Shown here piece by piece: positions 1-64,000 of a DNA stretch of 64,000 bases. Below the pieces are notes generated by a model. It made no database searches, was not told the DNA's origin, and saw only the letters and a list, made by a program, of their open reading frames with translations. Position 1 is the first letter of the stretch. Every line of letters starts with the position of its first letter. Origin of the DNA: Streptomyces sp. CG1 (GTDB lineage Bacteria > Actinomycetota > Actinomycetes > Streptomycetales > Streptomycetaceae). The stretch is from assembly GCF_041080625.1 (NCBI RefSeq), contig NZ_CP163518.1, positions 744,001 to 808,000 of the forward strand, given 5' to 3'. A program made the position numbers and the translations under genes.

Positions 1-1
1 C

Positions 2-868
2 CGGGCGGTCGGCGAGAAGCTGGTCGACGACCCCCGCGTCGCCCTCGTCAGCGCCACCGGCTCGACCCGCATGGGCCGTGCGGTCGGCCCGCGCGTCGCC
101 GCCCGCTTCGGCCGCAGCCTGCTGGAGCTCGGCGGCAACAACGCCGCGATCGTCGCCCCCTCCGCCGACCTGGACCTCGCCGTCCCGGCCATCGTCTTCG
201 CCGCGGCCGGTACCGCGGGCCAGCGCTGTACGACACTGCGCCGCCTCATCGTCCACCGCGACATCGCCGACCCCCTCATCGAGCGGCTGACCAGCGCCTA
301 CACCAAACTCCCCATCGGCAACCCGTTCGACGACACCACGCTCGTCGGCCCGCTCATCTCCACGACGGCGCTGGAGGCCATGCACCACGCCCTCACCCGC
401 GTCCAGGCCCAGGGCGGCAAGATCCTGGCCGGCGGAAACCGGCGTCTCGCAGAGGCGGCGCCGGCGGCGGCCTACACCGAGCCGGTCCTCGTCCACGTCG
501 GCGAACAGACCGACGTCGTACGGGAGGAGACCTTCGCACCGATCCTGTACGTCCTCACCTACGACACCCTCGACGAGGCGATCGCCCTGCACAACGACGT
601 CCCGCAGGGCCTGTCGTCCAGCATCTTCACCCGCGACCAGCAGGAAGCCGAGATCTTCCTGTCCGTCGCCGGCTCCGACTGCGGCATCGTCAACGTCAAC
701 ATCGGCACCTCCGGGGCCGAGATCGGCGGCGCCTTCGGAGGTGAGAAGGACACCGGCGGCGGCCGGGAGTCCGGCTCCGACGCCTGGAAGTCCTACATGC
801 GCTCGGCCACCAACACCATCAACTACTCCAGCGAACTCGCCCTGGCCCAGGGCGTCAGCTTCCTCTGA
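2..868 (+). CDS. Aldehyde dehydrogenase, ALDH7 (aminoadipate-semialdehyde) type, C-terminal part
   Basis: The 5' end lies outside the window; the last 288 residues are present in an open frame from base 2. The segment carries the ALDH catalytic core: ELGGNN with the general-base Glu, then the nucleophile in GTAGQRCTT about 70 residues into the fragment, then EETFAP and a C-terminal [16 protein letters not shown] region. The wording around these motifs is that of ALDH7 (antiquitin; piperideine-6-carboxylate dehydrogenase), which oxidises alpha-aminoadipate semialdehyde in lysine breakdown using NAD. No lysine aminotransferase is visible because upstream sequence is missing, so the substrate is inferred from family resemblance. 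It converges on the hydrolase downstream. Family confidence is high, substrate moderate. Confidence 0.9.
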
Positions 869-883
869 CCCGTACCGCCGGGT
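868..883. terminator. Weak hairpin between convergent genes
   Basis: ACCCG and CGGGT form a 5-bp stem with a 6-base loop directly at the stop of the aldehyde dehydrogenase and just before the stop of the opposing hydrolase. The stem is short and has no T-run, so it is only a possible bidirectional terminator. Confidence 0.3.
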
Positions 884-888
884 GAGCG

Positions 889-2223
889 TCACTTGTGGCC
901 GTGCAGGAAGGCGGGGATCTCGTCGCGGGTCGGGTAGTTCGGCAGAGGTGCCGGCTCGGCTTGCAGGAACGCGGTGACGACGGCGGCGGCTCGGTCGTTG
1001 TTGCCGTCCAGACCGTTCCACAGGTGATGGCCCACTCCGGGCATGTACTGCGTGCGTTCGACGGCGGGGTCGTCGGCGAGGACGGCGGTCTCCCATTGAC
1101 GAACCTGCGAGGAACACTCGGCGATCATCAGCATGGCGGGCGTCGTCGAACGCCTCAGTCGCGGTGCGATGGAGGGCGTGTCCTTCACCGTCTGCTGGAT
1201 GCGGAGACTGGCAGCGGGGCTGAACGAGAAGTTCTGTGCCGTGTCCTCGGCCGGGATGCGGTGCGCGTCGCGCGCGCAGTAGGCGGACGCGGTGTCGCTG
1301 CCGAGGTCGGCGGCGGTGAACGCGTTGTCGCCCTCGGCCTGTCCGATCAGTTCGGTGTCGGGGGTGAGCAGTCCGAACCGCATGAGGCCGAAAGCCACGG
1401 CGTACCGGGGGAGGTGGGTCGATCGCGGCCCGGTCATGGCCGGCGCGAGACCGCGCGCGGAGGGACGCCCCTGGTGCCCGCGGATCCTCGCCGTCGGGCC
1501 GTCCATCGGGCCTGGTTCGGCGATGACCGCACGGTGCAGATGCGCGGCGACGGAGGGGTCGGCCAGGGCTCGGGTGAGCACGACGGCGCCTGACGAGAAG
1601 CCGAGGACGTCTGCCTTACCCTGGCCCAGGCGGTGGATGAACGCGCCGAGGTCACGGACCGATCGGGAGATCGTGTACTGGTCCATGGGGAGCAGGTCGC
1701 TCCGTCCGCCGCCCGCCTGTTCGTAGGTGTAGACGTCGTAGCCCTGACGCGCCAGGAGTTGCAGGAACCGGTGGTCGAGCACCGAGATGCCGCGGACCGG
1801 TCCGCCGTTGAGGTACACGAGCGGGATGCGGTGCCGGAGCGCGGGGTTCGCGGGCGGGTAGTGGTACACAGCGACCCGGCTGCCGGTGTCCAGCCTCCAG
1901 TGCCGCGTGGCCACGAACGGCAGGACGGGCGGATACCGCCGGGCCGTGGGTACGGTCGGGACGCAGACCGACGCTGTCAGCGCCGCCGCGACGATCACCG
2001 GCACGAACGGCACGAGCCGCGCCGCCCCGGTACGGCTGCGGCCCCGCCACAGTGCGGCGGCAGAGGCGGCTCCGAGGGTCGCCAGCCAAGCGGCGAGTCC
2101 CGAGTCGGCGCCGTCGGTGAGGACGAGCAACGCGAGAAAGACAACAGCCAGTGTCACGACGGCAGTCAGCGCCAGCAGCAGGCGTCCGGCGAAGCGGACA
2201 AGGCGTATGGCATACGTAGGCAC
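889..2223 (-). CDS. Membrane-anchored alpha/beta hydrolase
   Basis: 444 residues from a GTG start. The first ~115 residues hold about three hydrophobic segments, so the enzyme domain is probably presented outside the membrane. The hydrolase part has an oxyanion-type loop VYLNGGPVRG, then YEQAGGGRS as in proline-iminopeptidase relatives, and a nucleophile elbow GFSSGA. A late GVGHHLW supplies the likely catalytic His. Substrate is unknown. It is transcribed divergently from a TetR regulator across an 79-bp gap holding tandem operator-like repeats, so it is the probable target of that regulator. The membrane domain plus hydrolase arrangement is less common than soluble hydrolases of this family. 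Confidence 0.75.
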   Translation of the reverse strand: MPTYAIRLVRFAGRLLLALTAVVTLAVVFLALLVLTDGADSGLAAWLATLGAASAAALWRGRSRTGAARLVPFVPVIVAAALTASVCVPTVPTARRYPPVLPFVATRHWRLDTGSRVAVYHYPPANPALRHRIPLVYLNGGPVRGISVLDHRFLQLLARQGYDVYTYEQAGGGRSDLLPMDQYTISRSVRDLGAFIHRLGQGKADVLGFSSGAVVLTRALADPSVAAHLHRAVIAEPGPMDGPTARIRGHQGRPSARGLAPAMTGPRSTHLPRYAVAFGLMRFGLLTPDTELIGQAEGDNAFTAADLGSDTASAYCARDAHRIPAEDTAQNFSFSPAASLRIQQTVKDTPSIAPRLRRSTTPAMLMIAECSSQVRQWETAVLADDPAVERTQYMPGVGHHLWNGLDGNNDRAAAVVTAFLQAEPAPLPNYPTRDEIPAFLHGHK

Positions 2224-2242
2224 GGTGAACCCCCGGGTTCCA

Positions 2243-2280
2243 GAACGCTGTTTCGGAACGATGTTTCAAAACGACGTTAT
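2243..2280. promoter_or_regulatory. Tandem operator repeats between hydrolase and tetR
   Basis: Two 12-bp copies, GAACGCTGTTTC (2243-2254) and GAACGATGTTTC (2256-2267), lie in tandem with a 13-bp period and are followed by AAAACGACGTT. Each copy is a weak inverted repeat. Position between the divergent genes suggests the binding site of the adjacent TetR protein. This is sequence observation plus inference. Confidence 0.5.
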
Positions 2281-2302
2281 CAAAGGATGTAGGCTTCTCG
2301 TC

Positions 2303-2920
2303 ATGGGCAGGCCCAGAACGAACGACGAGACCGTCAAAGAGCGCCTGGTGGCGTGCGCGACCGAGATGCTTGCCACCCGTCCGCAGGAGTCGGTCACGCT
2401 CCGGTCCCTGTCCACCGCCGCCGGGACGTCGACGACGGCGGTGTACTCGCTGTTCGGCGGCAAGGACGGTCTGATCCAAGCGGTACGGGACAGTGCGGTC
2501 ACCGGCCTGTTCCAGGACCTGTCGACCGTGCCGACCTCCGAGGATCCCCTCGCCGACATCTACGCACTGGCCGTCGCGTACCGGCGTTGGGCGTGCGGAC
2601 ACAGCCACCTGTACACGGTGTTGTTCGGAGGTGTGCAGCCCTTCGAGCCGACAGGCGCGGTCGGCAGCCATGACCCCATCGGGCCGCTCATCGCCGCGAT
2701 CGACCGGGGCGTGACAGGCGCCGTCCTGGCCGGCGAGGCGACATCGATCGCCCTCTCGCTCTGGGTGACCCTGCACGGACTCGTGACGCTCGAACTGGCG
2801 GGGGCCCTCGACGCCCCGACGGCCGAAGCCGCGTTCCGGCCGACGATTCACGCCGCACTGCGCGGCTGGACGACACCGGACGTGTTTCGCGGCCTGCGCC
2901 ACGCCGAACCCGCCTCCTGA
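2303..2920 (+). CDS. TetR/AcrR family transcriptional regulator
   Basis: 205 residues starting MGRPRTND; the longer upstream frame runs through the divergent promoter and is not used. The N-terminal ~60 residues form a TetR DNA-binding domain with VTLRSLSTAAGTSTTAVYSLFGGKDGLI as helix-turn-helix. The C-terminal part (from ~80) with ALAVAYRRWACGHSHLYTVLF resembles the WHG-type ligand-binding domain common in actinobacteria. It most likely represses itself and the divergent hydrolase through the repeats in between. The ligand cannot be predicted. Confidence 0.9.
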   Translation: MGRPRTNDETVKERLVACATEMLATRPQESVTLRSLSTAAGTSTTAVYSLFGGKDGLIQAVRDSAVTGLFQDLSTVPTSEDPLADIYALAVAYRRWACGHSHLYTVLFGGVQPFEPTGAVGSHDPIGPLIAAIDRGVTGAVLAGEATSIALSLWVTLHGLVTLELAGALDAPTAEAAFRPTIHAALRGWTTPDVFRGLRHAEPAS

Positions 2921-2939
2921 CAGCGACCGCCCGGGCTAT

Positions 2940-2955
2940 TTGCGTATAGATGCAA
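2940..2955. promoter_or_regulatory. ArsR-type operator A, upstream of ABC transporter
   Basis: TTGCGTATAGATGCAA is an inverted repeat TTGC-N8-GCAA. It contains a TATAGA that could be the -10 element for the ABC transporter leader. The same TTGC-N8-GCAA layout recurs at 6904-6919 on the start of the ArsR gene and at 6963-6978 upstream of mgtC. Confidence 0.6.
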
Positions 2956-3028
2956 CAACGGGCACACTCTTGGAGTCGGGTCCTGTGCACGTGCTGAGCG
3001 TGTCCGGGGCGGAGCCACATCACGGAAC

Positions 3029-3072
3029 GGAGGCAGCCATGGGTGCAGACCCTCCCAGTCCGCGCTGCCTCC
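3029..3072 (+). promoter_or_regulatory. Leader hairpin masking a ribosome binding site
   Basis: GGAGGCAGC (3029-3037), containing the Shine-Dalgarno of the small ORF at 3039, is exactly complementary to GCTGCCTCC (3064-3072) within that ORF: 9 bp with a 26-base loop. Translation of the small ORF and folding would compete. It sits in a roughly 300-base leader in front of the ABC transporter. Confidence 0.5.
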
Positions 3073-3086
3073 AGGGCATTCGCTGA
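3039..3086 (+). CDS. Putative 15-residue leader peptide
   Basis: ATG with a well-placed GGAGG encodes MGADPPSPRCLQGIR and then a stop. It lies between ArsR-type operator A and the ABC transporter permease, and its ribosome binding site is sequestered by the hairpin described at 3029-3072. Leader peptides ahead of actinobacterial transporter operons are known, especially in sulfur metabolism, but this one does not match a family I recognise. It may be a translated attenuator or simply a chance ORF. Confidence 0.35.
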   Translation: MGADPPSPRCLQGIR

Positions 3087-3259
3087 CTTTTACCTGCCGC
3101 GGCCTCGAGTCTCGATGAGGCGGCCGTCGCCGCCCGGGCGGGCCCCTTCTTCCTTACCTGTATTTCCCATGCTGCCTGGGTGACCCCTGTCCTGCCGTCG
3201 GTGCGTTGGCCACGGCCGGGCATGCCGTCGTGCCCAGAGTGGGGGCGGAGGTCTTCGTG

Positions 3260-5026
3260 ATGTCGATCCGTACCGACAACAAGCCCGCCGAGACGGTGGA
3301 GCGCACACCGCTGGTGGCGAGGCTGCCCGGGCGGCTGTCCCAGTTCTCCTGGGTGGACGCGGCGGTGGCCGCCGCCGTGCTGGTGATGCTTTATGTGGTG
3401 CTGCGCGTGGGGCACGGCACCACCGTCGCCTTCAACACCCGGCAGAACGTGAAGGTCGACACCGATCCGGCGCAGTTGCCGTACGACGCGGCCCGTTCGC
3501 TGCTGCGGATGTTCGCCGCGCTGGCGCTGTCGATCGCGTTCACCTTCGGCTACGCCTACGCCGCCGCCAGGAGCAGAAGGCTGGAGCGGATCCTCGTCCC
3601 GGCCCTGGACATCCTGCAGTCCGTGCCGGTGCTGGGCTTCCTGACGGTCGCGGTGACGGGGTTCATCGCCCTGTTCCCCGGCTCGATGCTGGGCCTGGAG
3701 TGCGCGTCGATCTTCGCGATCTTCACCTCGCAGGCGTGGAACATGACGTTCGGCTTCTACTACTCCCTCACCTCCCTCCCACGTGAACTCGACGAGCTGT
3801 CAAGGTCGTTCGGCTTCACCCGCTGGATGAGGTTCTGGAAGGTGGAGTTGCCGGCCGGGATGATCGGCCTGGTCTGGAACGGCATGATGAGCTTCGGCGG
3901 CGGCTGGTTCTTCCTGGTCGCCTCGGAGGCGATCAGCGTCAACAACCAGCGGTACGCACTGCCCGGCGTCGGCTCGTACGCCGGTGACGCGATCACCGAT
4001 GGCGATCTGGGCAAGGTCGGCTGGGCCATCCTCACCATGGCGGTGATGGTGATCGGCGTGAACTTCCTGTTCTGGCGGCCGCTGACCGCGTGGGCGGAGA
4101 AGTTCAAGAACGAGCAGTCCGAGGCGAGCGAGGTCCAGCGGTCCGTCGTCCTGGACTTCCTGCGCCGCTCGCACTGGCCGCGGTTGCTCGGCCGGATGCT
4201 GCACCCTCTGGGGCGCGCACTCAGCACGGCCGGACGGGTCTTCGGCCGCGACGACCGTCCGCTCGTCGTCGACCGCACGCGGCAGCGCACCGGTGACATC
4301 GTCTTCACCGTGGTGGCCGGCGGGCTGATCCTGTGGGGCCTGCTCGACCTCGGTCACTACCTCCACGACCGCACCGGCCTGGGCGTGTTCGGCGAGCCGC
4401 TGCTGCTGGGCCTCGCCACCCTCGCTCGCGTGGTGGTGCTGGTGACGCTGGCCACCGTCGTCTGGGTTCCGGTCGGCGTGAAGATCGGCTTCTCGCCCCG
4501 TCTGACCAGGATCGCCCAGCCCGTCGTCCAGGTGTTGGCGTCCTTCCCCGCCAACTTCCTCTTTCCGCTCGCGGTGTGGTTCTTCCTGAGGACCGGGCTG
4601 TCCATCAACATCGGCGGCACGCTGCTGATGGCGCTCGGCGCCCAGTGGTACATCCTGTTCAACACCATCGCCGGGGCCATGGCCATCCCGAGCGATCTGC
4701 GCGAGGCCATGGACGACATCGGTGTGCGCGGCTGGCAGCGGTGGCGGCGGCTGATCATCCCGGGGATCTTCCCGTCGTACGTCACCGGCGGGATCACCGC
4801 GTCCGGTGGCGCCTGGAACGCCTCGATCGTCTCCGAGGTCGTGACCTTCGGCGGCACCAGCCTCACCGCCACCGGCCTCGGCGCGTACATCGCGAAGGCC
4901 ACCGGGAGCGGCGACTACCCGCATCTGATCGCGGGGGTCGCGGTGATGAGCCTGTACGTCGTCGGGCTGAACCGGCTGCTGTGGCGCCGCCTGTACCGGC
5001 TGGCCGAGGCCCGCTACTCCCTCTGA
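3260..5026 (+). CDS. ABC transporter permease, two fused BPD-type membrane domains
   Basis: 588 residues from ATG 3260, preceded by GGAGG; longer starts lack a ribosome site. Two binding-protein-dependent permease units sit in one chain. The first (~residues 90-290) has the EAA-like loop SRSFGFTRWMRFWKVELPAG; the second (~370-580) has MDDIGVRGWQRWRRLIIPG. About 12 membrane segments are expected. The closest families are NitT/TauT-type importers (nitrate, sulfonate, taurine, bicarbonate). It is followed 34 bp later by its ATPase. No substrate-binding protein is encoded anywhere in the window, so either one is supplied from elsewhere or the system works without. Operator A and a structured leader precede it. 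Confidence 0.85.
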   Translation: MSIRTDNKPAETVERTPLVARLPGRLSQFSWVDAAVAAAVLVMLYVVLRVGHGTTVAFNTRQNVKVDTDPAQLPYDAARSLLRMFAALALSIAFTFGYAYAAARSRRLERILVPALDILQSVPVLGFLTVAVTGFIALFPGSMLGLECASIFAIFTSQAWNMTFGFYYSLTSLPRELDELSRSFGFTRWMRFWKVELPAGMIGLVWNGMMSFGGGWFFLVASEAISVNNQRYALPGVGSYAGDAITDGDLGKVGWAILTMAVMVIGVNFLFWRPLTAWAEKFKNEQSEASEVQRSVVLDFLRRSHWPRLLGRMLHPLGRALSTAGRVFGRDDRPLVVDRTRQRTGDIVFTVVAGGLILWGLLDLGHYLHDRTGLGVFGEPLLLGLATLARVVVLVTLATVVWVPVGVKIGFSPRLTRIAQPVVQVLASFPANFLFPLAVWFFLRTGLSINIGGTLLMALGAQWYILFNTIAGAMAIPSDLREAMDDIGVRGWQRWRRLIIPGIFPSYVTGGITASGGAWNASIVSEVVTFGGTSLTATGLGAYIAKATGSGDYPHLIAGVAVMSLYVVGLNRLLWRRLYRLAEARYSL

Positions 5027-5060
5027 ACTTCCCTTTCCTGACAAGCATTTGGAGCACGTC

Positions 5061-6491
5061 ATGGTGCTGAACGCCCTGCGCAACCTCCGCGCCGACCGCC
5101 AGGCTCGCGCCGGCCTCGCCCACCTGACCGCCGACAAGCCCCGCCGTCCCGCCGACGGCGAACTGCTGCTGGAGGCCGTCGGCCTGACCAAGTCGTACGC
5201 CGGTGCCGACGGCGAACTGCCCGTCCTGTCCGGTATCGACCTTCAGATCCGGGCGGGTGAGGTCGTCGCCCTGCTCGGCAAGTCGGGCTCGGGCAAGTCC
5301 ACCCTGCTGCGCTGCCTGGCCGGGCTGGTGCCCACAAGCTCCGGTACCGTCGCCTACAAGGGCACTCCGCTCACCGGCGCCAACCCGGGGACGGCGATGG
5401 TGTTCCAGACCTTCGCGCTGCTGCCCTGGCTGACCGTGCAGCAGAACGTCGAACTGGGCTTGGAAGCCAAGGGAGTTCCGGCCGCCGAGCGCGCCGACGC
5501 CGCCCGGCAGGCCATCGATCTGATCGGCCTGGACGGCTTCGAGTCCGCCTACCCCAAGGAGCTGTCCGGCGGTATGCGCCAGCGCGTCGGTTTCGCCCGC
5601 GCCCTCGTCGTGGAGCCGGACGTGCTGATGATGGACGAGCCGTTCTCCGCCCTCGACGTGCTGACCGCCGAGAACCTGCGCGGCGAGTTGATGGAGCTGT
5701 GGGAGTCCGGCCAGTTCCCCACCCGCGCCATCGTCCTCGTCACCCACAACATCGAGGAGGCCGTGCTGATGGCCGACCGGATCGTCGTCCTGGGCGCCCG
5801 GCCCTACGGCACGATCCGCGAGGTCTTCGAGGTCGGCCTGGACCGGCCCCGGGACCGCGACTCGGCCGCCTTCGACGACCTGATCGACCGCGTCTACCGC
5901 ACCATGACCGGCCGTCAGAAGGAGGCCCGTGTCCCCGGCCGGCACGAGGCGGTGGAGCTGGAGAAGCGCACCCCGGCGAACACCCCGCTGCCCCCGGCCA
6001 GCGTCGACGGACTGTCCGGGCTCGCTGAGATGGTCCTCCACCGCGGCGGACGGTGCGATCTGGCCGACCTCGCCGACGACCTCGGCCTGGCGGTGGACGA
6101 CCTGCTCCCCCAGGTCGACGCGCTCGACCTGCTCGGCTTCACCACGCTCAGCGGGGACGACCTGCTGCTGACCGACACCGGTACGGCGTTCGCGGGCGCC
6201 GATGTGCAGGGGTCGAAGAAGATCTTCGCCGAGGCGGTCCAGCATGCCCCGCTGGTCACGCTGATCACAAGGAGTCTGCGGACCAACCCTGGCGGCACCG
6301 TGCGCACGGGCTTCTTCCGCGACCTGCTCGCCCACCACTTCACCGCCGAACAGGTCACCCGCCAGCTGGAGACGGCCACCGACTGGGGCCGCTACGCCGA
6401 GCTGTACTCCTACGACGCCGAGCCGCAGGAGTACCACCTCGACGAGAACGACGACACGCGTCTGGCCGCCTCCGCCGCAGGACGGGACTGA
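5061..6491 (+). CDS. ABC transporter ATPase with C-terminal AAA-associated domain
   Basis: 476 residues from ATG 5061 (GGAG 7 bases upstream; an earlier TTG is less likely). Residues ~30-275 form an NitT/TauT-type ATPase: Walker A GKSGSGKST, Q-loop VFQTFALLPWL, signature LSGGMRQR, Walker B VLMMDEPFSALD, switch His in LVTHNIEEAV. The last ~170 residues are an added domain of the AAA_assoc_C kind, with a winged-helix-like start and LLAHHFTAEQVTRQLETATDWGRYAELY. Such tails are thought to regulate the importer. It forms an operon with the fused permease and ends 10 bp from the convergent ArsR gene. Confidence 0.88.
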   Translation: MVLNALRNLRADRQARAGLAHLTADKPRRPADGELLLEAVGLTKSYAGADGELPVLSGIDLQIRAGEVVALLGKSGSGKSTLLRCLAGLVPTSSGTVAYKGTPLTGANPGTAMVFQTFALLPWLTVQQNVELGLEAKGVPAAERADAARQAIDLIGLDGFESAYPKELSGGMRQRVGFARALVVEPDVLMMDEPFSALDVLTAENLRGELMELWESGQFPTRAIVLVTHNIEEAVLMADRIVVLGARPYGTIREVFEVGLDRPRDRDSAAFDDLIDRVYRTMTGRQKEARVPGRHEAVELEKRTPANTPLPPASVDGLSGLAEMVLHRGGRCDLADLADDLGLAVDDLLPQVDALDLLGFTTLSGDDLLLTDTGTAFAGADVQGSKKIFAEAVQHAPLVTLITRSLRTNPGGTVRTGFFRDLLAHHFTAEQVTRQLETATDWGRYAELYSYDAEPQEYHLDENDDTRLAASAAGRD

Positions 6492-6501
6492 GGCGGAGAC
6501 G

Positions 6502-6915
6502 TCAGTGTTCCGTGGCCGGCCGCCGGGCCCTGGCCACCCGTGCGGGAGCGCTCCCCTCCTGCGGGGCGGCGGCCCCCACGGCCTCCGGCGCCCCTCCTTC
6601 CGCCGCAGCCATGGCCACGTCCGCGGCCAGCACCGCGCTCTCCAGCAGCGCCCGCACCTGCGGGCCCGTGGCCCGGTAGAAGATGCGCGTGCCCTCACGG
6701 CGCGAGGTGACCAGTCCGGCGGCCCGCAGCTTCGCCAGGTGCTGGGAGGTGGCCGCGACGTGTGCCTCGATCAGCTCGGCGAGGCGGCTGACCGGCAGCT
6801 CCCGCTCGCTCAGCGCCCACAGCAGCCGGTAGCGCGACGGGTCCGCGACGGCCTTGAGCACCGCCACCGACCGCTCGGCCCGGTCCTCGTCCCATGACGC
6901 TACTTGCGCTTCCAT
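6502..6915 (-). CDS. ArsR/SmtB-family repressor without cysteines
   Basis: 137 residues. Winged HTH: ADPSRYRLLWALSERELPVSRL, recognition helix VAATSQHLAKLRAAGLV, wing REGTRIFYRA. There is no Cys in the whole protein and no His cluster in the dimerisation helices, so the classical alpha3 and alpha5 metal sites are absent and the signal is unknown. The tail is Ala/Pro/Arg-rich. The start codon is only six bases from a TACCAT -10 element, so the mRNA is probably leaderless, and a 7-bp perfect inverted repeat covers the start. It converges on the ABC ATPase and diverges from mgtC, with matching operators at both. Confidence 0.85.
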   Translation of the reverse strand: MEAQVASWDEDRAERSVAVLKAVADPSRYRLLWALSERELPVSRLAELIEAHVAATSQHLAKLRAAGLVTSRREGTRIFYRATGPQVRALLESAVLAADVAMAAAEGGAPEAVGAAAPQEGSAPARVARARRPATEH

Positions 6916-6922
6916 GCAAGTA
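6901..6922. promoter_or_regulatory. ArsR-type operator B over the arsR start codon
   Basis: TACTTGC and GCAAGTA (7-bp perfect arms) flank 8 bases and straddle the ATG of the ArsR gene. On the minus strand TACCAT lies six bases before the ATG. Binding here would block a leaderless promoter, giving autorepression. Confidence 0.6.
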
Positions 6923-6962
6923 TGGTAGCCGGTGATGCACACGACATCTCGGGGCGCGCTTG

Positions 6963-6978
6963 TTGCGTAGATGTGCAA
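6963..6978. promoter_or_regulatory. ArsR-type operator C, upstream of mgtC
   Basis: TTGCGTAGATGTGCAA again shows TTGC-N8-GCAA. It is followed directly by ATATAGG, a possible -10 for the mgtC transcript, so a bound repressor would sit between the promoter elements. Confidence 0.55.
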
Positions 6979-7070
6979 ATATAGGAGAGCGTGATGTCCT
7001 GGGCGCGCCGTCCGGGGCATGCCACCCGAGGAATCGCGTTGCCCGAGGAACCGAGGAGGAGGTGAGCGAC

Positions 7071-7145
7071 ATGGATCGCAGTAGTAGTCCGGGCCACGAT
7101 CGGCCCCACACCCCCGTGTCCCCCCACTCCTCGGGCATCCGGTAG
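7071..7145 (+). CDS. Putative 24-residue proline-bearing leader ORF
   Basis: ATG 7071 follows GAGGAGGAGGTG. The peptide begins MDRSSSPGHD and continues RPHTPVSPH, with four prolines in 24 residues, then stops at TAG. CCCGGC/GCCGGG (7148-7165) forms a hairpin immediately after the stop. It lies in the ~240-base leader of mgtC. Short proline-containing leader ORFs control Mg transport genes in enterobacteria (mgtL, mgtP); resemblance here is only in layout, so the role is inferred and uncertain. Confidence 0.35.
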   Translation: MDRSSSPGHDRPHTPVSPHSSGIR

Positions 7146-7223
7146 GCCCCGGCTCCACGGCCGGGCAGCTGACCGCCATGCCCTCGACCTGTCCCGCACC
7201 GGCGGGGCGAGGGGAGGTTCCCC

Positions 7224-7952
7224 ATGGCGAACCTGACCACCTTCGACTTCGCACTCCGCCTCGCCGTCGGCGTCGCCTGCGGCGCCCTGATCGGCGTCGA
7301 GCGGCAGTGGCGCGCCCGGATGGCCGGACTGCGCACCAACGCCCTGGTGGCCGTCGGCGCCACGCTCTTCGTCCTCTACAGTGAGGCGGTCGGCGACGCC
7401 GGCAGCCCCACCCGGGTCGCCTCCTACGTCGTCTCCGGCATCGGTTTCCTCGGCGGCGGGGTCATCCTGCGCGAGGGCGGGGGCGTGCGGGGCCTCAACA
7501 CCGCGGCCACTCTGTGGTGTTCGGCCGCGGTCGGCGTGCTAGCCGCCTCCGGACGGCTGGCGCTGTGCCTCATCGGAACGGCCACCGTGCTCGCCGTACA
7601 CGTGCTGCTGCGGCCCGCGGGCCGGCTGATCGACCGCGTTCCGCAGCGCGACCCCGACAACGAAGGTGTACGGGCCACCGTCCACCTGATCTGCGAGCGC
7701 AACGACGAGACGCATGTCCGGGCACTGCTGTCCCAGGCCCTCGCCACTGACGGGCTCGCGCCCACCGGGCTGCGGGTACGGCGCGACGACGAGGGGACCA
7801 CCAGCCTGCGGACCGCGGTCGCCCTGAACGGAGACCCGGCCCGGGCCCTGGAGCAGCTCATCGCCCGCCTGTCCCTGGAACCGGGCGTGCGTGACCTGCA
7901 CTGGCATCTGGACGACACGGTGCTCGAATCGGAGCGGGAGGCGGTGACATGA
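7224..7952 (+). CDS. mgtC: MgtC/SapB family membrane protein
   Basis: 242 residues. The N-terminal ~125 residues carry the MgtC signature: GALIGVERQWRARMAGLRTN, GIGFLGGGVI and GLNTAATLW, with four to five membrane helices. The C-terminal ~95 residues form the soluble ACT-like domain. In pathogens MgtC supports growth at low magnesium and modulates ATP synthase; the role in soil actinomycetes is not settled. GGGGAGG precedes the start. A small ORF overlaps its stop by four bases. The leader holds operator C and a small ORF, suggesting co-control with the ABC transporter. Confidence 0.88.
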   Translation: MANLTTFDFALRLAVGVACGALIGVERQWRARMAGLRTNALVAVGATLFVLYSEAVGDAGSPTRVASYVVSGIGFLGGGVILREGGGVRGLNTAATLWCSAAVGVLAASGRLALCLIGTATVLAVHVLLRPAGRLIDRVPQRDPDNEGVRATVHLICERNDETHVRALLSQALATDGLAPTGLRVRRDDEGTTSLRTAVALNGDPARALEQLIARLSLEPGVRDLHWHLDDTVLESEREAVT

Positions 7953-8227
7953 GCGGCCTCGACACGCGAACCGCCCGCGACGCGGTGCGCCAGGCCGCCC
8001 GGCAACTGGCCGCGGACGCCCCGAGGCTCACCGCCGGCTCCGCGAGCGCCCTCAGGGCCGGGCTCGCCGCCCGCTCCGCCTGTCTCCGCCGCGCCGCACT
8101 CGCCGCCTGGCGCACCGGCGTCCCGGAGGACGTGATCGCCGCCGACGGCCGCGTGCCCGTGACGGTCGTACGCCGCTGGATCGCGTCGGGGTGCCCACGA
8201 CACCCCGACGACGGACAGGCCGACTGA
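7949..8227 (+). CDS. Small Ala/Arg-rich protein with HTH-like end
   Basis: 92 residues, overlapping mgtC by ATGA, so translationally coupled. It is largely helical; the end, GVPEDVIAADGRVPVTVVRRWI, reads like a helix-turn-helix of the kind used in sigma or MerR-like proteins. I do not recognise a family. Coupling to mgtC implies a joint role or simple co-expression. Confidence 0.6.
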   Translation: MSGLDTRTARDAVRQAARQLAADAPRLTAGSASALRAGLAARSACLRRAALAAWRTGVPEDVIAADGRVPVTVVRRWIASGCPRHPDDGQAD

Positions 8228-8308
8228 TGCACTCGATGCCAAGAGAGTGGAGACGACCGGCGTCGTGGTCCCGGGGCTCAGGTGCCGACAGGGTGGCGTC
8301 GGTGTCGG

Positions 8309-8797
8309 TCAGGTCAGAGGCAGGCGCATGAGGGTCAGGTCGAGCCAGCGGCCGAACTTGGTGCCGACCTCGGGCACCGTGCCGACGTACTGGAAGCCGA
8401 ACCGTTCATGGAGTCGGATCGAGGCGGTGTTCTCGGCTTCGATGCCGGCGATCATGACGTGGTGGCCGGCGTCGCGGGCCGCGGTGACGAGGGTGGCCAG
8501 GAGCACGGATCCGATACCGAGACCGTGCCGGCCCTCGCGGACGTAGACCGAGTTCTCCACCGTGTGCCGGTAGCCGTCCAGTTCGCGCCACGGGCCGTAG
8601 ACCGCGAACCCCGCCACCTCGCCGTCGGCCTCGGCGACGAACGCCGAGCCGCGCTCCAGATGAGCGGCCAGCCAGGTGACACCCTGGGCGGGGGTCTGCG
8701 GGGTGTCGGTCCACAGGGCGGTCGAGTGCTCGATCGCATGGTTGCGGATCGCGCGGACGGCCTCCACGTCGTCGGGGCGGGCGGGGCGCACCGTCAC
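8309..8797 (-). CDS. GNAT acetyltransferase, phosphinothricin-acetyltransferase-like
   Basis: 162 residues from GTG 8797 (VTVRPARPDD); a longer in-frame ATG overlaps the divergent gene start. GNAT features: RPARPDDVEAVRAIRNHAIEHSTALW at the N terminus, VYVREGRHGLGIGSVLLATL as acetyl-CoA loop, and NTASIRLHERFGFQYVGT at the C terminus. This pattern is shared with pat/bar-type enzymes that acetylate phosphinothricin or methionine sulfoximine, but many family members have other amine substrates. It is divergent from the XRE-cupin regulator by only 31 bp. Confidence 0.85.
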   Translation of the reverse strand: MTVRPARPDDVEAVRAIRNHAIEHSTALWTDTPQTPAQGVTWLAAHLERGSAFVAEADGEVAGFAVYGPWRELDGYRHTVENSVYVREGRHGLGIGSVLLATLVTAARDAGHHVMIAGIEAENTASIRLHERFGFQYVGTVPEVGTKFGRWLDLTLMRLPLT

Positions 8798-8816
8798 GGC
8801 GGCCGCACTTCTTGCG

Positions 8817-8828
8817 TATATTGAAGCC
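8817..8828 (+). promoter_or_regulatory. -10 element of a probable leaderless transcript
   Basis: TATATT ends six bases before ATG 8829 of the XRE-cupin gene, the spacing expected when transcription starts at the start codon. CTTC (8808-8811) and GAAG (8823-8826) flank it as a short inverted repeat that may be the autoregulatory site. Confidence 0.45.
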
Positions 8829-9419
8829 ATGTCCAACATAGTAGATCCTCTGGTGGAGCGGATCGCGGCACGTGTCCGCACCGAACGGGAACGCCGCCGC
8901 TGGACTCTGGCCCAGCTCGCCGACGCCTCCGGTGTCTCCCAGGCCATGATCAGCCGGATCGAGCGCGGCGAGAGCAACCCCACGGCCGTCGTCCTCGGCA
9001 AGCTGTCCGCGGCCTTCCAGCTCAGCGTCGCCTCCTTGCTCGCCCTCGCCGAAGGGACACAGGACGGCTTCGAGGGTGCGACGGGGGTGCGCCGCGGGAC
9101 CGACACGGCCGAGTGGCGCGACCCCGCGACCGGCTACCGGCGCCGCCAGATCACCGGCCCGCACTTCCCCGCGGAGATCGCCGAGATCCGCCTGCCCGCC
9201 GGCGCCCGCGTGCCGTATCCGGCCGCTGCCTTCGCCTTCGTACGGCAGGTCGTCTGGGTCCTCGACGGACAGCTGACCTTCCATGACGGCGACACGGTCC
9301 ATGAACTCGGCGCGGGCGACACCATCGAACTCGGCCAGCCCGCCGAGCGGGTCTTCGCCAACGCCACCGACACCGAATGCCGGTACGCCGTCATACTCAC
9401 GCGCGGCACCACCCCGTGA
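8829..9419 (+). CDS. XRE-family regulator with cupin domain
   Basis: 196 residues. HTH in the first ~70 residues (RWTLAQLADASGVSQAMISRIERGESNPT), cupin beta-barrel at ~115-190 (GQLTFHDGDTVHELGAGDTIEL). Such HTH-cupin proteins sense small metabolites and often control the adjacent transporter. It ends in a 4-base overlap with the MFS gene, so the two are co-translated, and its start is probably leaderless. Effector unknown. Confidence 0.9.
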   Translation: MSNIVDPLVERIAARVRTERERRRWTLAQLADASGVSQAMISRIERGESNPTAVVLGKLSAAFQLSVASLLALAEGTQDGFEGATGVRRGTDTAEWRDPATGYRRRQITGPHFPAEIAEIRLPAGARVPYPAAAFAFVRQVVWVLDGQLTFHDGDTVHELGAGDTIELGQPAERVFANATDTECRYAVILTRGTTP

Positions 9420-10585
9420 CCCGGCCGCTCCCCCGCGGCGGCACGCTTCTCCTCGCCTTCATGGCCGGAACGGCGATCGCGAACAACTATGCCATCCAAC
9501 CCGAACTCACCACGGTCGCCGCCGACTTGCATGTACCACTCGCCGTGATCGGCCTCGTGCCGACCGCCGCGCTCGTCGGCTCCATGACAGGCTTCGCCCT
9601 TCTGCTGCCGCTCACCGACCACCTCGCGCCCAACCGCCTGGTCGGGCTTCAGCTCACCGCTCTGGCCGCCGCCCTCGCTCTCGCCGCGGCCGCGTCCGGC
9701 GCGGGCCTGCTCCTGGCCGCCTACCTGCTCATAGGCGCAGCCGCCAGTGTCGCGGCCCAGGCCGGCAGCATCGCCGGCCGCCATGCCCCAACAGGGCGCC
9801 GGGGCACGGGCGTTGCCACGGTGGCCGCCGGTATGTCGGCCGGCATCCTGCTCAGCCGCCTGGCGGGAGGAACGCTCGCCGGCATCCTCGGCTGGCGGCG
9901 GATGCTCCTGGTCTTCGCCGCCCTCGCCCTGCTCGGCGCGCTCGCCGCCGCCACACTCCTGCCGCAGCAGCGGCCTCACTCGGACCGCGGTTACCGTGCC
10001 GCCTTCAGCGCGCTTCCTCCGCTGCTGCGCCAGTTCCCGGAACTGCGCCACGCGGTAGCCGCCGGCGGACTGTGGTACTTCGCCTTCAACGTCATCTGGG
10101 TCGCGCTCGTCCTCGCCCTGGCCCAGCCGCCCTACTCCCTCGGCCCGAGCGCCATCGGCCTGTACAGCCTGGCCGGGCTCCTCGGCTTCGCGGCTCTCCC
10201 GCTCACCGGACGGCTGACCGACCGGTACACCCCGGCCGCGGTGATCACGCTCTGCATGCTGGCCGCCGCGGTGGGCGCGGCCCTCCTCGCCCTCGGCCTG
10301 GACAGCCCACTCACCACCGGTCTCGGACTCGCCCTCTTCGACGCCGGCTGCTTCGCCGCCCAGGCGGCCAACCAGAGCCGCATCATGGCCCTCTCCCCCC
10401 AGCGGTCCGGCAGCCTGAGCAGCGTCTACCTCGTGCTGTACTTCACCATCGGAGCGCTGGGCACCGCACTCGCCGCCCCCCTGCTCAACGCCCTCGGCTG
10501 GCACGGCACCGCCCTCGTCACCCTCGCCGCGCTGCTCGTCGCCGCTGCTCTCGGCAACCGCACGCCGTCCCGGGTCAGCCGCTGA
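9416..10585 (+). CDS. MFS transporter
   Basis: 389 residues from GTG 9416, overlapping the regulator stop (GTGA). Twelve hydrophobic segments; loop motif GSIAGRHAPTGRRGTGVATVAAGMSAG and the second-half GRLTDRYTP typical of CynX/NimT or YgaY-like major facilitator proteins. Substrate unknown. Its regulation is probably through the cupin regulator with which it forms a two-gene operon. The 3' end overlaps the remnant nitrilase on the other strand by about 11 bases. Confidence 0.88.
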   Translation: MTRPLPRGGTLLLAFMAGTAIANNYAIQPELTTVAADLHVPLAVIGLVPTAALVGSMTGFALLLPLTDHLAPNRLVGLQLTALAAALALAAAASGAGLLLAAYLLIGAAASVAAQAGSIAGRHAPTGRRGTGVATVAAGMSAGILLSRLAGGTLAGILGWRRMLLVFAALALLGALAAATLLPQQRPHSDRGYRAAFSALPPLLRQFPELRHAVAAGGLWYFAFNVIWVALVLALAQPPYSLGPSAIGLYSLAGLLGFAALPLTGRLTDRYTPAAVITLCMLAAAVGAALLALGLDSPLTTGLGLALFDAGCFAAQAANQSRIMALSPQRSGSLSSVYLVLYFTIGALGTALAAPLLNALGWHGTALVTLAALLVAAALGNRTPSRVSR

Positions 10586-11087
10586 TGACGCCGGTGCGGG
10601 CGGTTTGGCCGACGTGGAGGGTGAAGACGTCCGGGCGTGCGTAGTGTCCGGTGAGGTCGAAGTCGGAGCGGGCGCGGGCCGGTTCGTCGAGGTCGAGTTC
10701 GGCGCTGAGAATGCCCTCGCCGTCACGCAGAGAGCCGGCCACGACCTCGCCGAGCGGTGAGACGATGACGGAGCCGCGCGCGATGAGGACGGTGTCCGGC
10801 GCGTCGCCCGCATCGCCGTGCGGACAACGGCATGTAGTCCTCACAGCAGATGGCCGCGCCGAGGCGGGCCGTGCCGGTAGTCGACGACCGGGAGGGTGGA
10901 GTCGTCGCCCTGACCTCGCCCTGACCCCACAAGTACCGTTCCGCGGCGAGACAGTACAGGGTGCCGCCCCGGCGCTCGACGGCACCGACCACGGCGTGAC
11001 AGCCGGGTTCCCGGGTGAGTGCGGCCGGGGTGTCGACCTCGGGCCGGGGACGTGGATGGCGGCAGCGTGGTATCGCCGGAACAGGTC
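10575..11087 (-). pseudogene. Decayed nitrilase (carbon-nitrogen hydrolase)
   Basis: Nitrilase pieces appear in order but in different frames: RRYHAAAIHVPGP, then GCHAVVGAVERRGGTLYCL, YLWGQG, RLGAAICCEDYMPL (the CWE/CxE catalytic-Cys region), then IARGSVIVSPLGEVVAG, ILSAELDLDEPARARSDFDL and TGHYARPDVF. Some 50 residues between EDYMPL and IARGS are missing, at least two frameshifts are present, and the N terminus is gone. Intact relatives are about 300-330 residues. The gene is non-functional; the remnant butts against a DinB fragment on the opposite strand. Confidence 0.85.
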
Positions 11088-11099
11088 CCGTCCGGCCGG

Positions 11100-11293
11100 G
11101 GTCCGACCGCCTCGACGCGGCGTACACCCAGTGGATCTCCGGCGTGCGCGGCCTCGGCGTGGCGGGGCTCGCGCGTGAGTGCGGCCCGGCCGAGGGGCCG
11201 TACGCGAAGGAGCCGTTGGCAACACTCGTGCTGCACATCAACCGCGAGACGATCCACCACGGTGCGGAGATCACCCTGCTCAGGGATCTGTAG
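11100..11293 (+). pseudogene. DinB-family protein, C-terminal remnant
   Basis: The end of this frame reads RLDAAYTQWISGVRGLG, then LARECGPAEGPYA and LATLVLHINRETIHHGAEI, the C-terminal half of actinobacterial DinB-like proteins with the helix-bundle His residues. The N-terminal half is missing; upstream sequence belongs to the broken nitrilase on the other strand. An ORF from 11015 covers it but its first ~28 residues are unrelated. Probably a deletion scar joining two genes. Confidence 0.7.
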
Positions 11294-11456
11294 ACGCACG
11301 GTGCGGGCGACTAGGTGCTGTGCCCGCTCGGGTTCGCGGGGTTCACTGGCTTCTCGGGGGCTCCGGGGGCGAGGAATGCCCGGACGAACATGCGTCCTCG
11401 CGATCACAACATGTCAGCCCGACAGGCGCCGGACCAGCCCCACCCCAGCTCTGCCA

Positions 11457-11906
11457 TCAGGGCTCCAGGACGCGGTCCGGCCCCAATGGCACCTCGTGCA
11501 GGAGGAGGCGGCTGCGCAACTCCCGTACGCCCAAATCGGCCTTGAGCCGATCGATGACCGTCTCGAACTCGCGGGCGTCGGTGCAGGCCATGCGCAACTG
11601 GTAGTCGTAGTCCCCGGTCAGCCGCATCGCGCCGACTACCTGCGGCACTTGATGCAACTGGGCCTCGAAGGCCTGGCGGTCCACGCCCTCGCGCAGGCGG
11701 ATGTCGCTGAGCAACTCCATCCCGCGCCCGAACGCCGCCAGGTTCAGCTCGGCCCGGTATCCGCGGACGACTCCAGCGGCCTGGAGCCGGCGTACGCGGT
11801 CGGCGACGGTGTTGGCCGAGAGCCGGACCTGACGACCCAGCTCCTGGTAGGTCGCCCGGCCGTCGGCGAGGAGGATCGTGAGGATCTGCCGATCGATGCG
11901 GTCCAT
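11457..11906 (-). CDS. Lrp/AsnC family regulator
   Basis: 149 residues. N-terminal HTH MDRIDRQILTILLADGRATYQELGRQVRLSANTVADRVRRL, then the RAM effector domain from ~65 with VVGAMRLTGDYDYQLRMAC and a conserved Asp-rich turn. Binds amino acids or related ligands in this family. It is divergent from a membrane-protein gene over a perfect 12-bp inverted repeat, so it most likely regulates itself and that gene, as AsnC-exporter pairs commonly do. Confidence 0.92.
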   Translation of the reverse strand: MDRIDRQILTILLADGRATYQELGRQVRLSANTVADRVRRLQAAGVVRGYRAELNLAAFGRGMELLSDIRLREGVDRQAFEAQLHQVPQVVGAMRLTGDYDYQLRMACTDAREFETVIDRLKADLGVRELRSRLLLHEVPLGPDRVLEP

Positions 11907-11919
11907 GGCACCATGCTAC

Positions 11920-11955
11920 AAATACTCGGCCTGACATTGAGATGGCCGAGTATTT
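11920..11955. promoter_or_regulatory. Perfect 12-bp inverted repeat, AsnC operator
   Basis: AAATACTCGGCC (11920-11931) and GGCCGAGTATTT (11944-11955) are exact reverse complements separated by 12 bases, about one helical turn. The AT-rich outer ends would overlap both promoters. A further TTTCTCGGTAT follows. Position between asnC and the membrane gene makes this the natural AsnC site. Confidence 0.7.
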
Positions 11956-12026
11956 CTCGGTATAGCAGCCCCATGTGCCGAGAACTCCGAGCCAAAATCG
12001 GCGTCATCGGTGCCAGGCTCGCAGGC

Positions 12027-12725
12027 ATGGAGATACTGCTCCTCCGGACCGCCCTCGCCCCCTCCCTCGTACTCCTCGTCTCCGTCGTCGCCCGACGTTC
12101 AGGCCCGCGCCGCGGCGGGCTCCTGCTGGGCGCGCCCACGACGTCAGGCCCGTTTCTGGCCCTCATGTGGCTCAACGGCGGGAGCGAGGCGGCCGCGCGT
12201 GCCGCGCACGGCAATGTCGCGGCACAACTGATCGTCGCGGCCTTCTGCGTCGTCTACGGCCGCCTCGCACCCGTCCTGCGCCCGGCTCGGACACTGACGG
12301 CGGCTCTGGTCTGCGCGGCCGGAGCCGGTCTGCTCGCGGCGATGTGCGCGAACGTCTGGCTCACCGCGGCGCTGGGCCTGGCCTTCATCTTCGCCGGTCT
12401 GCGGACCTGGCCCGCCCCCTCCCCCGCGCACACGGACCGGGCGCCGGACCGTGCCCGGCGCTGGGACATCCCGGTGCGGATGGCGGTGTCGGCCACGACC
12501 GTCCTGCTCGCCGTGCACGCCGCGGACGCCCTCGGCTCCTTCACGGGCGGCATCCTCTCCGCCCTCCCGGCCCTGCTGGCCGTCATGGCTGTCTCGACCC
12601 ACCGCTCCACCGGCGCGGTGGCCACCGCCGCGATGATGCGCGCCGCACTGACCATCACCCCGTGCACTCTCGGCTTCCTCCTGATGATCTATACGGCCTT
12701 TGCTGCTTCCGTGACGAGGAGTTAG
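12027..12725 (+). CDS. Polytopic membrane protein controlled by AsnC
   Basis: 232 residues from ATG 12027 (MEILLLRTALAPSLVLLVSVVARRSG); an in-frame ATG at 11973 would add 18 residues. About seven hydrophobic segments, with a charged loop near residue 140. No confident family; the length and AsnC pairing recall small exporters such as LysE-type proteins, but the LysE motifs are not seen. Possibly an amino-acid or metabolite exporter by context. Confidence 0.75.
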   Translation: MEILLLRTALAPSLVLLVSVVARRSGPRRGGLLLGAPTTSGPFLALMWLNGGSEAAARAAHGNVAAQLIVAAFCVVYGRLAPVLRPARTLTAALVCAAGAGLLAAMCANVWLTAALGLAFIFAGLRTWPAPSPAHTDRAPDRARRWDIPVRMAVSATTVLLAVHAADALGSFTGGILSALPALLAVMAVSTHRSTGAVATAAMMRAALTITPCTLGFLLMIYTAFAASVTRS

Positions 12726-13349
12726 AGGAATGCGGCTCTCTGGTCGCATGTCGAGACACGCCTACCGATTCGCCGACACCATGATCCAGGCCCTTCTCGA
12801 CGCGGGCTTCCCGCCTCGCACCGCGGCCTGGCCGAACTGGACCGTCTTCTCTCCGATCCCGGGCATCACGCAAGAACAACAGGCACAGTCAGTCGGACAT
12901 CCAAGTGGCCGCACTACAGCCCGAGTTGGCCCGCGCGAGCCATACGTCCGGCAAGGGGATCCGACGGACCGAGAGAGCGGGAGAAGCCGATCGGATACCT
13001 CGTGAGCGTGGCCATTGTGGTGCCGGGCACGCCGCGGCGGCCGCGGTCGCTCGCGCGCTCGGCTTCCGCCTCGGGCTGTCGTCTGACGAGGTACCGGTGC
13101 CTGCCGGCTACTGGCCACTACTGGCGCTCGTGCGGCGCCCGGGCCGGAGGCGGTAGGCGTGCCGGCCGCCACCGTTCCCGTGCGGTCGGCTGCCCCGTGC
13201 TGATCCACATGCAAGCGCCGTCCCGATTGCGAGGTGAGCGGCGGGGCCATCAGGATGTTGTCAGGTGGTGTCCATCGGTCGGCGCGGGCCCGTTTGGTCA
13301 TGGTGGGCCAGGAAGCGGCGCGCACCCTCCCTGTGGCAAGGAGCACGGT
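12726..13349. other. Gap with one possible regulator remnant
   Basis: No convincing complete gene in about 620 bases. The only recognisable piece is a TetR-like tail near 12763-12888 (listed separately). Other open frames are GC-driven and lack start signals or family-like sequence. Confidence 0.5.
12763..12888 (+). pseudogene. Possible TetR C-terminal remnant
   Basis: YRFADTMIQALLDAGFPPRT followed by AAWPNWTVFSPIPGITQEQQA resembles the helix-pair of the tetracycline-repressor-type C-terminal domain (ALLDAGFPP... QEQ). No HTH precedes it and the frame soon loses similarity. Low certainty. Confidence 0.3.
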
Positions 13350-13565
13350 ATGGCCACGGACTCGCTCGGACGATTCATGGCGGCCCTGAACCCGGACAAC
13401 CGGGAGGCCGTCCGCGCCAAGCCGCCTCAGGAGCAGAAGCGGCTTGCGGCGGCCTGGGAGCGGGAACTGGAAGCGGATGACGAGCTCGACACCCTCGACG
13501 AGCTGTCTCCGCCGGCGGCAGAGGCCGAGGCGGCCCGCCGCGTCCTGGACCGGGGAGCCAGCTAG
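13350..13565 (+). CDS. Small acidic conserved-looking protein
   Basis: 71 residues, ATG with AAGGAG six bases upstream. Sequence starts MATDSLGRFMAALNPDNREA, then a charged helix and the acidic LEADDELDTLDELSPPAAEA. The codon bias is that of a real gene and no membrane segment is present. Function unknown; no recognised domain. Flanked by long non-coding stretches, so it is probably a single-gene unit. Confidence 0.6.
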   Translation: MATDSLGRFMAALNPDNREAVRAKPPQEQKRLAAAWERELEADDELDTLDELSPPAAEAEAARRVLDRGAS

Positions 13566-14165
13566 AACCCAAGGGGCTACATCCCGGTTATCGGCCGGGT
13601 CGCGAGCGCCTGAGAGCTTGATCGGCCCAGTCAGAGTGGCCATGCGTGACCCATGGGCCCGGGCTGCTGTGCGCCTACGTTCGGGGAGTGTGACGACAGC
13701 AGCGCCCTGTGCCGCGCCCTCGGCCGGCTTCTGCGGTCGCAGGGGCTGGTGCGGGGCGCTGGAGCCGGTCACGGCGAGCGGTTGGTCCGCTACAGAACCG
13801 GTCCCGCGCCGTCACGGTCATGGGAGGGCGGCAGACCACCCGTCGCGCGTCCCGCAAGCATGGTCAGTGAACACGCGCCGGACCGTGTCGTAAGTCGGGT
13901 TGCGGCCCGTGTGACCCAGGCACCAGAGCCGAGGCCTCGACAGGCGTCTCGGCGTAGCTCTCGCAAGCGGGCGGAGGAGGCCGTGCCGGAGAAAGCCGAG
14001 AGGGGGCGCTCCGCCCCGGTGGCGGCGTGGCACCGTGGTCAGCCTGCACCGTCTCGCCGTTCCCCCCAATGCAGATGCCGACGCGGCTGCTGCCTTGCGC
14101 AACCACGCAACTACCATTGCAGCCGACGTTCCTTCTCCATCACCGGACCCGAACGGGGCATCTCC
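13566..14165. other. Non-coding stretch
   Basis: About 600 bases with no gene I can support. Overlapping open frames exist on both strands but have no family resemblance. TTGCGCAA at ~14096-14103 and TACCAT near 14111 may belong to the promoter of the LURP-one gene. Confidence 0.45.
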
Positions 14166-14669
14166 ATGCGTTACCTGGTACGCGACCGCATGCTGGCCTT
14201 CCACGAGGAGGCCTGGGTCGAGACCGAGCACCGGGAGAAGCTGTTCAAAGTCAACCGCAGACTGCTGCGGGTGCGCACCACGTTCGACTTCGTGGACCCG
14301 CAGGGCGACCATGTCGCCAGCATCGTCAAGAAGGCGCTCACCCTCCACCACACGATCCTCATCAAACAAAACGGCGAGGTGGTGGGCCGCATCAGCAAGC
14401 GGGCGTTCCGGATCTTCGGAGACCGCTTCAAGGTGAGCCTGCGGGACGGGCGGCGCCTGCGCATAGCCGGGAACCTCTGGGACCGCGAGTTCGACATCGC
14501 CGATGGCGACGGCACCCTGGCACGCATCTCACGCCGCTGGTTCAGCATCCGCGACGCCTACGCGGTCGACGTGATGAGCGAGCCGGACGCTTTGCTCCTG
14601 ATCATCCTGGCTGTGTGCGTGGACCACATCCTCGAAGACCGCAAGGGCGAGCGGCTCACCAACCTCTGA
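14166..14669 (+). CDS. LURP-one-related (Tubby-like fold) protein
   Basis: 167 residues from ATG 14166 (MRYLVRDRMLAFHEEAWVE); the long upstream frame is not supported. Shows the family pattern: LFKVNRRLLRVRTTFDFVDP, KKALTLHHTILIKQNGEVVG, FKVSLRDGRRLRIAGN, and a C-terminal hydrophobic helix LLLIILAVCVDHI. The fold is a beta-barrel around one buried helix, akin to phospholipid scramblases and Tubby. Bacterial members (YxjI type) have no established biochemical role. Single gene, convergent with the DUF3592 gene. Confidence 0.88.
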   Translation: MRYLVRDRMLAFHEEAWVETEHREKLFKVNRRLLRVRTTFDFVDPQGDHVASIVKKALTLHHTILIKQNGEVVGRISKRAFRIFGDRFKVSLRDGRRLRIAGNLWDREFDIADGDGTLARISRRWFSIRDAYAVDVMSEPDALLLIILAVCVDHILEDRKGERLTNL

Positions 14670-14786
14670 CCTACCGTCGGCCCGGTCTCCCGGCTGTTGC
14701 GCCGGTTCGTCGCCCGGATCTCCGGCGGCCACCGCCACGCCGCCCGATCGGTCTGGGCTGCCTCGCCCACCTGCCGGGTGATTCCA

Positions 14787-15189
14787 TCACCCCGCGATGA
14801 GGAGCCAGGCGACGAAGAGACCGGCCGTCACGGCCCCCAGAGCACAGAAGACGACAACCAGCGCCCCCGGTGTAGCCGTCGATGAGCATCCGCTTCGGGT
14901 CGTCCGGGTCGTAGAAGACTGTCACGGCCGTGCCCGGCCGGAGGTCACCCACCGTGCTACTGGCGATCGGGGACACGGTCTCCACCGTGCGGCCGTCGAC
15001 GGTTACCCACTGGACCACCGGGCGGTACATCGTGCTGTTCGTGTCCATGTCGCGCCGGGCCTCGAGCCGGACGACCGTCCCGCAGGTCTTCGCCCCCTCC
15101 TGCCGCAGCCTGCGCGCCCGGCGCCGGCCGATGAGGCCGATGGCCAGGAACGCCGCCCCGGGCAGCAGCGGAACGCCCGCCCCGGTCAA
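14787..15189 (-). pseudogene. DUF3592-type membrane protein with a frameshift
   Basis: Starts MTGAGVPLLPGAAFLAIGLIG (first membrane helix), followed by the extracytoplasmic core EGAKTCGTVVRLEARRD, YRPVVQWVTVDGRTVE and VTVFYDPDDPKRMLIDGY. In the annotated frame the second membrane helix is lost. Removing one G from the run of five at about 14862-14866 restores VVVFCALGAVTAGLFVAWLL and then a stop at 14787. So either a real +1 frameshift or a sequencing error in a homopolymer. Without it the protein would be about 133 residues, normal for this family. Confidence 0.75.
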
Positions 15190-15462
15190 TCGCCCATGAA
15201 CCCCGCACTCACCTGTAGTCCGGGACCCATTGCATCATGCGTCCAGTCGGTGTTTCGGCTGCGTGCGGCGGGTATGGCGTCCCCGCCCACGTCCGCCTAG
15301 GCCTCCGGCTGACGGCGACGCTGCACACCGTCCGCGCCCGACGCCACCGCGCCATGGGCGCCGCCCTGGAAACGCCCTGGCGCCACCTCGTCCCCATGCG
15401 GCGCGACTTGACGAACAATCGAAATAATGCGTGACTCGTGGACTGCCGGAGGTTGGAGGACC

Positions 15463-16863
15463 ATGACGGTGACGGTCCCGGGCGTCGAGGCGCCGATCGT
15501 GGCGGGGACGCCCCTGCTCGGTTCGATGAGCGACCTGTTGAACGATCCGCTCGCGGCGTATCTGCGGGCGCGGCGCGAACAGGGCGACGTCGTGCGGTTC
15601 CGTGCCGGGCCGCCCGGCCTGCGCTCGGACATCTACGCGGTGTTCTCGGCCGAGGGCGCCCAGCAGGTCCTGGCGACACAGGCCGCCGGTTTCCGCAAGG
15701 ACAACGTCTTCTACGAGGAAGTGCGGCAGTCCGTCGGCAACGGCTTGCTCACCAGCCAGGATGGTGCCTATCTCCGCCAACGCCGCCTCGTCCAGCCACT
15801 GTTCACTTCCCGCCGCGTGAACGGCTATGCGCGGCAGGTGACGGACGAGGCGGCGGCGCTGGCGGACGCCTGGAGTGCGGCGGAGGGCCGGAGTGTCGAC
15901 CTGGTCGGTGAGATGCACCGGTTCGCGCTGCGTGTGGTCGGCCGGATCCTGTTCGGGGAGGACATGGAGTCGGCGCTGACGGTGATCGAGCGGACGCTTC
16001 CCCCGCTCCAGGAGTACTCGCTGAAGCGGGGCTTCTCACCGGTGAGGACCCCGCGCAGCTGGCCCACGCCCGCCAACCGCCGTGCCGCCCGCCTCCAGGA
16101 GGAGCTGTTCGCGCTCTGCGACGGTATCGTCGAGCGACGCCGGGGGGACGAGGCCGCGGAGGATCTCGTCACCCTCCTCGTCCGAGCCGAGAACGCCGAG
16201 GACGGCAGCCTCGACGCCGCCGAACTCCGCGAACAGGTACTGATCTTTCTGCTCGCCGGCCACGATACGACGGCCACCGCGCTCGCCTTCGCCCTGCACC
16301 TCCTCGCCCGGCACCCGGAGCAGCAGCGCCGGGTGCGGGAGGAGGTGGACGACGTGCTGGGCGGCACCGACGGGCGGGCGCCCACCGCAGCGGACATGGA
16401 GGCGCTGCCGTATCTGACGATGGTGCTCAAGGAGGCGATGCGGCTGTACCCGTCCGCGCCCGTGATCGGCCGCCGGGCGGTCGCCGACACGGAGATCGAC
16501 GGCGTACGCGTACCGGCCGGCGCCGATCTCCTCGTCAGCCCGTGGGTCACCCATCGCCACCCCGACTACTGGCCTGACCCGGACCGCTTCGACCCCGAGC
16601 GCTTCACCCCCGAGGCGGAGGCGAGCCGCCCGCGCTACGCCTGGTTCCCGTTCGGCGGCGGGCCGCGCGCCTGCATCGGGCAGCACCTGTCGCTGCTGGA
16701 GTCCGTGCTGGGACTTGCCGTACTGATCCAGGCGTACGAGTTCGAGGCCGCCGACCAGGACGAGGTACCGCTCGGCGCAGGCATCACCCTGCTCGCCAAG
16801 GGGCCGGCGCGATGCCGGATCAGTCGCAGACCGGCATCGCGATCACCGCGCAACTTGCCCTGA
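15463..16863 (+). CDS. Cytochrome P450
   Basis: 466 residues from ATG 15463, preceded by GGAGGA; an upstream ATG at 15427 has no ribosome site. I-helix oxygen-activation motif AGHDTT at ~264, ExxR in KEAMR at ~324, haem loop FPFGGGPRACIGQ with the axial Cys at ~404. The N terminus is that of a soluble bacterial P450, and YLRQRRLVQPLF matches the CYP102/CYP110-like group that often hydroxylates fatty acids or terpenoids. No ferredoxin or reductase is nearby. It converges on the indigoidine-type NRPS with a 7-bp gap; a joint pathway is possible but not implied by operon structure. Confidence 0.93.
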   Translation: MTVTVPGVEAPIVAGTPLLGSMSDLLNDPLAAYLRARREQGDVVRFRAGPPGLRSDIYAVFSAEGAQQVLATQAAGFRKDNVFYEEVRQSVGNGLLTSQDGAYLRQRRLVQPLFTSRRVNGYARQVTDEAAALADAWSAAEGRSVDLVGEMHRFALRVVGRILFGEDMESALTVIERTLPPLQEYSLKRGFSPVRTPRSWPTPANRRAARLQEELFALCDGIVERRRGDEAAEDLVTLLVRAENAEDGSLDAAELREQVLIFLLAGHDTTATALAFALHLLARHPEQQRRVREEVDDVLGGTDGRAPTAADMEALPYLTMVLKEAMRLYPSAPVIGRRAVADTEIDGVRVPAGADLLVSPWVTHRHPDYWPDPDRFDPERFTPEAEASRPRYAWFPFGGGPRACIGQHLSLLESVLGLAVLIQAYEFEAADQDEVPLGAGITLLAKGPARCRISRRPASRSPRNLP

Positions 16864-16870
16864 TCGCCCC

Positions 16871-19800
16871 CTACTTGGTGGTGTGGCCCATCGCCGTGCG
16901 GGTCGCAGTGAGCAATTCCGGCAGGCCGTGGGGCTTCAGGACGCTGTAGTGGTCGCCCTTCAGGTGGAGGACGGTGGGCGGCATGGCCGAGTACACGGCG
17001 TGGGACTCGATGAAGGAGTAGTCGTCTCCCTGGGCCTTGAAGAGGGTGACAGGTGCCTCCACCGTGCGTTCGGTCAGCTCGCGGAAGGTGTAGTCGAACT
17101 CGTAGGTGGTACCGACGATGCGGGTGATGCGGCGAATCGTGTCCTCGTCCAGGGACGGCACCAGGTCGTGGATGCAGGAGACGAAGCTGTCCTCGTCGTG
17201 GGTCCGGTCCAGGCAGGCGTCCAGGGCCGGGCCGTGGATCGTGCCGGCGAAGACGGAGAAGAGGATCGTGACGTACGCCGGGTTGTCGTACGACGCCTCC
17301 CGGCCGTGGGCATGGTCGTCCTCCTGGCGGACCGTCGGGTTGCCGGGGCAGATCAGGAACAGCTGCTCGACCTTCTCCCCGGCCTGTTCCAGCTGCCAGG
17401 CCGTCTCGAAGGCGACCCGGGCACCGAAGGAGTAGCCCCACAGGGTGTAGGGGCCGCTCGGCTGGATGCGGCGGATCTCCGCGAGGTCCGCGGCGGCCAT
17501 CTCGCGGATGGTGTCGTACGGGATCTCTCCGGCGTTGATGCCGTGCGCCTGGATGCCGTAGAACGGGCGGTCCAGGCCGGCCTCCTGGCCCAGCAGGCGC
17601 AGGTTCATCGGGTAACCGCCGAGGCCCGGCCAGCAGAAGACCGGGGCGAAGCCGCCCTCCGTGGCCAGGGGGATGATCCGGGAGACCGGGGCCGTCGCGT
17701 CGTCGTCCACGCGCGCGGCCAGGTCGCGCAGCTTCGGCGTCTCGAAGAGGACCTGGAGCGGGAGGCGGGTGCCGAAGTGCTTGTTGATCCGGTTGACCAG
17801 GGCCACCGCGATCAGCGAGTTGCCGCCGCAGGCGAAGAACTCGTCCTCGCTCGAGACGTCTTCGTACTTCAGCGCCGCGCCCCAGGCTTCCGCCAGCCAC
17901 TGCTCGGTCGGTGTCGCCGGTGCCACATACGCCCCGGGCTGCCGAGCGGCGACCACCTCGGGGAAGGCGGCCAGAGCCGTGCCGTCGACCTTGCCGCTGG
18001 CTGTCAGCGGCAGCGCGTCGAGGACGACGACCCGGTTCGGAAGCATGAAATCGGGCAGGGAGCGGGCCAGTTCGTCGCGGATCATCTCCGCGGGCCCCTG
18101 AGTGTGCACCGCGTCCTCGTACATGCCCTCGCCGGCCACCTGCTCGTCGCTGACGCGGCCGCCGAGGAAGAAGTACGACGGGCCGCTGCAGATGCCGGCC
18201 GAGCCCAGGATGTCGTCGAGACGGCGGGCGGCGGGCAGCGGATGCCCGGACTTGGAGGAGTAGCCCGAGGACATGAAGCCGAAGCCCGGCGTGCGCTGGA
18301 AGTGGTGCAGTCGGGTGCCGAGGGCGATGTACTCCAGCCAGGGATCGGCGGCCCGGCTGACCGCGCTGATCCCGAAGCTCGCGCGGGCGTACACGCCCTG
18401 GTTGATGGCGATGACGTGCCGGACCTCGATCAGCTCCTCGCCGATGCGCTCCAGCGCCCCGTCGCGGTAGCGGTACTGACCGCCGGGCAGGCCCTCGACA
18501 CGGCCCGGGTGGGCCTGGACGTACAGCTCGGTGGGGTCCTGGCGGGGCCGGCCGTCGTTCGCGGTGATCTCGAAGGTGCCGAGGTAGTGGTCCTCCTCGG
18601 CGACGTCCAGGACCTCCTTGACCGGCGGGAAGTGGCCGAGCGGGGCGATGGTCAGGCCGTGGGCGGGCAGCACCTGTTCGAACACGCCGAGCATATGGCC
18701 GGTCTCGAATTCCAGCACTTCCTGGATGTTGGTCCTGTAGACGGGTTCGATCGCCCGCCGCTTGCCGAGGAAGTGCACCAGCAGCCCGCCGTCCGGGCAT
18801 CGGCCGGTGCCGTCACCGACGCGGACCAGGCTGTGGTCGACCGGGTGGTAGTAGTGCACGCCGGGCACGAGACCCGCGACGCCGCCGGACTCGACGTACA
18901 GCTGGGTGGCGTACAGGGCGCCCGGTGAGGCGTAGGAGTACTTCGGCAGCAGCCGTTCCTCGCTGTGGAACTGGCCGAACCAGCGCAGGATCCGGCCCAG
19001 TTCGGCCGGGGTCAGCTCGCTCAGCGGCCGGGAGTACGCCGGGACCGGGTGCGGTGCGAGCACGGCGAGGAGGTCCTCACGGGTGACCGGGCCGCCGTCG
19101 TAGAAGCGGTACGTCTTGCGGGCGAAGGTCTCCCGGCGCTGCTCGGCGGTCTCCGCACGGCCCGGCAGGGCGATGGCCGGGCGGCCCGCGAGTTCCGTCG
19201 GCTCGCGCAGGCCCGGGTTGGACAGCTGTGCCTTGACCTGGACTTTCGATGCCTTGGACTGGTGGTGGGCGCCGTGCGAGCCCTGGTCCATGACGGCTGC
19301 CGTACGGGGGTTCAGCTCGACGCACGCGACCAGCGCCGGAAGGCCGGTGCGCGAGTCGTCGGTGACGATCGCGGCGGCGCGGCGCACCCAGGTGTGCTCT
19401 TCGATGCGCGAGGCCACCTCCTCCAGCTCCACGCGATAGCCGCGCAGCTTGACCTGGTTGTCGGTGCGGCCCGCGAACTGCAGGGTGCCGTCCGGGTTCC
19501 ACAGGCACACGTCACCCGTGCGGTACAGGCGCTCGCCCGGCTCGAACGGCGAGGCGACGAAGCGTTCCAGCGTCTGCTCGGGGCGGCCGAGATAGCCGCG
19601 GGCCAGCTGGGCGCCGCCCAGATACAGCTGGCCGGCCACGCCGTCGGCGACCGGTGCCAGGTTCTCGTCCAGGACGTACGCCGAGACGCCGTTGACGGGC
19701 ACGCCGATGGGTACGGTGCGGGACGTGCCGCCGTCGACGGCTGCGGGGTCGACCTCGTGAAAGGTGGCGTTGATGGTGGTCTCGGTCGGCCCGTAGAGGT

Positions 19801-20710
19801 TCACCAGTGCCACGCCCGGCAACCCGTGGAAGAAGTCGCGGGCCAGTCTGTGGGTGAGTGCCTCGCCGCCGGAGAAGACGCGCCGCAGTGAGGTGCAGGA
19901 GGTGAACTCCTCGGTGTCCAGGAGGGCCTGGAGCAGCGTCGGCACGCACTGCAGGTGGGTGACGCCGTGGACGCGTACGGCCTCGGCGATGGCCTGCGGG
20001 TCCCGGTGGATGCCCGGGGTGCCCATGACGACATGGGCACCGGCGGCCGGGGCGAGGATCTCCCACTGAGCGGCGTCGAAACTCATGGGCGTCTTCTGCA
20101 GGATGGTGACCTGCGGTCCGAGATAGCCGCGGGAGGCGAGCCAGCGAAGCTGGCCGGTGATGGCCCGGTTCTCGATCCCCACGCCCTTGGGCCGGCCGGT
20201 GCTGCCCGAGGTGTAGATGACGTAGGCGAGATGGCCGGGTTGCCGGCCGGGCACGGCGGTGCGGTCGAGCGGGCCCGGCGTCACTTCCGCCGGTGTGAGC
20301 ACCAGGGCGTCCCTCGGTGCAAGGGCGGTCAGCCGTTCGCGCAGGTGTTCCTGGGTCACGATGACGGACGCCCCGGAGTCCTCGATCATGTAGCGCAGCC
20401 GGTCCTCGGGGTAGTCCGGGGACAGCGGCAGATAGGCGGCGCCCGCGCCGAGGATGCCCCACACCCCGGCCATCAGGTCCAGGGACGGCTCGGTGAACAG
20501 ACCGACGCAGGTGTCGGGGCCGACGCCGAGCCGGGCGAGACGGGCACCGAGGTCCCGGCTCTGCCGGTCGAGTTCGCGGTAGCTGAGCCGTTCGTCGCGG
20601 AAGGTGACCGCCGTGGCCTCCGGACGCAGCGCGGCCTGACGGGCCAGCAGGTCGGGCAGGCACAGGCCCGTGAGGGGTGTGCCGGATATCAGTGCGCTCG
20701 CAGTCTTCAT
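16871..20710 (-). CDS. indC: Indigoidine-type synthetase (single-module NRPS, A-Ox-T-TE)
   Basis: 1279 residues from ATG 20710 with GAGGGG upstream; BpsA/IndC proteins are about 1280. Adenylation domain: YTSGSTGRPKG at ~167, SFDAAQWE, A8 VKLRGYRVELEEV at ~420. A flavin oxidase domain (~473-820, beginning MDQGSHGAHH, containing KTYRFYDGG and MSSGYSSKSGHPLP) is inserted before A10 PLTASGKVD (~907). Carrier domain FFACGGNSL, Ser ~963. Thioesterase GYSFGA, Ser ~1093, and final GDHYSVLK. The enzyme should activate L-glutamine, cyclise and oxidise it, and release a product that dimerises to blue indigoidine. It needs FMN and a phosphopantetheinyl transferase, which is not in the window. Usual indA/indB partners are absent. 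Confidence 0.96.
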   Translation of the reverse strand: MKTASALISGTPLTGLCLPDLLARQAALRPEATAVTFRDERLSYRELDRQSRDLGARLARLGVGPDTCVGLFTEPSLDLMAGVWGILGAGAAYLPLSPDYPEDRLRYMIEDSGASVIVTQEHLRERLTALAPRDALVLTPAEVTPGPLDRTAVPGRQPGHLAYVIYTSGSTGRPKGVGIENRAITGQLRWLASRGYLGPQVTILQKTPMSFDAAQWEILAPAAGAHVVMGTPGIHRDPQAIAEAVRVHGVTHLQCVPTLLQALLDTEEFTSCTSLRRVFSGGEALTHRLARDFFHGLPGVALVNLYGPTETTINATFHEVDPAAVDGGTSRTVPIGVPVNGVSAYVLDENLAPVADGVAGQLYLGGAQLARGYLGRPEQTLERFVASPFEPGERLYRTGDVCLWNPDGTLQFAGRTDNQVKLRGYRVELEEVASRIEEHTWVRRAAAIVTDDSRTGLPALVACVELNPRTAAVMDQGSHGAHHQSKASKVQVKAQLSNPGLREPTELAGRPAIALPGRAETAEQRRETFARKTYRFYDGGPVTREDLLAVLAPHPVPAYSRPLSELTPAELGRILRWFGQFHSEERLLPKYSYASPGALYATQLYVESGGVAGLVPGVHYYHPVDHSLVRVGDGTGRCPDGGLLVHFLGKRRAIEPVYRTNIQEVLEFETGHMLGVFEQVLPAHGLTIAPLGHFPPVKEVLDVAEEDHYLGTFEITANDGRPRQDPTELYVQAHPGRVEGLPGGQYRYRDGALERIGEELIEVRHVIAINQGVYARASFGISAVSRAADPWLEYIALGTRLHHFQRTPGFGFMSSGYSSKSGHPLPAARRLDDILGSAGICSGPSYFFLGGRVSDEQVAGEGMYEDAVHTQGPAEMIRDELARSLPDFMLPNRVVVLDALPLTASGKVDGTALAAFPEVVAARQPGAYVAPATPTEQWLAEAWGAALKYEDVSSEDEFFACGGNSLIAVALVNRINKHFGTRLPLQVLFETPKLRDLAARVDDDATAPVSRIIPLATEGGFAPVFCWPGLGGYPMNLRLLGQEAGLDRPFYGIQAHGINAGEIPYDTIREMAAADLAEIRRIQPSGPYTLWGYSFGARVAFETAWQLEQAGEKVEQLFLICPGNPTVRQEDDHAHGREASYDNPAYVTILFSVFAGTIHGPALDACLDRTHDEDSFVSCIHDLVPSLDEDTIRRITRIVGTTYEFDYTFRELTERTVEAPVTLFKAQGDDYSFIESHAVYSAMPPTVLHLKGDHYSVLKPHGLPELLTATRTAMGHTTK

Positions 20711-20876
20711 GGCATCGTCCCCTCGTGGTTGGCTCGATGGGTGGCGACGGCCAGCGTGGGACGAGGGGCTCCTGAAGTTCTCCCGAGCCGGTACGGGCCC
20801 GGCACGGGACGTTCGCGGGAGGTGTTCGGGAATGGCGGTCGACAGGACCGGGACCTGTCGCAACGGACCCGCTCGA

Positions 20877-20888
20877 TCGCATATGCGA
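20877..20888. promoter_or_regulatory. 12-bp palindrome in the indC divergent promoter region
   Basis: TCGCATATGCGA is a perfect palindrome 48 bases before the FMN-reductase remnant and 167 bases upstream of indC. A second inverted pair, CCCCTCGT (20719-20726) and ACGAGGGG (20761-20768), lies nearer indC. Either may be an operator; no regulator gene is adjacent. Confidence 0.4.
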
Positions 20889-20935
20889 GGAGCGGGAACC
20901 GCGAAACCCGTGACACCTGTGAAGGGCCAGCCACC

Positions 20936-21193
20936 GTGACAAAGTTTGTCCTCGTCCCCGGAAACATCCGTCGGGACTCGCTCAACGCCTCCGTTCTTGC
21001 CACCGTGCGCCGGCTGCTGGCCGAGCAGGCGGACGGGGACGAGTACGAAATCGACACCCTGTCGGTGGGGCGACTCCCACTGTACGACCGGGACGTCGAA
21101 CAGGCATGTGGAACCCACCCGGTGCGACGCCGCCAAGGAGCTGGTACGGGACACGGGCGCGCCCTTCATCAGTACGTCGCGGACGCACTGATG
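20936..21193 (+). pseudogene. NAD(P)H-dependent FMN reductase, truncated and frameshifted
   Basis: GTG 20936 starts TKFVLVPGNIRRDSLNASVL followed by IDTLSVGRLPLYDRDVE, the flavodoxin-like N terminus of FMN/chromate reductases. Similarity then jumps frame to AAKELVRDTGAPFIST at about 21130-21180 and ends in a stop; the GSxPGxLKNALDW region is missing. An intact copy divergent from indC would have been a natural flavin supplier for its oxidase domain, but this one is dead. Confidence 0.8.
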
Positions 21194-21643
21194 TGATGGT
21201 CCAGAACGGTGCCGGCCGTGCCGGTCGCGTGGCCGGTGAGGTGGGCCCGGACATGATCGTCGGCCTGCCGCATGCGGTCCACGGTCCTACGGGCCGTAGC
21301 GGACCGTCGGGGTGGACGCCACCGCCTCGGTCAGCGACGGGTTCAGCCAGTGCGCCGGACACATATGGTCCGGCTCGGGGGTGTCGGCCGCAGCCGCCAG
21401 GTACGACAAACAGGGCGGGCGCCGCCTCCCCGGTCCGCCAGACCTGAAGCAGCGACGCGCCGAGGCGCCACCGTGGCCAGGTCTTCCGCAACATCCCTCG
21501 CTGATCGGCAAGGCCGGCGCCCTCGACATGCCGGGGGAACTGCTCGGCCTCGGGTTCGCTCTGCTGCGCTTCGCCGAACGGTCTTTCGTGACAGAGAGTT
21601 GGGCCCGCGTGTCGATCCGGGCCGGCTCCGGAAGGGAGAACCC
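21194..21643. other. Non-coding stretch between gene remnants
   Basis: About 450 bases without recognisable coding. Frames on both strands have no family-like motif. Given the broken genes on either side this is probably degraded sequence. Confidence 0.45.
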
Positions 21644-22047
21644 CGTGCCTTGTCGGGGAGAGTCTCATAGCCGAGTTCGAGCCGGACTGGCCCCTCAACG
21701 GCCTGGCCGAAGCCGCCACCGACACCGACTCCTGCGAGGAAGGCGTCCGCATCAGGTGCGGCGAGGAGATCGGCACCATCCACGTCACCTGCGAACTCTG
21801 GGACCACCAGCCGCCCCTGGCCCCGGACTCCTGGCAGGACGTCGCGGAAGTCTCCGCCCACTGGACCTCGGCCTTCCTCGACTTCGGTGCCACCGGCCGA
21901 GACGACGCACCGGACTCCCGGCTGTCCATCCCCCGCCCGGACCCCGCTCCGCGCGAGACCTACCTCGTCCAACTCTGGCCCGCGCCATACCAAGAGCCCA
22001 CCTGCCTCAAGGCGAACCGCACCCTCGCAAGCGGCCGGCGCGCCTGA
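21644..22047 (+). pseudogene. Broken hypothetical gene
   Basis: GTG 21644 follows AGGGAG and gives PCRGES before the frame must shift to follow the clearly coding part: AEFEPDWPLNGLAEAATDTD, IGTIHVTCELWDHQPPLAPD, SWQDVAEVSAHWTSAFLDFG and ETYLVQLWPAPYQ, stopping at 22047. That frame has no start codon after its upstream stop at 21589-21591. The ending resembles actinobacterial hypothetical proteins finishing in LVQxWPAP, whose function is not known. Likely a frameshift at about 21660. Confidence 0.6.
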
Positions 22048-22077
22048 CCGGTTCGTGGCGGCGGGCACAATGGCGTC

Positions 22078-22774
22078 GTGGACCCGAACAAGCGGACCAT
22101 CGTCGCCTTGGACTGCGACAGCCGTCAGACCGCTGAGGACATCGTCGCCGGGCTGGGCGAAGAGTGCCGCTTCTACAAGGTCGGCCTGGAGCTTCTCACC
22201 GTGGCAGGACCTGAACTCATCACGCACCTTGTCGCTCAAGGCAAGGAGGTCTTCCTGGACCTCCAAGCTCTTCGAGATCCCGAACTCCGTCGCCGGTGCC
22301 GTGCGCGCTGCGGGAGCTCTGGGCGTCTCGATGGTGACGGTGCACAGCATGGGTGGTGCGGCCATCATGGCCGCCGCTGTAGATGCCGCCCGGGCCTTCC
22401 CCGAGTTGCGGGTGCTCGCCCTGACCGTGGTCACCAGCATGACCGACGCGGATCTTGCCGACATCGGCGTCGCCGACCCGGCCGCGGAACAGGTGATCAG
22501 GCTGGCGCGCCTGGCCGGCAAGGCCGGCTGTCACGGCGTCATCGCCTCGCCTCAGGACGTCGCGGCCTTGCGTGGCACCCTGGGCAGCGACGCCCTGATC
22601 GTCACGCCCGGAGTCACCCTGGCCGGTGACTCGCCGGCCGAGCATGCCCGTCCCGGCACACCACGTGCCGCCGTCGCCGCCGGCGCGTCACACGTCGTCG
22701 TGGGACGAACGGTCACGCGGGCCACCGACCCGGCAGCCGCGTTCCGCCTCGTTCGCAGCAGCATCGTTCCGTGA
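22078..22774 (+). pseudogene. pyrF: Orotidine-5'-phosphate decarboxylase homologue, frameshifted
   Basis: GTG 22078 encodes DPNKRTIVALDCDSRQTAED ... FYKVGLELL ... GKEVFLDL; then one extra C in CTCCAAG (22261-22267) shifts the frame. Reading on in the other frame gives KLFEIPNSVAGAVRAAG, MVTVHSMGG, LALTVVTSM, VTPGV and ASHVVVGRTVTRATDP to 22774. The sequence is the E. coli-like PyrF group, not the larger actinobacterial housekeeping type. The usual DLKxxDIPN is DLKxFEIPN, with Glu for the second catalytic Asp. Either a pseudogene or a sequencing indel; an intact version would be about 231 residues. Confidence 0.8.
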
Positions 22775-22870
22775 GCGGTTGCCGGCCCGAGACGGCCTCG
22801 CCGCCGAGGCGGGCGCACGCGGCTGGCGTTCGGCACATCGCGATACGGCACAATGCATGGGCTGCGGCGG

Positions 22871-24115
22871 TCAGTTGGGGTTGTCGCCGTCGGTGAGGGT
22901 CTCCCAGGCCACGAAGAGGTTGTTGGTGCCGGCCGGGCGGTTCTGCTCGGTCAGGGTCTGGGTGTTGGCCATGGCGATGCCCAGGCGGTTGTGCAGGGCG
23001 TTGTAGCCGACCTCGGTGATCGGGCCGAGTCCTCGCTTGACGGATCCCCCGCACAACCAGCTCGGGACCGCGGCACCCAGCTCGTACTTGGACTGGAAGC
23101 CGAGCGCCTGGCGCAGCCGCTCGCCGACGTCGGTGCCGTAGAGGTCCTGCCCCTGGATCCGGCTGGTCTCGGCCACATGCGAGATGGCGGAGATGCCGTA
23201 TCCGGTGTGCACGAAGTCGCGACAGGTCTCCTGGGTCAGTCCGGTCACGAAGGTGGCCTGGCCCTGCCAGTACGCGACGATCTTGTCCCGGGTGTTCAGG
23301 TTCTGGCTCGGCACGGTCTTCGGCAGGCCGCCGTCGGAGGAGAGGTACACATAGGCGGCGGTGCGGGTGCGGAAGCGCGCCATGGCCGAGTCGTAGGAGG
23401 CCTTGTCCTCGAGGAAGACGGAGATGCCGACGGCCGCCTCCATCATCGTCAGCTCCCAGTTCCCGTTGGAGTTCGAGCCGTTGATGAGTCTGGGCAGGTA
23501 GACGTTGCGGAGAAGGGTGGCGAAGCGGTCGGCGTTCGACCAAGTGCCGGTGTATGTGTGCTTGATGAGTTCGGCGGCCTTGGCCCAGGAGGCCCCGGCC
23601 CACGCGGTCTGCAGGGGTGCGTTGCTGTTGGTGTGGCTCGTGAGCGTGGCGGACCAGGCGTCCATCAGCTCGATCGCCTTTTTCGCGTAGCGATCGTCGC
23701 GGGTGATGTACCAGGCGAGCGCGTCGGTGTAGGCGGCGATGGCGTCCTCGCGCTCGTCCGTGCAGCCGTAGTTGGGGTCGGAATACGGACCGCACTCGAC
23801 GACGGCGCGGGGCTTGGGGGTGCGGCTGAGGCTCGCGTACGGGCTCGCCGTCATCTGGTCGTACGCGCCCTTCCAGGGCTGCGCGCCGGCGAGCACCTTG
23901 GTGCGTGCGAAGTCGAGTTGGGCGCGCGAGACGGTGACACCGGGGTGGACGAACGTGGCGGGAGCGGCGTCCGCTCGCTGCGTGCCGGGCCAGGAGAGAA
24001 GTCCGGTGGTCAGCATGGCGGCCGCCGCGGTGAGCGCGAGAGCGGATCGTGAAGACTTACGGCGACGTGGTGCGGGCCTGTCCTGCAAATCCTGGATGTC
24101 CTGCGTATCCTGCAT
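22871..24115 (-). CDS. Secreted alginate-lyase-family protein (PL5-like)
   Basis: 414 residues from ATG 24115; GAGGA lies about ten bases upstream. An RRRK-containing n-region and the hydrophobic ALALTAAAAMLTTGLLSWPG form a signal peptide ending near AADA-type residues. The mature part is an (alpha/alpha) toroid with GCTDEREDAIAAYTDALAWY, SNGNWELTMMEAAVGISVFL and ETCRDFVHTGYGISAISHVA, as in the Alginate_lyase family. It should cleave polyuronates outside the cell by beta-elimination; exact substrate unknown. A consensus sigma-70 promoter lies 60 bases upstream. An unsaturated-glucuronyl hydrolase (GH88) is encoded 31 kb away. Confidence 0.85.
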   Translation of the reverse strand: MQDTQDIQDLQDRPAPRRRKSSRSALALTAAAAMLTTGLLSWPGTQRADAAPATFVHPGVTVSRAQLDFARTKVLAGAQPWKGAYDQMTASPYASLSRTPKPRAVVECGPYSDPNYGCTDEREDAIAAYTDALAWYITRDDRYAKKAIELMDAWSATLTSHTNSNAPLQTAWAGASWAKAAELIKHTYTGTWSNADRFATLLRNVYLPRLINGSNSNGNWELTMMEAAVGISVFLEDKASYDSAMARFRTRTAAYVYLSSDGGLPKTVPSQNLNTRDKIVAYWQGQATFVTGLTQETCRDFVHTGYGISAISHVAETSRIQGQDLYGTDVGERLRQALGFQSKYELGAAVPSWLCGGSVKRGLGPITEVGYNALHNRLGIAMANTQTLTEQNRPAGTNNLFVAWETLTDGDNPN

Positions 24116-24455
24116 GAGACACGTCCTCATATGTGAACTGCATGCGAATCCCTGAACAGCGCGCTGACCGATGACCATAGGTACGGACCAACAAGCCGTC
24201 AAGTGCCCAGGGAACGCGTGACGTTCACACTGCGCTGTGCCGACGCCGTATGGTTCGGGAATCCGATCCGCGGGACCGCAGCCGCCACGGCGGCCGGCAG
24301 AGCGATGCCGGAACCGACGCCGAAGGCCCAATCGACAGGTGGGCCGGATGCTCCCGCCAGGCCGAGGGGAGGTGGCCGCTTCCCCGGTCCCAGGGGGCAC
24401 CCGGAGGTCGTACGGCCATGATGTGGTGCTTTTCCTGGAGGGGGCAGCGTGTCTG
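24116..24455. other. Intergenic region with alginate lyase promoter
   Basis: No gene supported in 340 bases. It holds the minus-strand promoter at 24174-24202. The rest shows no motif that I recognise. Confidence 0.5.
24174..24202 (-). promoter_or_regulatory. Consensus promoter of the alginate lyase gene
   Basis: On the minus strand TTGACG (24202-24197) and TATGGT (24179-24174) are separated by exactly 17 bases, a good HrdB-type promoter. The transcript would have about a 50-base leader. Confidence 0.65.
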
Positions 24456-24758
24456 TTACGACGTGTCGCCGGGCCGGGCCGGGTCGTTGGGGTGGGACTC
24501 CAGCGCAGTGACGCCGACGGTCATCCAGGGACGCAGCGGGAGCGTGCCGAGTACCTTCTCGTGCAGCTCGTGCTCATCGGCGGCCCGCCAGACACCGATG
24601 CTGCGCAGTTCCCCGACCGGGCGCCACAGCCGCGCGAGGTTGCCGGCGGCAGCCAACTCCCGCGCGCGGACGGCCTCGGCGGCGCGCCTGCGGTCGATCT
24701 CGTCCTGGCCGGTGCCCTCGGGAATGGTCGTGGTGATCTCGACCAGGAACTCTCGCAC
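24456..24758 (-). CDS. Muconolactone delta-isomerase-like protein
   Basis: 100 residues from GTG 24758. REFLVEITTTIPEG, then RARELAAAGNLARLWRPVGE, SIGVWRAADEHELHEKVLGT and LPLRPWMTVGVTALESHPND match the CatC fold (ferredoxin-like decamer, LPLxPxM). True CatC isomerises muconolactone in the beta-ketoadipate pathway, but no catA or catB is nearby and many stand-alone homologues exist, so activity is inferred. Divergent from a LysR gene, its probable regulator. Confidence 0.82.
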   Translation of the reverse strand: MREFLVEITTTIPEGTGQDEIDRRRAAEAVRARELAAAGNLARLWRPVGELRSIGVWRAADEHELHEKVLGTLPLRPWMTVGVTALESHPNDPARPGDTS

Positions 24759-24888
24759 GGTCCAACTCCGTTCGCTGGGGCGCCCGGTGGGAACCGGCAC
24801 GCCGTGGGCGGCTCGGCGCCCAGTGCAGCCCTCATCCTCCGTCCGGCGCCGGTGCCGGCGCCACGACCGGCTTCCTCCGTACTGAGAG

Positions 24889-24902
24889 GTAGAAACTCCT
24901 AC
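24889..24902. promoter_or_regulatory. Possible LysR-type operator
   Basis: GTAG and CTAC flank six bases (GTAGAAACTCCTAC) 19 bases before the GTG of the LysR gene, within the divergent promoter region. Short, so only suggestive. Confidence 0.35.
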
Positions 24903-24920
24903 AGGGCGTACCATGAAGCC

Positions 24921-25835
24921 GTGGAGCTGCGCCAACTCCGCTACTTCGTGGCGGTCGCCGAGGAGCTGAACTTCAGCCGAGCCGCAGCACGGCTCCTGAT
25001 CGCCGGGCCGTCGCTGTCCCAGCAGATCAAGGCCCTTGAACGCGACCTCGGGGTGCGCCTGTTCGACCGCGACCGCCGGTCGGTCACCCTCACTCCGGCG
25101 GGGTCCACCCTGCTCCCGCAGGTGCGCGACCTGCTGGCCCGAGCCGATGACCTGGAACGCCGGGCCGGCGCACTGTCCGGTTCGGAACCGGTACGGCTGG
25201 GCTACGTCAACTGGCTTCCGCCCGATCTGACCGCGCGCACATCGGCGGTGGCCCAGGTCCACGTGGACGCCTGGGTCGCCCCTTCGCACGCGCAGGCCGC
25301 CCGCGTCGCCGACGGCAGCCTGGACCTGGCCGTGTGCTGGGTGCGGGCCGGGGATCTGGAGCGGCTGGGCCTGGTGGCCGAGCTGATCGGCGCGGACCGG
25401 CTCTATGCCGTCACCACCGGTGACGACACCGGTGAGGTGCCCGCCCGTGGCACTGCCGTCCTGGTCGACGCCGACACGGCCTCGTGGTCGTCCTGGAACG
25501 CCTACGCCGAACAGCTGGCCCGGGACACCGGGGCCCGCGCGGTCCATGTCTCCGACGGCGGCATCACCGGCCCCGCGTTCTTCGACCACGTCCGCCACAG
25601 CGAGCGGCCGGTCGTCAACTCCCCCAAGGGCCAGACCAGCCCGCTCCCGCCCGATCTGGTACGACGCCCGGTCGTGGCGCCGGAGATCTACTGGACCTGG
25701 TCCGTGGTCCGGCGCGCCGACGAGGCCCGACCCGCGGTCCTCGCCGTCGTCGACGCCCTCTGCGCCACGCTCGCGGACCTCGGCATCCATGGCCCGGACG
25801 CCTGGCTGCCCGAGGGTGATCCACACCGGCGCTGA
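24921..25835 (+). CDS. LysR-family transcriptional regulator
   Basis: 304 residues from GTG 24921 (ELRQLRYFVAVAEELNFSRA). HTH: NFSRAAARLLIAGPSLSQQIKALERDLGVRLFDRDRR. Effector domain from ~90. It diverges from the muconolactone-isomerase-like gene with 162 bp between; LysR proteins usually activate the divergent gene. The effector domain, lacking the typical long RD-I spacing, is a little shorter than average. Ligand unknown. Confidence 0.9.
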   Translation: MELRQLRYFVAVAEELNFSRAAARLLIAGPSLSQQIKALERDLGVRLFDRDRRSVTLTPAGSTLLPQVRDLLARADDLERRAGALSGSEPVRLGYVNWLPPDLTARTSAVAQVHVDAWVAPSHAQAARVADGSLDLAVCWVRAGDLERLGLVAELIGADRLYAVTTGDDTGEVPARGTAVLVDADTASWSSWNAYAEQLARDTGARAVHVSDGGITGPAFFDHVRHSERPVVNSPKGQTSPLPPDLVRRPVVAPEIYWTWSVVRRADEARPAVLAVVDALCATLADLGIHGPDAWLPEGDPHRR

Positions 25836-25948
25836 CCGGCTGACCTGGGCATCGAGCTCAGCGTCGGCGCGAACCCCGGTCGGCTGAGAGGGAACTGAGA
25901 GGTGGCTGTGCCAGGCTGACGCGCCCCATCCCCCTCAGGAGTGCCTGG

Positions 25949-26464
25949 ATGACACTGATCAACGGTCTGCCCGCCCATGTCCTGCTGGTCCATGTGGTCG
26001 TCGTGCTGATACCGCTCACCGCGCTGGCCCTGGTGGCGGCCGCGCTGTGGCCGCGCGCCGCCCGCAGGCTGGGCGTGCTGCTGCCCGTGCTGGCCTTCGT
26101 CGCCCTGCTCAGCGTGCCCCTGACCACGAACGCCGGTGAATGGCTGGAACGGCATGTGGAGGAAGACGCCCTGGTACGTCGGCACACCGAGCTGGGCGAC
26201 GGTCTGCTGCCGTGGGCCCTGGGCCTGTTCGTGCTGGCGGCGGTCGTGTGGTGGGCGGGGCGGCGCACGCCCGCGGAGCCCGCACAGGGCGGCAGCGGCA
26301 TGCGCTGGTCCGCCCTGCCGGTACGGATCATCGTCGGCGTACTCTCGCTGGCCGTCACGGTGGGAGCCGTCGTGGACGTCTACCGGATCGGCGACTCCGG
26401 AGCGAAGGCCGCATGGCACGACGCCTACTCGAAGACGGCGACCGGGTCAGAGAACGGCTCCTGA
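25949..26464 (+). CDS. DUF2231-type membrane protein
   Basis: 171 residues, AGGAG before ATG. Begins MTLINGLPAHVLLVHVVVVL, the GLPAHPLLVH-like motif of DUF2231, with four membrane helices and a conserved HxxxGD-type stretch (RRHTELGDGLLPWAL) between helices 2 and 3. The family is predicted to be a small cytochrome-like or stress membrane protein; the His residues could bind a cofactor. Convergent with a CBS-domain gene. Confidence 0.82.
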   Translation: MTLINGLPAHVLLVHVVVVLIPLTALALVAAALWPRAARRLGVLLPVLAFVALLSVPLTTNAGEWLERHVEEDALVRRHTELGDGLLPWALGLFVLAAVVWWAGRRTPAEPAQGGSGMRWSALPVRIIVGVLSLAVTVGAVVDVYRIGDSGAKAAWHDAYSKTATGSENGS

Positions 26465-26484
26465 ATCGGCTGTCGCGCGGGGGA

Positions 26485-26907
26485 TCACGTCGCGTAGACG
26501 CGGTGTACGAACTCCGCGAGCTGGTCGTCCGTGAGGTGCCGGGCGATGTCGGTCTCGCTGATCATCCCGATCATTCGCTTGTTCTCGACCACCGGGAGGC
26601 GCTTGATCTGGTGGCTGCCCATCTCCCGCAGGGCCTCGGAGATGTCGGAACCGGCGTCGATCCAGCGCGGGGTGCCCTCGCACAGGTCACCGCAGGTCAT
26701 CTGCGCGGGGTCGTGGCCATAGGCGACACACTTCACGACGATGTCGCGGTCGGTGATGATGCCGCACATCCGGTCCTCGTTGTCGGGGTCGCTGACCGGG
26801 AGTGCGCCCAGTCCGTGGTCCCGCATCATCTGTGCCGCACGGTCCAGGGTCTCGTGCCTGGGTATCCACTGGGCACCCGGGTGCATGATGTCCTTCGCAG
26901 TCGTCAT
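26485..26907 (-). CDS. Two-CBS-domain protein
   Basis: 140 residues from ATG 26907; GGAGG upstream rules out the longer ORF. Two CBS motifs: TAKDIMHPGAQWIP ... LGALPVSDPDNEDRMCGIITDRDI, and MTCGDLC ... IKRLPVVENKRMIGMISETDI. Stand-alone CBS pairs bind adenine nucleotides and act as energy or stress sensors, and often occur in actinobacterial hypoxia regulons. Divergent from an alpha/beta hydrolase with 234 bp between; no DosR-like palindrome was found there. Confidence 0.9.
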   Translation of the reverse strand: MTTAKDIMHPGAQWIPRHETLDRAAQMMRDHGLGALPVSDPDNEDRMCGIITDRDIVVKCVAYGHDPAQMTCGDLCEGTPRWIDAGSDISEALREMGSHQIKRLPVVENKRMIGMISETDIARHLTDDQLAEFVHRVYAT

Positions 26908-27141
26908 CGCTCGTCCCTCCATCTCGAGCGTGGAGAAACCGGCTCCCTCAAGGGATCGCCGGTGCCGTGCACCAACACGTCGAGTACCCCTCGCACGGCC
27001 TGTAGCCATCGTGCGCGCGGCCCGTCGCGCATGTCTTGTTGGGCTTTCAATCGTGGGCTCGGTGAGCACGGCGGCCCCGTGAGGGGTACGCAGTGAGTAC
27101 GAGGAGACGACCGAGGTCTTCGGAGTCTTTCGGGGAAGTTG

Positions 27142-27807
27142 ATGGCCATGAAGTCCGAGACGGTTGTGGTGCCGGCTGACGGCGCCGCGCTCCCAGGTGA
27201 TCTCGTGGTGCCGGAGTCCGCGGGTGCCGTGGTGCTGTTCGCACACGGCAGCGGCAGTTCCCGGCACAGTCCGCGCAATCAGGCGGTCGCCGCAGCTTTG
27301 CGGGAGGCCGCGCTGGGCACCTTGCTGATCGACCTGCTCACCGAGGAGGAGGAACGCCGTGACGTCGTGACCGCCGAGCACCGCTTCGACGTCGCGCTGC
27401 TGGGGCGTCGTCTGGTGGCGGCCATGGAGTGGCTGGGCGCCCGGCCCGGCACCAGTGAGCTGCCGATCATCCTCTTCGGCGCCAGTACCGGCGCCGCCGC
27501 TGCCCTGCGGGCCGCCGCCGAGCACCCCGCCCGTGTCCTGGCCGTGGTCTCCCGCGGCGGACGGCCCGATCTGGCGGGCGACGCGCTGCCCGCCGTACGC
27601 GCACCCGTCCTGCTGGTCGTCGGCGGTAGCGACACGGAGGTGCTGCGGCTCAACGAGGAGGCCGCGCGACAGCTCCAGGCCCCGAACACCCTGCGTGTGA
27701 TCCCGGGAGCCACCCACCTCTTCGAGGAGCCCGGCGCCCTGGAGCAGGTCGCGGAGACGGTGCGGGAATGGTGCGTGGAGTGTCTGGGCGCGGCATCGGC
27801 TGAGTAG
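27142..27807 (+). CDS. Alpha/beta hydrolase, dienelactone-hydrolase-like
   Basis: 221 residues from ATG 27142 (MAMKSETVVVPADGAALPGD) with GGGGAAG upstream. VVLFAHGSGSSRHSPRNQAV is the oxyanion region, FGASTGAAAALRAAA the nucleophile elbow (GASTG), VLLVVGGSDTEV the acid and GATHLFEEPG the His. This phosphoribosyltransferase-associated or DLH-type hydrolase family often sits with CBS and stress proteins in actinobacteria. Substrate unknown. Confidence 0.85.
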   Translation: MAMKSETVVVPADGAALPGDLVVPESAGAVVLFAHGSGSSRHSPRNQAVAAALREAALGTLLIDLLTEEEERRDVVTAEHRFDVALLGRRLVAAMEWLGARPGTSELPIILFGASTGAAAALRAAAEHPARVLAVVSRGGRPDLAGDALPAVRAPVLLVVGGSDTEVLRLNEEAARQLQAPNTLRVIPGATHLFEEPGALEQVAETVREWCVECLGAASAE

Positions 27808-27831
27808 GAGAAGCCTGTACCCGGACGCCGT

Positions 27832-28968
27832 TCACCGGCGGGTCTCCGGTCCGGGGGCGGCGGCCTGGGGCAGGAGGCTGAGCATGCCGTCGGCCTCCAC
27901 GTCTACGTGTGCGCCCTTGCTCATCCGGTCGAGGGTCGTACGCAGCCATGCGCGGTCCTGGTCCGTCGCGCTCTCCAGCCGCATCCGGCGCGCCTGCAGC
28001 GGGAACATCCGCAGGCCGGTCGGGCACCCGGTCTCCGCCGCCACCGAGACGAGGTAGCCGAGCCGGAGGTCGTCGCGGTACTCCTCATAGCCCGAGATGC
28101 CCTCGTAGTCGTCGATGAAGTCACCGCAGCCGTAGAGGATCAGCCGGCTTCGGTACAGCTCGACGGGGCGGGGATGGTGTGAGGAGTGTCCATGGACGAT
28201 GTCGACGCCGCCGTCGATCAGGGTGCGCGCGAAGCGCTTCTGGTCGCGGGGGACGAGATAGCCCCAGTTGGACCCCCAGTGCACTGACACGACGACGATG
28301 TCGCCCGGTCGCCGCACCCGCCGTACCCGCTGGAGGGCGGCCTCGGCGGCCTCCGGTGACAGCTCGCGTGCGTAGGCGACGCCGGGCAAGTCGGTGCTTG
28401 CGGCCCAGTCGGGCGGGACGCCGCTGGACAGCGTGCCGAGGGCGAAGACCAGGATGCGGCGGCCGGGGCCGACGGGGATCTCAGCGGGCGCGTAGGCCTC
28501 GTCGGCGTCACGTCCCGCGCCCGCGGTCCGTAGCCCCGCGCCCGCGAGTGAGTCGAGTGTTTCCGTAAGGCCCGGCCGGCCGAAGTCCAGCACATGGTTG
28601 TTGGCCAGTACGCACACGTCGGGGCGGGCCGCAGTCAGGGCGGGCAGGTTCGCCGGGTGCATCCGGTAGTGGACCGCCTTGCCCGGCGCGAACGCGTCAC
28701 TGCGGGTGACCGCCGTCTCCAGATTCACGACCCGGACGTCCGGGGCGGCCCGCTCAAGCACCCGCAGCGCCTCGCCCCACGGCCAGCTCGGGTCGACGGG
28801 CGCGGGGATCGGACCGCTGACCGCCTCGGCCAGTTCCACGTACGACCGGGCGTCCGTGACGTACCCCTCGCGCAGCTCGGGATCTCCGGGGTGCGGGAGG
28901 ATCTGGTCGACGCCGCGCCCGAGCATGACATCGCCGCAGAGGAACAGGGTCACCGCGTCGCCACCCAT
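27832..28968 (-). CDS. CapA-family metallophosphatase-like protein
   Basis: 378 residues. LFLCGDVMLGRGVD, VNLETAVTR, LANNHVLDFGRPGL, VSVHWGSNWGYLVPRDQKRF and DIVHGHSSHHPRPVELYRSRLILYGCGDF are the CapA/PgsA calcineurin-like metal-binding blocks. In bacilli CapA takes part in poly-gamma-glutamate capsule export; in streptomycetes single copies without capB/C occur and their role is unclear. No signal peptide is visible. The start may be leaderless: TAGGGT lies six bases before the ATG. Confidence 0.85.
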   Translation of the reverse strand: MGGDAVTLFLCGDVMLGRGVDQILPHPGDPELREGYVTDARSYVELAEAVSGPIPAPVDPSWPWGEALRVLERAAPDVRVVNLETAVTRSDAFAPGKAVHYRMHPANLPALTAARPDVCVLANNHVLDFGRPGLTETLDSLAGAGLRTAGAGRDADEAYAPAEIPVGPGRRILVFALGTLSSGVPPDWAASTDLPGVAYARELSPEAAEAALQRVRRVRRPGDIVVVSVHWGSNWGYLVPRDQKRFARTLIDGGVDIVHGHSSHHPRPVELYRSRLILYGCGDFIDDYEGISGYEEYRDDLRLGYLVSVAAETGCPTGLRMFPLQARRMRLESATDQDRAWLRTTLDRMSKGAHVDVEADGMLSLLPQAAAPGPETRR

Positions 28969-29159
28969 AGACCCACCCTAGGCGTGCTTCCGACCCGGCT
29001 TCACCTGTGCGCACGGTGCGGGGAGTGGGTGGCGCCGGCCGGTGGGATCCGCCTGCGATGAGGTGAACTTGTCCATACACCTTTTCTCCACGGACAGATC
29101 GTTCGAAGTTCCCTCGGCCGTACCGGCAAGCACCTAGAGTCGCGCTGTCATGTACGCGA

Positions 29160-29180
29160 CCCGACCGTTCAGGGGTCGGG
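29160..29180 (+). promoter_or_regulatory. Hairpin in the sphingomyelinase 5' leader
   Basis: CCCGACC (29160-29166) and GGTCGGG (29174-29180) form a 7-bp stem with a 7-base loop 27 bases before the ATG of the secreted nuclease-fold enzyme. It could stabilise the mRNA or mark a regulatory site. Confidence 0.35.
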
Positions 29181-29207
29181 ACCACCCCACTGTCACCAGG
29201 AGAGCGC

Positions 29208-30242
29208 ATGGTCTCGCGTCGTACAGCTACCGCCCTCACCTCCGCTGCGGCAGCCGCACTGCTCGGCCTCAGCGGCTTCGCGGCCCCCACCGCGAGCGCG
29301 GGCACCAGCACCGACCTCTCGGTGTTCGCATGGAACGTCGATCTCGGCACCGCGATCGTCGACAGCACCCAGCACGAGAAGGCGGCCCAGCGCACGCCCA
29401 CCATCGAGTCGATCGTCCGTCAGCACAACGCGGACGTGGTGGTGCTGGACGAAAACTTCAACAACACCTCGACCCCCGACATCATCAGCAAGCTCGCCGA
29501 CCTCTACCCGTACCACACCCCGGTCGTCGGCCAGACCTGCTCCGGGGGCGGCTGGACGGGCATCAGCGGTGACTGCTCGAACTCGCTGTTCGTCATCAAC
29601 GGCGGCACGATGATCCTGTCCAAGTACCCGATCAGCGCGCAGTACGCCCACGTCTTCAGCAACTCCACCTACGGCACCTGGGACTACCACGCCAACAAGG
29701 GGGCCGCGCTGGTGCAGATCGACAAGGACGGGGCGAAGAGCTGGGTGGTCGGCACCCATCTGCAGGCCGACGAGTCCGACACCTCCACCGACACGACCCA
29801 GTCCACCCGGCTCGCCCAGCTCAAGGAGATCCGCTCCTGGGTCGACGGCATCGTCGGGTCGAGTGCGCCGGTGCTGATCGGCGGAGACATGAACGTGGAG
29901 TACTACGGCGGCCAGTCGCGCGGCGACTACGCCAACGCCCAGAGCGCGGTGAACGGTGTGCTCGGCACCCCGGCCACCGATCCGGACCAGACCCTGCGGA
30001 CCATGGACTGCCCGGTCTCCGCCTGGTGTCAGTACATGTCCGGCGTCGAGTCCTTCCCCAAGGACTACCGGGACGACCTCGACTACATCGGCTATCTGAA
30101 CGCGCCGGGACGCCCGACGCCGGCCGCGATGTCCGCGGTCAAGGTAGACTTCGACCCCCAGTCCGGCTGGACCAGCGGGCAGACCGACACCAACGCTCCC
30201 AGCGACCACTACCCGGTCGAGGCGACGTTCCAGCTCAACTGA
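29208..30242 (+). CDS. Secreted sphingomyelinase C-like phosphodiesterase
   Basis: 344 residues with a clear Sec signal peptide (AALLGLSGFAAPTASA). The rest is an endonuclease/exonuclease/phosphatase fold: VFAWNVDLG, VVVLDENFNN, WVVGTHLQAD, VLIGGDMNVEYYG, DLDYIGYL and final PSDHYPVEATF with the catalytic Asp-His pair. The closest named group is neutral sphingomyelinase C (beta-toxin type), which cleaves sphingomyelin to ceramide and phosphocholine with Mg. AGGAG precedes the start and a strong terminator follows. Confidence 0.88.
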   Translation: MVSRRTATALTSAAAAALLGLSGFAAPTASAGTSTDLSVFAWNVDLGTAIVDSTQHEKAAQRTPTIESIVRQHNADVVVLDENFNNTSTPDIISKLADLYPYHTPVVGQTCSGGGWTGISGDCSNSLFVINGGTMILSKYPISAQYAHVFSNSTYGTWDYHANKGAALVQIDKDGAKSWVVGTHLQADESDTSTDTTQSTRLAQLKEIRSWVDGIVGSSAPVLIGGDMNVEYYGGQSRGDYANAQSAVNGVLGTPATDPDQTLRTMDCPVSAWCQYMSGVESFPKDYRDDLDYIGYLNAPGRPTPAAMSAVKVDFDPQSGWTSGQTDTNAPSDHYPVEATFQLN

Positions 30243-30272
30243 GCCTGGCCGCACAGCCGGTGAGGAATGCGG

Positions 30273-30300
30273 AACCCCCAGGTTCCACCTGGGGGTTTCC
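30273..30300 (+). terminator. Strong hairpin terminator after the sphingomyelinase gene
   Basis: AACCCCCAGG and CCTGGGGGTT (10-bp perfect stem, 5-base loop) followed by TTTCC. A typical intrinsic terminator, about 30 bases after the stop. Confidence 0.8.
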
Positions 30301-30315
30301 TCTGCGGCCACTGGC

Positions 30316-31186
30316 TCAGGCCACCGGCACCGGATCGACCGCGGCCGGCACTTCGGCGAGAAGCGACTCCACCTGTGCTCCCCAGCGTGAGCGGACCACC
30401 AGGTCCCGCGCGGGATCGGCCCAGAGCAGATGGCTGCCGCCGTTGCCGCGGGCGCAGCGCCCGGTGGACGGAGCCTTGAGCCAGACCCCGTGCCGTGGTC
30501 GTTCAGCCACCACGACAGCCCGTAGTTCGCCTTGACCGGGCACGGCCGCCACAACTCCTCGATCCACCGGGCGGACAGCACCCGGCGCGTGCCCCATTTC
30601 CCGTGGCGCGGGCACAGTTGCCCGATCCGGGCCAGGTCGAGAGCGCTGATCCACAGGCCGCCGCCCCAGTGCGCGCCACCGGACACCACCGGGACGCGCC
30701 GGCCGTCGAGTTCGACCGCGGAGCCGGCACAGCCGTGCCAGGACCAGCCGGAGGAGGCCCCGATGGGTGCCATGATCCGCTCGTCCAGCGCCTCGGGGAG
30801 GGGCCGGCGGAGCAGGACAGTGAGCTCGAGGGCGGTCAGGTTCACCCGGACGTCGTTGTAGGCCCAGCCCGCTCCGGGCGGACCGCCGGCCGACTCCGTT
30901 CCGTGACCTTCCGGCCGTGTGTGTCGCCGAACTGCGGCAGGCCGACCGAGTGGCACACCGGGTCGTCCAGCCGGAGCAGTCCGTCGTCGAAGGCCAGCCC
31001 CGCCACCAGGGACAGCACGCGCTTGGTGGCACTGAAGGCCATCTCCGACCGCCCTGGATCGCCCCGGGAGGCGAGCGCCACGCCGTTCCGTACGACGACC
31101 CCGCTCGCCCCCTGCCCGTCGAGCAGGGGACCCGGCACCTGCCGATGGGAGGCGTCGGAGACCTGGGAAGCAAGGTAGGACCTCAT
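30316..31186 (-). pseudogene. Broken serine hydrolase (class C beta-lactamase-like)
   Basis: N-terminal part in one frame: ASGVVVRNGVALASRGDPGR, then AFSATKRVLSLVAGLAFDDG (SxxK region). After DTHGRK the frame shifts and about 50 residues are lost. A second frame gives AGWAYNDVRVNLTALELTVL (YxN region), MAPIGASSGWSWHG, VVSGGAHWGGGLWIS and ANYGLSWWLNDHG. A third ends CARGNGGSHLLWADPARDLV. The intact family (~380 residues) comprises penicillin-binding-protein-like esterases. Clearly non-functional. Confidence 0.85.
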
Positions 31187-31321
31187 GTACTGGATCCCCG
31201 GTACCGTACCCGGCCTCGTCCAGGTATTCCCCCACGCCTGCCATCGACCGTCCTCTACGCGTCCGCCGACCGTCCAGGTGTCCCCGTACCCCGCACGCCT
31301 CCGGCTGTCACTGACGCGGCG

Positions 31322-32902
31322 TCAGAAGCGCGGTGCCTGCGGCGTGTGCTGCGGTGCCGGGACGATGCTCTGGTTCACCCCGGGGCTCTGGCTGCCGGAC
31401 GCCTTGCAGGTGACGTCCTTCGCCGGGAGTTTTCCGGTGCTCAGGTAGGCGTTCACGGTGATGTTGGCGCAGGCGCGCGGGTCGCCGGAGTAGACGCCGT
31501 GGCCCTCGCCGCCCTGGACGTACACCATGCGCGAGCCCTTCAGGGCGCGGTGCATGCCCAGGCCGCTGACCAGAGGTGTCTGGGGGTCCCACTGGTTCTG
31601 GACGGTGAGCACAGCGTCGTTGTTGTTCACAGCGGTGACGGGTTCGGCCGGCTTGTTCCAGAACGCGCACGGCGTGATGTTGGAGCCGAAGTCGCCGTAG
31701 ATCGGGTACCTGCCCTTGTCCCGGATCGCGTCATGCCGGTACTGCTCGGGGTCGCGCGGCCAGGCCGCGGTGTCGCCGCAGACGACGGACCAGAAGGCGG
31801 CCGATCCGTTGTCGGCCGGCGTCTGTGCGGCAAGAGCCGCGCGCTGGGGCGTTCCCTGCTGATCGGCCGGTTCGGGCGAACGGCCGGGGGTGGCATGGCC
31901 GTCGGCGGCCTTCTTGAGGTTCACGACCGCCTCGGCCGCGTGCTTCGGGCTGAAGAACTGGGCGCGCAGGGAGGCACGGATGTCGTCGCCGGTGAGCTTC
32001 TGGCCACCGTCGTCGATGGGAGAGCGGTCGGCCCGGGCGATCAGGTTCCAGAACGCCTTCTTCACCTTGGCCGGGGTGTTGCCCAGGTGGTAGGTGCGGT
32101 CGTGCTGCGCGGTCCAGTTCGTCCAGCGGGTGAACGCCGGCTCGGTGCCCTCCGCCCAGACCTGGATCATGCCGCGCCACACCCGTGCGGGGTCGACCGC
32201 GCTGTCCAGCACCCAGCGGTCGGTCCGCTGGGGGAACATCTGCGCGTAGACGGCGCCCAGGTATGTGCCGTAGGAGTAGCCCAGGTAGGAGAGCTTCTTC
32301 TCACCCAGCACGGCGCGGATGACGTCCATGTCGCGGGCGGTGTTGCGGGTGGTGATGTACGGAAGCTTGTCACCGTTCTTGGCACGGCACTTCTCGGCGA
32401 CGGTGCGGGCCCATGTGACGTCACGGCTGAACGTGGCCGGCCGGTAGGCGTGTTCGATGTTCTGCTCGACGCCGTTGAGACCGCAGGTGACGGGGCTGCT
32501 GCGGCCCACACCGCGCGGGTCGAAGCCGATGAGGTCGTACTGCTCCAGGACCTTCTTGGGCATCGCGTCCTTCATCATCACCGGCATGTCCAGGCCCTCG
32601 CCGCCCGGACCGCCCGGGTTGAAGAGGATCACACCGTGCCGCTTGCCCGGGACGCTGGTCTGCATACGGGAGATGGCCAGCTTGATCGTCTTGCCGCCGG
32701 GGCGGCTGTAGTCGAGCGGGACCTCGATCGTCGCGCACTGTAAGGCAGCGGGCTGCGAGGCGTCGCATCGCTGCCACGCCGGCATCTGGTTCCCGAATCT
32801 GTTCAGCGGTTCCGCCGCGGATGCCTGCGCCGGAGCGAAGGCGGCGATCAGTGTTGCCGTGATCCCCACGGTGAACAGGGGCGCCACGCGTCCTATCCGC
32901 AC
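31322..32902 (-). CDS. Secreted S33 tripeptidyl aminopeptidase
   Basis: 526 residues from GTG 32902 with AGGAA upstream. Signal peptide VGITATLIAAFAPAQASA. Core: VILFNPGGPGGEGLD, LIGFDPRGVGRSSPV, nucleophile GYSYGTYLGAVYAQ, C-terminal TAP-type domain with VQNQWDPQTPL (acid) and GGEGHGVY (His). This is the SlpD/SlpE and tripeptidyl aminopeptidase family of Streptomyces, which trims N-terminal tripeptides from extracellular proteins. Monocistronic. Confidence 0.93.
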   Translation of the reverse strand: MRIGRVAPLFTVGITATLIAAFAPAQASAAEPLNRFGNQMPAWQRCDASQPAALQCATIEVPLDYSRPGGKTIKLAISRMQTSVPGKRHGVILFNPGGPGGEGLDMPVMMKDAMPKKVLEQYDLIGFDPRGVGRSSPVTCGLNGVEQNIEHAYRPATFSRDVTWARTVAEKCRAKNGDKLPYITTRNTARDMDVIRAVLGEKKLSYLGYSYGTYLGAVYAQMFPQRTDRWVLDSAVDPARVWRGMIQVWAEGTEPAFTRWTNWTAQHDRTYHLGNTPAKVKKAFWNLIARADRSPIDDGGQKLTGDDIRASLRAQFFSPKHAAEAVVNLKKAADGHATPGRSPEPADQQGTPQRAALAAQTPADNGSAAFWSVVCGDTAAWPRDPEQYRHDAIRDKGRYPIYGDFGSNITPCAFWNKPAEPVTAVNNNDAVLTVQNQWDPQTPLVSGLGMHRALKGSRMVYVQGGEGHGVYSGDPRACANITVNAYLSTGKLPAKDVTCKASGSQSPGVNQSIVPAPQHTPQAPRF

Positions 32903-33140
32903 GATGGCTGTTCCTTTCCGTCAACCTACAGGACGTCACCACCCTTTCGTCTCAACGCCGGTGTGCGGATCCGTCTGCCGGGCGACCTTGCTACGACTCC
33001 AGGCGTACACAGAAAAAGACGTACGGAGGAGAACCCACGACAGTTGTTCACCGTCATGTACGCCGCTGGGGCCGCGGGGAATCCGAACCGACAGGCGAAA
33101 GGCGGTCTCTCGGACGTAAGTTGTGCAAGGAACGATCGAT

Positions 33141-33170
33141 GCACGTCACGACCGAGCGGCACGTCACGAC
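33141..33170 (+). repeat. Two direct repeats before the methyltransferase
   Basis: GCACGTCACGAC occurs at 33141-33152 and again at 33159-33170, an 18-bp period, ending 20 bases before the ATG at 33191. Could be an operator or a short coding repeat in a start-proximal ORF (HVTT units). Confidence 0.4.
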
Positions 33171-33190
33171 GAGAAGACGGATTGCGACTG

Positions 33191-34005
33191 ATGACCGACC
33201 CCGCGACGACACCGGAACCCGAGATGCGCCAGAAGATCGACACATCGGTGCCGCACTCCGCCCGCATCTGGAACTACTGGCTCGGCGGCAAGGACAACTA
33301 CACCGTCGACGAGCAGGCCGGCGACGCGTACACCGCCGTCTTCCCCGGCATCGTCACCATCGCCCGCAGCAGCCGTGCCTTTCTGCACCGCAACATCGCA
33401 TATCTCGTGCGGGAGGCGGGCATCCGGCAGTTCCTGGACGTCGGCACGGGCCTGCCGACCGCCGACAACACACACGAGGTCGCCCAGCGGCTCGCGCCCG
33501 AGGCGCGGATCGTCTACGTCGACAACGACCCGATGGTCCTGGCCCACGCCCGCGCCCTGCTCTACTCCTCCCCCGAGGGCGCGACCGCCTACATCGACGC
33601 CGACGTGAACGATCCGGAGCGGATCCTCGCGGTCGCCGCCGAGACACTGGACTTCGACCGCCCGGTCGCGCTGATCCTCAGCAACATCCTCGGGCATGTC
33701 GCCGACCACGCCCAGGCCCGCTCCATCGCCACCCGCCTGGTGGACGCCCTGCCGTCGGGCAGTTACCTCTCCATCAACGACGGTTCACTCGGCGTGGACC
33801 CGTCTTCGAGCAGGCTCAGGACGTCTACAACAACAGCGGTGCCGTCCCGTACAACCTGCGCACCGTCGGCGAGATCACCGCGTTCTTCGACGGTCTGGAG
33901 CTCATCGAGCCCGGCGTCGTCTCGGTCACACGGTGGCGCCCGGACCCCGGTTCGCCCACCCCGGAAGTCATCGCCGAACACGGCGGCCTCGCCCGCAAGC
34001 CGTAA
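33191..34005 (+). pseudogene. DUF574-type SAM methyltransferase with a frameshift
   Basis: ATG 33191 starts MTDPATTPEPEMRQKIDTSV. The family pattern is strong: HSARIWNYWLGGKDNYTVDE, IRQFLDVGTGLPTADNTHEV (SAM site), ARIVYVDNDPMVLAHARALL, and ALILSNILGHV. At about 33801, after SINDGSLGVDP, one base is missing; the other frame continues VFEQAQDVYNNSGAVPYNLR and ends at 34005 with VISVTRW-like and LARKP residues. Intact members (~270 residues) are numerous in Streptomyces with little known substrate. Real decay or a sequencing indel. Confidence 0.82.
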
Positions 34006-34098
34006 CCGAGCCTGGATCCGTCAGCCGTTCGAGGAGGCGCCGGCCGAGGGCGACACTGTCCCTGGACGGCGCCTCTCGCCCCATGATCGGATGGCGCG

Positions 34099-34656
34099 AT
34101 GACATCGTTCTGGAGGGCCGAGCGGATACGCCTGCGCGGTATCGAGCCCGACGACTGGACCGGGTTCATGCGTTTCGCCGAGGACGAGGAGCACTTGGGC
34201 GACCTGCTGAACCCGCCGCGCTCCGCCGAGGGCTTCCGCCTCTGGACCAAGGAGCAGGCCACGGCCACACGCGACGGTGACTGCTTCCAGCTCGCCATCG
34301 AGGCCGTCGACACGGGTGAACTCGTCGGTGCCGTCGGCTCCTACCATGCTGACGCACGTGCGGGCTGGTTCGAGTACGGCATCACGATCGGGGCCGATCA
34401 CCGGCGCAAAGGCTATGCCGCGCAGGCGGCCGTGCTGCTGTTGCGCTTCATGTTCGCCGAGCGGCGTCATCACAAGTGCGAAGCGCGGATCTTCGCGCAC
34501 AACGAGGCGTCGTTGGCGTTGCACCGACGGCTGGGCTTCGTCGAGGAGGGGCTGCTGCGGGACCGTGTCTTCCTCGCCGGCCGGCACCATGATCTCGTCG
34601 TGATGGGCATGCTCTCCGACGAGTTCACCCGACTGCATCCCCTGCGTGAGGCATAG
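34099..34656 (+). CDS. GNAT acetyltransferase, RimJ/RimL type
   Basis: 185 residues. Starts MTSFWRAERIRLRGIEPDDW; acetyl-CoA loop YGITIGADHRRKGYAAQAAV at ~93-115 and ARIFAHNEASLALHRRLGFV near 135. Members acetylate protein N termini or small amines; the substrate is not predictable here. Independent gene after the broken methyltransferase. Confidence 0.88.
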   Translation: MTSFWRAERIRLRGIEPDDWTGFMRFAEDEEHLGDLLNPPRSAEGFRLWTKEQATATRDGDCFQLAIEAVDTGELVGAVGSYHADARAGWFEYGITIGADHRRKGYAAQAAVLLLRFMFAERRHHKCEARIFAHNEASLALHRRLGFVEEGLLRDRVFLAGRHHDLVVMGMLSDEFTRLHPLREA

Positions 34657-35288
34657 CCCGCCTCCCCCTTCGCCTCGTCTCGCCTGCTCGGTCTCCTCCA
34701 TGAGGTCCGCCGCCGGTGCCGTGTGTCTGCCTCGGCGGACGGTCAGGCCCGGCAGGGCGACGAGGAAGGCCATGGCGGCGAGGGCGGCCGCGGCGAGGGC
34801 GTGGGCCGAGCTGGAGGGCGAGCGGCTGGTCGGCCGCGATCACAAACCCGGCGGCGGTGAGAGCCATCCCGGCGATAACCCGCGGGCGGCCGGAGCGGTG
34901 CACGACACGGCCGCTGACGATGCCGGTGAAACCACCGCGGAACGCCGCCGCGAGCAACTTGCCGACGCGGTAGGTCCGTTCCCGGAACAGGATGATGTCG
35001 ACCAGTGTCTGGCGTGCCCGGCGGGCGGCCACGCGTTTCCACAGGACGAGGACGGCCAGCAGGGCGAAGGCCGGTCCAGGCCGGCCACCAGCGGTGGTTC
35101 GGTGTCGGCCAGGTCCGATACCCGGGCAATGCGTCGGGGCTGGAGTCGAGCAGGCGCCCGAATCGCGAGAGCCGGACCGCGGTCGGTTGCAGCGTGCCGT
35201 ACGAGTACTGCTGGTGGACGGCCTGACCAGGTGCGGTCGGAGCAGCCATGGAGCGAAGTCTTCCTTGGTGGATGAGCGTGCGTACGGC
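34657..35288. other. Gap holding an MFS remnant
   Basis: 630 bases without an intact gene. The central part is the decayed transporter at 34690-35100. The rest shows no recognisable coding. Confidence 0.5.
34690..35100 (-). pseudogene. Decayed MFS (DHA2-type) transporter fragment
   Basis: Best-preserved part: FALLAVLVLWKRVAARRARQ, then IILFRERTYRVGKLLAAAFR, GGFTGIVSGRVVHRSGRPRV, IAGMALTAAGFVIAADQ, with a frame change to MAFLVALPGLTVRRGR. The lines GLLAAAFxGGFTG and RxVxRxGxPxxIAxG are those of drug-proton antiporters of 14-helix type. The start, most helices and the reading frame are lost. Confidence 0.6.
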
Positions 35289-37559
<2,271 letters not shown>

Positions 37560-37625
37560 CGGCCGGACGAGGGCGGTTCCTTCAGAATTGCGGTGACCCG
37601 GCTATCGCACGGCAGCCGCTCGGAT

Positions 37626-37640
37626 GAGGGCGAGGCCCTC
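37626..37640. terminator. Hairpin between convergent eno and ArsR-rhodanese genes
   Basis: GAGGGC and GCCCTC with a 3-base loop, 67 bases after the enolase stop and 34 before the opposing stop. Works in both directions; no T-run. Confidence 0.5.
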
Positions 37641-37673
37641 CGGTCGGCCCCGGCCGGGACAGGTGCGCGTCGG

Positions 37674-38351
37674 TCACGACAGCTCCGCCGCGTCCACGGG
37701 CAGCTCGGCCAGGCGCCATTCGAGCATGCCGTCGTTGAGGCGGATGGCGCGTCGTCCTAGGTCGGTCAGGAGGCGGACGGCATCGTAGGCGAGGACGCAG
37801 TACTCGCCACGGCAGTACACGACGATCTCGGTGTCCTCGGGCAACTCGTTGATGCGGTCGGCCAGTTCGTCGACCGGGATGGAGCGCGCGCCCGGGATGT
37901 GCCCGGCCCGGTACTCCTCCACCGGCCGCACATCGAGCACCGTCACCTCGCCCGCCTCGACGCGCGCGTGGAGTTCCGCGCGGCCGACCTCCACCGCGCC
38001 GTCGTCACCGAGGTAGGCGTCGCGGGCGGCGGGCACAGCGGCCTGGTGCCTCTCCGCCACCTTGCGCAGCAGGGCGAACAGCAGGGCGACGTCCTCGCCG
38101 GCGAGCCGGTAGTGAATGCGCACGCCCTCCCGGCGGGTGGCGACGAAGCCGGCCTGCTTGAGGGTCTGCAGGTGCGCCGACGCGGTCGTCAGGTTCAGCC
38201 CGGCCGCCCTCGCAAGGGCGTCGACCGTCCGCTCGCCCTGGGCGAGCAGATCGAGCAGTTCCAGGCGCTTTCCGCTGGCCAGCGCCTTGCCGCTGGCCGC
38301 GAACGCGTCGTACAGCCGCGCCTTCGAGCCGGATGCCGTGGTCTCGGCCAT
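37674..38351 (-). CDS. ArsR-type regulator fused to a rhodanese domain
   Basis: 225 residues from ATG 38351, GGAGGAGG upstream. Residues ~15-100 form an ArsR winged helix (SGKRLELLDLLAQGERTVDA, LNLTTASAHLQTLKQAGFVA, REGVRIHYRLAG). Residues ~120-220 are a rhodanese with LDVRPVEEYRAGHIPGARSI and active loop VVYCRGEYCVLAYDAV (catalytic Cys). Such fusions are expected to sense sulfane sulfur or persulfides, as BigR/SqrR relatives do with cysteine pairs. It is divergent from a metallo-beta-lactamase with two rhodanese domains, its likely target. Confidence 0.9.
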   Translation of the reverse strand: MAETTASGSKARLYDAFAASGKALASGKRLELLDLLAQGERTVDALARAAGLNLTTASAHLQTLKQAGFVATRREGVRIHYRLAGEDVALLFALLRKVAERHQAAVPAARDAYLGDDGAVEVGRAELHARVEAGEVTVLDVRPVEEYRAGHIPGARSIPVDELADRINELPEDTEIVVYCRGEYCVLAYDAVRLLTDLGRRAIRLNDGMLEWRLAELPVDAAELS

Positions 38352-38367
38352 CGTCCTCCTCCATAAA

Positions 38368-38375
38368 TCCATGGA
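38368..38375. promoter_or_regulatory. Short palindrome between ArsR-rhodanese and MBL genes
   Basis: TCCATGGA within AT-rich ATAAATCCATGGAATATT, 17 bases before the ArsR-rhodanese start and 39 before the GTG of the MBL gene. Likely core of the shared operator; arms extend imperfectly. Confidence 0.45.
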
Positions 38376-38413
38376 ATATTGTAGATGACGTACCGGACCT
38401 TGGAGGAACCGCC

Positions 38414-39784
38414 GTGGGCTTCGCCGACGACTTTCTGATCCCGCTGGTCGACGAAGGGCTGGGCAACAGCGCCTACCTGGTCGACCTGGGCGACGGCCGT
38501 GCCCTGGCCGTGGACGCGAGCCGCGACCTGCGCGCCCTGCGCGCCGCCGCCACCCGGCGCGGGCTGCACGTGGCGTTCGCGGCCGACACCCATCTGCACG
38601 CCGACTTCCTGTCCGGTGCCGTCCAGCTCGGCCACGACCACGGGGCCACGGTGCTGGCCTCGGCCGCCGGCCGTCGTACCTTCGAGCACCAGGGTCTGGC
38701 GGACGGCGACGAGGTCGACCTGGGCGGGCTGACGCTGCGCGCCCTGGCCACTCCCGGGCATACCGACGAGCACCTGTCCTTCCTGTTGCTGGACGGCGAC
38801 CGCCCGCTGGGGGCGTTCACCGGCGGCTCGCTGATCGTGAACTCGGCCGCCCGCACCGACCTCCTGGGCGCGGAGCGCACCGAGGAGCTCGCCCGCGCGC
38901 AGTACCGCTCCCTGCGGCGGCTGACCCGGCTGCCGGACGAGACGGCGGTGTGGCCCACCCATGGAGCGGGCTCGTTCTGCTCAGCCCCGCCCGGCACCGG
39001 GCGCACCACCACCATCGGCGCCGAGAAGCGGGCGAACCCGCTGCTCGCCGCGCCCGACGAGGACGCCTTCGTGGCCCGGCTGATCGCGAGCCTCGGCAGC
39101 TACCCCGCCTACTTCGACCGGCTCGCCGAGCTCAACCGGCGCGGCCCCGCCGTCCTGACCGCCGTACCGCAGCTGCCTGCCCTGGAGGCCGAGCAGGTGC
39201 GTGCCCTGCTCGCCGACGGCGGCCACGTGGTCGACGTCCGTCCCGCGGCGCACTTTGCCGCCGGACACATACCGGGGTCGCTCTCCATACCCCTGCGCGA
39301 TCAGTTCGCCACTTGGCTGGGCTGGCTCCTGCCCGGCGACGCCCGCATCGCCTTCGTCACCGACGAGGACCAGGATCTGTCGGAGATCGTCTGGCAGGCG
39401 TACAAGATCGGCTACGACCGCCTCGCCGGCCGTCTCTCGGGCGGCATGGCGGCCTGGCAGGAAGCCGGCTTCCTTACCTCTGCCACCGCGTTCGTCACCC
39501 CCGACCGGGCTCCGGCGGCCCCGTACCTCGACGTCCGGCAGGAGGCCGAGTACGCCGCCGGGCACGTGCCCGGCGCCCTCCACCTCGAACTCGGTGTTCT
39601 CGCCGCCCATGCCGCCGAGGTCCCGCACGGCGCCGTCGTGGCCTGCGGGCACGGGGAGCGCGCCATGACCGCCGCCAGCGTCCTGGAACGCGCCGACCAC
39701 AGCGGCCTCACAGTGCTGAACGGCGGCCCCGGCGACTACGCCGCCGCCCGCGGCCGGCACCTCACCGAGGGCGGCGCCCGATGA
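38414..39784 (+). CDS. Metallo-beta-lactamase with two C-terminal rhodanese domains
   Basis: 456 residues from GTG 38414, GGAGG upstream. MBL domain ~1-230 resembles persulfide dioxygenases: THLHADFLSG, TPGHTDEHLSF, WPTHGAGSFC. But the usual DH of HxHxDH is DF, and the TGD metal Asp is Gly in FTGGSLIV. Rhodanese 1 (~265-365, VDVRPAAHFAAGHIPG) lacks the active Cys (AFVTDEDQD); rhodanese 2 (~375-455) keeps it (VVACGHGERAM). The gene probably handles sulfane sulfur under control of the ArsR-rhodanese regulator. It overlaps the MFS gene by four bases. Confidence 0.88.
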   Translation: MGFADDFLIPLVDEGLGNSAYLVDLGDGRALAVDASRDLRALRAAATRRGLHVAFAADTHLHADFLSGAVQLGHDHGATVLASAAGRRTFEHQGLADGDEVDLGGLTLRALATPGHTDEHLSFLLLDGDRPLGAFTGGSLIVNSAARTDLLGAERTEELARAQYRSLRRLTRLPDETAVWPTHGAGSFCSAPPGTGRTTTIGAEKRANPLLAAPDEDAFVARLIASLGSYPAYFDRLAELNRRGPAVLTAVPQLPALEAEQVRALLADGGHVVDVRPAAHFAAGHIPGSLSIPLRDQFATWLGWLLPGDARIAFVTDEDQDLSEIVWQAYKIGYDRLAGRLSGGMAAWQEAGFLTSATAFVTPDRAPAAPYLDVRQEAEYAAGHVPGALHLELGVLAAHAAEVPHGAVVACGHGERAMTAASVLERADHSGLTVLNGGPGDYAAARGRHLTEGGAR

Positions 39785-41043
39785 GCACGACCACCGAGTC
39801 CGCGGCCAAGCCCGTTCGGCTGGGACTCCGGGAGAACTGGCTGCAGTTCACACTCCTCGTCGTCGTCAACGTCTGTGTCGGCGGCCTGGTCGGACTGGAA
39901 CGCACCACCGTCCCGCTGATCGGTGCCCACACCTTCCGCCTCACCAATGACCTGGCCGTCTTCTCCTTCATCATCGCCTTCGGTCTCACCAAGGCCCTGA
40001 CCAACCTCGCCGCCGGTGCGCTCACGGCCCGCTTCCGCCGCAAGCAGCTCCTCGTGACCGGCTGGCTGATGGGCGTCCCCGTGCCGTTCGCCCTCGCGTG
40101 GGCGCCGTCGTGGGGCTGGATCGTCGCCGCGAACGTCCTGCTCGGCCTCAACCAGGGCCTGACCTGGTCGATGACCGTCAACATGAAGATCGATCTCGTC
40201 GGCCCGGCGCGGCGCGGACTGGCCACCGGCCTCAACGAGGCGGCCGGCTACACCGCCGTCGGCACCACCGCCCTCATCACCGGCTACCTCGCCACCGCCT
40301 ACGGCCTGCGGCCCGTCCCGGAGCTGATCGGGGTGATCTTCGTCGCCGCCGGGCTCGGCCTGGCCCTGATCGTGCGCGACACCGCTGCGCACGTCGCCCT
40401 CGAGCTCTCCCAGCACACCAAGCCCCTGCCGTCCAGCGAGAGCACCGCACTGGGCGCCACGTTCGCCCGGACCTCCTGGCACCACCGGTCGCTGCGCGGC
40501 GCCAGCCAGGCCGGCCTGGTCAACAACCTCAACGACGGCCTCACCTGGGGCGTCTTCCCGCTGCTCTTCACCGACCACGGTCTGGGAATCGCCGCCGTCG
40601 GCCTCATCAAGGGCCTCTATCCCATCCTCTGGGGCCTCGGCCAGATCCCCACCGGCCACCTCTCGGACCGCATCGGCCGCAAGCCCCTCATCGTCACCGG
40701 CATGCTCGTCCAGGCCGCCGGATTCGTCCTGGCCCTCGCCCTGCTGGACACTCCCCTCCTGGCCGGTGTCCTCTCCGCCATCGCGCTCGGACTCGGCACC
40801 GCCATGGTCTACCCGGCTCTGATCGCCTCGGTCTCCGACCACGCCCACCCGGCCTGGCGGGCCAACGCACTGGGCACCTACCGTTTCTGGCGCGACATCG
40901 GCTACGCCGCAGGCGCCCTCGTCGCGGGCATCCTCGCGGACGCCCTCGGTCTGAACGCCACGGTCATCGCCGCCGCGGTCTTCACGGCGGGCTCCGGTCT
41001 CCTGGCCGCCCACTGGATCAGCGAACACGACACCGGCCGCTGA
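39781..41043 (+). CDS. MFS transporter coupled to the MBL-rhodanese gene
   Basis: 420 residues, start overlapping the previous stop (ATGA). Twelve membrane helices; loop GALTARFRRKQLLVTGWLMG, second-half GHLSDRIGRKPLIVTGML. The family is a generic major facilitator. Translation coupling with a sulfur-processing enzyme suggests export of a sulfur oxyanion or other sulfur species, but the sequence alone does not tell. Confidence 0.88.
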   Translation: MSTTTESAAKPVRLGLRENWLQFTLLVVVNVCVGGLVGLERTTVPLIGAHTFRLTNDLAVFSFIIAFGLTKALTNLAAGALTARFRRKQLLVTGWLMGVPVPFALAWAPSWGWIVAANVLLGLNQGLTWSMTVNMKIDLVGPARRGLATGLNEAAGYTAVGTTALITGYLATAYGLRPVPELIGVIFVAAGLGLALIVRDTAAHVALELSQHTKPLPSSESTALGATFARTSWHHRSLRGASQAGLVNNLNDGLTWGVFPLLFTDHGLGIAAVGLIKGLYPILWGLGQIPTGHLSDRIGRKPLIVTGMLVQAAGFVLALALLDTPLLAGVLSAIALGLGTAMVYPALIASVSDHAHPAWRANALGTYRFWRDIGYAAGALVAGILADALGLNATVIAAAVFTAGSGLLAAHWISEHDTGR

Positions 41044-41205
41044 GGCCGGCACACGTCAGCCGAGTCGGCGGGATGTCCGGCCAGGCGGTGCGGCGGCGCC
41101 GCGGGATGGACGATGCGGTGCCCCACTCAGGTCGCCCGGGCGCATACGGCCGGGGCGTGGAGTCGTAGGACGCCGGGGCTTCTCGGTGCATGGATGGCAT
41201 GCCCT

Positions 41206-41240
41206 GGGCCGAAGGACCCGCGGCCGGGCCCGAGTGGCCC
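41206..41240 (+). promoter_or_regulatory. Two DosR/OsdR-like boxes before the cNMP-binding gene
   Basis: GGGCCGAAGGACCC (41206-41219) and GGCCCGAGTGGCCC (41227-41240) lie 21 bp apart, two helical turns. Both match the GGGCCGNNCGGCCC-like motif repeated through the cluster with one or two changes. They are 62-96 bases upstream of ATG 41302. Confidence 0.55.
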
Positions 41241-41301
41241 GTGGTGCCCTGGACCGGACGCGCCCACGCTGGGAGCAGAAGCCACGAAGGGAGCCAGTGC
41301 G

Positions 41302-41760
41302 ATGACCTCGGCCACCACCATGAACACAGCTCTGGAGCCCGTGCACCGCGAGCGGTTGATGCGGCTTGCCCGCGAGGTCTCCTTCGAGGCCGGGGCCCGC
41401 CTGTTCGAGGAGGGCGGGCGCGCCGACCGCTTCTGGATCGTGCGCACCGGCACCGTCGCGCTCGATCTGCATGTGCCCGGCCGCCGGTCCGCCGTCATCG
41501 ACGCCCTCGGTCACGGCGAACTGATCGGCTGGTCCTGGCACTTCCGGCCCTGCCTCTGGCACCTGGGCGGCGAGGCCACGAGCCAGGTGTGGGCCTGGGA
41601 GTTCGACGCCGACGCCGTGCGGGCGCAGTGCGACGAGGACCCCGAGTTCGGCCGGGCGATCGCCGTCTGGGTCGGGCGCGTGGTCGCCCAACGGCTGCAC
41701 GCCTCCCGGGTCCGGCTGCTCGATCTCTACGCCCCGTACGGCAGCGGTGGTCCGGCCTGA
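41302..41760 (+). CDS. Cyclic-nucleotide-binding-domain protein without HTH
   Basis: 152 residues, GAAGGGAG upstream. A single cNMP-binding beta-roll: FEAGARLFEEGGRADRFWIV, RTGTVALDLHVPGRRSAVID and ALGHGELIGWSWHFRP. The typical phosphate-binding RxxAxxxA signature is missing and no DNA-binding domain follows, so it probably works by protein contact or binds another ligand. First gene of the hypoxia-like cluster, with two palindromic boxes in its promoter. Confidence 0.82.
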   Translation: MTSATTMNTALEPVHRERLMRLAREVSFEAGARLFEEGGRADRFWIVRTGTVALDLHVPGRRSAVIDALGHGELIGWSWHFRPCLWHLGGEATSQVWAWEFDADAVRAQCDEDPEFGRAIAVWVGRVVAQRLHASRVRLLDLYAPYGSGGPA

Positions 41761-41767
41761 CCGGGTG

Positions 41768-41900
41768 ATGACCCGAGCCGTCGCCGCAGGACGGCCGGAC
41801 GGCCGGTTGGTCGGTGGTGTCCGAGGTCGATCTGCTGCCCGAGGAGAGCACGCCAGGAGAGCACGCCACGTCGGCCGAGGCCACGCGCGTCAGGGCGTTG
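41768..41900 (+). pseudogene. Remnant of a CBS-domain gene
   Basis: VMTRAV, GRPDGRLVG and, one base shifted, VVSEVDLLPEESTPGEHA and RVRALRRRRQKREGG recall the start and the GVVSEADLLPEE loop of CBS proteins like the one encoded on the opposite strand just downstream. Most of the gene is deleted. It overlaps the end of the minus-strand CBS-BON gene slightly. Confidence 0.5.
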
Positions 41901-42594
41901 CGGCGCCGGCGCCAGAAGCGGGAAGGCGGCGGGCAGGCTCCGGGCGGCGGGGCGGTCCGGTCAGCGCGCAGTGCACGTCCACCACGCCCGGCACGGCCCG
42001 TGCGAGGCGCGCCGCGAGCGGGATCAAGGCGGTTTCGCAGACCCGGCCGGCCAGCGTGACGACGCCGTCGTGGACCTCGACGCGAAGGGTGGCGGTGTAC
42101 GGGCCGAAGAGACGTACGACGACCTCGCGCCGGACCTCCTCGGCGATGTCCTCGTCGTGCCGCAGGAACACCTTCAGCAGGTCGGAGCGGCTGACGACGC
42201 CCCGGAGAAGGCCGTCACGCCCGACGACCGGCAGCCGCTTGACCCCGGTGCGGGCCATCAGGCGCGCGGCGTGGGCAAGCGTGGCGTCGGGTGCCACGGT
42301 CACCGCCGGAGCGGTCATCAGCCCGGCCGCGGTCACGGCGTCCGCCGTGCGGACCTCGGTGGGACGCCGTACCTGCCCGCACCGGCCGATGTCTCCGTCG
42401 CCGTACTCCTCTTCGGGCAGCAGATCGGCCTCGGACACGACGCCGACGACGCGTCCGGCGTCGTCCAGCACCGGCAGGGCGCTGACCCGCCACTCGTGCA
42501 TGACCTTCACGATGTCCTTGAAGGCCGCCCCTGCGCGCAAGGCGACGACCCGGTGCGTCATCACGTCGTTCACGAGGGCCGGAGTGCCGTTCAT
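41890..42594 (-). CDS. CBS-CBS-BON protein
   Basis: 234 residues. Two CBS motifs (VNDVMTHRVVALRAGAAFKD ... VVGVVSEADLLPEE; MTAPAVTVAPDATLAHAARL ... LLRGVVSRSDLLKVF) followed by a BON domain at ~150-215 (LFGPYTATLRVEVHDGVVTL, AGRVCETALIPLAARLARAV). CBS pairs bind adenosyl ligands; BON domains bind phospholipid or membranes. Proteins of this build are typical of actinobacterial dormancy regulons. A palindromic box pair lies 72-110 bases upstream. A paralogue is encoded at 47129-47839. Confidence 0.92.
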   Translation of the reverse strand: MNGTPALVNDVMTHRVVALRAGAAFKDIVKVMHEWRVSALPVLDDAGRVVGVVSEADLLPEEEYGDGDIGRCGQVRRPTEVRTADAVTAAGLMTAPAVTVAPDATLAHAARLMARTGVKRLPVVGRDGLLRGVVSRSDLLKVFLRHDEDIAEEVRREVVVRLFGPYTATLRVEVHDGVVTLAGRVCETALIPLAARLARAVPGVVDVHCALTGPPRRPEPARRLPASGAGAATP

Positions 42595-42665
42595 GGCGTC
42601 CTCCAGAGGCTCCGATGCCGTCTTCGGACAGCTTCAGGGTGCGCCGGCGGACCGGCAGACGGCAT

Positions 42666-42709
42666 GGGCCGAGTGGCCCGATCGCATGCCCCGTCGGCCC
42701 GACCGCATG
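42666..42709 (-). promoter_or_regulatory. DosR/OsdR-like box pair before the CBS-BON gene
   Basis: GGGCCGAGTGGCCC (42666-42679; 5-bp arms) is followed by a 14-bp direct repeat with one mismatch, GGCCCGATCGCATG (42675-42688) and GGCCCGACCGCATG (42696-42709), 21 bp apart. Tandem boxes at two-turn spacing are usual for DosR-type regulators. Confidence 0.55.
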
Positions 42710-42733
42710 GCGCGCGGGCTCCGGCGCGGGGGT

Positions 42734-44452
42734 TCACTCGGTGGGCAGTGGCACCCGCCAGTCCAGTGCGGCTCCGCCTCCCTCGGGACTCGTCACCTCG
42801 AGCCGCCCGCCCAGTCTTTCGGCCCGCTCGGCCATGTTGAGCAGTCCGCTGCGCCGTCCGCCGGACGGGATGCCGACGCCACTGTCCGAGACCTTCAGGC
42901 GCACCTCACGGCCGTCGGTCGTCAGGACCACCTGGGCCCGGTCGGCGTGGGCGTGCCGGGCGATGTTGGTGAGGGCCTCGGTCAGCACGGCCACGACATG
43001 GTCGGCGATCTCGAGCGGCACATCGGTGTCGACCAGGCCTTCCATGCGCACGCTCGGGGCGAAGCCCAGCACGGGGGCGGCCTCACCGACCGCGCGGACG
43101 ACCCTCGCCCGCAGTCCGCTGCCGCCGGTTCCCAGGGGTGTCCGCAGCCCGAAGATGGTCGACCTGATGATCTTGATGGTCTCGTCGAGGTCGTCCACGG
43201 CCCGCAACACGCGCTCGGCGGCCTGCGGGTGCTCGATGAACCGGCCCGCACTCTGCAGGGTCATCCCGGTCGCGAACAGCCGCTGTATGGCGAGGTCGTG
43301 CAGGTCCCGCGCGATACGGTCGCGGTCCTCCAGCACTGCGATCTGCTGGGCGTCCTGCCTGCGCTCGGCCAGTTCCATGGCGATGGCGGCCTGGGCGGCG
43401 AATCCCAGCAGCAGCTCGGTCTCCTGCTGGAGGAAGACCGGCCGGCCGACTTCGCGGGCCACCAGGACCACGCCTCGTACGCCGCTCTCCCCCGTGCCGA
43501 TCGGGACGGCGACGGCGGGGCCGAGCCCGCCGAAGCGCGGCGGCTCGGGGGTGATCCGCTGGTCATGGACGACGTCGTCGCTGGTGACGGGCGCGGTGGC
43601 GGTGTACGCCAGCCCCATCAGGCTTTCGTGCATGGGCAGCACCAGACCGCGGTGCGCCTCGGCGTCCACGCCGACGGCGATCTCCACGGTGAGCGACTTC
43701 GTGCCCTCCATGGGCAGGGCGACAGCGGCCAGAGCCGAGCCGGAGATCTCCCGGGCGCGCTCGGCGATCAGGCCCAGCGACGCGGCGCGGCTGCCGGACA
43801 TCAGGCTGTGACTGATCTCCGCGTTCGCGCGCTGCCAGCGCTCGCGCAGCCGGGATTCCTCGTACAGGCGCGCGTTGTCGATGGCCACGCCGGCCGCCAC
43901 GGCCAGCGTGGACAGGACCGACTCGTCCTCCTCGTCGAACTCCGCGCCGCCGCGTTTCTCCGTCAGGTACAGGTTGCCGAACACCTGGTCACGGACCCGG
44001 ATCGGGACGCCGAGGAAGCTGCTCATCGGCGGGTGGCCCGGCGGGAAGCCGTACGAGGCCGGGTGCCCGGAGATTCTCGCGATCCGGAGCGGATGCGGGT
44101 GCCGGATGAGCTCGCCGAGGATGCCGTGGCCTTCCGGGTAGGGGCCGATCGCGGCGATCTCCTCCTCGGTGACGCCCACCGTGTGGAAGGCGGACAGCCG
44201 TCTGCCGTCCGGTCCGATGACGCCGAGGGCGGCGTACTCGGCGTCCACGAGCACCGCGGCCGCCTCCACGATGGAGTACAGGACCTGCTCCAGGTTCAGC
44301 TCACGGCCGACGGAGAGGACCGCCTCCAGCAGACTGTGCACGCGGTCCTGGGTGCTGCGGGCCGCGTCGATCCGGGCCTGCAGCTCCTCCAGCAGCTCGT
44401 CCAGCTTCAGCTGCGGCAGTCGTACGCGAGGCTCCTCGGGGCCTGCCACCAT
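42734..44452 (-). CDS. DosS/OsdK-like two-GAF sensor histidine kinase
   Basis: 572 residues from ATG 44452 (MVAGPEEPRVRLPQLKL), GGAGGG upstream; the longer ORF start is unsupported. GAF1 (~45-195) closely follows the DosS haem GAF: HPASYGFPPGHPPMSSFLGV keeps the His that is the proximal haem ligand in DosS (PPYHPPM), and FGNLYLTEK keeps the distal-side Tyr. GAF2 ~215-365. HisKA_3 with RIARDLHDLAIQRLF and phospho-His, then HATPase_c (LTEALTNIARHAH, VSDSGVGIPSGG). Expected to sense O2, CO or NO and phosphorylate the response regulator at 47836. Kinase and regulator are 3.4 kb apart. Confidence 0.92.
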   Translation of the reverse strand: MVAGPEEPRVRLPQLKLDELLEELQARIDAARSTQDRVHSLLEAVLSVGRELNLEQVLYSIVEAAAVLVDAEYAALGVIGPDGRRLSAFHTVGVTEEEIAAIGPYPEGHGILGELIRHPHPLRIARISGHPASYGFPPGHPPMSSFLGVPIRVRDQVFGNLYLTEKRGGAEFDEEDESVLSTLAVAAGVAIDNARLYEESRLRERWQRANAEISHSLMSGSRAASLGLIAERAREISGSALAAVALPMEGTKSLTVEIAVGVDAEAHRGLVLPMHESLMGLAYTATAPVTSDDVVHDQRITPEPPRFGGLGPAVAVPIGTGESGVRGVVLVAREVGRPVFLQQETELLLGFAAQAAIAMELAERRQDAQQIAVLEDRDRIARDLHDLAIQRLFATGMTLQSAGRFIEHPQAAERVLRAVDDLDETIKIIRSTIFGLRTPLGTGGSGLRARVVRAVGEAAPVLGFAPSVRMEGLVDTDVPLEIADHVVAVLTEALTNIARHAHADRAQVVLTTDGREVRLKVSDSGVGIPSGGRRSGLLNMAERAERLGGRLEVTSPEGGGAALDWRVPLPTE

Positions 44453-44615
44453 GTCCCTCCAGATCCCGTCGGCGCAGGACAACGCGCCGGCGGGTTCCCT
44501 CCACGGTATCGGCTCCGACCTGGGGCCGGTACGCCGCCCGACGACAGCCGAGATCCCCCCCACGAGGCGGACGCCATCGGCCCGGACACCGGATCGACGG
44601 TAGTGCCGGCCGCGC

Positions 44616-45290
44616 TCAGGTCGTGATCCGGCGCCCGGTCACCGTGTGGGGCTCGATGCTCACCCACGCATGGCGCTCTCCGCCCGCCCAAGGAGTGCTG
44701 TACGCCCGCTCGTTGAACCATCGCGTGTCCCGCGTGTCTGTCACCGTCCGCGCGGGTCCGCGCACCAGAACGCTCCAGCCCTGGCTGAAGGCGTCGTCGA
44801 TGCGGTCGACCTCCAGGGCCACTTCCTGGCCGGCCGCCAGGGACGGGGTCGCACAGAGGCCGGTCCGGAAGACGATCGAACCGTCGACGATGCTGTAGTT
44901 GACGGGCACGATCACCGGTCCGGTGGCGGTGGGTACCGCCAGCCGGCCCACTCCGTGCGAGCCCAGCAGCGCCCGGCACTCGCCGGATGCCATCTCGGTC
45001 AGGCGGGGTTCGCGTGCGGCTCGGCCGAGGCCGGGTGGCAGGTCGGCGGCGCCGCCGGTCAGCTCGGTCACCGTGGTCTCCAGGGCCTCGGCCAGCCTGC
45101 TCAGGGGGCCGGTGCCCGGTGTGGCACCGGGATGCTCTTCCAGATACCCGAGATAGCTGACGGCCATGTCGGCACGGTCGGCCACCTCGCCTCGGGTCAG
45201 GCCGAGCCGTGCCCGCCGGGCGGCCAGCCGCCGGCCCAGGTCGCCCAGTGGCACCCCGTTCGCCACGTTCACTTTCGTCTGTTGGGTCAT
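44616..45290 (-). CDS. XRE-type HTH fused to a PNPOx-like flavin-binding domain
   Basis: 224 residues from ATG 45290 (AAGGAG ten bases upstream; the GTG at 45299 is too close to it). N-terminal ~75 residues form an HTH (LGDLGRRLAARRARLGLTRG, EVADRADMAVSYLGYLEEHP). The remainder is a pyridoxamine-phosphate-oxidase-like split barrel: SHGVGRLAVPTATGPVIVPV, NYSIVDGSIVFRTG, VALEVDRIDDAFSQGWSVLV. Such barrels bind FMN, F420 or haem, so the protein may be a redox-sensing one-component regulator. It lies 21 bp after the alcohol dehydrogenase and is probably co-transcribed with it. Confidence 0.88.
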   Translation of the reverse strand: MTQQTKVNVANGVPLGDLGRRLAARRARLGLTRGEVADRADMAVSYLGYLEEHPGATPGTGPLSRLAEALETTVTELTGGAADLPPGLGRAAREPRLTEMASGECRALLGSHGVGRLAVPTATGPVIVPVNYSIVDGSIVFRTGLCATPSLAAGQEVALEVDRIDDAFSQGWSVLVRGPARTVTDTRDTRWFNERAYSTPWAGGERHAWVSIEPHTVTGRRITT

Positions 45291-45311
45291 GGCCGGCACG
45301 CTCCTTCTCGA

Positions 45312-46382
45312 TCAGGCCGCGGGAACGGCGACTTCCGCGTGCTGCTCCCCGCCGAGCACCACCTTGAGCGCACCGGTCCGGGCGGCCTCGGCAAAGACGT
45401 CGTACGCGTCCGCCATGTGCTCCAGCGGGAAGGTGTGCGTGACCAGTTGCCCGGCCGGCAGCCGGCCGTCGGCGGCCATCCGCAGCAGGACGGGCGTGGA
45501 GTAGGTGTCCACCAGGCCGGTCGTGATGGTCACGTCCTTGCTCCACAGGTCTTCGAGGTGCAACGTGGCGGGCTTGCCGTGCACGCCGATGTTGGCCACA
45601 TGCCCGCCGGGGCGGACCATGCGGGTGCACAGCTCGAAGCTCTCCGGTACGCCGACCGCCTCCATGACCACGTCCGCGCCGAGCCCGTCGGTCAGGTCGG
45701 CGACCAGCTGGCCGGGCGCCTCGTGGACGTCGGCCACGGCGTCGGCGCCGAGCCGCCGGGCGGCCTCCAGCCGGGCCGGTGCCAGGTCGACCGAGATGAT
45801 CCGTTCCGGAGCGAACAGACGGGCCGTGGCGATCGCCGCGAGCCCGATCGGTCCGGCGCCGACGATCACCACGGTGTCCCCGGGGCGTACCTGCCCGTTG
45901 AGGACACCCACCTCGTAGGAGGTGGGGAAGATGTCCGCGAGCAGGACGGCGTCCTCGCTGCGCAGGGTGGCGGGCAGCGGGTGGACGGACAGGTCGGCGT
46001 AGGGCACACGGACGTACTCGGCCTGAGTGCCGTCGATCATGTGGCCCAGGATCCAGCCTCCGCCGCCCCGGCACTGCCCGTAGGCACCGTCCCGGCAGAA
46101 CCGGCACCGGCCACAGGAGCTGATGCAGGAGATCAGCACCCGGTCCCCGGGCCGTACGGAGCGCACGTCGCCGCCGATCTCGACGATCTCACCGACCGCC
46201 TCGTGGCCGAGCACCGTGCCGGAGCGGACCTCGGGGACGTCGCCCTTGAGGATGTGCAGGTCCGTCCCGCAGATCGTCACGACACCGACCTTCACGATGG
46301 CGTCGGTGGGTTCCTTGACGGCGGGGTCCGGGACGTCCTGCCAGGACGCCTGTCCCGGACCGTGGAAGACGAAGCCCTTCAT
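45312..46382 (-). CDS. Zinc-dependent alcohol dehydrogenase
   Basis: 356 residues, AAGGAG upstream. Medium-chain dehydrogenase: catalytic zinc CGTDLH and GHEAVG, structural zinc CISSCGRCRFCRDGAYGQC with four Cys, Rossmann GAGPIG at ~178. Reduces aldehydes or oxidises alcohols with NAD(P). Fermentative alcohol dehydrogenases of this kind belong to actinobacterial oxygen-limitation regulons. Two perfect palindromic boxes lie upstream, shared with the divergent STAS gene. Confidence 0.92.
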   Translation of the reverse strand: MKGFVFHGPGQASWQDVPDPAVKEPTDAIVKVGVVTICGTDLHILKGDVPEVRSGTVLGHEAVGEIVEIGGDVRSVRPGDRVLISCISSCGRCRFCRDGAYGQCRGGGGWILGHMIDGTQAEYVRVPYADLSVHPLPATLRSEDAVLLADIFPTSYEVGVLNGQVRPGDTVVIVGAGPIGLAAIATARLFAPERIISVDLAPARLEAARRLGADAVADVHEAPGQLVADLTDGLGADVVMEAVGVPESFELCTRMVRPGGHVANIGVHGKPATLHLEDLWSKDVTITTGLVDTYSTPVLLRMAADGRLPAGQLVTHTFPLEHMADAYDVFAEAARTGALKVVLGGEQHAEVAVPAA

Positions 46383-46395
46383 GGCAGCTCCTTGT

Positions 46396-46437
46396 TCCTC
46401 TTCGTCGGCCCGCCGCTCCTCTTCGTCGGCCCGCCGC
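46396..46437. repeat. Exact 21-bp tandem duplication
   Basis: A 21-bp unit beginning TCCTCTTCGTCGG and ending CCCGCCGC occurs twice with no gap (46396-46416, 46417-46437) in the leader of the alcohol dehydrogenase, 14 bases before the start codon. It moves the promoter by exactly two helical turns relative to the gene. Confidence 0.7.
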
Positions 46438-46512
46438 GGGTTCTGGCGCTCCGGCACGCGACCGGAATCGCCCCGCAGGTACAGCTTCGCCACTGGCCCG
46501 GCGCTCCCGCTT

Positions 46513-46526
46513 GGGCCGTCCGGCCC
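46513..46526. promoter_or_regulatory. Perfect DosR/OsdR-like palindrome 1
   Basis: GGGCCGTCCGGCCC: 6-bp arms GGGCCG/CGGCCC with a 2-base centre. Lies between the divergent alcohol dehydrogenase and STAS genes. Confidence 0.65.
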
Positions 46527-46566
46527 TCTCGCGCGGCCGAGGGTGCCCCGTATGGACCGGCCCCCA

Positions 46567-46580
46567 GGGCCGAACGGCCC
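46567..46580. promoter_or_regulatory. Perfect DosR/OsdR-like palindrome 2
   Basis: GGGCCGAACGGCCC: same 6-bp arms, AA centre, 54 bp from palindrome 1 and 37 bases before the STAS start. TATTGC follows at once and may be the -10 element. Confidence 0.65.
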
Positions 46581-46616
46581 TATTGCTCGGTCCTGCGTCC
46601 CCGGTTTCCTCGTGCC

Positions 46617-47006
46617 ATGTCCGAGAGCGACACGGCCGGCGTGGCGGCGGACCACACCGAACAGGACGTGGTCGTGGCCCAGCACGTGACCGACGGAACA
46701 ACCGTCGTGTCCCTGCACGGCGAGATCGACTTGCTGACCGCGCCGATCCTGTCCGAACGGCTCGATGCCCTCACCGCGTGCCACCGCCCCGACCTGGTGC
46801 TGGACCTGCGGCCGGTCACGTTCATCGACTGCGCCGGCCTCGGGGTCCTGTGCCGTGCACGCAACCGCACGCTGGCCCGGCGGGGCCGGCTGCGGCTGGT
46901 CACGGAGAGCTCGGTCTTCCGGGTCTTGCGGGTGGCGGGCCTTGGGGATGTCTTCGAGCTGCATCCACGGCTCCCCGAGCCTGAGCCGGGGGCCTCGTAC
47001 GGCTGA
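46617..47006 (+). CDS. STAS-domain (anti-sigma antagonist-like) protein
   Basis: 129 residues from ATG 46617. STAS fold with TTVVSLHGEIDLLTAPILSE and LVLDLRPVTFIDCAGLGVL. The phosphorylation loop that is normally DSSG is DCAG, so the Ser phosphorylated by anti-sigma kinases is absent; the protein would stay in its active, unphosphorylated state or no longer respond. Its promoter carries palindrome 2, placing it in the hypoxia-like regulon. No sigma or anti-sigma gene is adjacent. Confidence 0.85.
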   Translation: MSESDTAGVAADHTEQDVVVAQHVTDGTTVVSLHGEIDLLTAPILSERLDALTACHRPDLVLDLRPVTFIDCAGLGVLCRARNRTLARRGRLRLVTESSVFRVLRVAGLGDVFELHPRLPEPEPGASYG

Positions 47007-47025
47007 CGCGCGTGCAGCCGACGGG

Positions 47026-47060
47026 GAGCCGAACGGCCCGCCCGGGGGCCTGGTGGCCCC
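47026..47060 (+). promoter_or_regulatory. DosR/OsdR-like tandem boxes before the second CBS-BON gene
   Basis: GAGCCGAACGGCCC (47026-47039, one change from the perfect box) and GGGGCCTGGTGGCCCC (47045-47060, 6-bp arms) have centres 20 bp apart. They are 70-100 bases upstream of ATG 47129. Confidence 0.6.
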
Positions 47061-47128
47061 TGGCCTGTCCTTCGGCCACGGAACATGCTGAAGAGGGACC
47101 GGCCGCCACGGATCCCGTGGAGTTCACC

Positions 47129-47839
47129 ATGTACGGCGACTCGTACATCGTCAGCGATGTCATGACCCACACGGTGGCCGCCGTCGGGCGGCACACCCCC
47201 TTCGAGGAGATCGTGCGGCTGATGCAGGAGCGGCAGGTCAGCGCCCTGCCCGTGGTGCAGGGCGAGGGCCGGGTCGTCGGCGTGGTCTGCGAGGCCGACC
47301 TGCTGCTGCGCCGACCGGTCGGCCTGGCCAAGGCCGACGCCCTCGCCGAGGACCTGATGTCGTCCCCCGCCGTCACCGTCCGGGCCGACGCCACCCTTGC
47401 CGAGGCCGCACACACCATGGCGCGACAGCGAGTCAAGAGGCTGCCGGTGGTGGACGAGGCGGGGCTGCTCCGGGGCATCGTCAGCGGCGCCGATCTGCTC
47501 AAGGTCTTCCTGCGCGCGGACGACGACATCGCCGAGGAGGTCCGCCGCGAGATCGTGTCGTACCTCTTTCCACCGCCCGACTCGGCGATCCAGCTGGAGG
47601 TGCACGACGGAGTCGTGACACTCACCGGCCGGATCCGCGACACCGCCCTGGTCCCCGTGGCCGCGCTTCTGGCGCGTGCGGTGGCAGGCGTGGTGGACGT
47701 GCGGTTCGACCTCGCGCGCGACGATCACGGAGTGAGTGGGGCCGGTCGGCCCTATTCCGTACGACGCCGATGGATGGATGATCAGCTTCGTGGGCAGCTC
47801 GCAGCCTGTCCGTCCCTGGGGAACGAGAGGTCGTCATGA
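47129..47839 (+). CDS. CBS-CBS-BON protein, paralogue
   Basis: 236 residues from ATG 47129 with GGAG six bases upstream. Same order as the gene at 41890: YIVSDVMTHTVAAVGRHTPF, VVGVVCEADLLLRR, MSSPAVTVRADATLAEAAHT, LLRGIVSGADLLKVF, then BON (LFPPPDSAIQLEVHDGVVTL). After the BON domain an extra ~35 residues (GVSGAGRPYSVRRRWMDDQL) run into the response regulator with a 4-base overlap. That tail is encoded over a perfect palindromic box, so it may be a by-product of promoter sequence rather than a functional domain. Confidence 0.88.
   Translation: MYGDSYIVSDVMTHTVAAVGRHTPFEEIVRLMQERQVSALPVVQGEGRVVGVVCEADLLLRRPVGLAKADALAEDLMSSPAVTVRADATLAEAAHTMARQRVKRLPVVDEAGLLRGIVSGADLLKVFLRADDDIAEEVRREIVSYLFPPPDSAIQLEVHDGVVTLTGRIRDTALVPVAALLARAVAGVVDVRFDLARDDHGVSGAGRPYSVRRRWMDDQLRGQLAACPSLGNERSS
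47739..47752 (+). promoter_or_regulatory. Perfect palindromic box inside the CBS-BON tail
   Basis: GGGCCGGTCGGCCC has the same 6-bp arms and 2-base centre as the boxes at 46513 and 46567. It is 84-97 bases before the response-regulator start, so the regulator probably has its own autoregulated promoter. Confidence 0.6.
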
Positions 47840-48537
47840 CCGAGACACGCACCTTCACGGAGCAGCACCCGATCCGCGTGTTCCTGCTGGACGATCACGA
47901 GGTGGTACGACGCGGTCTCACGGACCTGCTCGACACCGAACCGGATATCTCGGTCGTCGGCGACGCGGACACCGCCGAGCACGCCCTCGTCCGCGGCCCC
48001 GCGCTGCGGCCCCACGTCGCCGTGCTGGACGTACGGCTGCCGGACGGGGACGGCATCTCGGTCTGCCGCGAACTGCGCAGCCGGATGCCGGAACTCGCGT
48101 GTCTGATGCTGACCTCGTTCGACGACGAGGACGCCCTGCTGGACGCCATCATGGCCGGCGCCTCGGGATATGTGCTGAAGCAGATCAAGGGCTCGGATCT
48201 CGTCTCCGCGGTACGCACCGTCGCCTCCGGCCAGTCGATGCTCGACCCCTCGACCACCGCCCGCCTGATGCGCTCGCTGCGCACCGACCCGGCGCAGGCG
48301 CCCTCGCCGCCGTCCGAACTGGCGGGCCTGTCGCCGCGGGAACGAGAGATCCTCGCGCTGATCGGGGACGGTCTCACCAACCGCGAGATCGGCACGAAGC
48401 TGTACCTGTCGGAGAAGACCGTCAAGAACCACATCTCCCGGATGCTGTCCAAACTCGGCGTCCAGCGCCGGGTCCAGGCGGCGGTCCTCGCATCCCACCT
48501 GGAACCGCAGGGCTCCGGGGGGCACGCGGACCGCTGA
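47836..48537 (+). CDS. DosR/DevR-like LuxR-family response regulator
   Basis: 233 residues, ATG overlapping the CBS-BON stop. Receiver: VFLLDDHEVVRRGLTDLLDT, phospho-Asp in VAVLDVRLPDGDGISVCREL, LMLTSFDDEDALLDAIMAGA, and Lys in SGYVLKQIKG. LuxR-type HTH: LSPREREILALIGDGLTNRE, LSEKTVKNHISRMLSKLGVQ. Wording is that of DosR/DevR/OsdR. It should be phosphorylated by the two-GAF kinase and bind the palindromes described through the cluster. Confidence 0.93.
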   Translation: MTETRTFTEQHPIRVFLLDDHEVVRRGLTDLLDTEPDISVVGDADTAEHALVRGPALRPHVAVLDVRLPDGDGISVCRELRSRMPELACLMLTSFDDEDALLDAIMAGASGYVLKQIKGSDLVSAVRTVASGQSMLDPSTTARLMRSLRTDPAQAPSPPSELAGLSPREREILALIGDGLTNREIGTKLYLSEKTVKNHISRMLSKLGVQRRVQAAVLASHLEPQGSGGHADR

Positions 48538-48545
48538 AGAGCGCC

Positions 48546-48559
48546 CGGTCCCAGGACCG
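48546..48559. repeat. Palindrome between convergent response regulator and USP genes
   Basis: CGGTCC and GGACCG with a 2-base centre, just after the response-regulator stop. May be a terminator core or a degenerate regulator box. Confidence 0.3.
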
Positions 48560-48582
48560 CACCAGGCCCTCGGGGGCTCAGG

Positions 48583-49026
48583 TCACTGCTTCTGGGCGCG
48601 CACGATCACGACCGGGCAGCTCGCATGCTGGGACACATGCTGGCTGACCGAGCCGAGCAGGGCGGCCGCGAACCCTCCCCTGCCCCTGCTGCCGACGACC
48701 AGGACCTCGGCTCCCTCGGCGGCCCGCAGCAGCACGTCGGCGGGGTTGCCGTGCACCACATGGCTGCGGACCGAGTCGGCCACGTCCACGCCGAGCACGT
48801 CGGTCAGCTCCTTCCGCATCCGCTGCCGGGTCTCCTCCTCGTCGACGTCCATGTCCACGGCGGGCGCCGACCAGCCGTACAGCCCCGGCAGCTCCCACAC
48901 CGCGACCGCCTCCACGGTGCCGCCGACGAGTCCCGCGTACCGCACGGCCCAGCGCAGGGCCTCGTACGACGACGGCGAACCGTCGACACCGACGACCACC
49001 CGACGTTCGGAGGCATCCCGTTCCAT
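48583..49026 (-). CDS. Universal stress protein, UspA type
   Basis: 147 residues from ATG 49026 (the GTG at 49035 overlaps the ribosome site). VVVGVDGSPSSYEALRWAVR at the N terminus and the ATP-binding GSRGRGGFAAALLGSVSQHV ... CPVVIVRAQ at the C terminus, so a nucleotide-binding Usp. Typical member of hypoxia or dormancy regulons. No clear palindromic box was found in its own upstream region. Confidence 0.92.
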   Translation of the reverse strand: MERDASERRVVVGVDGSPSSYEALRWAVRYAGLVGGTVEAVAVWELPGLYGWSAPAVDMDVDEEETRQRMRKELTDVLGVDVADSVRSHVVHGNPADVLLRAAEGAEVLVVGSRGRGGFAAALLGSVSQHVSQHASCPVVIVRAQKQ

Positions 49027-49176
49027 GTGTCCCACCTCTCCTACGGCTCACCCGCCCGTCGACCGACCCCCCTGTCCTTTCCACGCTGCACGCGCTCCCG
49101 CCATCCCGCCATCCCGCCGGGCAATCGCAGGCCCGGCACAGGGTGAGGACCACCTCCGCACCGGGCCGGAAAAGGG

Positions 49177-49218
49177 CGAGGGCCCTTGGCCGGCGGTGAT
49201 GCCGGCCAAGGGCCCTCG
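49177..49218 (-). terminator. Perfect 18-bp stem terminator
   Basis: Two exactly complementary 18-base arms (49177-49194 and 49201-49218) with a 6-base loop GGTGAT, 18 bases after the stop of the phosphoesterase gene. Very stable; it isolates the operon from the usp gene downstream. Confidence 0.8.
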
Positions 49219-49235
49219 ATCTGAGTCGGACTGCG

Positions 49236-51986
49236 TCAGCCGTCGTTCTCCGCGGACGGGATGTACGCGCCCGGGACGTCGTCCGGGGCGTAGATCTTCT
49301 TCTCACCGGGGTACGGCTTGGTCCAGTTGTGGGTCTCGTACCACGTGAGGTGGTTCATCTGCGCGGGGTTCGCATAGTCGGGCACGGCGTTGGTGCCGGT
49401 CAGCCGCTGCTGCGACTTCCAGGCGTTCCACTGGGCCGCGAGCGACTGCTTGTCCGCCGGCACCTTCGCCGACGGGACGACCGCCGCCTTGGAGTCCTGT
49501 GCGGCCGGGTTGTCCACGCCGCAGGAGGGCGGGGTCTTCAGGCCGTCGGTCAGCGAGGTCCGGTTGGGCAGCGCGGTGAACGGCGTGTAGTCCGGCTTCC
49601 GGCTGAACGCCCCGGTCATCGGCGTGGCCGCGCTGTCCTTCTGGTTCATCGGGTGGATCCCGAGGATCTGCTCGATGGTCCGGATCATCGTGATCTGCGA
49701 GTAGTAGTGGTCGTCGACGGTGCCGTGCTGGGCCCAGGGGCTGATGATCTGGATCGGGGCACGGTGGCCGTCGATGTGGTCGAGGCCGGCCTGGGAGTCG
49801 TCCTCGACGACGAAGATCGCCGAGTCCTTCCAGTACTTGCTGTGGGAGATCTTGTCGACGATCCGGCCGGTCGCGAGGTCGTTGTCCGCGACCTGGGCGG
49901 CCGGGCTCGCCGGACCGCCGGTGTGGTCGCTGGAGAGCCAGAACATGTTCAGGTTCGCCGGACCGTTCTTGTCGAAGTCCTGATTCCAGATCTGCTCCCG
50001 GTAGACGTCCGGGACACTGGTGTCGAACTTCGGGAAGCCGGGCACCGACACGCTGTTGAGCGACGGGATCGGCGAGGACGAGTTCAGCGGGTAGGCGGTG
50101 CCCTGTCCGGTCGCGGCCATGTTCTTGGCGTCGCAGTACAGGTTCTGCCAGCTCGCGTCCGCCGGCTTGGTCAGGAACTGCTGGAACTCGCCGAAGTCGC
50201 GCACACTGTGGCCGGCCGCCTGCGCACCGCTCCACAGGAAGCCCGACTTCTGGTGGCCGAGAGCGTCGTCCTCGGTGTCGTAGCTGCGCGCGTACTCGCC
50301 GGCGGAGGACTCGGTGTACTCGGGGTTGTCGGCCTGCATCAGCCAGTTGTGACCCTCGGCGGAGTTCGTGCCGATGTCGTAGGTGTTGTCGTACAGCCCG
50401 AACTGCTCGGCCAGCGCGTGCTGGTTCGGCGTCACGTTCTCGCCGAACTGCGTCAGCGACGGGTCGCCGTTGCCCTTCGGGATGTCGCCGTAGACCTGGT
50501 CGTAGGTCCGGTTCTCCTTGACGATGAGGAAGACGTGCTTGATCGTCGAGGGGTCGCCGATCCGCCGCGGGACCGGCACCGGCTGCGCGTGGCTCGTGCC
50601 CTGGGCCAGCCTGACCGAGCCGGGGGTCCAGCCGTTCTGCCGGAAGACTTTGGCGGTCTCGGCCCTGATGACCCGGTCGCTGGGCAGCGTGAACTGGGTC
50701 AGGCTGGACGTCGTGTCATGGGTGCCGTGGCCGGCGCTGTCGGGGCGACGGGCGTCGATACCACGGGTGTTGGAGACGACGACCTTCTTGCCCACGGCGG
50801 TGATCTCCGCGGGGAAGTAGTCCGTCGGGAGCAGGCCGACGTAGCTGACCGGTTCCTGGGGGGAGGTGTAGCGGTAGACGGCGACGGCGTTGGCACGGCC
50901 GAGCGTCACCAACAGGTGGCCGTCGTCGGTGAGCGTCACCGCGTCGGGCTCGTAGCCGACGGACGCCTCCGGCCACGGCTGGGTTGAGATGGTCTGTACG
51001 ACCTTGTTCTTGGCGGTGTTGATGACGGACACGTTGTTGTCCGCCGTGTTGGTGACGAACACCGCTCCGTGCTTGGCGTACACGGCGGTCGGGTGCAGAC
51101 CGACGTCGATGGTGCCGACGGCGGCGGACGGGTCCTTCAGGTCTATGACGCTGACCGTGCCGGTGGTGGTGGCGCCGGTCTTCGGGTTGGCCGGCACCTC
51201 GGTGCCGTAGGAGTTGATCGTGGTGTCGCCGGGCTTCGCCGGACGCCCGCCCTCGTTGCTGACGTAGAGCTTGTCGCCGACCTGGACCATGCCGCGCGGG
51301 GCGTTGCCGACGGACCAGCTCTGCTTGACGGTCCCGGTCACCGCGTCGATGGCGACCACCTTGTTCTGGCCGTTGACCGCGGAGTACACGGTGGAGCCGT
51401 CGGCCGAGAACACCGCCGCGGCCACCAGGGCGTGCTTGCTGCCGTCAGCGGGAATCTTGACGGTCGTCGGGTTGGCGAGCGTGCCGTCCGCGTTCACGGT
51501 GAACTTGGTGTAGCCGTCGGTCTGGCCGAGCCACAGCTGCTTGCCGTCGGGCGAGTACGTCGGGCCTTCCTGGCCGACGGAAGCGTTGCTGATGCGCAGG
51601 TCGTCCGCCGCGTTGGTGCCGATGCGCTGCTTGACCTGTCCGCTCTCGAGGTCCACGACGACCAGCGCCGCGTCGCCGTCGGCGACCGCGGCCGCGAGGT
51701 GGCTGCCGTCCGGACTGACCGTGGACGACATGATCTTGCCGTCGTTGAGGACGAGGCGGTTGCCGTAGGGCGAGATGTACTGGTCGCCGGCGACGACCTG
51801 GCCCTTGGCGGTGACCTGGCCGACCTGATCGGTGCCGAACTGGCGCGTGGACGCGACGGCGGTTCCGGTGGCCAGGGCGACCGTGGTGATGCATGCCGTG
51901 ACCAGCGTCGCCCTGCGGCCGACTCGTCTGCCGAACAGGTCGAAGTACTCCTTCTCGACTTGGCGGCGGCGGCGAGTTACCTGCAT
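49236..51986 (-). CDS. Secreted YVTN propeller plus phosphoesterase protein
   Basis: 916 residues. A basic N terminus and hydrophobic segment (LVTACITTVALATGTAVAS, ~28-48) export or anchor it. Residues ~60-430 hold beta-propeller repeats (STVSPDGSHLAAAV, YSPDGKQLWLG, FSADGSTVYSAV, FVTNTADNNVSVI). From ~475 a phospholipase-C/acid-phosphatase-type domain: IKHVFLIVKENRTYDQVYGD, NSAEGHNWLMQ, FVVEDDSQAGLDHIDGHRAP. Predicted phosphoric ester hydrolase at the cell surface; substrate unknown. Last gene of an operon with an ABC-2-like permease and ATPase. Confidence 0.9.
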   Translation of the reverse strand: MQVTRRRRQVEKEYFDLFGRRVGRRATLVTACITTVALATGTAVASTRQFGTDQVGQVTAKGQVVAGDQYISPYGNRLVLNDGKIMSSTVSPDGSHLAAAVADGDAALVVVDLESGQVKQRIGTNAADDLRISNASVGQEGPTYSPDGKQLWLGQTDGYTKFTVNADGTLANPTTVKIPADGSKHALVAAAVFSADGSTVYSAVNGQNKVVAIDAVTGTVKQSWSVGNAPRGMVQVGDKLYVSNEGGRPAKPGDTTINSYGTEVPANPKTGATTTGTVSVIDLKDPSAAVGTIDVGLHPTAVYAKHGAVFVTNTADNNVSVINTAKNKVVQTISTQPWPEASVGYEPDAVTLTDDGHLLVTLGRANAVAVYRYTSPQEPVSYVGLLPTDYFPAEITAVGKKVVVSNTRGIDARRPDSAGHGTHDTTSSLTQFTLPSDRVIRAETAKVFRQNGWTPGSVRLAQGTSHAQPVPVPRRIGDPSTIKHVFLIVKENRTYDQVYGDIPKGNGDPSLTQFGENVTPNQHALAEQFGLYDNTYDIGTNSAEGHNWLMQADNPEYTESSAGEYARSYDTEDDALGHQKSGFLWSGAQAAGHSVRDFGEFQQFLTKPADASWQNLYCDAKNMAATGQGTAYPLNSSSPIPSLNSVSVPGFPKFDTSVPDVYREQIWNQDFDKNGPANLNMFWLSSDHTGGPASPAAQVADNDLATGRIVDKISHSKYWKDSAIFVVEDDSQAGLDHIDGHRAPIQIISPWAQHGTVDDHYYSQITMIRTIEQILGIHPMNQKDSAATPMTGAFSRKPDYTPFTALPNRTSLTDGLKTPPSCGVDNPAAQDSKAAVVPSAKVPADKQSLAAQWNAWKSQQRLTGTNAVPDYANPAQMNHLTWYETHNWTKPYPGEKKIYAPDDVPGAYIPSAENDG

Positions 51987-51993
51987 GGAGGAG

Positions 51994-53376
51994 TCATCCC
52001 TTCGCGGTGGCGGGAAGCAGGTCGACGTTGCCGTCGAACTGCCAGAGCGGGTTCGGTGCGCCTCCGGTGGCGGTGCGCACCAGGAAGTAGCCGTTCACTT
52101 CCTTCGGTCCGTCGCCGTCGGCCACGAACCGCCCGTCTGCGGTGATGTCGAGCTGGTAGATGGCCTGTCCCGTGGCCTGGACGCCGGGCAGATGCCAGGA
52201 GACGACGCAACGCCAGTCGTTGCCCGCGCCCTCGGCGTCGTCCTTGACGTCGCCCTTGGTGCAGGCCGCCGTCGGCTTCAGCTGCGCCTCGGTGACGGCC
52301 GGGCGGTTGAGCTGTGCGGTCTGCATGCGGTACAGGTGGGCGAAGTCCTCGGCGAGCGAGGCCTGTACCTTGTCCTGCTGGATCCCGGAGCCTGTGGTCG
52401 CACCGGTCGTCGCGGCGACGACCGCGACCGTGGCGGCGACCAGCCCGGCGAGCGGCAGCAGCCCGGCGGTGGCCGCGCGGCGCGCCGATCCGTCGTCGGT
52501 CAGGTTGGTGAAGTCGCGCCGCAGGAAGAGCAGATAGGCGATCAGCGTCGCCAGCACGGCCCACACCAGGCTGACCACGATGCCGATGACGAGCGGGCCG
52601 AGCTGTGCCGGGCTGGTGAACAGGCCGTTCCAGGCGATGAACGCCCAGCTGGGCAGGGCGAGTCGTACGGCTACGGGCAGCGGCAGCATCTGGGCGACCT
52701 GCATGGCGAGCGCGACGACCGCCGGCAGCAGCAGCCCCATCGGGGACCGCCCCAGCGCGACGGACCCGAGGAGGCCGATCCCGGCGAGGGCGAGGGTCGG
52801 GGCGAGTACGCAGACCCAGGCGAGCAGGACCTTGCCGGCGGCGTCCCCCGGGGAGAGCAGATGGCCGTCGAGGCCGACGAGCGGATGGTTGCCGACCGCC
52901 AGCAGGCCGCCGGCCGTACTCGAAGCGGCCAGTCCGGCCACGAGCAGCAGAATCACGGTGAGACTCGCCAGCGCCTTCGCCGCGAAGATGCGGCGAGGCG
53001 AGCGGATCGCCACCAGCAGATGCCGCCAGGTGCCGAGCCGGTCCTCGGAGGCGAACACGTCACCGGCGACCACGGAGGTCAGCAGCGGCAGCGCCCAGGT
53101 GCCCGAGAAACCGAGGATCACCAGCGGTCCGGCCCAGCCTGTGGCGAGCATCCACCGGCCGAAGAGCGTGTCGGCCGGCAGCGTGCTCTGCTGGCTCACT
53201 CCGGCGACGAAGAGCGCCGGCGCGATCCAGCAGGCGAGTACCAGCAGGCGGATCCGCCATTGGGAGACGAGCTTGACGAGTTCGAAGCGATAGCCGCGGG
53301 CGACCGAGACACGAGGGGAGCCGGCGTTGGACGCGAGGTTGGGGGCTACGGCGGTCGCGGACACGGACGCGGTCAT
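51994..53376 (-). CDS. ABC-2-type permease with an extra extracytoplasmic domain
   Basis: 460 residues, starting within the ATPase stop (ATGA overlap). About six membrane helices in the first ~330 residues, with FELVKLVSQWRIRLLVLACW, ASEDRLGTWRHLLVAIRSPR and FAAKALASL as in ABC-2 exporters. The C-terminal ~120 residues after the last helix carry CTKGDVKDDAEGAGNDWRCV and IYQLDITADGRFVADGDGPK, a probable outward soluble domain. Exporter by family; cargo unknown. 7 bp ahead of the phosphoesterase gene. Confidence 0.85.
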   Translation of the reverse strand: MTASVSATAVAPNLASNAGSPRVSVARGYRFELVKLVSQWRIRLLVLACWIAPALFVAGVSQQSTLPADTLFGRWMLATGWAGPLVILGFSGTWALPLLTSVVAGDVFASEDRLGTWRHLLVAIRSPRRIFAAKALASLTVILLLVAGLAASSTAGGLLAVGNHPLVGLDGHLLSPGDAAGKVLLAWVCVLAPTLALAGIGLLGSVALGRSPMGLLLPAVVALAMQVAQMLPLPVAVRLALPSWAFIAWNGLFTSPAQLGPLVIGIVVSLVWAVLATLIAYLLFLRRDFTNLTDDGSARRAATAGLLPLAGLVAATVAVVAATTGATTGSGIQQDKVQASLAEDFAHLYRMQTAQLNRPAVTEAQLKPTAACTKGDVKDDAEGAGNDWRCVVSWHLPGVQATGQAIYQLDITADGRFVADGDGPKEVNGYFLVRTATGGAPNPLWQFDGNVDLLPATAKG

Positions 53377-54362
53377 CGGCCGGCCTCCTGCTGCTGAGCG
53401 TCGGTCATCTGCGGCTGGGCCTCGGTCTCCTGCTGCCGCCGCTCCGTGAGGGCCAGGAACGCGGCCTCCAGCGGGGAGACCACGGGGGCGAGTTCACGCA
53501 GCGCGAGGCCCGACCGCACCAGTCGCACCACCAGTTCGTCGAGGGCGGGCACCAGCGCCCGTACGACGAGCACCTCGGCGCCGTGGCGTCCTCCCGCGTC
53601 GTCGACGACGCGCACCTCTGGCGTTTCTGTGGCCAGCCGGCGGGCGGTCTGCGGGTCGGAGGTGACCAGCCGGTAGTCGAGTTCACGGTTCTCGGCGGCC
53701 AGCTTGCTCAGCGGACCGGAGAAGACGATCCGCCCGGTGGCGAGGATGGTGACCTCGGAACACAGTGCCTCGAGGTCGTCCATGCGGTGGCTCGACAGCA
53801 CGACGCCGGTCCCCTCAGCGGCAAGCCGCGCGAGGACCCCGTGCACATGTTTCTTGCCGGCCGGGTCGAGGCCGTTGGACGGCTCGTCGAGCACGAGCAG
53901 CCGGGGCTTGGTGAGCAGGGCGGCGGCGAGTCCGAGCCGTTGGCGCATGCCCAGGGAGAAGCCGCGGGCCCGGTCGTCGGCGACGTCGGCGAGGCCGACC
54001 TGTTCGAGCGCGTCGTCCACCCCTGCCGTACGCGCGTCCTGGCCGCGCAGCGCGGCCAGCGCGGCGAGGTTCTGCCGGGCGGTGAGCGAGGGGTAGAGCC
54101 CCGGCCCGTCCACGAACCCGGCGACACCGTCGGGGGCGGCGAACGTCCGGCCCACCGGTGAGCCGAGGATCTCCAGCCGGCCGCCGTCGGCCACGGCCAG
54201 GCCGAGCAGGAGCCCGAGGAGCGTCGTCTTGCCTGCACCGTTCGGTCCGACCAGGCCGTGGATCTGTCCTTGCGCCACGTCCAGATCGATGCCGTCGAGT
54301 GCGACGACATCGCCGAAGCACTTGGTGATCCCGCGCGCCCGGATCGCGTGGAGTGAGTCCAT
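53373..54362 (-). CDS. ABC transporter ATPase, CcmA/NatA-like
   Basis: 329 residues, GAAGGGG upstream. Walker A GPNGAGKTT, signature FSLGMRQRLGLAAAL, Walker B LLVLDEPSNGLDP, switch VVLSSHRMDDL. A C-terminal ~100-residue extension ends in a Gln-rich tail. First gene of the three-gene operon; two CCCTNAGGG-like palindromes lie just before its start. Confidence 0.9.
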   Translation of the reverse strand: MDSLHAIRARGITKCFGDVVALDGIDLDVAQGQIHGLVGPNGAGKTTLLGLLLGLAVADGGRLEILGSPVGRTFAAPDGVAGFVDGPGLYPSLTARQNLAALAALRGQDARTAGVDDALEQVGLADVADDRARGFSLGMRQRLGLAAALLTKPRLLVLDEPSNGLDPAGKKHVHGVLARLAAEGTGVVLSSHRMDDLEALCSEVTILATGRIVFSGPLSKLAAENRELDYRLVTSDPQTARRLATETPEVRVVDDAGGRHGAEVLVVRALVPALDELVVRLVRSGLALRELAPVVSPLEAAFLALTERRQQETEAQPQMTDAQQQEAGR

Positions 54363-54380
54363 GAGCCCCTTCTTTCGAAA

Positions 54381-54398
54381 CCCTCAGGGACCCTAGGG
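54381..54398. promoter_or_regulatory. Tandem palindromes before the ABC operon
   Basis: CCCTCAGGG (54381-54389) and CCCTAGGG (54391-54398) repeat with a 10-bp period, 19-36 bases upstream of the ATPase start. GCTCAGGGAAC follows at 54435-54445. Possible operator; no regulator is adjacent. Confidence 0.4.
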
Positions 54399-54544
54399 AC
54401 GGCACACAACACTCACAGCAATAGCCAGTTGAACGCTCAGGGAACGGAAGACAACAGACATCCGCCGCGCCGATAGCCGTAAGGACCCGCCAATATCCTT
54501 GCCATATAGGGAACATGACTATCCATCAGCTTTGGCGCGATCTT

Positions 54545-54560
54545 GTTCATATCCATGAAC
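54545..54560 (+). promoter_or_regulatory. Inverted repeat before the GH88 gene
   Basis: GTTCAT and ATGAAC, perfect 6-bp arms around ATCC, 90-105 bases upstream of ATG 54650 in a locally AT-richer stretch. Possible sugar-responsive operator. Confidence 0.4.
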
Positions 54561-54649
54561 TCTGCACAGATGGGTGTACGCTCTCCCACTCCCGTGCCAG
54601 ACTCGCTGCTCAACGCCCCAGCCGACCTTGCTTACTTGGAGGCCCATCC

Positions 54650-55876
54650 ATGAGCATTTCCCGGCGCACTGTGCTCGCCGTCGCGGCCGGCGCCACGGCA
54701 TCCACCGTCTCGCCCGCGCAGGCCGTGGCGGCGTCCGGCGGCCATGCCTCGGCACCGGCCGTGCCCGCGCTGCGCGCGGCGGCCGACTACGCGGTGGAGA
54801 AGCTGCGCGCTGTCGCGCCGGGGGTAAGTGGTTTTCCCGTAGGCACGAAGTTCGAGAAATGGGTTTTCTCCCAGAACGGCGACTGGGTGGGCGGATTCTG
54901 GCCCGGGACCCTGTGGATGGCATATCTCTACAGCAAGGACGAGATATTCCGGACGCTGGCCCTCGACTCCGCCCGCAAACTCGCTCCGCGCCGGTACGAC
55001 ACCAGCACCCACGATCTCGGCTTCCTCTTCTATCCGTCCTGGGTCACCGCCTGGCGGCTGACGGGCGACGACAGCTGGCGCGCGGGTGCGGTACAGGCGG
55101 CCGGCTCACTGATCCAGCGATACAACCCGCGCGGCCACTTCATCCGGGCATGGGGAGCGTTGAACGACCCGAACAACGCCGGCCGGGTCATCATGGACAC
55201 GATCATGAATCTCGATCTGCTGGCCTTCGCCGCCCGGCAGACGGGCGACGAGAAATACCTCCACGTCGCCGTCGAGCATGCCAGGACGGCGCAACGGGTC
55301 TTTCCCCGCCAGGACGGTTCGACGCCCCACGTCTTCGACTTCGACCCCGAAACCGGCGCGCCGATCGGCCCGAACACCGTCCAGGGCTACAGCCCGGCCT
55401 CCTGCTGGTCCCGCGGGCAGGCGTGGGGCATCTACGGATTCACCACGATATATCGCCGTACCGGAGATCAGCAGTTCCTCTCCACGGCACGCAGGCTCGC
55501 CGACTACGCGGTGGGGGCGCTGAGTTCGGACCACGTTCCCGTGTGGGACTACCGTGCACCGCAACAGCCGTACGACGTGAAGGACGCGTCAGCGGGTGCG
55601 GTGATGGCATGCGGGCTGCTCGATCTGTCCGCCGCGACCGGCAGGCAGGACTACCGGCAGGTCGCCCTGCGGATCCTCACCGCGCTGTCGGAGACGTGCC
55701 TGACGAGGAAGTCCACCCGCGCGGACGCGATAGTCGCCCGTTGCACCCGCAACCGGCCGGCCGAGGACGGAATCGAGATCTCCCTCCCCTACGGCGACTA
55801 CTACCTGCTCGAAGGCATTCTGCGCGTGCTCCGGCCGCTGGACGTCGACCGGGCCATCGACCTGTCGACGCCGTGA
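54650..55876 (+). CDS. Unsaturated glucuronyl hydrolase, GH88, Tat-exported
   Basis: 408 residues from ATG 54650, TTGGAGG upstream. SRRTVLAVAAGATASTVSPA is a twin-arginine signal. The mature enzyme is an (alpha/alpha)6 barrel with the GH88 catalytic pair: Asp in STHDLGFLFY (~121) and Asp in IMDTIMNLDLLAF (~188), plus GYSPASCWSRGQAWGIYGFT. It removes the unsaturated uronic acid that polysaccharide lyases leave at the non-reducing end. Function fits with the alginate-lyase-like gene at 22871, though the two are not linked. Confidence 0.9.
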   Translation: MSISRRTVLAVAAGATASTVSPAQAVAASGGHASAPAVPALRAAADYAVEKLRAVAPGVSGFPVGTKFEKWVFSQNGDWVGGFWPGTLWMAYLYSKDEIFRTLALDSARKLAPRRYDTSTHDLGFLFYPSWVTAWRLTGDDSWRAGAVQAAGSLIQRYNPRGHFIRAWGALNDPNNAGRVIMDTIMNLDLLAFAARQTGDEKYLHVAVEHARTAQRVFPRQDGSTPHVFDFDPETGAPIGPNTVQGYSPASCWSRGQAWGIYGFTTIYRRTGDQQFLSTARRLADYAVGALSSDHVPVWDYRAPQQPYDVKDASAGAVMACGLLDLSAATGRQDYRQVALRILTALSETCLTRKSTRADAIVARCTRNRPAEDGIEISLPYGDYYLLEGILRVLRPLDVDRAIDLSTP

Positions 55877-55884
55877 CGCATTGA

Positions 55885-55899
55885 ACGGGTGAGCCCCGT
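55885..55899. terminator. Hairpin between convergent GH88 and MOSC genes
   Basis: ACGGG and CCCGT with a 5-base loop, midway between the two stops. Weak bidirectional terminator. Confidence 0.4.
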
Positions 55900-55915
55900 G
55901 GATGAACTCCCCTGA

Positions 55916-57637
55916 TCACAGGTCGAGGACGACTTCGGCGGCCGGTTCGCTGCAGCAGACGAGGACGGAGCCGGACTCGGGAGGTTCGAGAGGTGGGGTG
56001 GTGTAGGTGATGTCACCGGACACCAGGTGGGTCACGCAGGTGTGACAGACCCCGGTGCGGCAGGACCAGCGGGTGGGGATGTCACAGGCTTCGGCGAGGT
56101 CGAGGAGTGACCCGTGCCTGGGCGACCACGGCGTGGTGATGCCGCTGCGGGCGAAGGTGACGAGGGGCCCGGTGCCCGGCGGGCCGGGCGGTTGGTGCGG
56201 CCGGACGGCGGCAGTGGGCGTCACTCCGGGATTGATGGCGGGGAGGGCGCTGAACTGTTCCGTGTGGATCCGCTCGGGACGCAGGCCGTGGTCGCGCAGA
56301 TGGGCGCCCAGGTCGTCCATGAAAGCGGGCGGACCGCAGAGGTAGGCGTCGGCGTCGGTGGGGAGGCCCAGGGCCGCGAGCGACGAGGCGGTCGGGCGCC
56401 CCTGGACGAAGTCGCGCCCGTCGGGCCGCAGGGCGGCTTCGGCGGTGTAGTGGATGTGCTCGTGGGCATCGGGGAGTTGGGCCAGGAGCGCATGGGCCTC
56501 CTCCCCAAAGGCGTGCTGGGCACGGTTGCGGGCGACATGGATCCACCACACGGGGCGAGGATCCTGTACGGCGGCGAGCCGGTGGAGCATCGCGAGCACG
56601 GGGGTGACGCCGATCCCTGCGGAGGCGAGGACGACAGGGCCCGTGCCCTCTTCGAGCACGAACGTTCCACGGGGGCTGGCGATGTCCAGGAGGTCCCCCG
56701 GGCGGAGCCTTTCGTGGATGTAGCCGCTGACTTTCCCATGGGCTTCGCGTTTCACGCTGATGCGGTAGCTGACGGCTGTCGGTGCGGAGGACAGGGAGTA
56801 ACTGCGCACTGCGGGGCCGGTGTCGCCGACGGCGAGGCGCACGGAGAGGTACTGGCCCGCCCGCGCCTCGGGCAGGGAGGTGCCGTCGACGGCATCGAGG
56901 TAGACCGACGAGACGGTGGACGTCTCGGGCACGATGCGGGCGACGCGCAGGGGTTTGAAGCCCGGCCATCCCGGTTCCTGCCCGGGTGTGGGCTGTTGCG
57001 CGGCGGCGAGGTCGCGGAAGGACTGCTGCCATCCGGGGCTGAGGGCGGGGATGTTCAGCGCCCTGCGCAGCTTCGCCGGGTCTCGGCCGGGGAGATAGAG
57101 CAGCGCGTCGGTGTCGGCGACGCTGAGTTCTCCGGGACCCTTGCGGGTCAGGGTGATCTCGTCACCGGCCTGGACGCGCCCCTCGGTGAGGACGCGTAGA
57201 TAGAAGCCGGGGCGGTGGTGTGCGACCAGCAGGGCGGCCATGGCCGGTTCGCCCAGGCGCATGCCGACGCGGTAGCAGGTGACGCGCGGCTGGGTGACCT
57301 CGAATTCGGCCTCGCCGATGCGGTACCGGTCGCCGATGCACACATCGTCGTCCGGCAGCCCGTCGACGGTGAAGTTCTCCCCGAAGACCCCGAAGGTCAG
57401 GTCGTCCCGGCCCAGGTGCTTCCGCCAGTACTGGTAGGACTCCAGCTGGTAGACGAGGACGGCACGCATCTCGCCGCCGTGCCCGGCCAGGTCTCCCTGC
57501 CCGTCTCCGTCGATGTTCAGCCGGCGCACCGTCCGAGGGCCCTGAACAGGGGACTTCCAGGCTCCGGTGTGGACGGCCCTGCCCTGCCAGGAGACGTCCT
57601 TGGGCATCCCCACGTTGACGGACAGCAGCGTCGCCAT
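55916..57637 (-). CDS. MOSC domain fused to FAD/NAD reductase and 2Fe-2S ferredoxin
   Basis: 573 residues from ATG 57637, AGGAGG upstream. MOSC domain ~1-215 of the YiiM type with GDLAGHGGEMRAVLVYQ, FGENFTVDG and the molybdenum-ligand Cys in TQPRVTCYRVGMRLG. Then an FNR-like reductase: FAD site VRSYSLSSAP, NAD site VVLASAGIGVTPVLAML. C-terminal plant-type ferredoxin with CRTGVCHTC and a last Cys pair VLVCCSE. One chain thus carries electrons from NAD(P)H to a Mo centre, probably reducing N-hydroxylated compounds as YiiM and mARC do. Divergent from a dehalogenase-like hydrolase over an AT-rich region. Confidence 0.9.
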   Translation of the reverse strand: MATLLSVNVGMPKDVSWQGRAVHTGAWKSPVQGPRTVRRLNIDGDGQGDLAGHGGEMRAVLVYQLESYQYWRKHLGRDDLTFGVFGENFTVDGLPDDDVCIGDRYRIGEAEFEVTQPRVTCYRVGMRLGEPAMAALLVAHHRPGFYLRVLTEGRVQAGDEITLTRKGPGELSVADTDALLYLPGRDPAKLRRALNIPALSPGWQQSFRDLAAAQQPTPGQEPGWPGFKPLRVARIVPETSTVSSVYLDAVDGTSLPEARAGQYLSVRLAVGDTGPAVRSYSLSSAPTAVSYRISVKREAHGKVSGYIHERLRPGDLLDIASPRGTFVLEEGTGPVVLASAGIGVTPVLAMLHRLAAVQDPRPVWWIHVARNRAQHAFGEEAHALLAQLPDAHEHIHYTAEAALRPDGRDFVQGRPTASSLAALGLPTDADAYLCGPPAFMDDLGAHLRDHGLRPERIHTEQFSALPAINPGVTPTAAVRPHQPPGPPGTGPLVTFARSGITTPWSPRHGSLLDLAEACDIPTRWSCRTGVCHTCVTHLVSGDITYTTPPLEPPESGSVLVCCSEPAAEVVLDL

Positions 57638-57674
57638 CGCCGACCTCCTCTCACCCACCTTCCCACATCAAAAA

Positions 57675-57737
57675 TAACCAGTAAATCAATCTTGACAGGT
57701 TAGTTCGAGCCTGCTCAACTGGATTCATAACCAGTTA
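57675..57737. promoter_or_regulatory. AT-rich divergent promoter with TAACCAGTTA-like sites
   Basis: TAACCAGTAA (57675-57684) and TAACCAGTTA (57728-57737) repeat, and AACTGG/CCAGTT (57717-57736) form a perfect 6-bp inverted repeat with an 8-base spacer. The region stands out as AT-rich in this genome. It serves both the MOSC reductase and the hydrolase; no regulator is next door. Confidence 0.5.
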
Positions 57738-57760
57738 CGCTTGATAGAAGGGTTAGAAGC

Positions 57761-58630
57761 ATGACCTCTCCAGTCCACCACCGCACCGCCACCGTCGGGG
57801 GCCTCGAGGTCTTCTACCGGGAGGCCGGCGACCGCACGGCACCCACCGTGCTGCTCCTGCACGGCTTCCCGACCAGCTCGCACATGTTCCGCCACCTGAT
57901 CCCAGCCCTCGCCGACCGCTATCACGTGATCGCCCCCGACCACATCGGGTTCGGCCAGTCCGCCATGCCCGCCGCGCAGGACTTCCCGTACACCTTCGAC
58001 GCCCTCGCCGAGGTCACCTCCGGCCTGCTCCGGCATCTGGGTGTCGAGCGGTTCGCGATGTACGTCCAGGACTACGGCGCCCCCATCGGCTGGCGGCTCG
58101 CCCTGCAGTCCCCTGACAGCGTCACCGCGATCATCACGCAGAACGGCAACGCCTACGAAGAGGGCTTCGTCAAACCCTTCTGGGAGGGTGTCTTCGCCTA
58201 CGGCAAGGCCCCGGGACCGGACACCGAGGCTCCCATGCGCGGTGCCCTGACTGCCGAGATGACCCGGTGGCAGTACGTGACCGGAGTCGCCGACCCCAGC
58301 CTGGTCAGCCCCGACAACTGGGTCCACGACCAGGCGCTCCTGGACCGCCCCGGAAACGACGAGATCCAGCTCAAGCTCTTCCGCGACTACCCCGCCAACG
58401 TGGACCTCTACCCGCGGGTGCACCAGTACTTCCGCGACTCCCGGGTTCCGCTGCTGGCGGTCTGGGGAGCGAACGACGAGATCTTCGGCCCCGAGGGCGC
58501 CAAGGCGTTCAGCCAGGACCTGCCCGACGCGGAGATCCATCTGCTCGACTCCGGGCACTTCGCCCTGGAGAGCCACCTCGAGACCATCACAGGGCACATC
58601 CGCGAGTTCCTCGCCCGCGTCCTCGTATGA
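57761..58630 (+). CDS. Alpha/beta hydrolase, haloalkane-dehalogenase-like
   Basis: 289 residues. VLLLHGFPTSSHMFRHLIPA oxyanion region, APDHIGFGQS, and nucleophile elbow VQDYGAPIGWRLA with Asp instead of Ser, as in haloalkane dehalogenases and epoxide hydrolases. Acid/His parts LLAVWGANDEIFGPEG and DSGHFALESH. Substrate unknown; it may also be a fluoroacetate-dehalogenase or epoxide-hydrolase relative. Divergent from the MOSC reductase and probably co-regulated; followed 37 bp later by a DUF427 gene. Confidence 0.88.
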   Translation: MTSPVHHRTATVGGLEVFYREAGDRTAPTVLLLHGFPTSSHMFRHLIPALADRYHVIAPDHIGFGQSAMPAAQDFPYTFDALAEVTSGLLRHLGVERFAMYVQDYGAPIGWRLALQSPDSVTAIITQNGNAYEEGFVKPFWEGVFAYGKAPGPDTEAPMRGALTAEMTRWQYVTGVADPSLVSPDNWVHDQALLDRPGNDEIQLKLFRDYPANVDLYPRVHQYFRDSRVPLLAVWGANDEIFGPEGAKAFSQDLPDAEIHLLDSGHFALESHLETITGHIREFLARVLV

Positions 58631-58667
58631 CGCCTGTTGTCCACCCTCGTTGCCGGAAGGACCCGCC

Positions 58668-59528
58668 ATGGGACTGTCCTGGCAGCAAGGCCCCCTCTCC
58701 GCGGGCGCCATCGGACACTTCCTCACCCCTCACCCGCTGCCCGAGCGGCTCCTGTTCGCCGAGCGTCTGCGTCGCCGTATGCGGGCGCGGTTCAACGACA
58801 CCTGGATCGCCGACAGCGAGGACGTCGCCCTCCTGCACGAGCCGGGCCGCTACCCGGTCGCCTACTTCCCCCGCGCGGACCTCGACGCGCAGGCCCTGGT
58901 CGCGAGCGACAAGGTCACCCGGCACCGGGATCTCGGTGCGACGGCCTGGTACACGGTGCGGGCCGGCGACCGCAGCGCCGAACGCGCCGCCTGGGAGTTC
59001 ACCGCGCTCCCCGATCACGCCGCCGGCCTCCAGGGCCGTACCGCCTTCGCCTGGCGGGCCATGGACGCCTTCTACGAAGAAGACGAACGCATCCTCGGCC
59101 ACGCCGCCGACCCGTACCACCGCATCGACATCCGCGACACCTCCCGCCTGCTGGAAGTCCGGCTCGGCAGCGCGGTGATCGCCCGGTCCGAGCACCCGGT
59201 GGTGCTCTTCGAGTCCGGCTTCGCCCCGCGCTGGTACGTGCCGCGCGCCGACATCGACGAGCGGAGGCTGCGCCCCGTCGAAGGGCAGACGTTCTGCCCC
59301 TACAAGGGTGTGTGCGACTACTACGACATCGGCGACGTGCGGCGCGCGGCCTGGTCGTACCGCGACGCCTACCGGGAGGCCGACCGGATCGACGGCCTGG
59401 TCTCGTTCGAACCGGACAAGGCCGAGGTCTGGCTCGACGGCGAGCGGCTGTACCTGGAGCCCGGGCAGACGGTCGTCCCGCACGGCGCCGACCGCGGGCT
59501 CGACGTCGGCGAGGTCACGCGCCGTTGA
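58668..59528 (+). CDS. DUF427-domain protein, duplicated domain
   Basis: 286 residues from ATG 58668 with GGAAGGA upstream. Two copies of the DUF427 unit: ~35-125 (DSEDVALLHEPGRYPVAYFP, RHRDLGATAWYTVRAG) and ~150-260 (ARSEHPVVLFESGFAPRWYV, EGQTFCPYKGVCDYYDIGDV). The PYKG with following Tyr is the family signature. No activity is established for the family. Likely in one operon with the hydrolase before it. Confidence 0.9.
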   Translation: MGLSWQQGPLSAGAIGHFLTPHPLPERLLFAERLRRRMRARFNDTWIADSEDVALLHEPGRYPVAYFPRADLDAQALVASDKVTRHRDLGATAWYTVRAGDRSAERAAWEFTALPDHAAGLQGRTAFAWRAMDAFYEEDERILGHAADPYHRIDIRDTSRLLEVRLGSAVIARSEHPVVLFESGFAPRWYVPRADIDERRLRPVEGQTFCPYKGVCDYYDIGDVRRAAWSYRDAYREADRIDGLVSFEPDKAEVWLDGERLYLEPGQTVVPHGADRGLDVGEVTRR

Positions 59529-59605
59529 AGACGCCGACCGGACCATCGGCCTGCCGGCGCAGGGCCGACTCACCTGTGGGAACGGGCCGGCCATAGGTTG
59601 GGGCC

Positions 59606-60085
59606 ATGAATGATGACTGGCGGACGGATCGGATCGGAACTGCTCTGCGGGGCGAGAACCCGACCGTGCTACGGCAGCTCGATGCGGGGTTCGCGGTGAT
59701 CGGCGACGTGCAGTTCCTGCCGGGCTACTCGGTCCTGCTCGTGGACGAGCCAGGTGTGCAGCGGCTGTCCGACCTGCCCCGGGCCAGGCGGCTGGCGTTC
59801 CTGTCCGACATGGACCGGCTCGGCGAAGCCGTGGAGCGGGCCTGCCTGCGCCTGGACCTCGCATTCCGCCGGGTCAACCTGGAGATCCTCGGCAACACGG
59901 ACCCGTTCCTGCACGCCCATGTCTGGCCCCGGTTCGAGTGGGAGCCGACCGAGTTGGCGGGGAGGCCCGTGTGGCTGTATCCGGCTGACCGGTGGAGCGA
60001 TGAGCGGTTCAGGCTCGGGCCGCGGCACGACGGGGTGCGGCAGGCGATCGGGAGTGAGCTGGACCGGTTGGGTGGCGTGGCCTGA
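59606..60085 (+). CDS. HIT-like nucleotide hydrolase/transferase
   Basis: 159 residues. The HIT pattern is visible: FLPGYSVLLVDEPGVQRLSD, LNLEILGNTDPFLHAHVWPRF. The usual HxHxHxx triad reads HAHVW, so the third His is Trp; HIT proteins of galactose-uridylyltransferase-related groups vary there. It may hydrolyse dinucleoside polyphosphates or be inactive. Confidence 0.75.
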   Translation: MNDDWRTDRIGTALRGENPTVLRQLDAGFAVIGDVQFLPGYSVLLVDEPGVQRLSDLPRARRLAFLSDMDRLGEAVERACLRLDLAFRRVNLEILGNTDPFLHAHVWPRFEWEPTELAGRPVWLYPADRWSDERFRLGPRHDGVRQAIGSELDRLGGVA

Positions 60086-60357
60086 CGGGCGGGCGCCGGT
60101 TGCCCGGTGGATCGCGAAGGAGCTCACGGGATCGTCACAACGATCAGGGGGACCTCGGCCCCCACGTGCTTCGCTCCGATCGGCGGGCGGCGCGTGCCGG
60201 GCCCAGCCCGTGTCCCGGGCCGCCTTGCCCGCCCCGCCAGTTGTGTTACGCCCCTGTGACACCGAACGGACGATTCAAAGATCAGCAGCTGTCACGCTCG
60301 GGTCAGGCGCCGGGTACCGCGCCGCCCGACCTTTCCATGTTCCTGGGGGAATACTTC

Positions 60358-61266
60358 ATGACCACCCGTACCCGTACCATCGCGGCCGCCATCGCCGTGG
60401 CCGCAGCCGTCACCGGCACGGCACTCCTGGGCGCCTCCGGCGCCGCCTCGGCCGCCTCCGGTGCCGCGCACGGCACCGTGACCGTCAGCAACGGCACCAG
60501 GGACGTGCTGATCGGCGGCCACAAGGTCGACTTCAGAGTGCCGGTCCGGGACCTCGCCTGGTCCCCGAACGGCGCCAAGGCCGCCTTCATCGACGGGTCC
60601 GGGAACCTGGACATCGCCAACCCCGACGGCAGCGGGCGTGTCGTCGTCGCCAAGAACCCCGGCAACCAGAACTGGTCCCACCCCACCTGGCAGGTGACCG
60701 CGAAGGACACCCAGAACGGCATCCCCGCCAAGGACAACCTCATCTTCGCGGCCCGGGACCACGGTGTCTCCCGGCTGAAGTACGTCTCCGCCAAGGCGGT
60801 CCACGGCACGCCCAGGACGCTGTCCCTGTACGGCGACCCCGGCCCGGGTGGGGCGATCCCGCAGACCGGCAATGTGTGGCCCAACGCGGCCGGGCAGTAC
60901 GGCACTTCGGTCTACGCCAACGTCGACACCGGCGCTGTCTACATCCGTGACGACTACACGCGCCAGCAGGGCGGCAAGCTCACCAAGGGTTCCCAGCCGG
61001 CCCTGTCCCCGAACAACGAGGAAGTCGTCTTCGTGCGCTCGGTCGCCGGCCATGACCACGTGCTGGTCGAGGACCTCATGCACGGCAACCACATCAAGGA
61101 CCTCACGCCGCACGCCACCACCGACTACACCGAGCCGGCCTGGTCCCCCGACGGCAAGACCCTCGCGGTGCGCACCCCGTCCGGCACGGTGACCCTGCCG
61201 TCCGACGGCACGGGCCACCCGACCAAGGTCACCTCGACGGTCGGCCTGGCAGCGTACCGCCCCTGA
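60358..61266 (+). CDS. Secreted TolB/propeller-like protein
   Basis: 302 residues from ATG 60358, GGGGGA upstream. Sec signal TIAAAIAVAAAVTGTALLGA, cleaved before AASAAS. The rest has propeller-blade motifs: VRDLAWSPNGAKAAFIDGSG, GSQPALSPNNEEVVFVRSVA, TEPAWSPDGKTLAVRT. Probably a surface binding protein; no catalytic residues recognised. Monocistronic. Confidence 0.82.
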   Translation: MTTRTRTIAAAIAVAAAVTGTALLGASGAASAASGAAHGTVTVSNGTRDVLIGGHKVDFRVPVRDLAWSPNGAKAAFIDGSGNLDIANPDGSGRVVVAKNPGNQNWSHPTWQVTAKDTQNGIPAKDNLIFAARDHGVSRLKYVSAKAVHGTPRTLSLYGDPGPGGAIPQTGNVWPNAAGQYGTSVYANVDTGAVYIRDDYTRQQGGKLTKGSQPALSPNNEEVVFVRSVAGHDHVLVEDLMHGNHIKDLTPHATTDYTEPAWSPDGKTLAVRTPSGTVTLPSDGTGHPTKVTSTVGLAAYRP

Positions 61267-61314
61267 CCTCGTACTACGGGACGGGCCGGGCGCGTCCGGG
61301 GCGCGGAGTGCGGG

Positions 61315-61902
61315 TCACTTCGCGGTCCGGGCGAGCTCGGCCCGCAGTTCGTCCAGGTGCGCGTCGGCCGTGTCGTGCGGCAGGAACTCGACGACGTCGA
61401 GGAACCGGAAGAGCACCCGGCTGTCGGTGACGGCGTACTCGTACTCGGCGAATCCCACCACCGCCCCCATGGCGCCCCGGACAGCGCCCCGCACCACATG
61501 CGCGGTCAGGTCGTCCTCCGGCTCCGTCGCCGACATGCCGCGCCGGGCGTTGGGCCGGGCCAGATACGGGCACACCATCGAGGCGTACAGCATGCAGGCC
61601 CGGTGCCCGGGTCCTTCGAGGGTCGGAGCGAGGTTGCGATAGGGCCGGCCGGCGGCCAGCGCCTCCCCGATCGCCGCGCTCTCCGCGGCCCCCACCACAC
61701 GCCACACCGGCCCCTGCGGCAGGCTCTGGTTGCACACCGAGCACAGACGCTTCCGCGCACAGGCGGCGCTGCGTTCGTAGTCGGTCAGCGCGAACTGGGG
61801 CTCCTCCCCTTCCCAGGGCGTGATCGCCGGCACGGGATATCCACGAGCGTCGCGGGGACGTGCCTCGACCCCCGCCGGCATAGGAACACTCTCGAATCGC
61901 AC
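61315..61902 (-). CDS. Cysteine-containing hypothetical protein
   Basis: 195 residues. Two Cys pairs, RLCSVCNQSL at ~54 and HRACMLYASMVCPYLARP at ~100, could hold a zinc ion. The C-terminal half has a helical VVRGAVRGAMGAVVGF. Resembles proteins annotated only as conserved hypothetical in actinomycetes. Divergent from an esterase gene with 113 bp between. Confidence 0.75.
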   Translation of the reverse strand: MRFESVPMPAGVEARPRDARGYPVPAITPWEGEEPQFALTDYERSAACARKRLCSVCNQSLPQGPVWRVVGAAESAAIGEALAAGRPYRNLAPTLEGPGHRACMLYASMVCPYLARPNARRGMSATEPEDDLTAHVVRGAVRGAMGAVVGFAEYEYAVTDSRVLFRFLDVVEFLPHDTADAHLDELRAELARTAK

Positions 61903-62015
61903 AGACCATGCCTACCAGGCCAGACGGCTTCCGGCCAAGGCCGGCAGAGGCGGCCACCGTCGCCCGGACGGTCGACGGGGCTGCGTGCATGGCGGCAGGT
62001 GATTGACTGGGCCGC

Positions 62016-63065
62016 ATGGATCTCGCCGATGACGCGCCCTCCGAGACCGGCCCCGTCGCGACGGCTTGGGGCGCGCCGCCGTTCGACCCCGAACTGGCCG
62101 CCGTACTGGCGGAGTTGGGCGACGGCGTGAAAGAGCCGTTCACCCCGGAGAACCTCGCCGGCCGGCAGGCGCGGGACACGGCCGCCCGGCCCCGGCCGAC
62201 GGTGCGGGATCTTGAGGCGGACGGCCGCTTCGCGGTGCGGGAGTTGCGGGTGCCGGGGCCGCCGGGCGGGCCGGACGTCAGGCTCGTGAGCGCACGTCCC
62301 GCCGGGATCGCGGGGCCGCTGCCCCTGTTGTTCTACCTGCACGGCGGCGGAATGATCACGGGCAACGCGTGGTCGGTCCTTCCGCGACTGCTGCGCGAAT
62401 GGGCCGGCAGCCTGGAGTTGGCCGTGGTCTCCGTCGAGTACCGGCTGGCGCCCCGGGCGCGGTATCCCGCAGCGGTGGAGGACTGTTACGCGGGGCTCGT
62501 CTGGGTGGCCGGGCACGCGGCCGAGCTGGGCGTCGACGCCGACCGGATCGTCGTGGGGGGAAAGAGCGCCGGCGGCGGACTCGCCGCGGCGCTCGCCCTG
62601 CTGGCCCGTGACCGGGGCGGGCCCGCCCCGGTCGGGCAACTGCTGCTGTGCCCGATGCTCGACGACCGCAACGACACGGTCTCCAGCCACCAGTTGGCCG
62701 GCATCGACACCTGGGACCGAACGTCCAATGCCACCGCGTGGCAGGCGTTGCTGGGCGACCGGTACGGCGCGGCGGACGTGCCGCCCTACGCGGCTCCCGC
62801 CCGCGCCACGGATCTGTCCCGGCTGCCGCCGGCCTACCTCGAGGTCGGGTCGGCCGAGACCCTGCGGGACGAGGGCGTGGCCTACGCCCAGGCGATCTGG
62901 CAGGCCGGGGGCCAGGCCGAACTGCACGTCTGGCCCGGTGCCTTCCACGGCTTCGACACCGTCGCCCCACGGGCGGCGCTCAGCCGGGACGCCCGCGAGG
63001 CCCGCACCCGCTGGCTCCGGCGCGTCCTCGCCCAGTCCGATGCACGCCGCGGCTCTGCCTGTTGA
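62016..63065 (+). CDS. Hormone-sensitive-lipase-family esterase
   Basis: 349 residues. HGGG oxyanion motif in FYLHGGGMITG (~110), nucleophile GKSAGGGLAAALALL (~187), acid in YLEVGSAETLRDEGVAYA and His in GAFHGFDTV. The typical GDSAGG is GKSAGG. Hydrolyses short-chain esters; the natural substrate is not known. Confidence 0.88.
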   Translation: MDLADDAPSETGPVATAWGAPPFDPELAAVLAELGDGVKEPFTPENLAGRQARDTAARPRPTVRDLEADGRFAVRELRVPGPPGGPDVRLVSARPAGIAGPLPLLFYLHGGGMITGNAWSVLPRLLREWAGSLELAVVSVEYRLAPRARYPAAVEDCYAGLVWVAGHAAELGVDADRIVVGGKSAGGGLAAALALLARDRGGPAPVGQLLLCPMLDDRNDTVSSHQLAGIDTWDRTSNATAWQALLGDRYGAADVPPYAAPARATDLSRLPPAYLEVGSAETLRDEGVAYAQAIWQAGGQAELHVWPGAFHGFDTVAPRAALSRDAREARTRWLRRVLAQSDARRGSAC

Positions 63066-63089
63066 CGCCTGTCGTCGACACTCCGCGTC

Positions 63090-64000
63090 TCACGGCGCAT
63101 GGCGGCCCTGCCCGGGCCCGGTGGCACCGCGTGCGATCCGTGTCAGGTCGGTCATCAGCGACTCCAGCCACGACACGGTCGCGTAGTAGAGGCGCGGAGC
63201 ACCCGGCGGTTCGATGACGGATCCTTCGAGGGCGGGATCGATCAGCGGAATCTGCCCGGTCGGGGTGTCCGCTCCGGGATCCAGCGCGGCCGAGACCAGC
63301 AGCATCCGCCCGGCCACCCGCTCCCCGAGCCCGCTGACCGACTCGGCCGCCGCGGGCCCCAGTTCCGTGAGCGGCGGCGTCAGCAGCCGTCGGGAACCCC
63401 ACAGGGTGTGGTGCCCGGCCATCAGGGTGGCCTGCCAGTCCACGGTGCGTACGGCGGCCCCGGGCGCCGCGCCGCCGAAGGGCGTCGGTTCGCTCTGGAA
63501 CTGTGCGTACGCGGATTCGGCGAGGACGACAGCGCGCTGCAGGGACCGGTGACCGGACTGCCCGGACGCCGCGACGACCGCACCGCCGCCGGCCACCGAG
63601 GCGCCGGTCGCCACCACGATCTCGGCCGCCCTGCGCAGGAGTTCCGCCGCCGCGTAGCGCAACTCGTCATGGGCTCCGCGCGGCCAGGCCAGCAGCCCGA
63701 AGACGGCGCCGATCACGCTGCCGACCAGCACGTCCAGCATCCTGACCTCCGCCAGCCGCCAGGTCGGCACGGACAGCTGGGCGAAGACCAGGGCCACGAG
63801 CACGGTGAACAGGCCCTGCGCCCAGCCGACGCCCTTGACCGGCCCCACCGTGAAGGCAAACAGCATCCACACCGGCAGCACGACGGCGTAGACGGCGGTG
63901 TGGGGCCCGGCCAGGATCAGTGCCCCGGTGGTGACGAGGGCCCCGGCCAGGGTGCCCGCGAGTGCCAGCCGGACGGTGCTCCAGGTCTCGCCCATGGTGG
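63090..64000 (-). CDS. FUSC-family membrane protein, C-terminal part
   Basis: The frame stays open to the window end; an ATG at 63995 lies mid-domain, so the gene is probably truncated here. The visible ~300 residues begin with membrane helices (LALAGTLAGALVTTGALILA, VYAVVLPVWMLFAFTVG) in the FUSC_2 pattern WAQGLFTVLVALVFAQL, VRMLDVLVGSVIGAVFGLLA, followed by a soluble helical tail. FUSC proteins are putative efflux components related to fusaric-acid resistance. Substrate unknown. Confidence 0.8.
   Translation of the reverse strand, partial: TMGETWSTVRLALAGTLAGALVTTGALILAGPHTAVYAVVLPVWMLFAFTVGPVKGVGWAQGLFTVLVALVFAQLSVPTWRLAEVRMLDVLVGSVIGAVFGLLAWPRGAHDELRYAAAELLRRAAEIVVATGASVAGGGAVVAASGQSGHRSLQRAVVLAESAYAQFQSEPTPFGGAAPGAAVRTVDWQATLMAGHHTLWGSRRLLTPPLTELGPAAAESVSGLGERVAGRMLLVSAALDPGADTPTGQIPLIDPALEGSVIEPPGAPRLYYATVSWLESLMTDLTRIARGATGPGQGRHAP

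Follow-up and report, generated by a model that had tools for sequence, protein, structure and literature searches.

An osd-type gene cluster with candidate OsdR-binding palindromes in a Streptomyces genome carrying two osd regions

OsdR of Streptomyces is a known relative of the dormancy regulator of the tuberculosis bacterium. For the OsdK/OsdR system of S. coelicolor (SCO0203/SCO0204) the palindromic consensus AGGGCCGATCGGCCCT has been published (Urem 2016, PMC5069765); in the same paper osdR carries AGGGCCGGTCGGCCCC at -81, osdR-osdK is called an operon, and binding of OsdR to the consensus is backed by EMSAs and mutated probes. The predicted OsdR sites of S. coelicolor include that of osdR itself; others, in Table 1 of that paper, are at the Crp-like gene SCO0168, the PNPOx gene SCO0214, zinc dehydrogenases and universal stress protein (USP) genes, and its lower-cutoff set comprises 27 elements. 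OsdK/R has also been treated as an oxygen and nitric-oxide system in a 2022 review (PMC9739842). Close-packed primary and secondary sites, bound cooperatively, have been described for DevR (DosR) of Mycobacterium tuberculosis (PMC3029386); close packing or primary/secondary sites are likewise a subject of PMC7018068, and the relevant passages of these two papers give no figure for the tandem-site spacing.

In this work we have analyzed a stretch of 64,000 nucleotides (C1:744001-808000, hereafter the window) of the 11.1 Mb genome of Streptomyces sp. CG1, in which an earlier note had proposed a hypoxia- or dormancy-like regulon held together by palindromes. The gene order is cNMP (+), CBS-BON (-), two-GAF kinase (-), XRE-PNPOx (-), ADH (-) and STAS (+), followed by a second CBS-BON (+), a response regulator (+) and USP (-) (Table 1). 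It is our conclusion, with a probability of roughly 0.88, that the window contains a copy of the osd locus of Streptomyces, with OsdR-type control exerted through the palindromes. The proposal was partly supported, being right in kind for a system that was already known: the cluster is real, but it belongs to a stress regulon that has been largely described, predicted OsdR sites at several of the same gene classes being listed by Urem 2016 (PMC5069765).

According to the published description, the palindrome consensus and a site upstream of osdR are common to S. coelicolor and this locus, and the target classes listed there (Crp-like, zinc dehydrogenase, PNPOx, USP) are also present here. The differences are that regulator and kinase are each present twice in this genome, that the window kinase belongs to a separate clade and lies 3.4 kb from the regulator, unlike the adjacent pair of the described operon, and that the STAS and CBS-BON genes are unnamed in the main text of PMC5069765, from which the words CBS and STAS are absent. 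The regulator and kinase of M. tuberculosis are homologous to the window pair, whereas its gene set is another one and the window sites are those of the published Streptomyces consensus.

Table 1 Genes and candidate OsdR-type sites of the cluster (window coordinates; site scores from the OsdR matrix)
Feature	Position	Strand	Domains, best relatives or score
cNMP-binding-domain protein	41302..41760	+	PF00027, E 4.7e-11
CBS-BON protein	41890..42594	-	PF00571 x2, PF04972
Two-GAF histidine kinase, OsdK/DevS type (putative)	42734..44452	-	GAF, HisKA_3, HATPase_c; DevS-type GAF = best solved relatives
XRE-PNPOx protein	44616..45290	-	HTH_31, Pyridox_ox_2
Zinc alcohol dehydrogenase (ADH)	45312..46382	-	ADH_N, ADH_zinc_N
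STAS-domain protein	46617..47006	+	PF01740, E 2.4e-16
Second CBS-BON protein	47129..47839	+	PF00571 x2, PF04972
Response regulator, OsdR/DevR type	47836..48537	+	Response_reg, GerE; DevR 3c3w E 2e-71
Universal stress protein (USP)	48583..49035	-	PF00582; best upstream score 2.2
Weak tandem site pair 41206/41227, upstream of cNMP	41206..41240	.	6.3, 4.1
Weak tandem site pair 42666/42687, upstream of CBS-BON	42666..42700	.	6.0, 4.8
Exact OsdR-type palindrome, ADH/STAS divergent promoter	46513..46526	.	16.3
Exact OsdR-type palindrome, ADH/STAS divergent promoter	46567..46580	.	21.5
Tandem site pair 47026/47046, upstream of second CBS-BON	47026..47059	.	11.0, 3.6
Exact OsdR-type palindrome, 97 bp before the regulator start	47739..47752	.	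18.5

Judged by its sequence, the 47836 response regulator is homologous to OsdR/DevR, with a NarL-type receiver and a LuxR-type HTH; after DevR its next best solved relative is VraR (E 2e-39). The kinase can be classed as a putative haem sensor of the OsdK/DevS type. Its best solved relative is 2vzw ('probable histidine kinase response regulator'), which we take to be DosT, followed by DevS GAF structures, and it keeps the aligned HPPM and LYLT stretches of the DevS-type GAF, which presumably hold DevS H149 and Y171. Both assignments agree with those made in the earlier note.

The palindrome GGGCCGNNCGGCCC occurs exactly, as that note had recorded, at 46513, 46567 and 47739. The repeats have the form of the published OsdR consensus and look like candidate OsdR binding sites. 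They were scored with a symmetrised matrix built from 26 published OsdR sites, by which no further site above 14 was found in the window; the next best (13.96, at 59032-59047) is perhaps a chance resemblance. A long reading frame, 58650-59528, encloses these positions. Genome-wide the exact palindrome is found 24 times in 11.1 Mb, with three of these occurrences within 1.3 kb here. As background, 620 kb of the same genome were sampled as 31 stretches of 20 kb at spaced positions, leaving out both osd regions and the region of a third regulator: sites scoring at least 14 numbered three in 41001-48000 versus none in the sample, and those scoring at least 10 numbered four in these 7 kb versus 39. 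The three exact palindromes are thus real and above chance. Two of them, 54 bp apart, are situated in the divergent ADH/STAS promoter. The location given for the third needs correction: 47739 falls within the second CBS-BON frame, in the 3′ tail beyond its BON domain, 97 bp ahead of the regulator start. There GGGGCCGGTCGGCCCT, at 47738, is a putative autoregulatory site of the regulator gene.

Conservation was examined in the best 80 of at least 562 confirmed stretches from relatives (L047-L126; 75 of the 80 titled Streptomyces), a gene being counted when its best site within 300 bp upstream scored at least 14. Homologues under 60% coverage were left out, as were those below identity floors of 72% for the regulator, 70 for the kinase, 75 for ADH, 65 for USP, 55 for STAS, 55 for the first CBS-BON, 52 for cNMP, 50 for the second CBS-BON and 40 for PNPOx. 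Because the relatives are not independent, the resulting counts overstate the evidence. A site of this strength was present in 4.6% of 1680 random 310-bp intervals from the same loci. Among the matches listed, it preceded 68 of 85 regulator homologues, and 47 of these had it at -90 to -104; the 17 homologues without one (ten of them below 10) count against the best explanation. The corresponding values, again among the matches listed, were 11/12 for ADH and 10/11 for STAS. The STAS site is not merely borrowed from ADH, since four of the five loci without a counted ADH have one (L047, L054, L057 and L065; not L093). In G146, which is closely related and has its genes arranged in the same way (regulator 95%, kinase 94%), the exact sites are unchanged, with 28/28 bases at 46513 and 46567 and 14/14 at 47739; non-site identity in the ADH/STAS stretch is 170/206, an underestimate owing to an offset at the ends of the stretch.

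The genome contains a second osd region (G000 C1:390001-490000, represented by loci L127-L131) with seven OsdR-type sites of at least 14 in 100 kb. Its regulator, at C1:448208, is 91% identical to that of the window and its kinase, at 406 kb, is 83% identical; the two are also apart, by about 41 kb. Close to the second kinase are homologues of cNMP and CBS-BON. The second regulator is directly preceded by a CBS-BON homologue and has an upstream site of its own (13.0 at -96). Because of this 91% identical copy, sole control of the cluster by the 47836 regulator, as put forward in the earlier note, is unproven, and there is a considerable chance, if somewhat short of even, that the second OsdR copy is the main binder of the palindromes or that the two copies bind them equally, in which case 47836 would not be the specific controller. 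The 47836 regulator nevertheless lies inside the cluster and has the strongest type of osdR site directly upstream, with which sharing is still compatible. Of 150 genomes of the genus, 104 had both regulator and kinase at the cut-offs used, 6 had only one of the two and 40 had neither (Fisher P 3e-29, a value too small since the genomes are related), and 45 of the 107 positive genomes had at least two regulator matches.

The near matches require a different judgement. They stand where the earlier note had placed them, with one mismatch at 42666 and 47026 and two at 41206 and 41227, and also at 47046; their matrix scores are weak, or middling in the case of 47026. Matches with up to two mismatches number 44 in the window versus 42.7 expected, and genome-wide the scan with up to one mismatch gave 705 versus 912 for the reversed control pattern. 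Since neither count shows enrichment, loose matches prove nothing by number, and their counting was dropped as evidence. It is therefore a serious, though not the favoured, possibility that 41206, 41227, 42666, 47026 and 47046 are products of chance in G+C-rich DNA and that only the three exact sites matter. The upstream regions of homologues point the same way and count against the best explanation: among the matches listed, strong sites (at least 14) preceded 14/55 cNMP, 2/40 CBS-BON and 1/21 PNPOx homologues, and none of the 21 second CBS-BON or eight USP homologues within 300 bp. So do changes in G146: a single base is inserted in the 42666 site, and 23/28 bases of the 47026/47046 pair are retained. 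The G146 stretch compared upstream of cNMP aligns poorly (13/28 site bases) and was set aside as unusable.

Position and spacing argue for the near matches. The best CBS-BON site, although weak, is at -83 to -94 in eight of nine minus-strand homologues, the window included, and the -96/-97 position of the best cNMP site recurs in L047, L048 and the genome's own paralogue L127, the best site being elsewhere in L051, L053 and L079. The pair spacing of 20-21 bp that had been noted holds for 41206/41227 (21 bp), 47026/47046 (20 bp) and 42666 with its weak partner 42687 (21 bp), but not for the exact sites, none of which has a partner scoring at least 3 at 19-23 bp. This spacing resembles a strong tandem signal in relatives: around 257 sites of at least 14 in 86 loci or stretches, 114 partners were found at 20-23 bp versus about 6 expected, and when the matrix columns were scrambled 20 times, 2-15 pairs were obtained in 19 cases and 61 in one. 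A partner at this distance accompanied 87/186 sites scoring 12-16 versus 26/94 scoring at least 18 (P 0.002), and only 85/356 scoring 8-10 and 62/187 scoring 10-12; the relation of pairing to strength is a hint only, because sites of the osdR promoter probably make up most of the strong class. By analogy, a tandem spacing of 20-23 bp would fit DevR-like cooperative primary and secondary sites. Conserved position and spacing together lend the near matches partial support.

Binding of the palindromes by some other local factor, such as the cNMP protein or the XRE-PNPOx protein with its helix-turn-helix, is very improbable, as the cNMP protein is without a DNA-binding domain by Pfam and OsdR binding to this consensus has already been published (PMC5069765).

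If the window contains an osd locus under OsdR-type control, the kinase would sense low oxygen or nitric oxide through its haem GAF domain and would phosphorylate the regulator at 47836. Once phosphorylated, the regulator would bind palindromes of the AGGGCCGNNCGGCCCT type upstream of its own gene and in the promoter region shared by the divergent ADH and STAS genes, and could bind more weakly, via the poorer site pairs two helical turns apart, before both CBS-BON genes and cNMP. Bound regulator would be expected to switch these genes on rather than repress them, and the kinase and PNPOx genes may be read through from the ADH promoter. In the 300 bp upstream of these two genes no site of their own was found (best scores 5.0 and 2.8, respectively), nor was one found upstream of the window USP gene. 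Among the matches listed, 12 of 17 kinase homologues have an upstream site of at least 14, the window's not being among them.

These results locate a low-oxygen regulon known from earlier work in a Streptomyces whose osd system is duplicated, point to the STAS and CBS-BON genes as likely OsdR targets, and suggest a DevR-like arrangement of 20-23 bp tandem pairs for OsdR-type sites. The extension of the regulon that had been foreseen is narrower than claimed: cNMP-like and PNPOx-like genes, as classes, are no extension because Crp-like and PNPOx targets are listed in PMC5069765, and STAS, absent from the main text of that paper, may be one. The additions (STAS, weaker CBS-BON membership, a separate kinase clade and a second copy) are incremental. 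A larger proposal, in which the STAS gene (anti-sigma antagonist-like) is a conserved direct OsdR target and thereby links sigma-factor partner switching in Streptomyces to low oxygen, by way of a duplicated osd locus that has its own kinase clade, seems to us rather doubtful.

In the kinase tree the window kinase falls in a clade of 17 rows (support 99/99), none labelled as end to end with the regulator, a label given when kinase and regulator are on opposite strands within 600 bp; a separate clade of 30 rows (97/100) has 22 rows so labelled. In L061, L078, L094 and others the adjoining kinase is on the strand opposite to the regulator, end to end with it, in contrast to the osdR-osdK operon named in PMC5069765. 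The window kinase and the XRE-PNPOx gene are separated by only about 160 bp (44452-44616). A third kinase relative (47%) at C1:5281028-5282671 and a third regulator relative (60%) at C1:5510149-5510826 are both located far from the osd regions.
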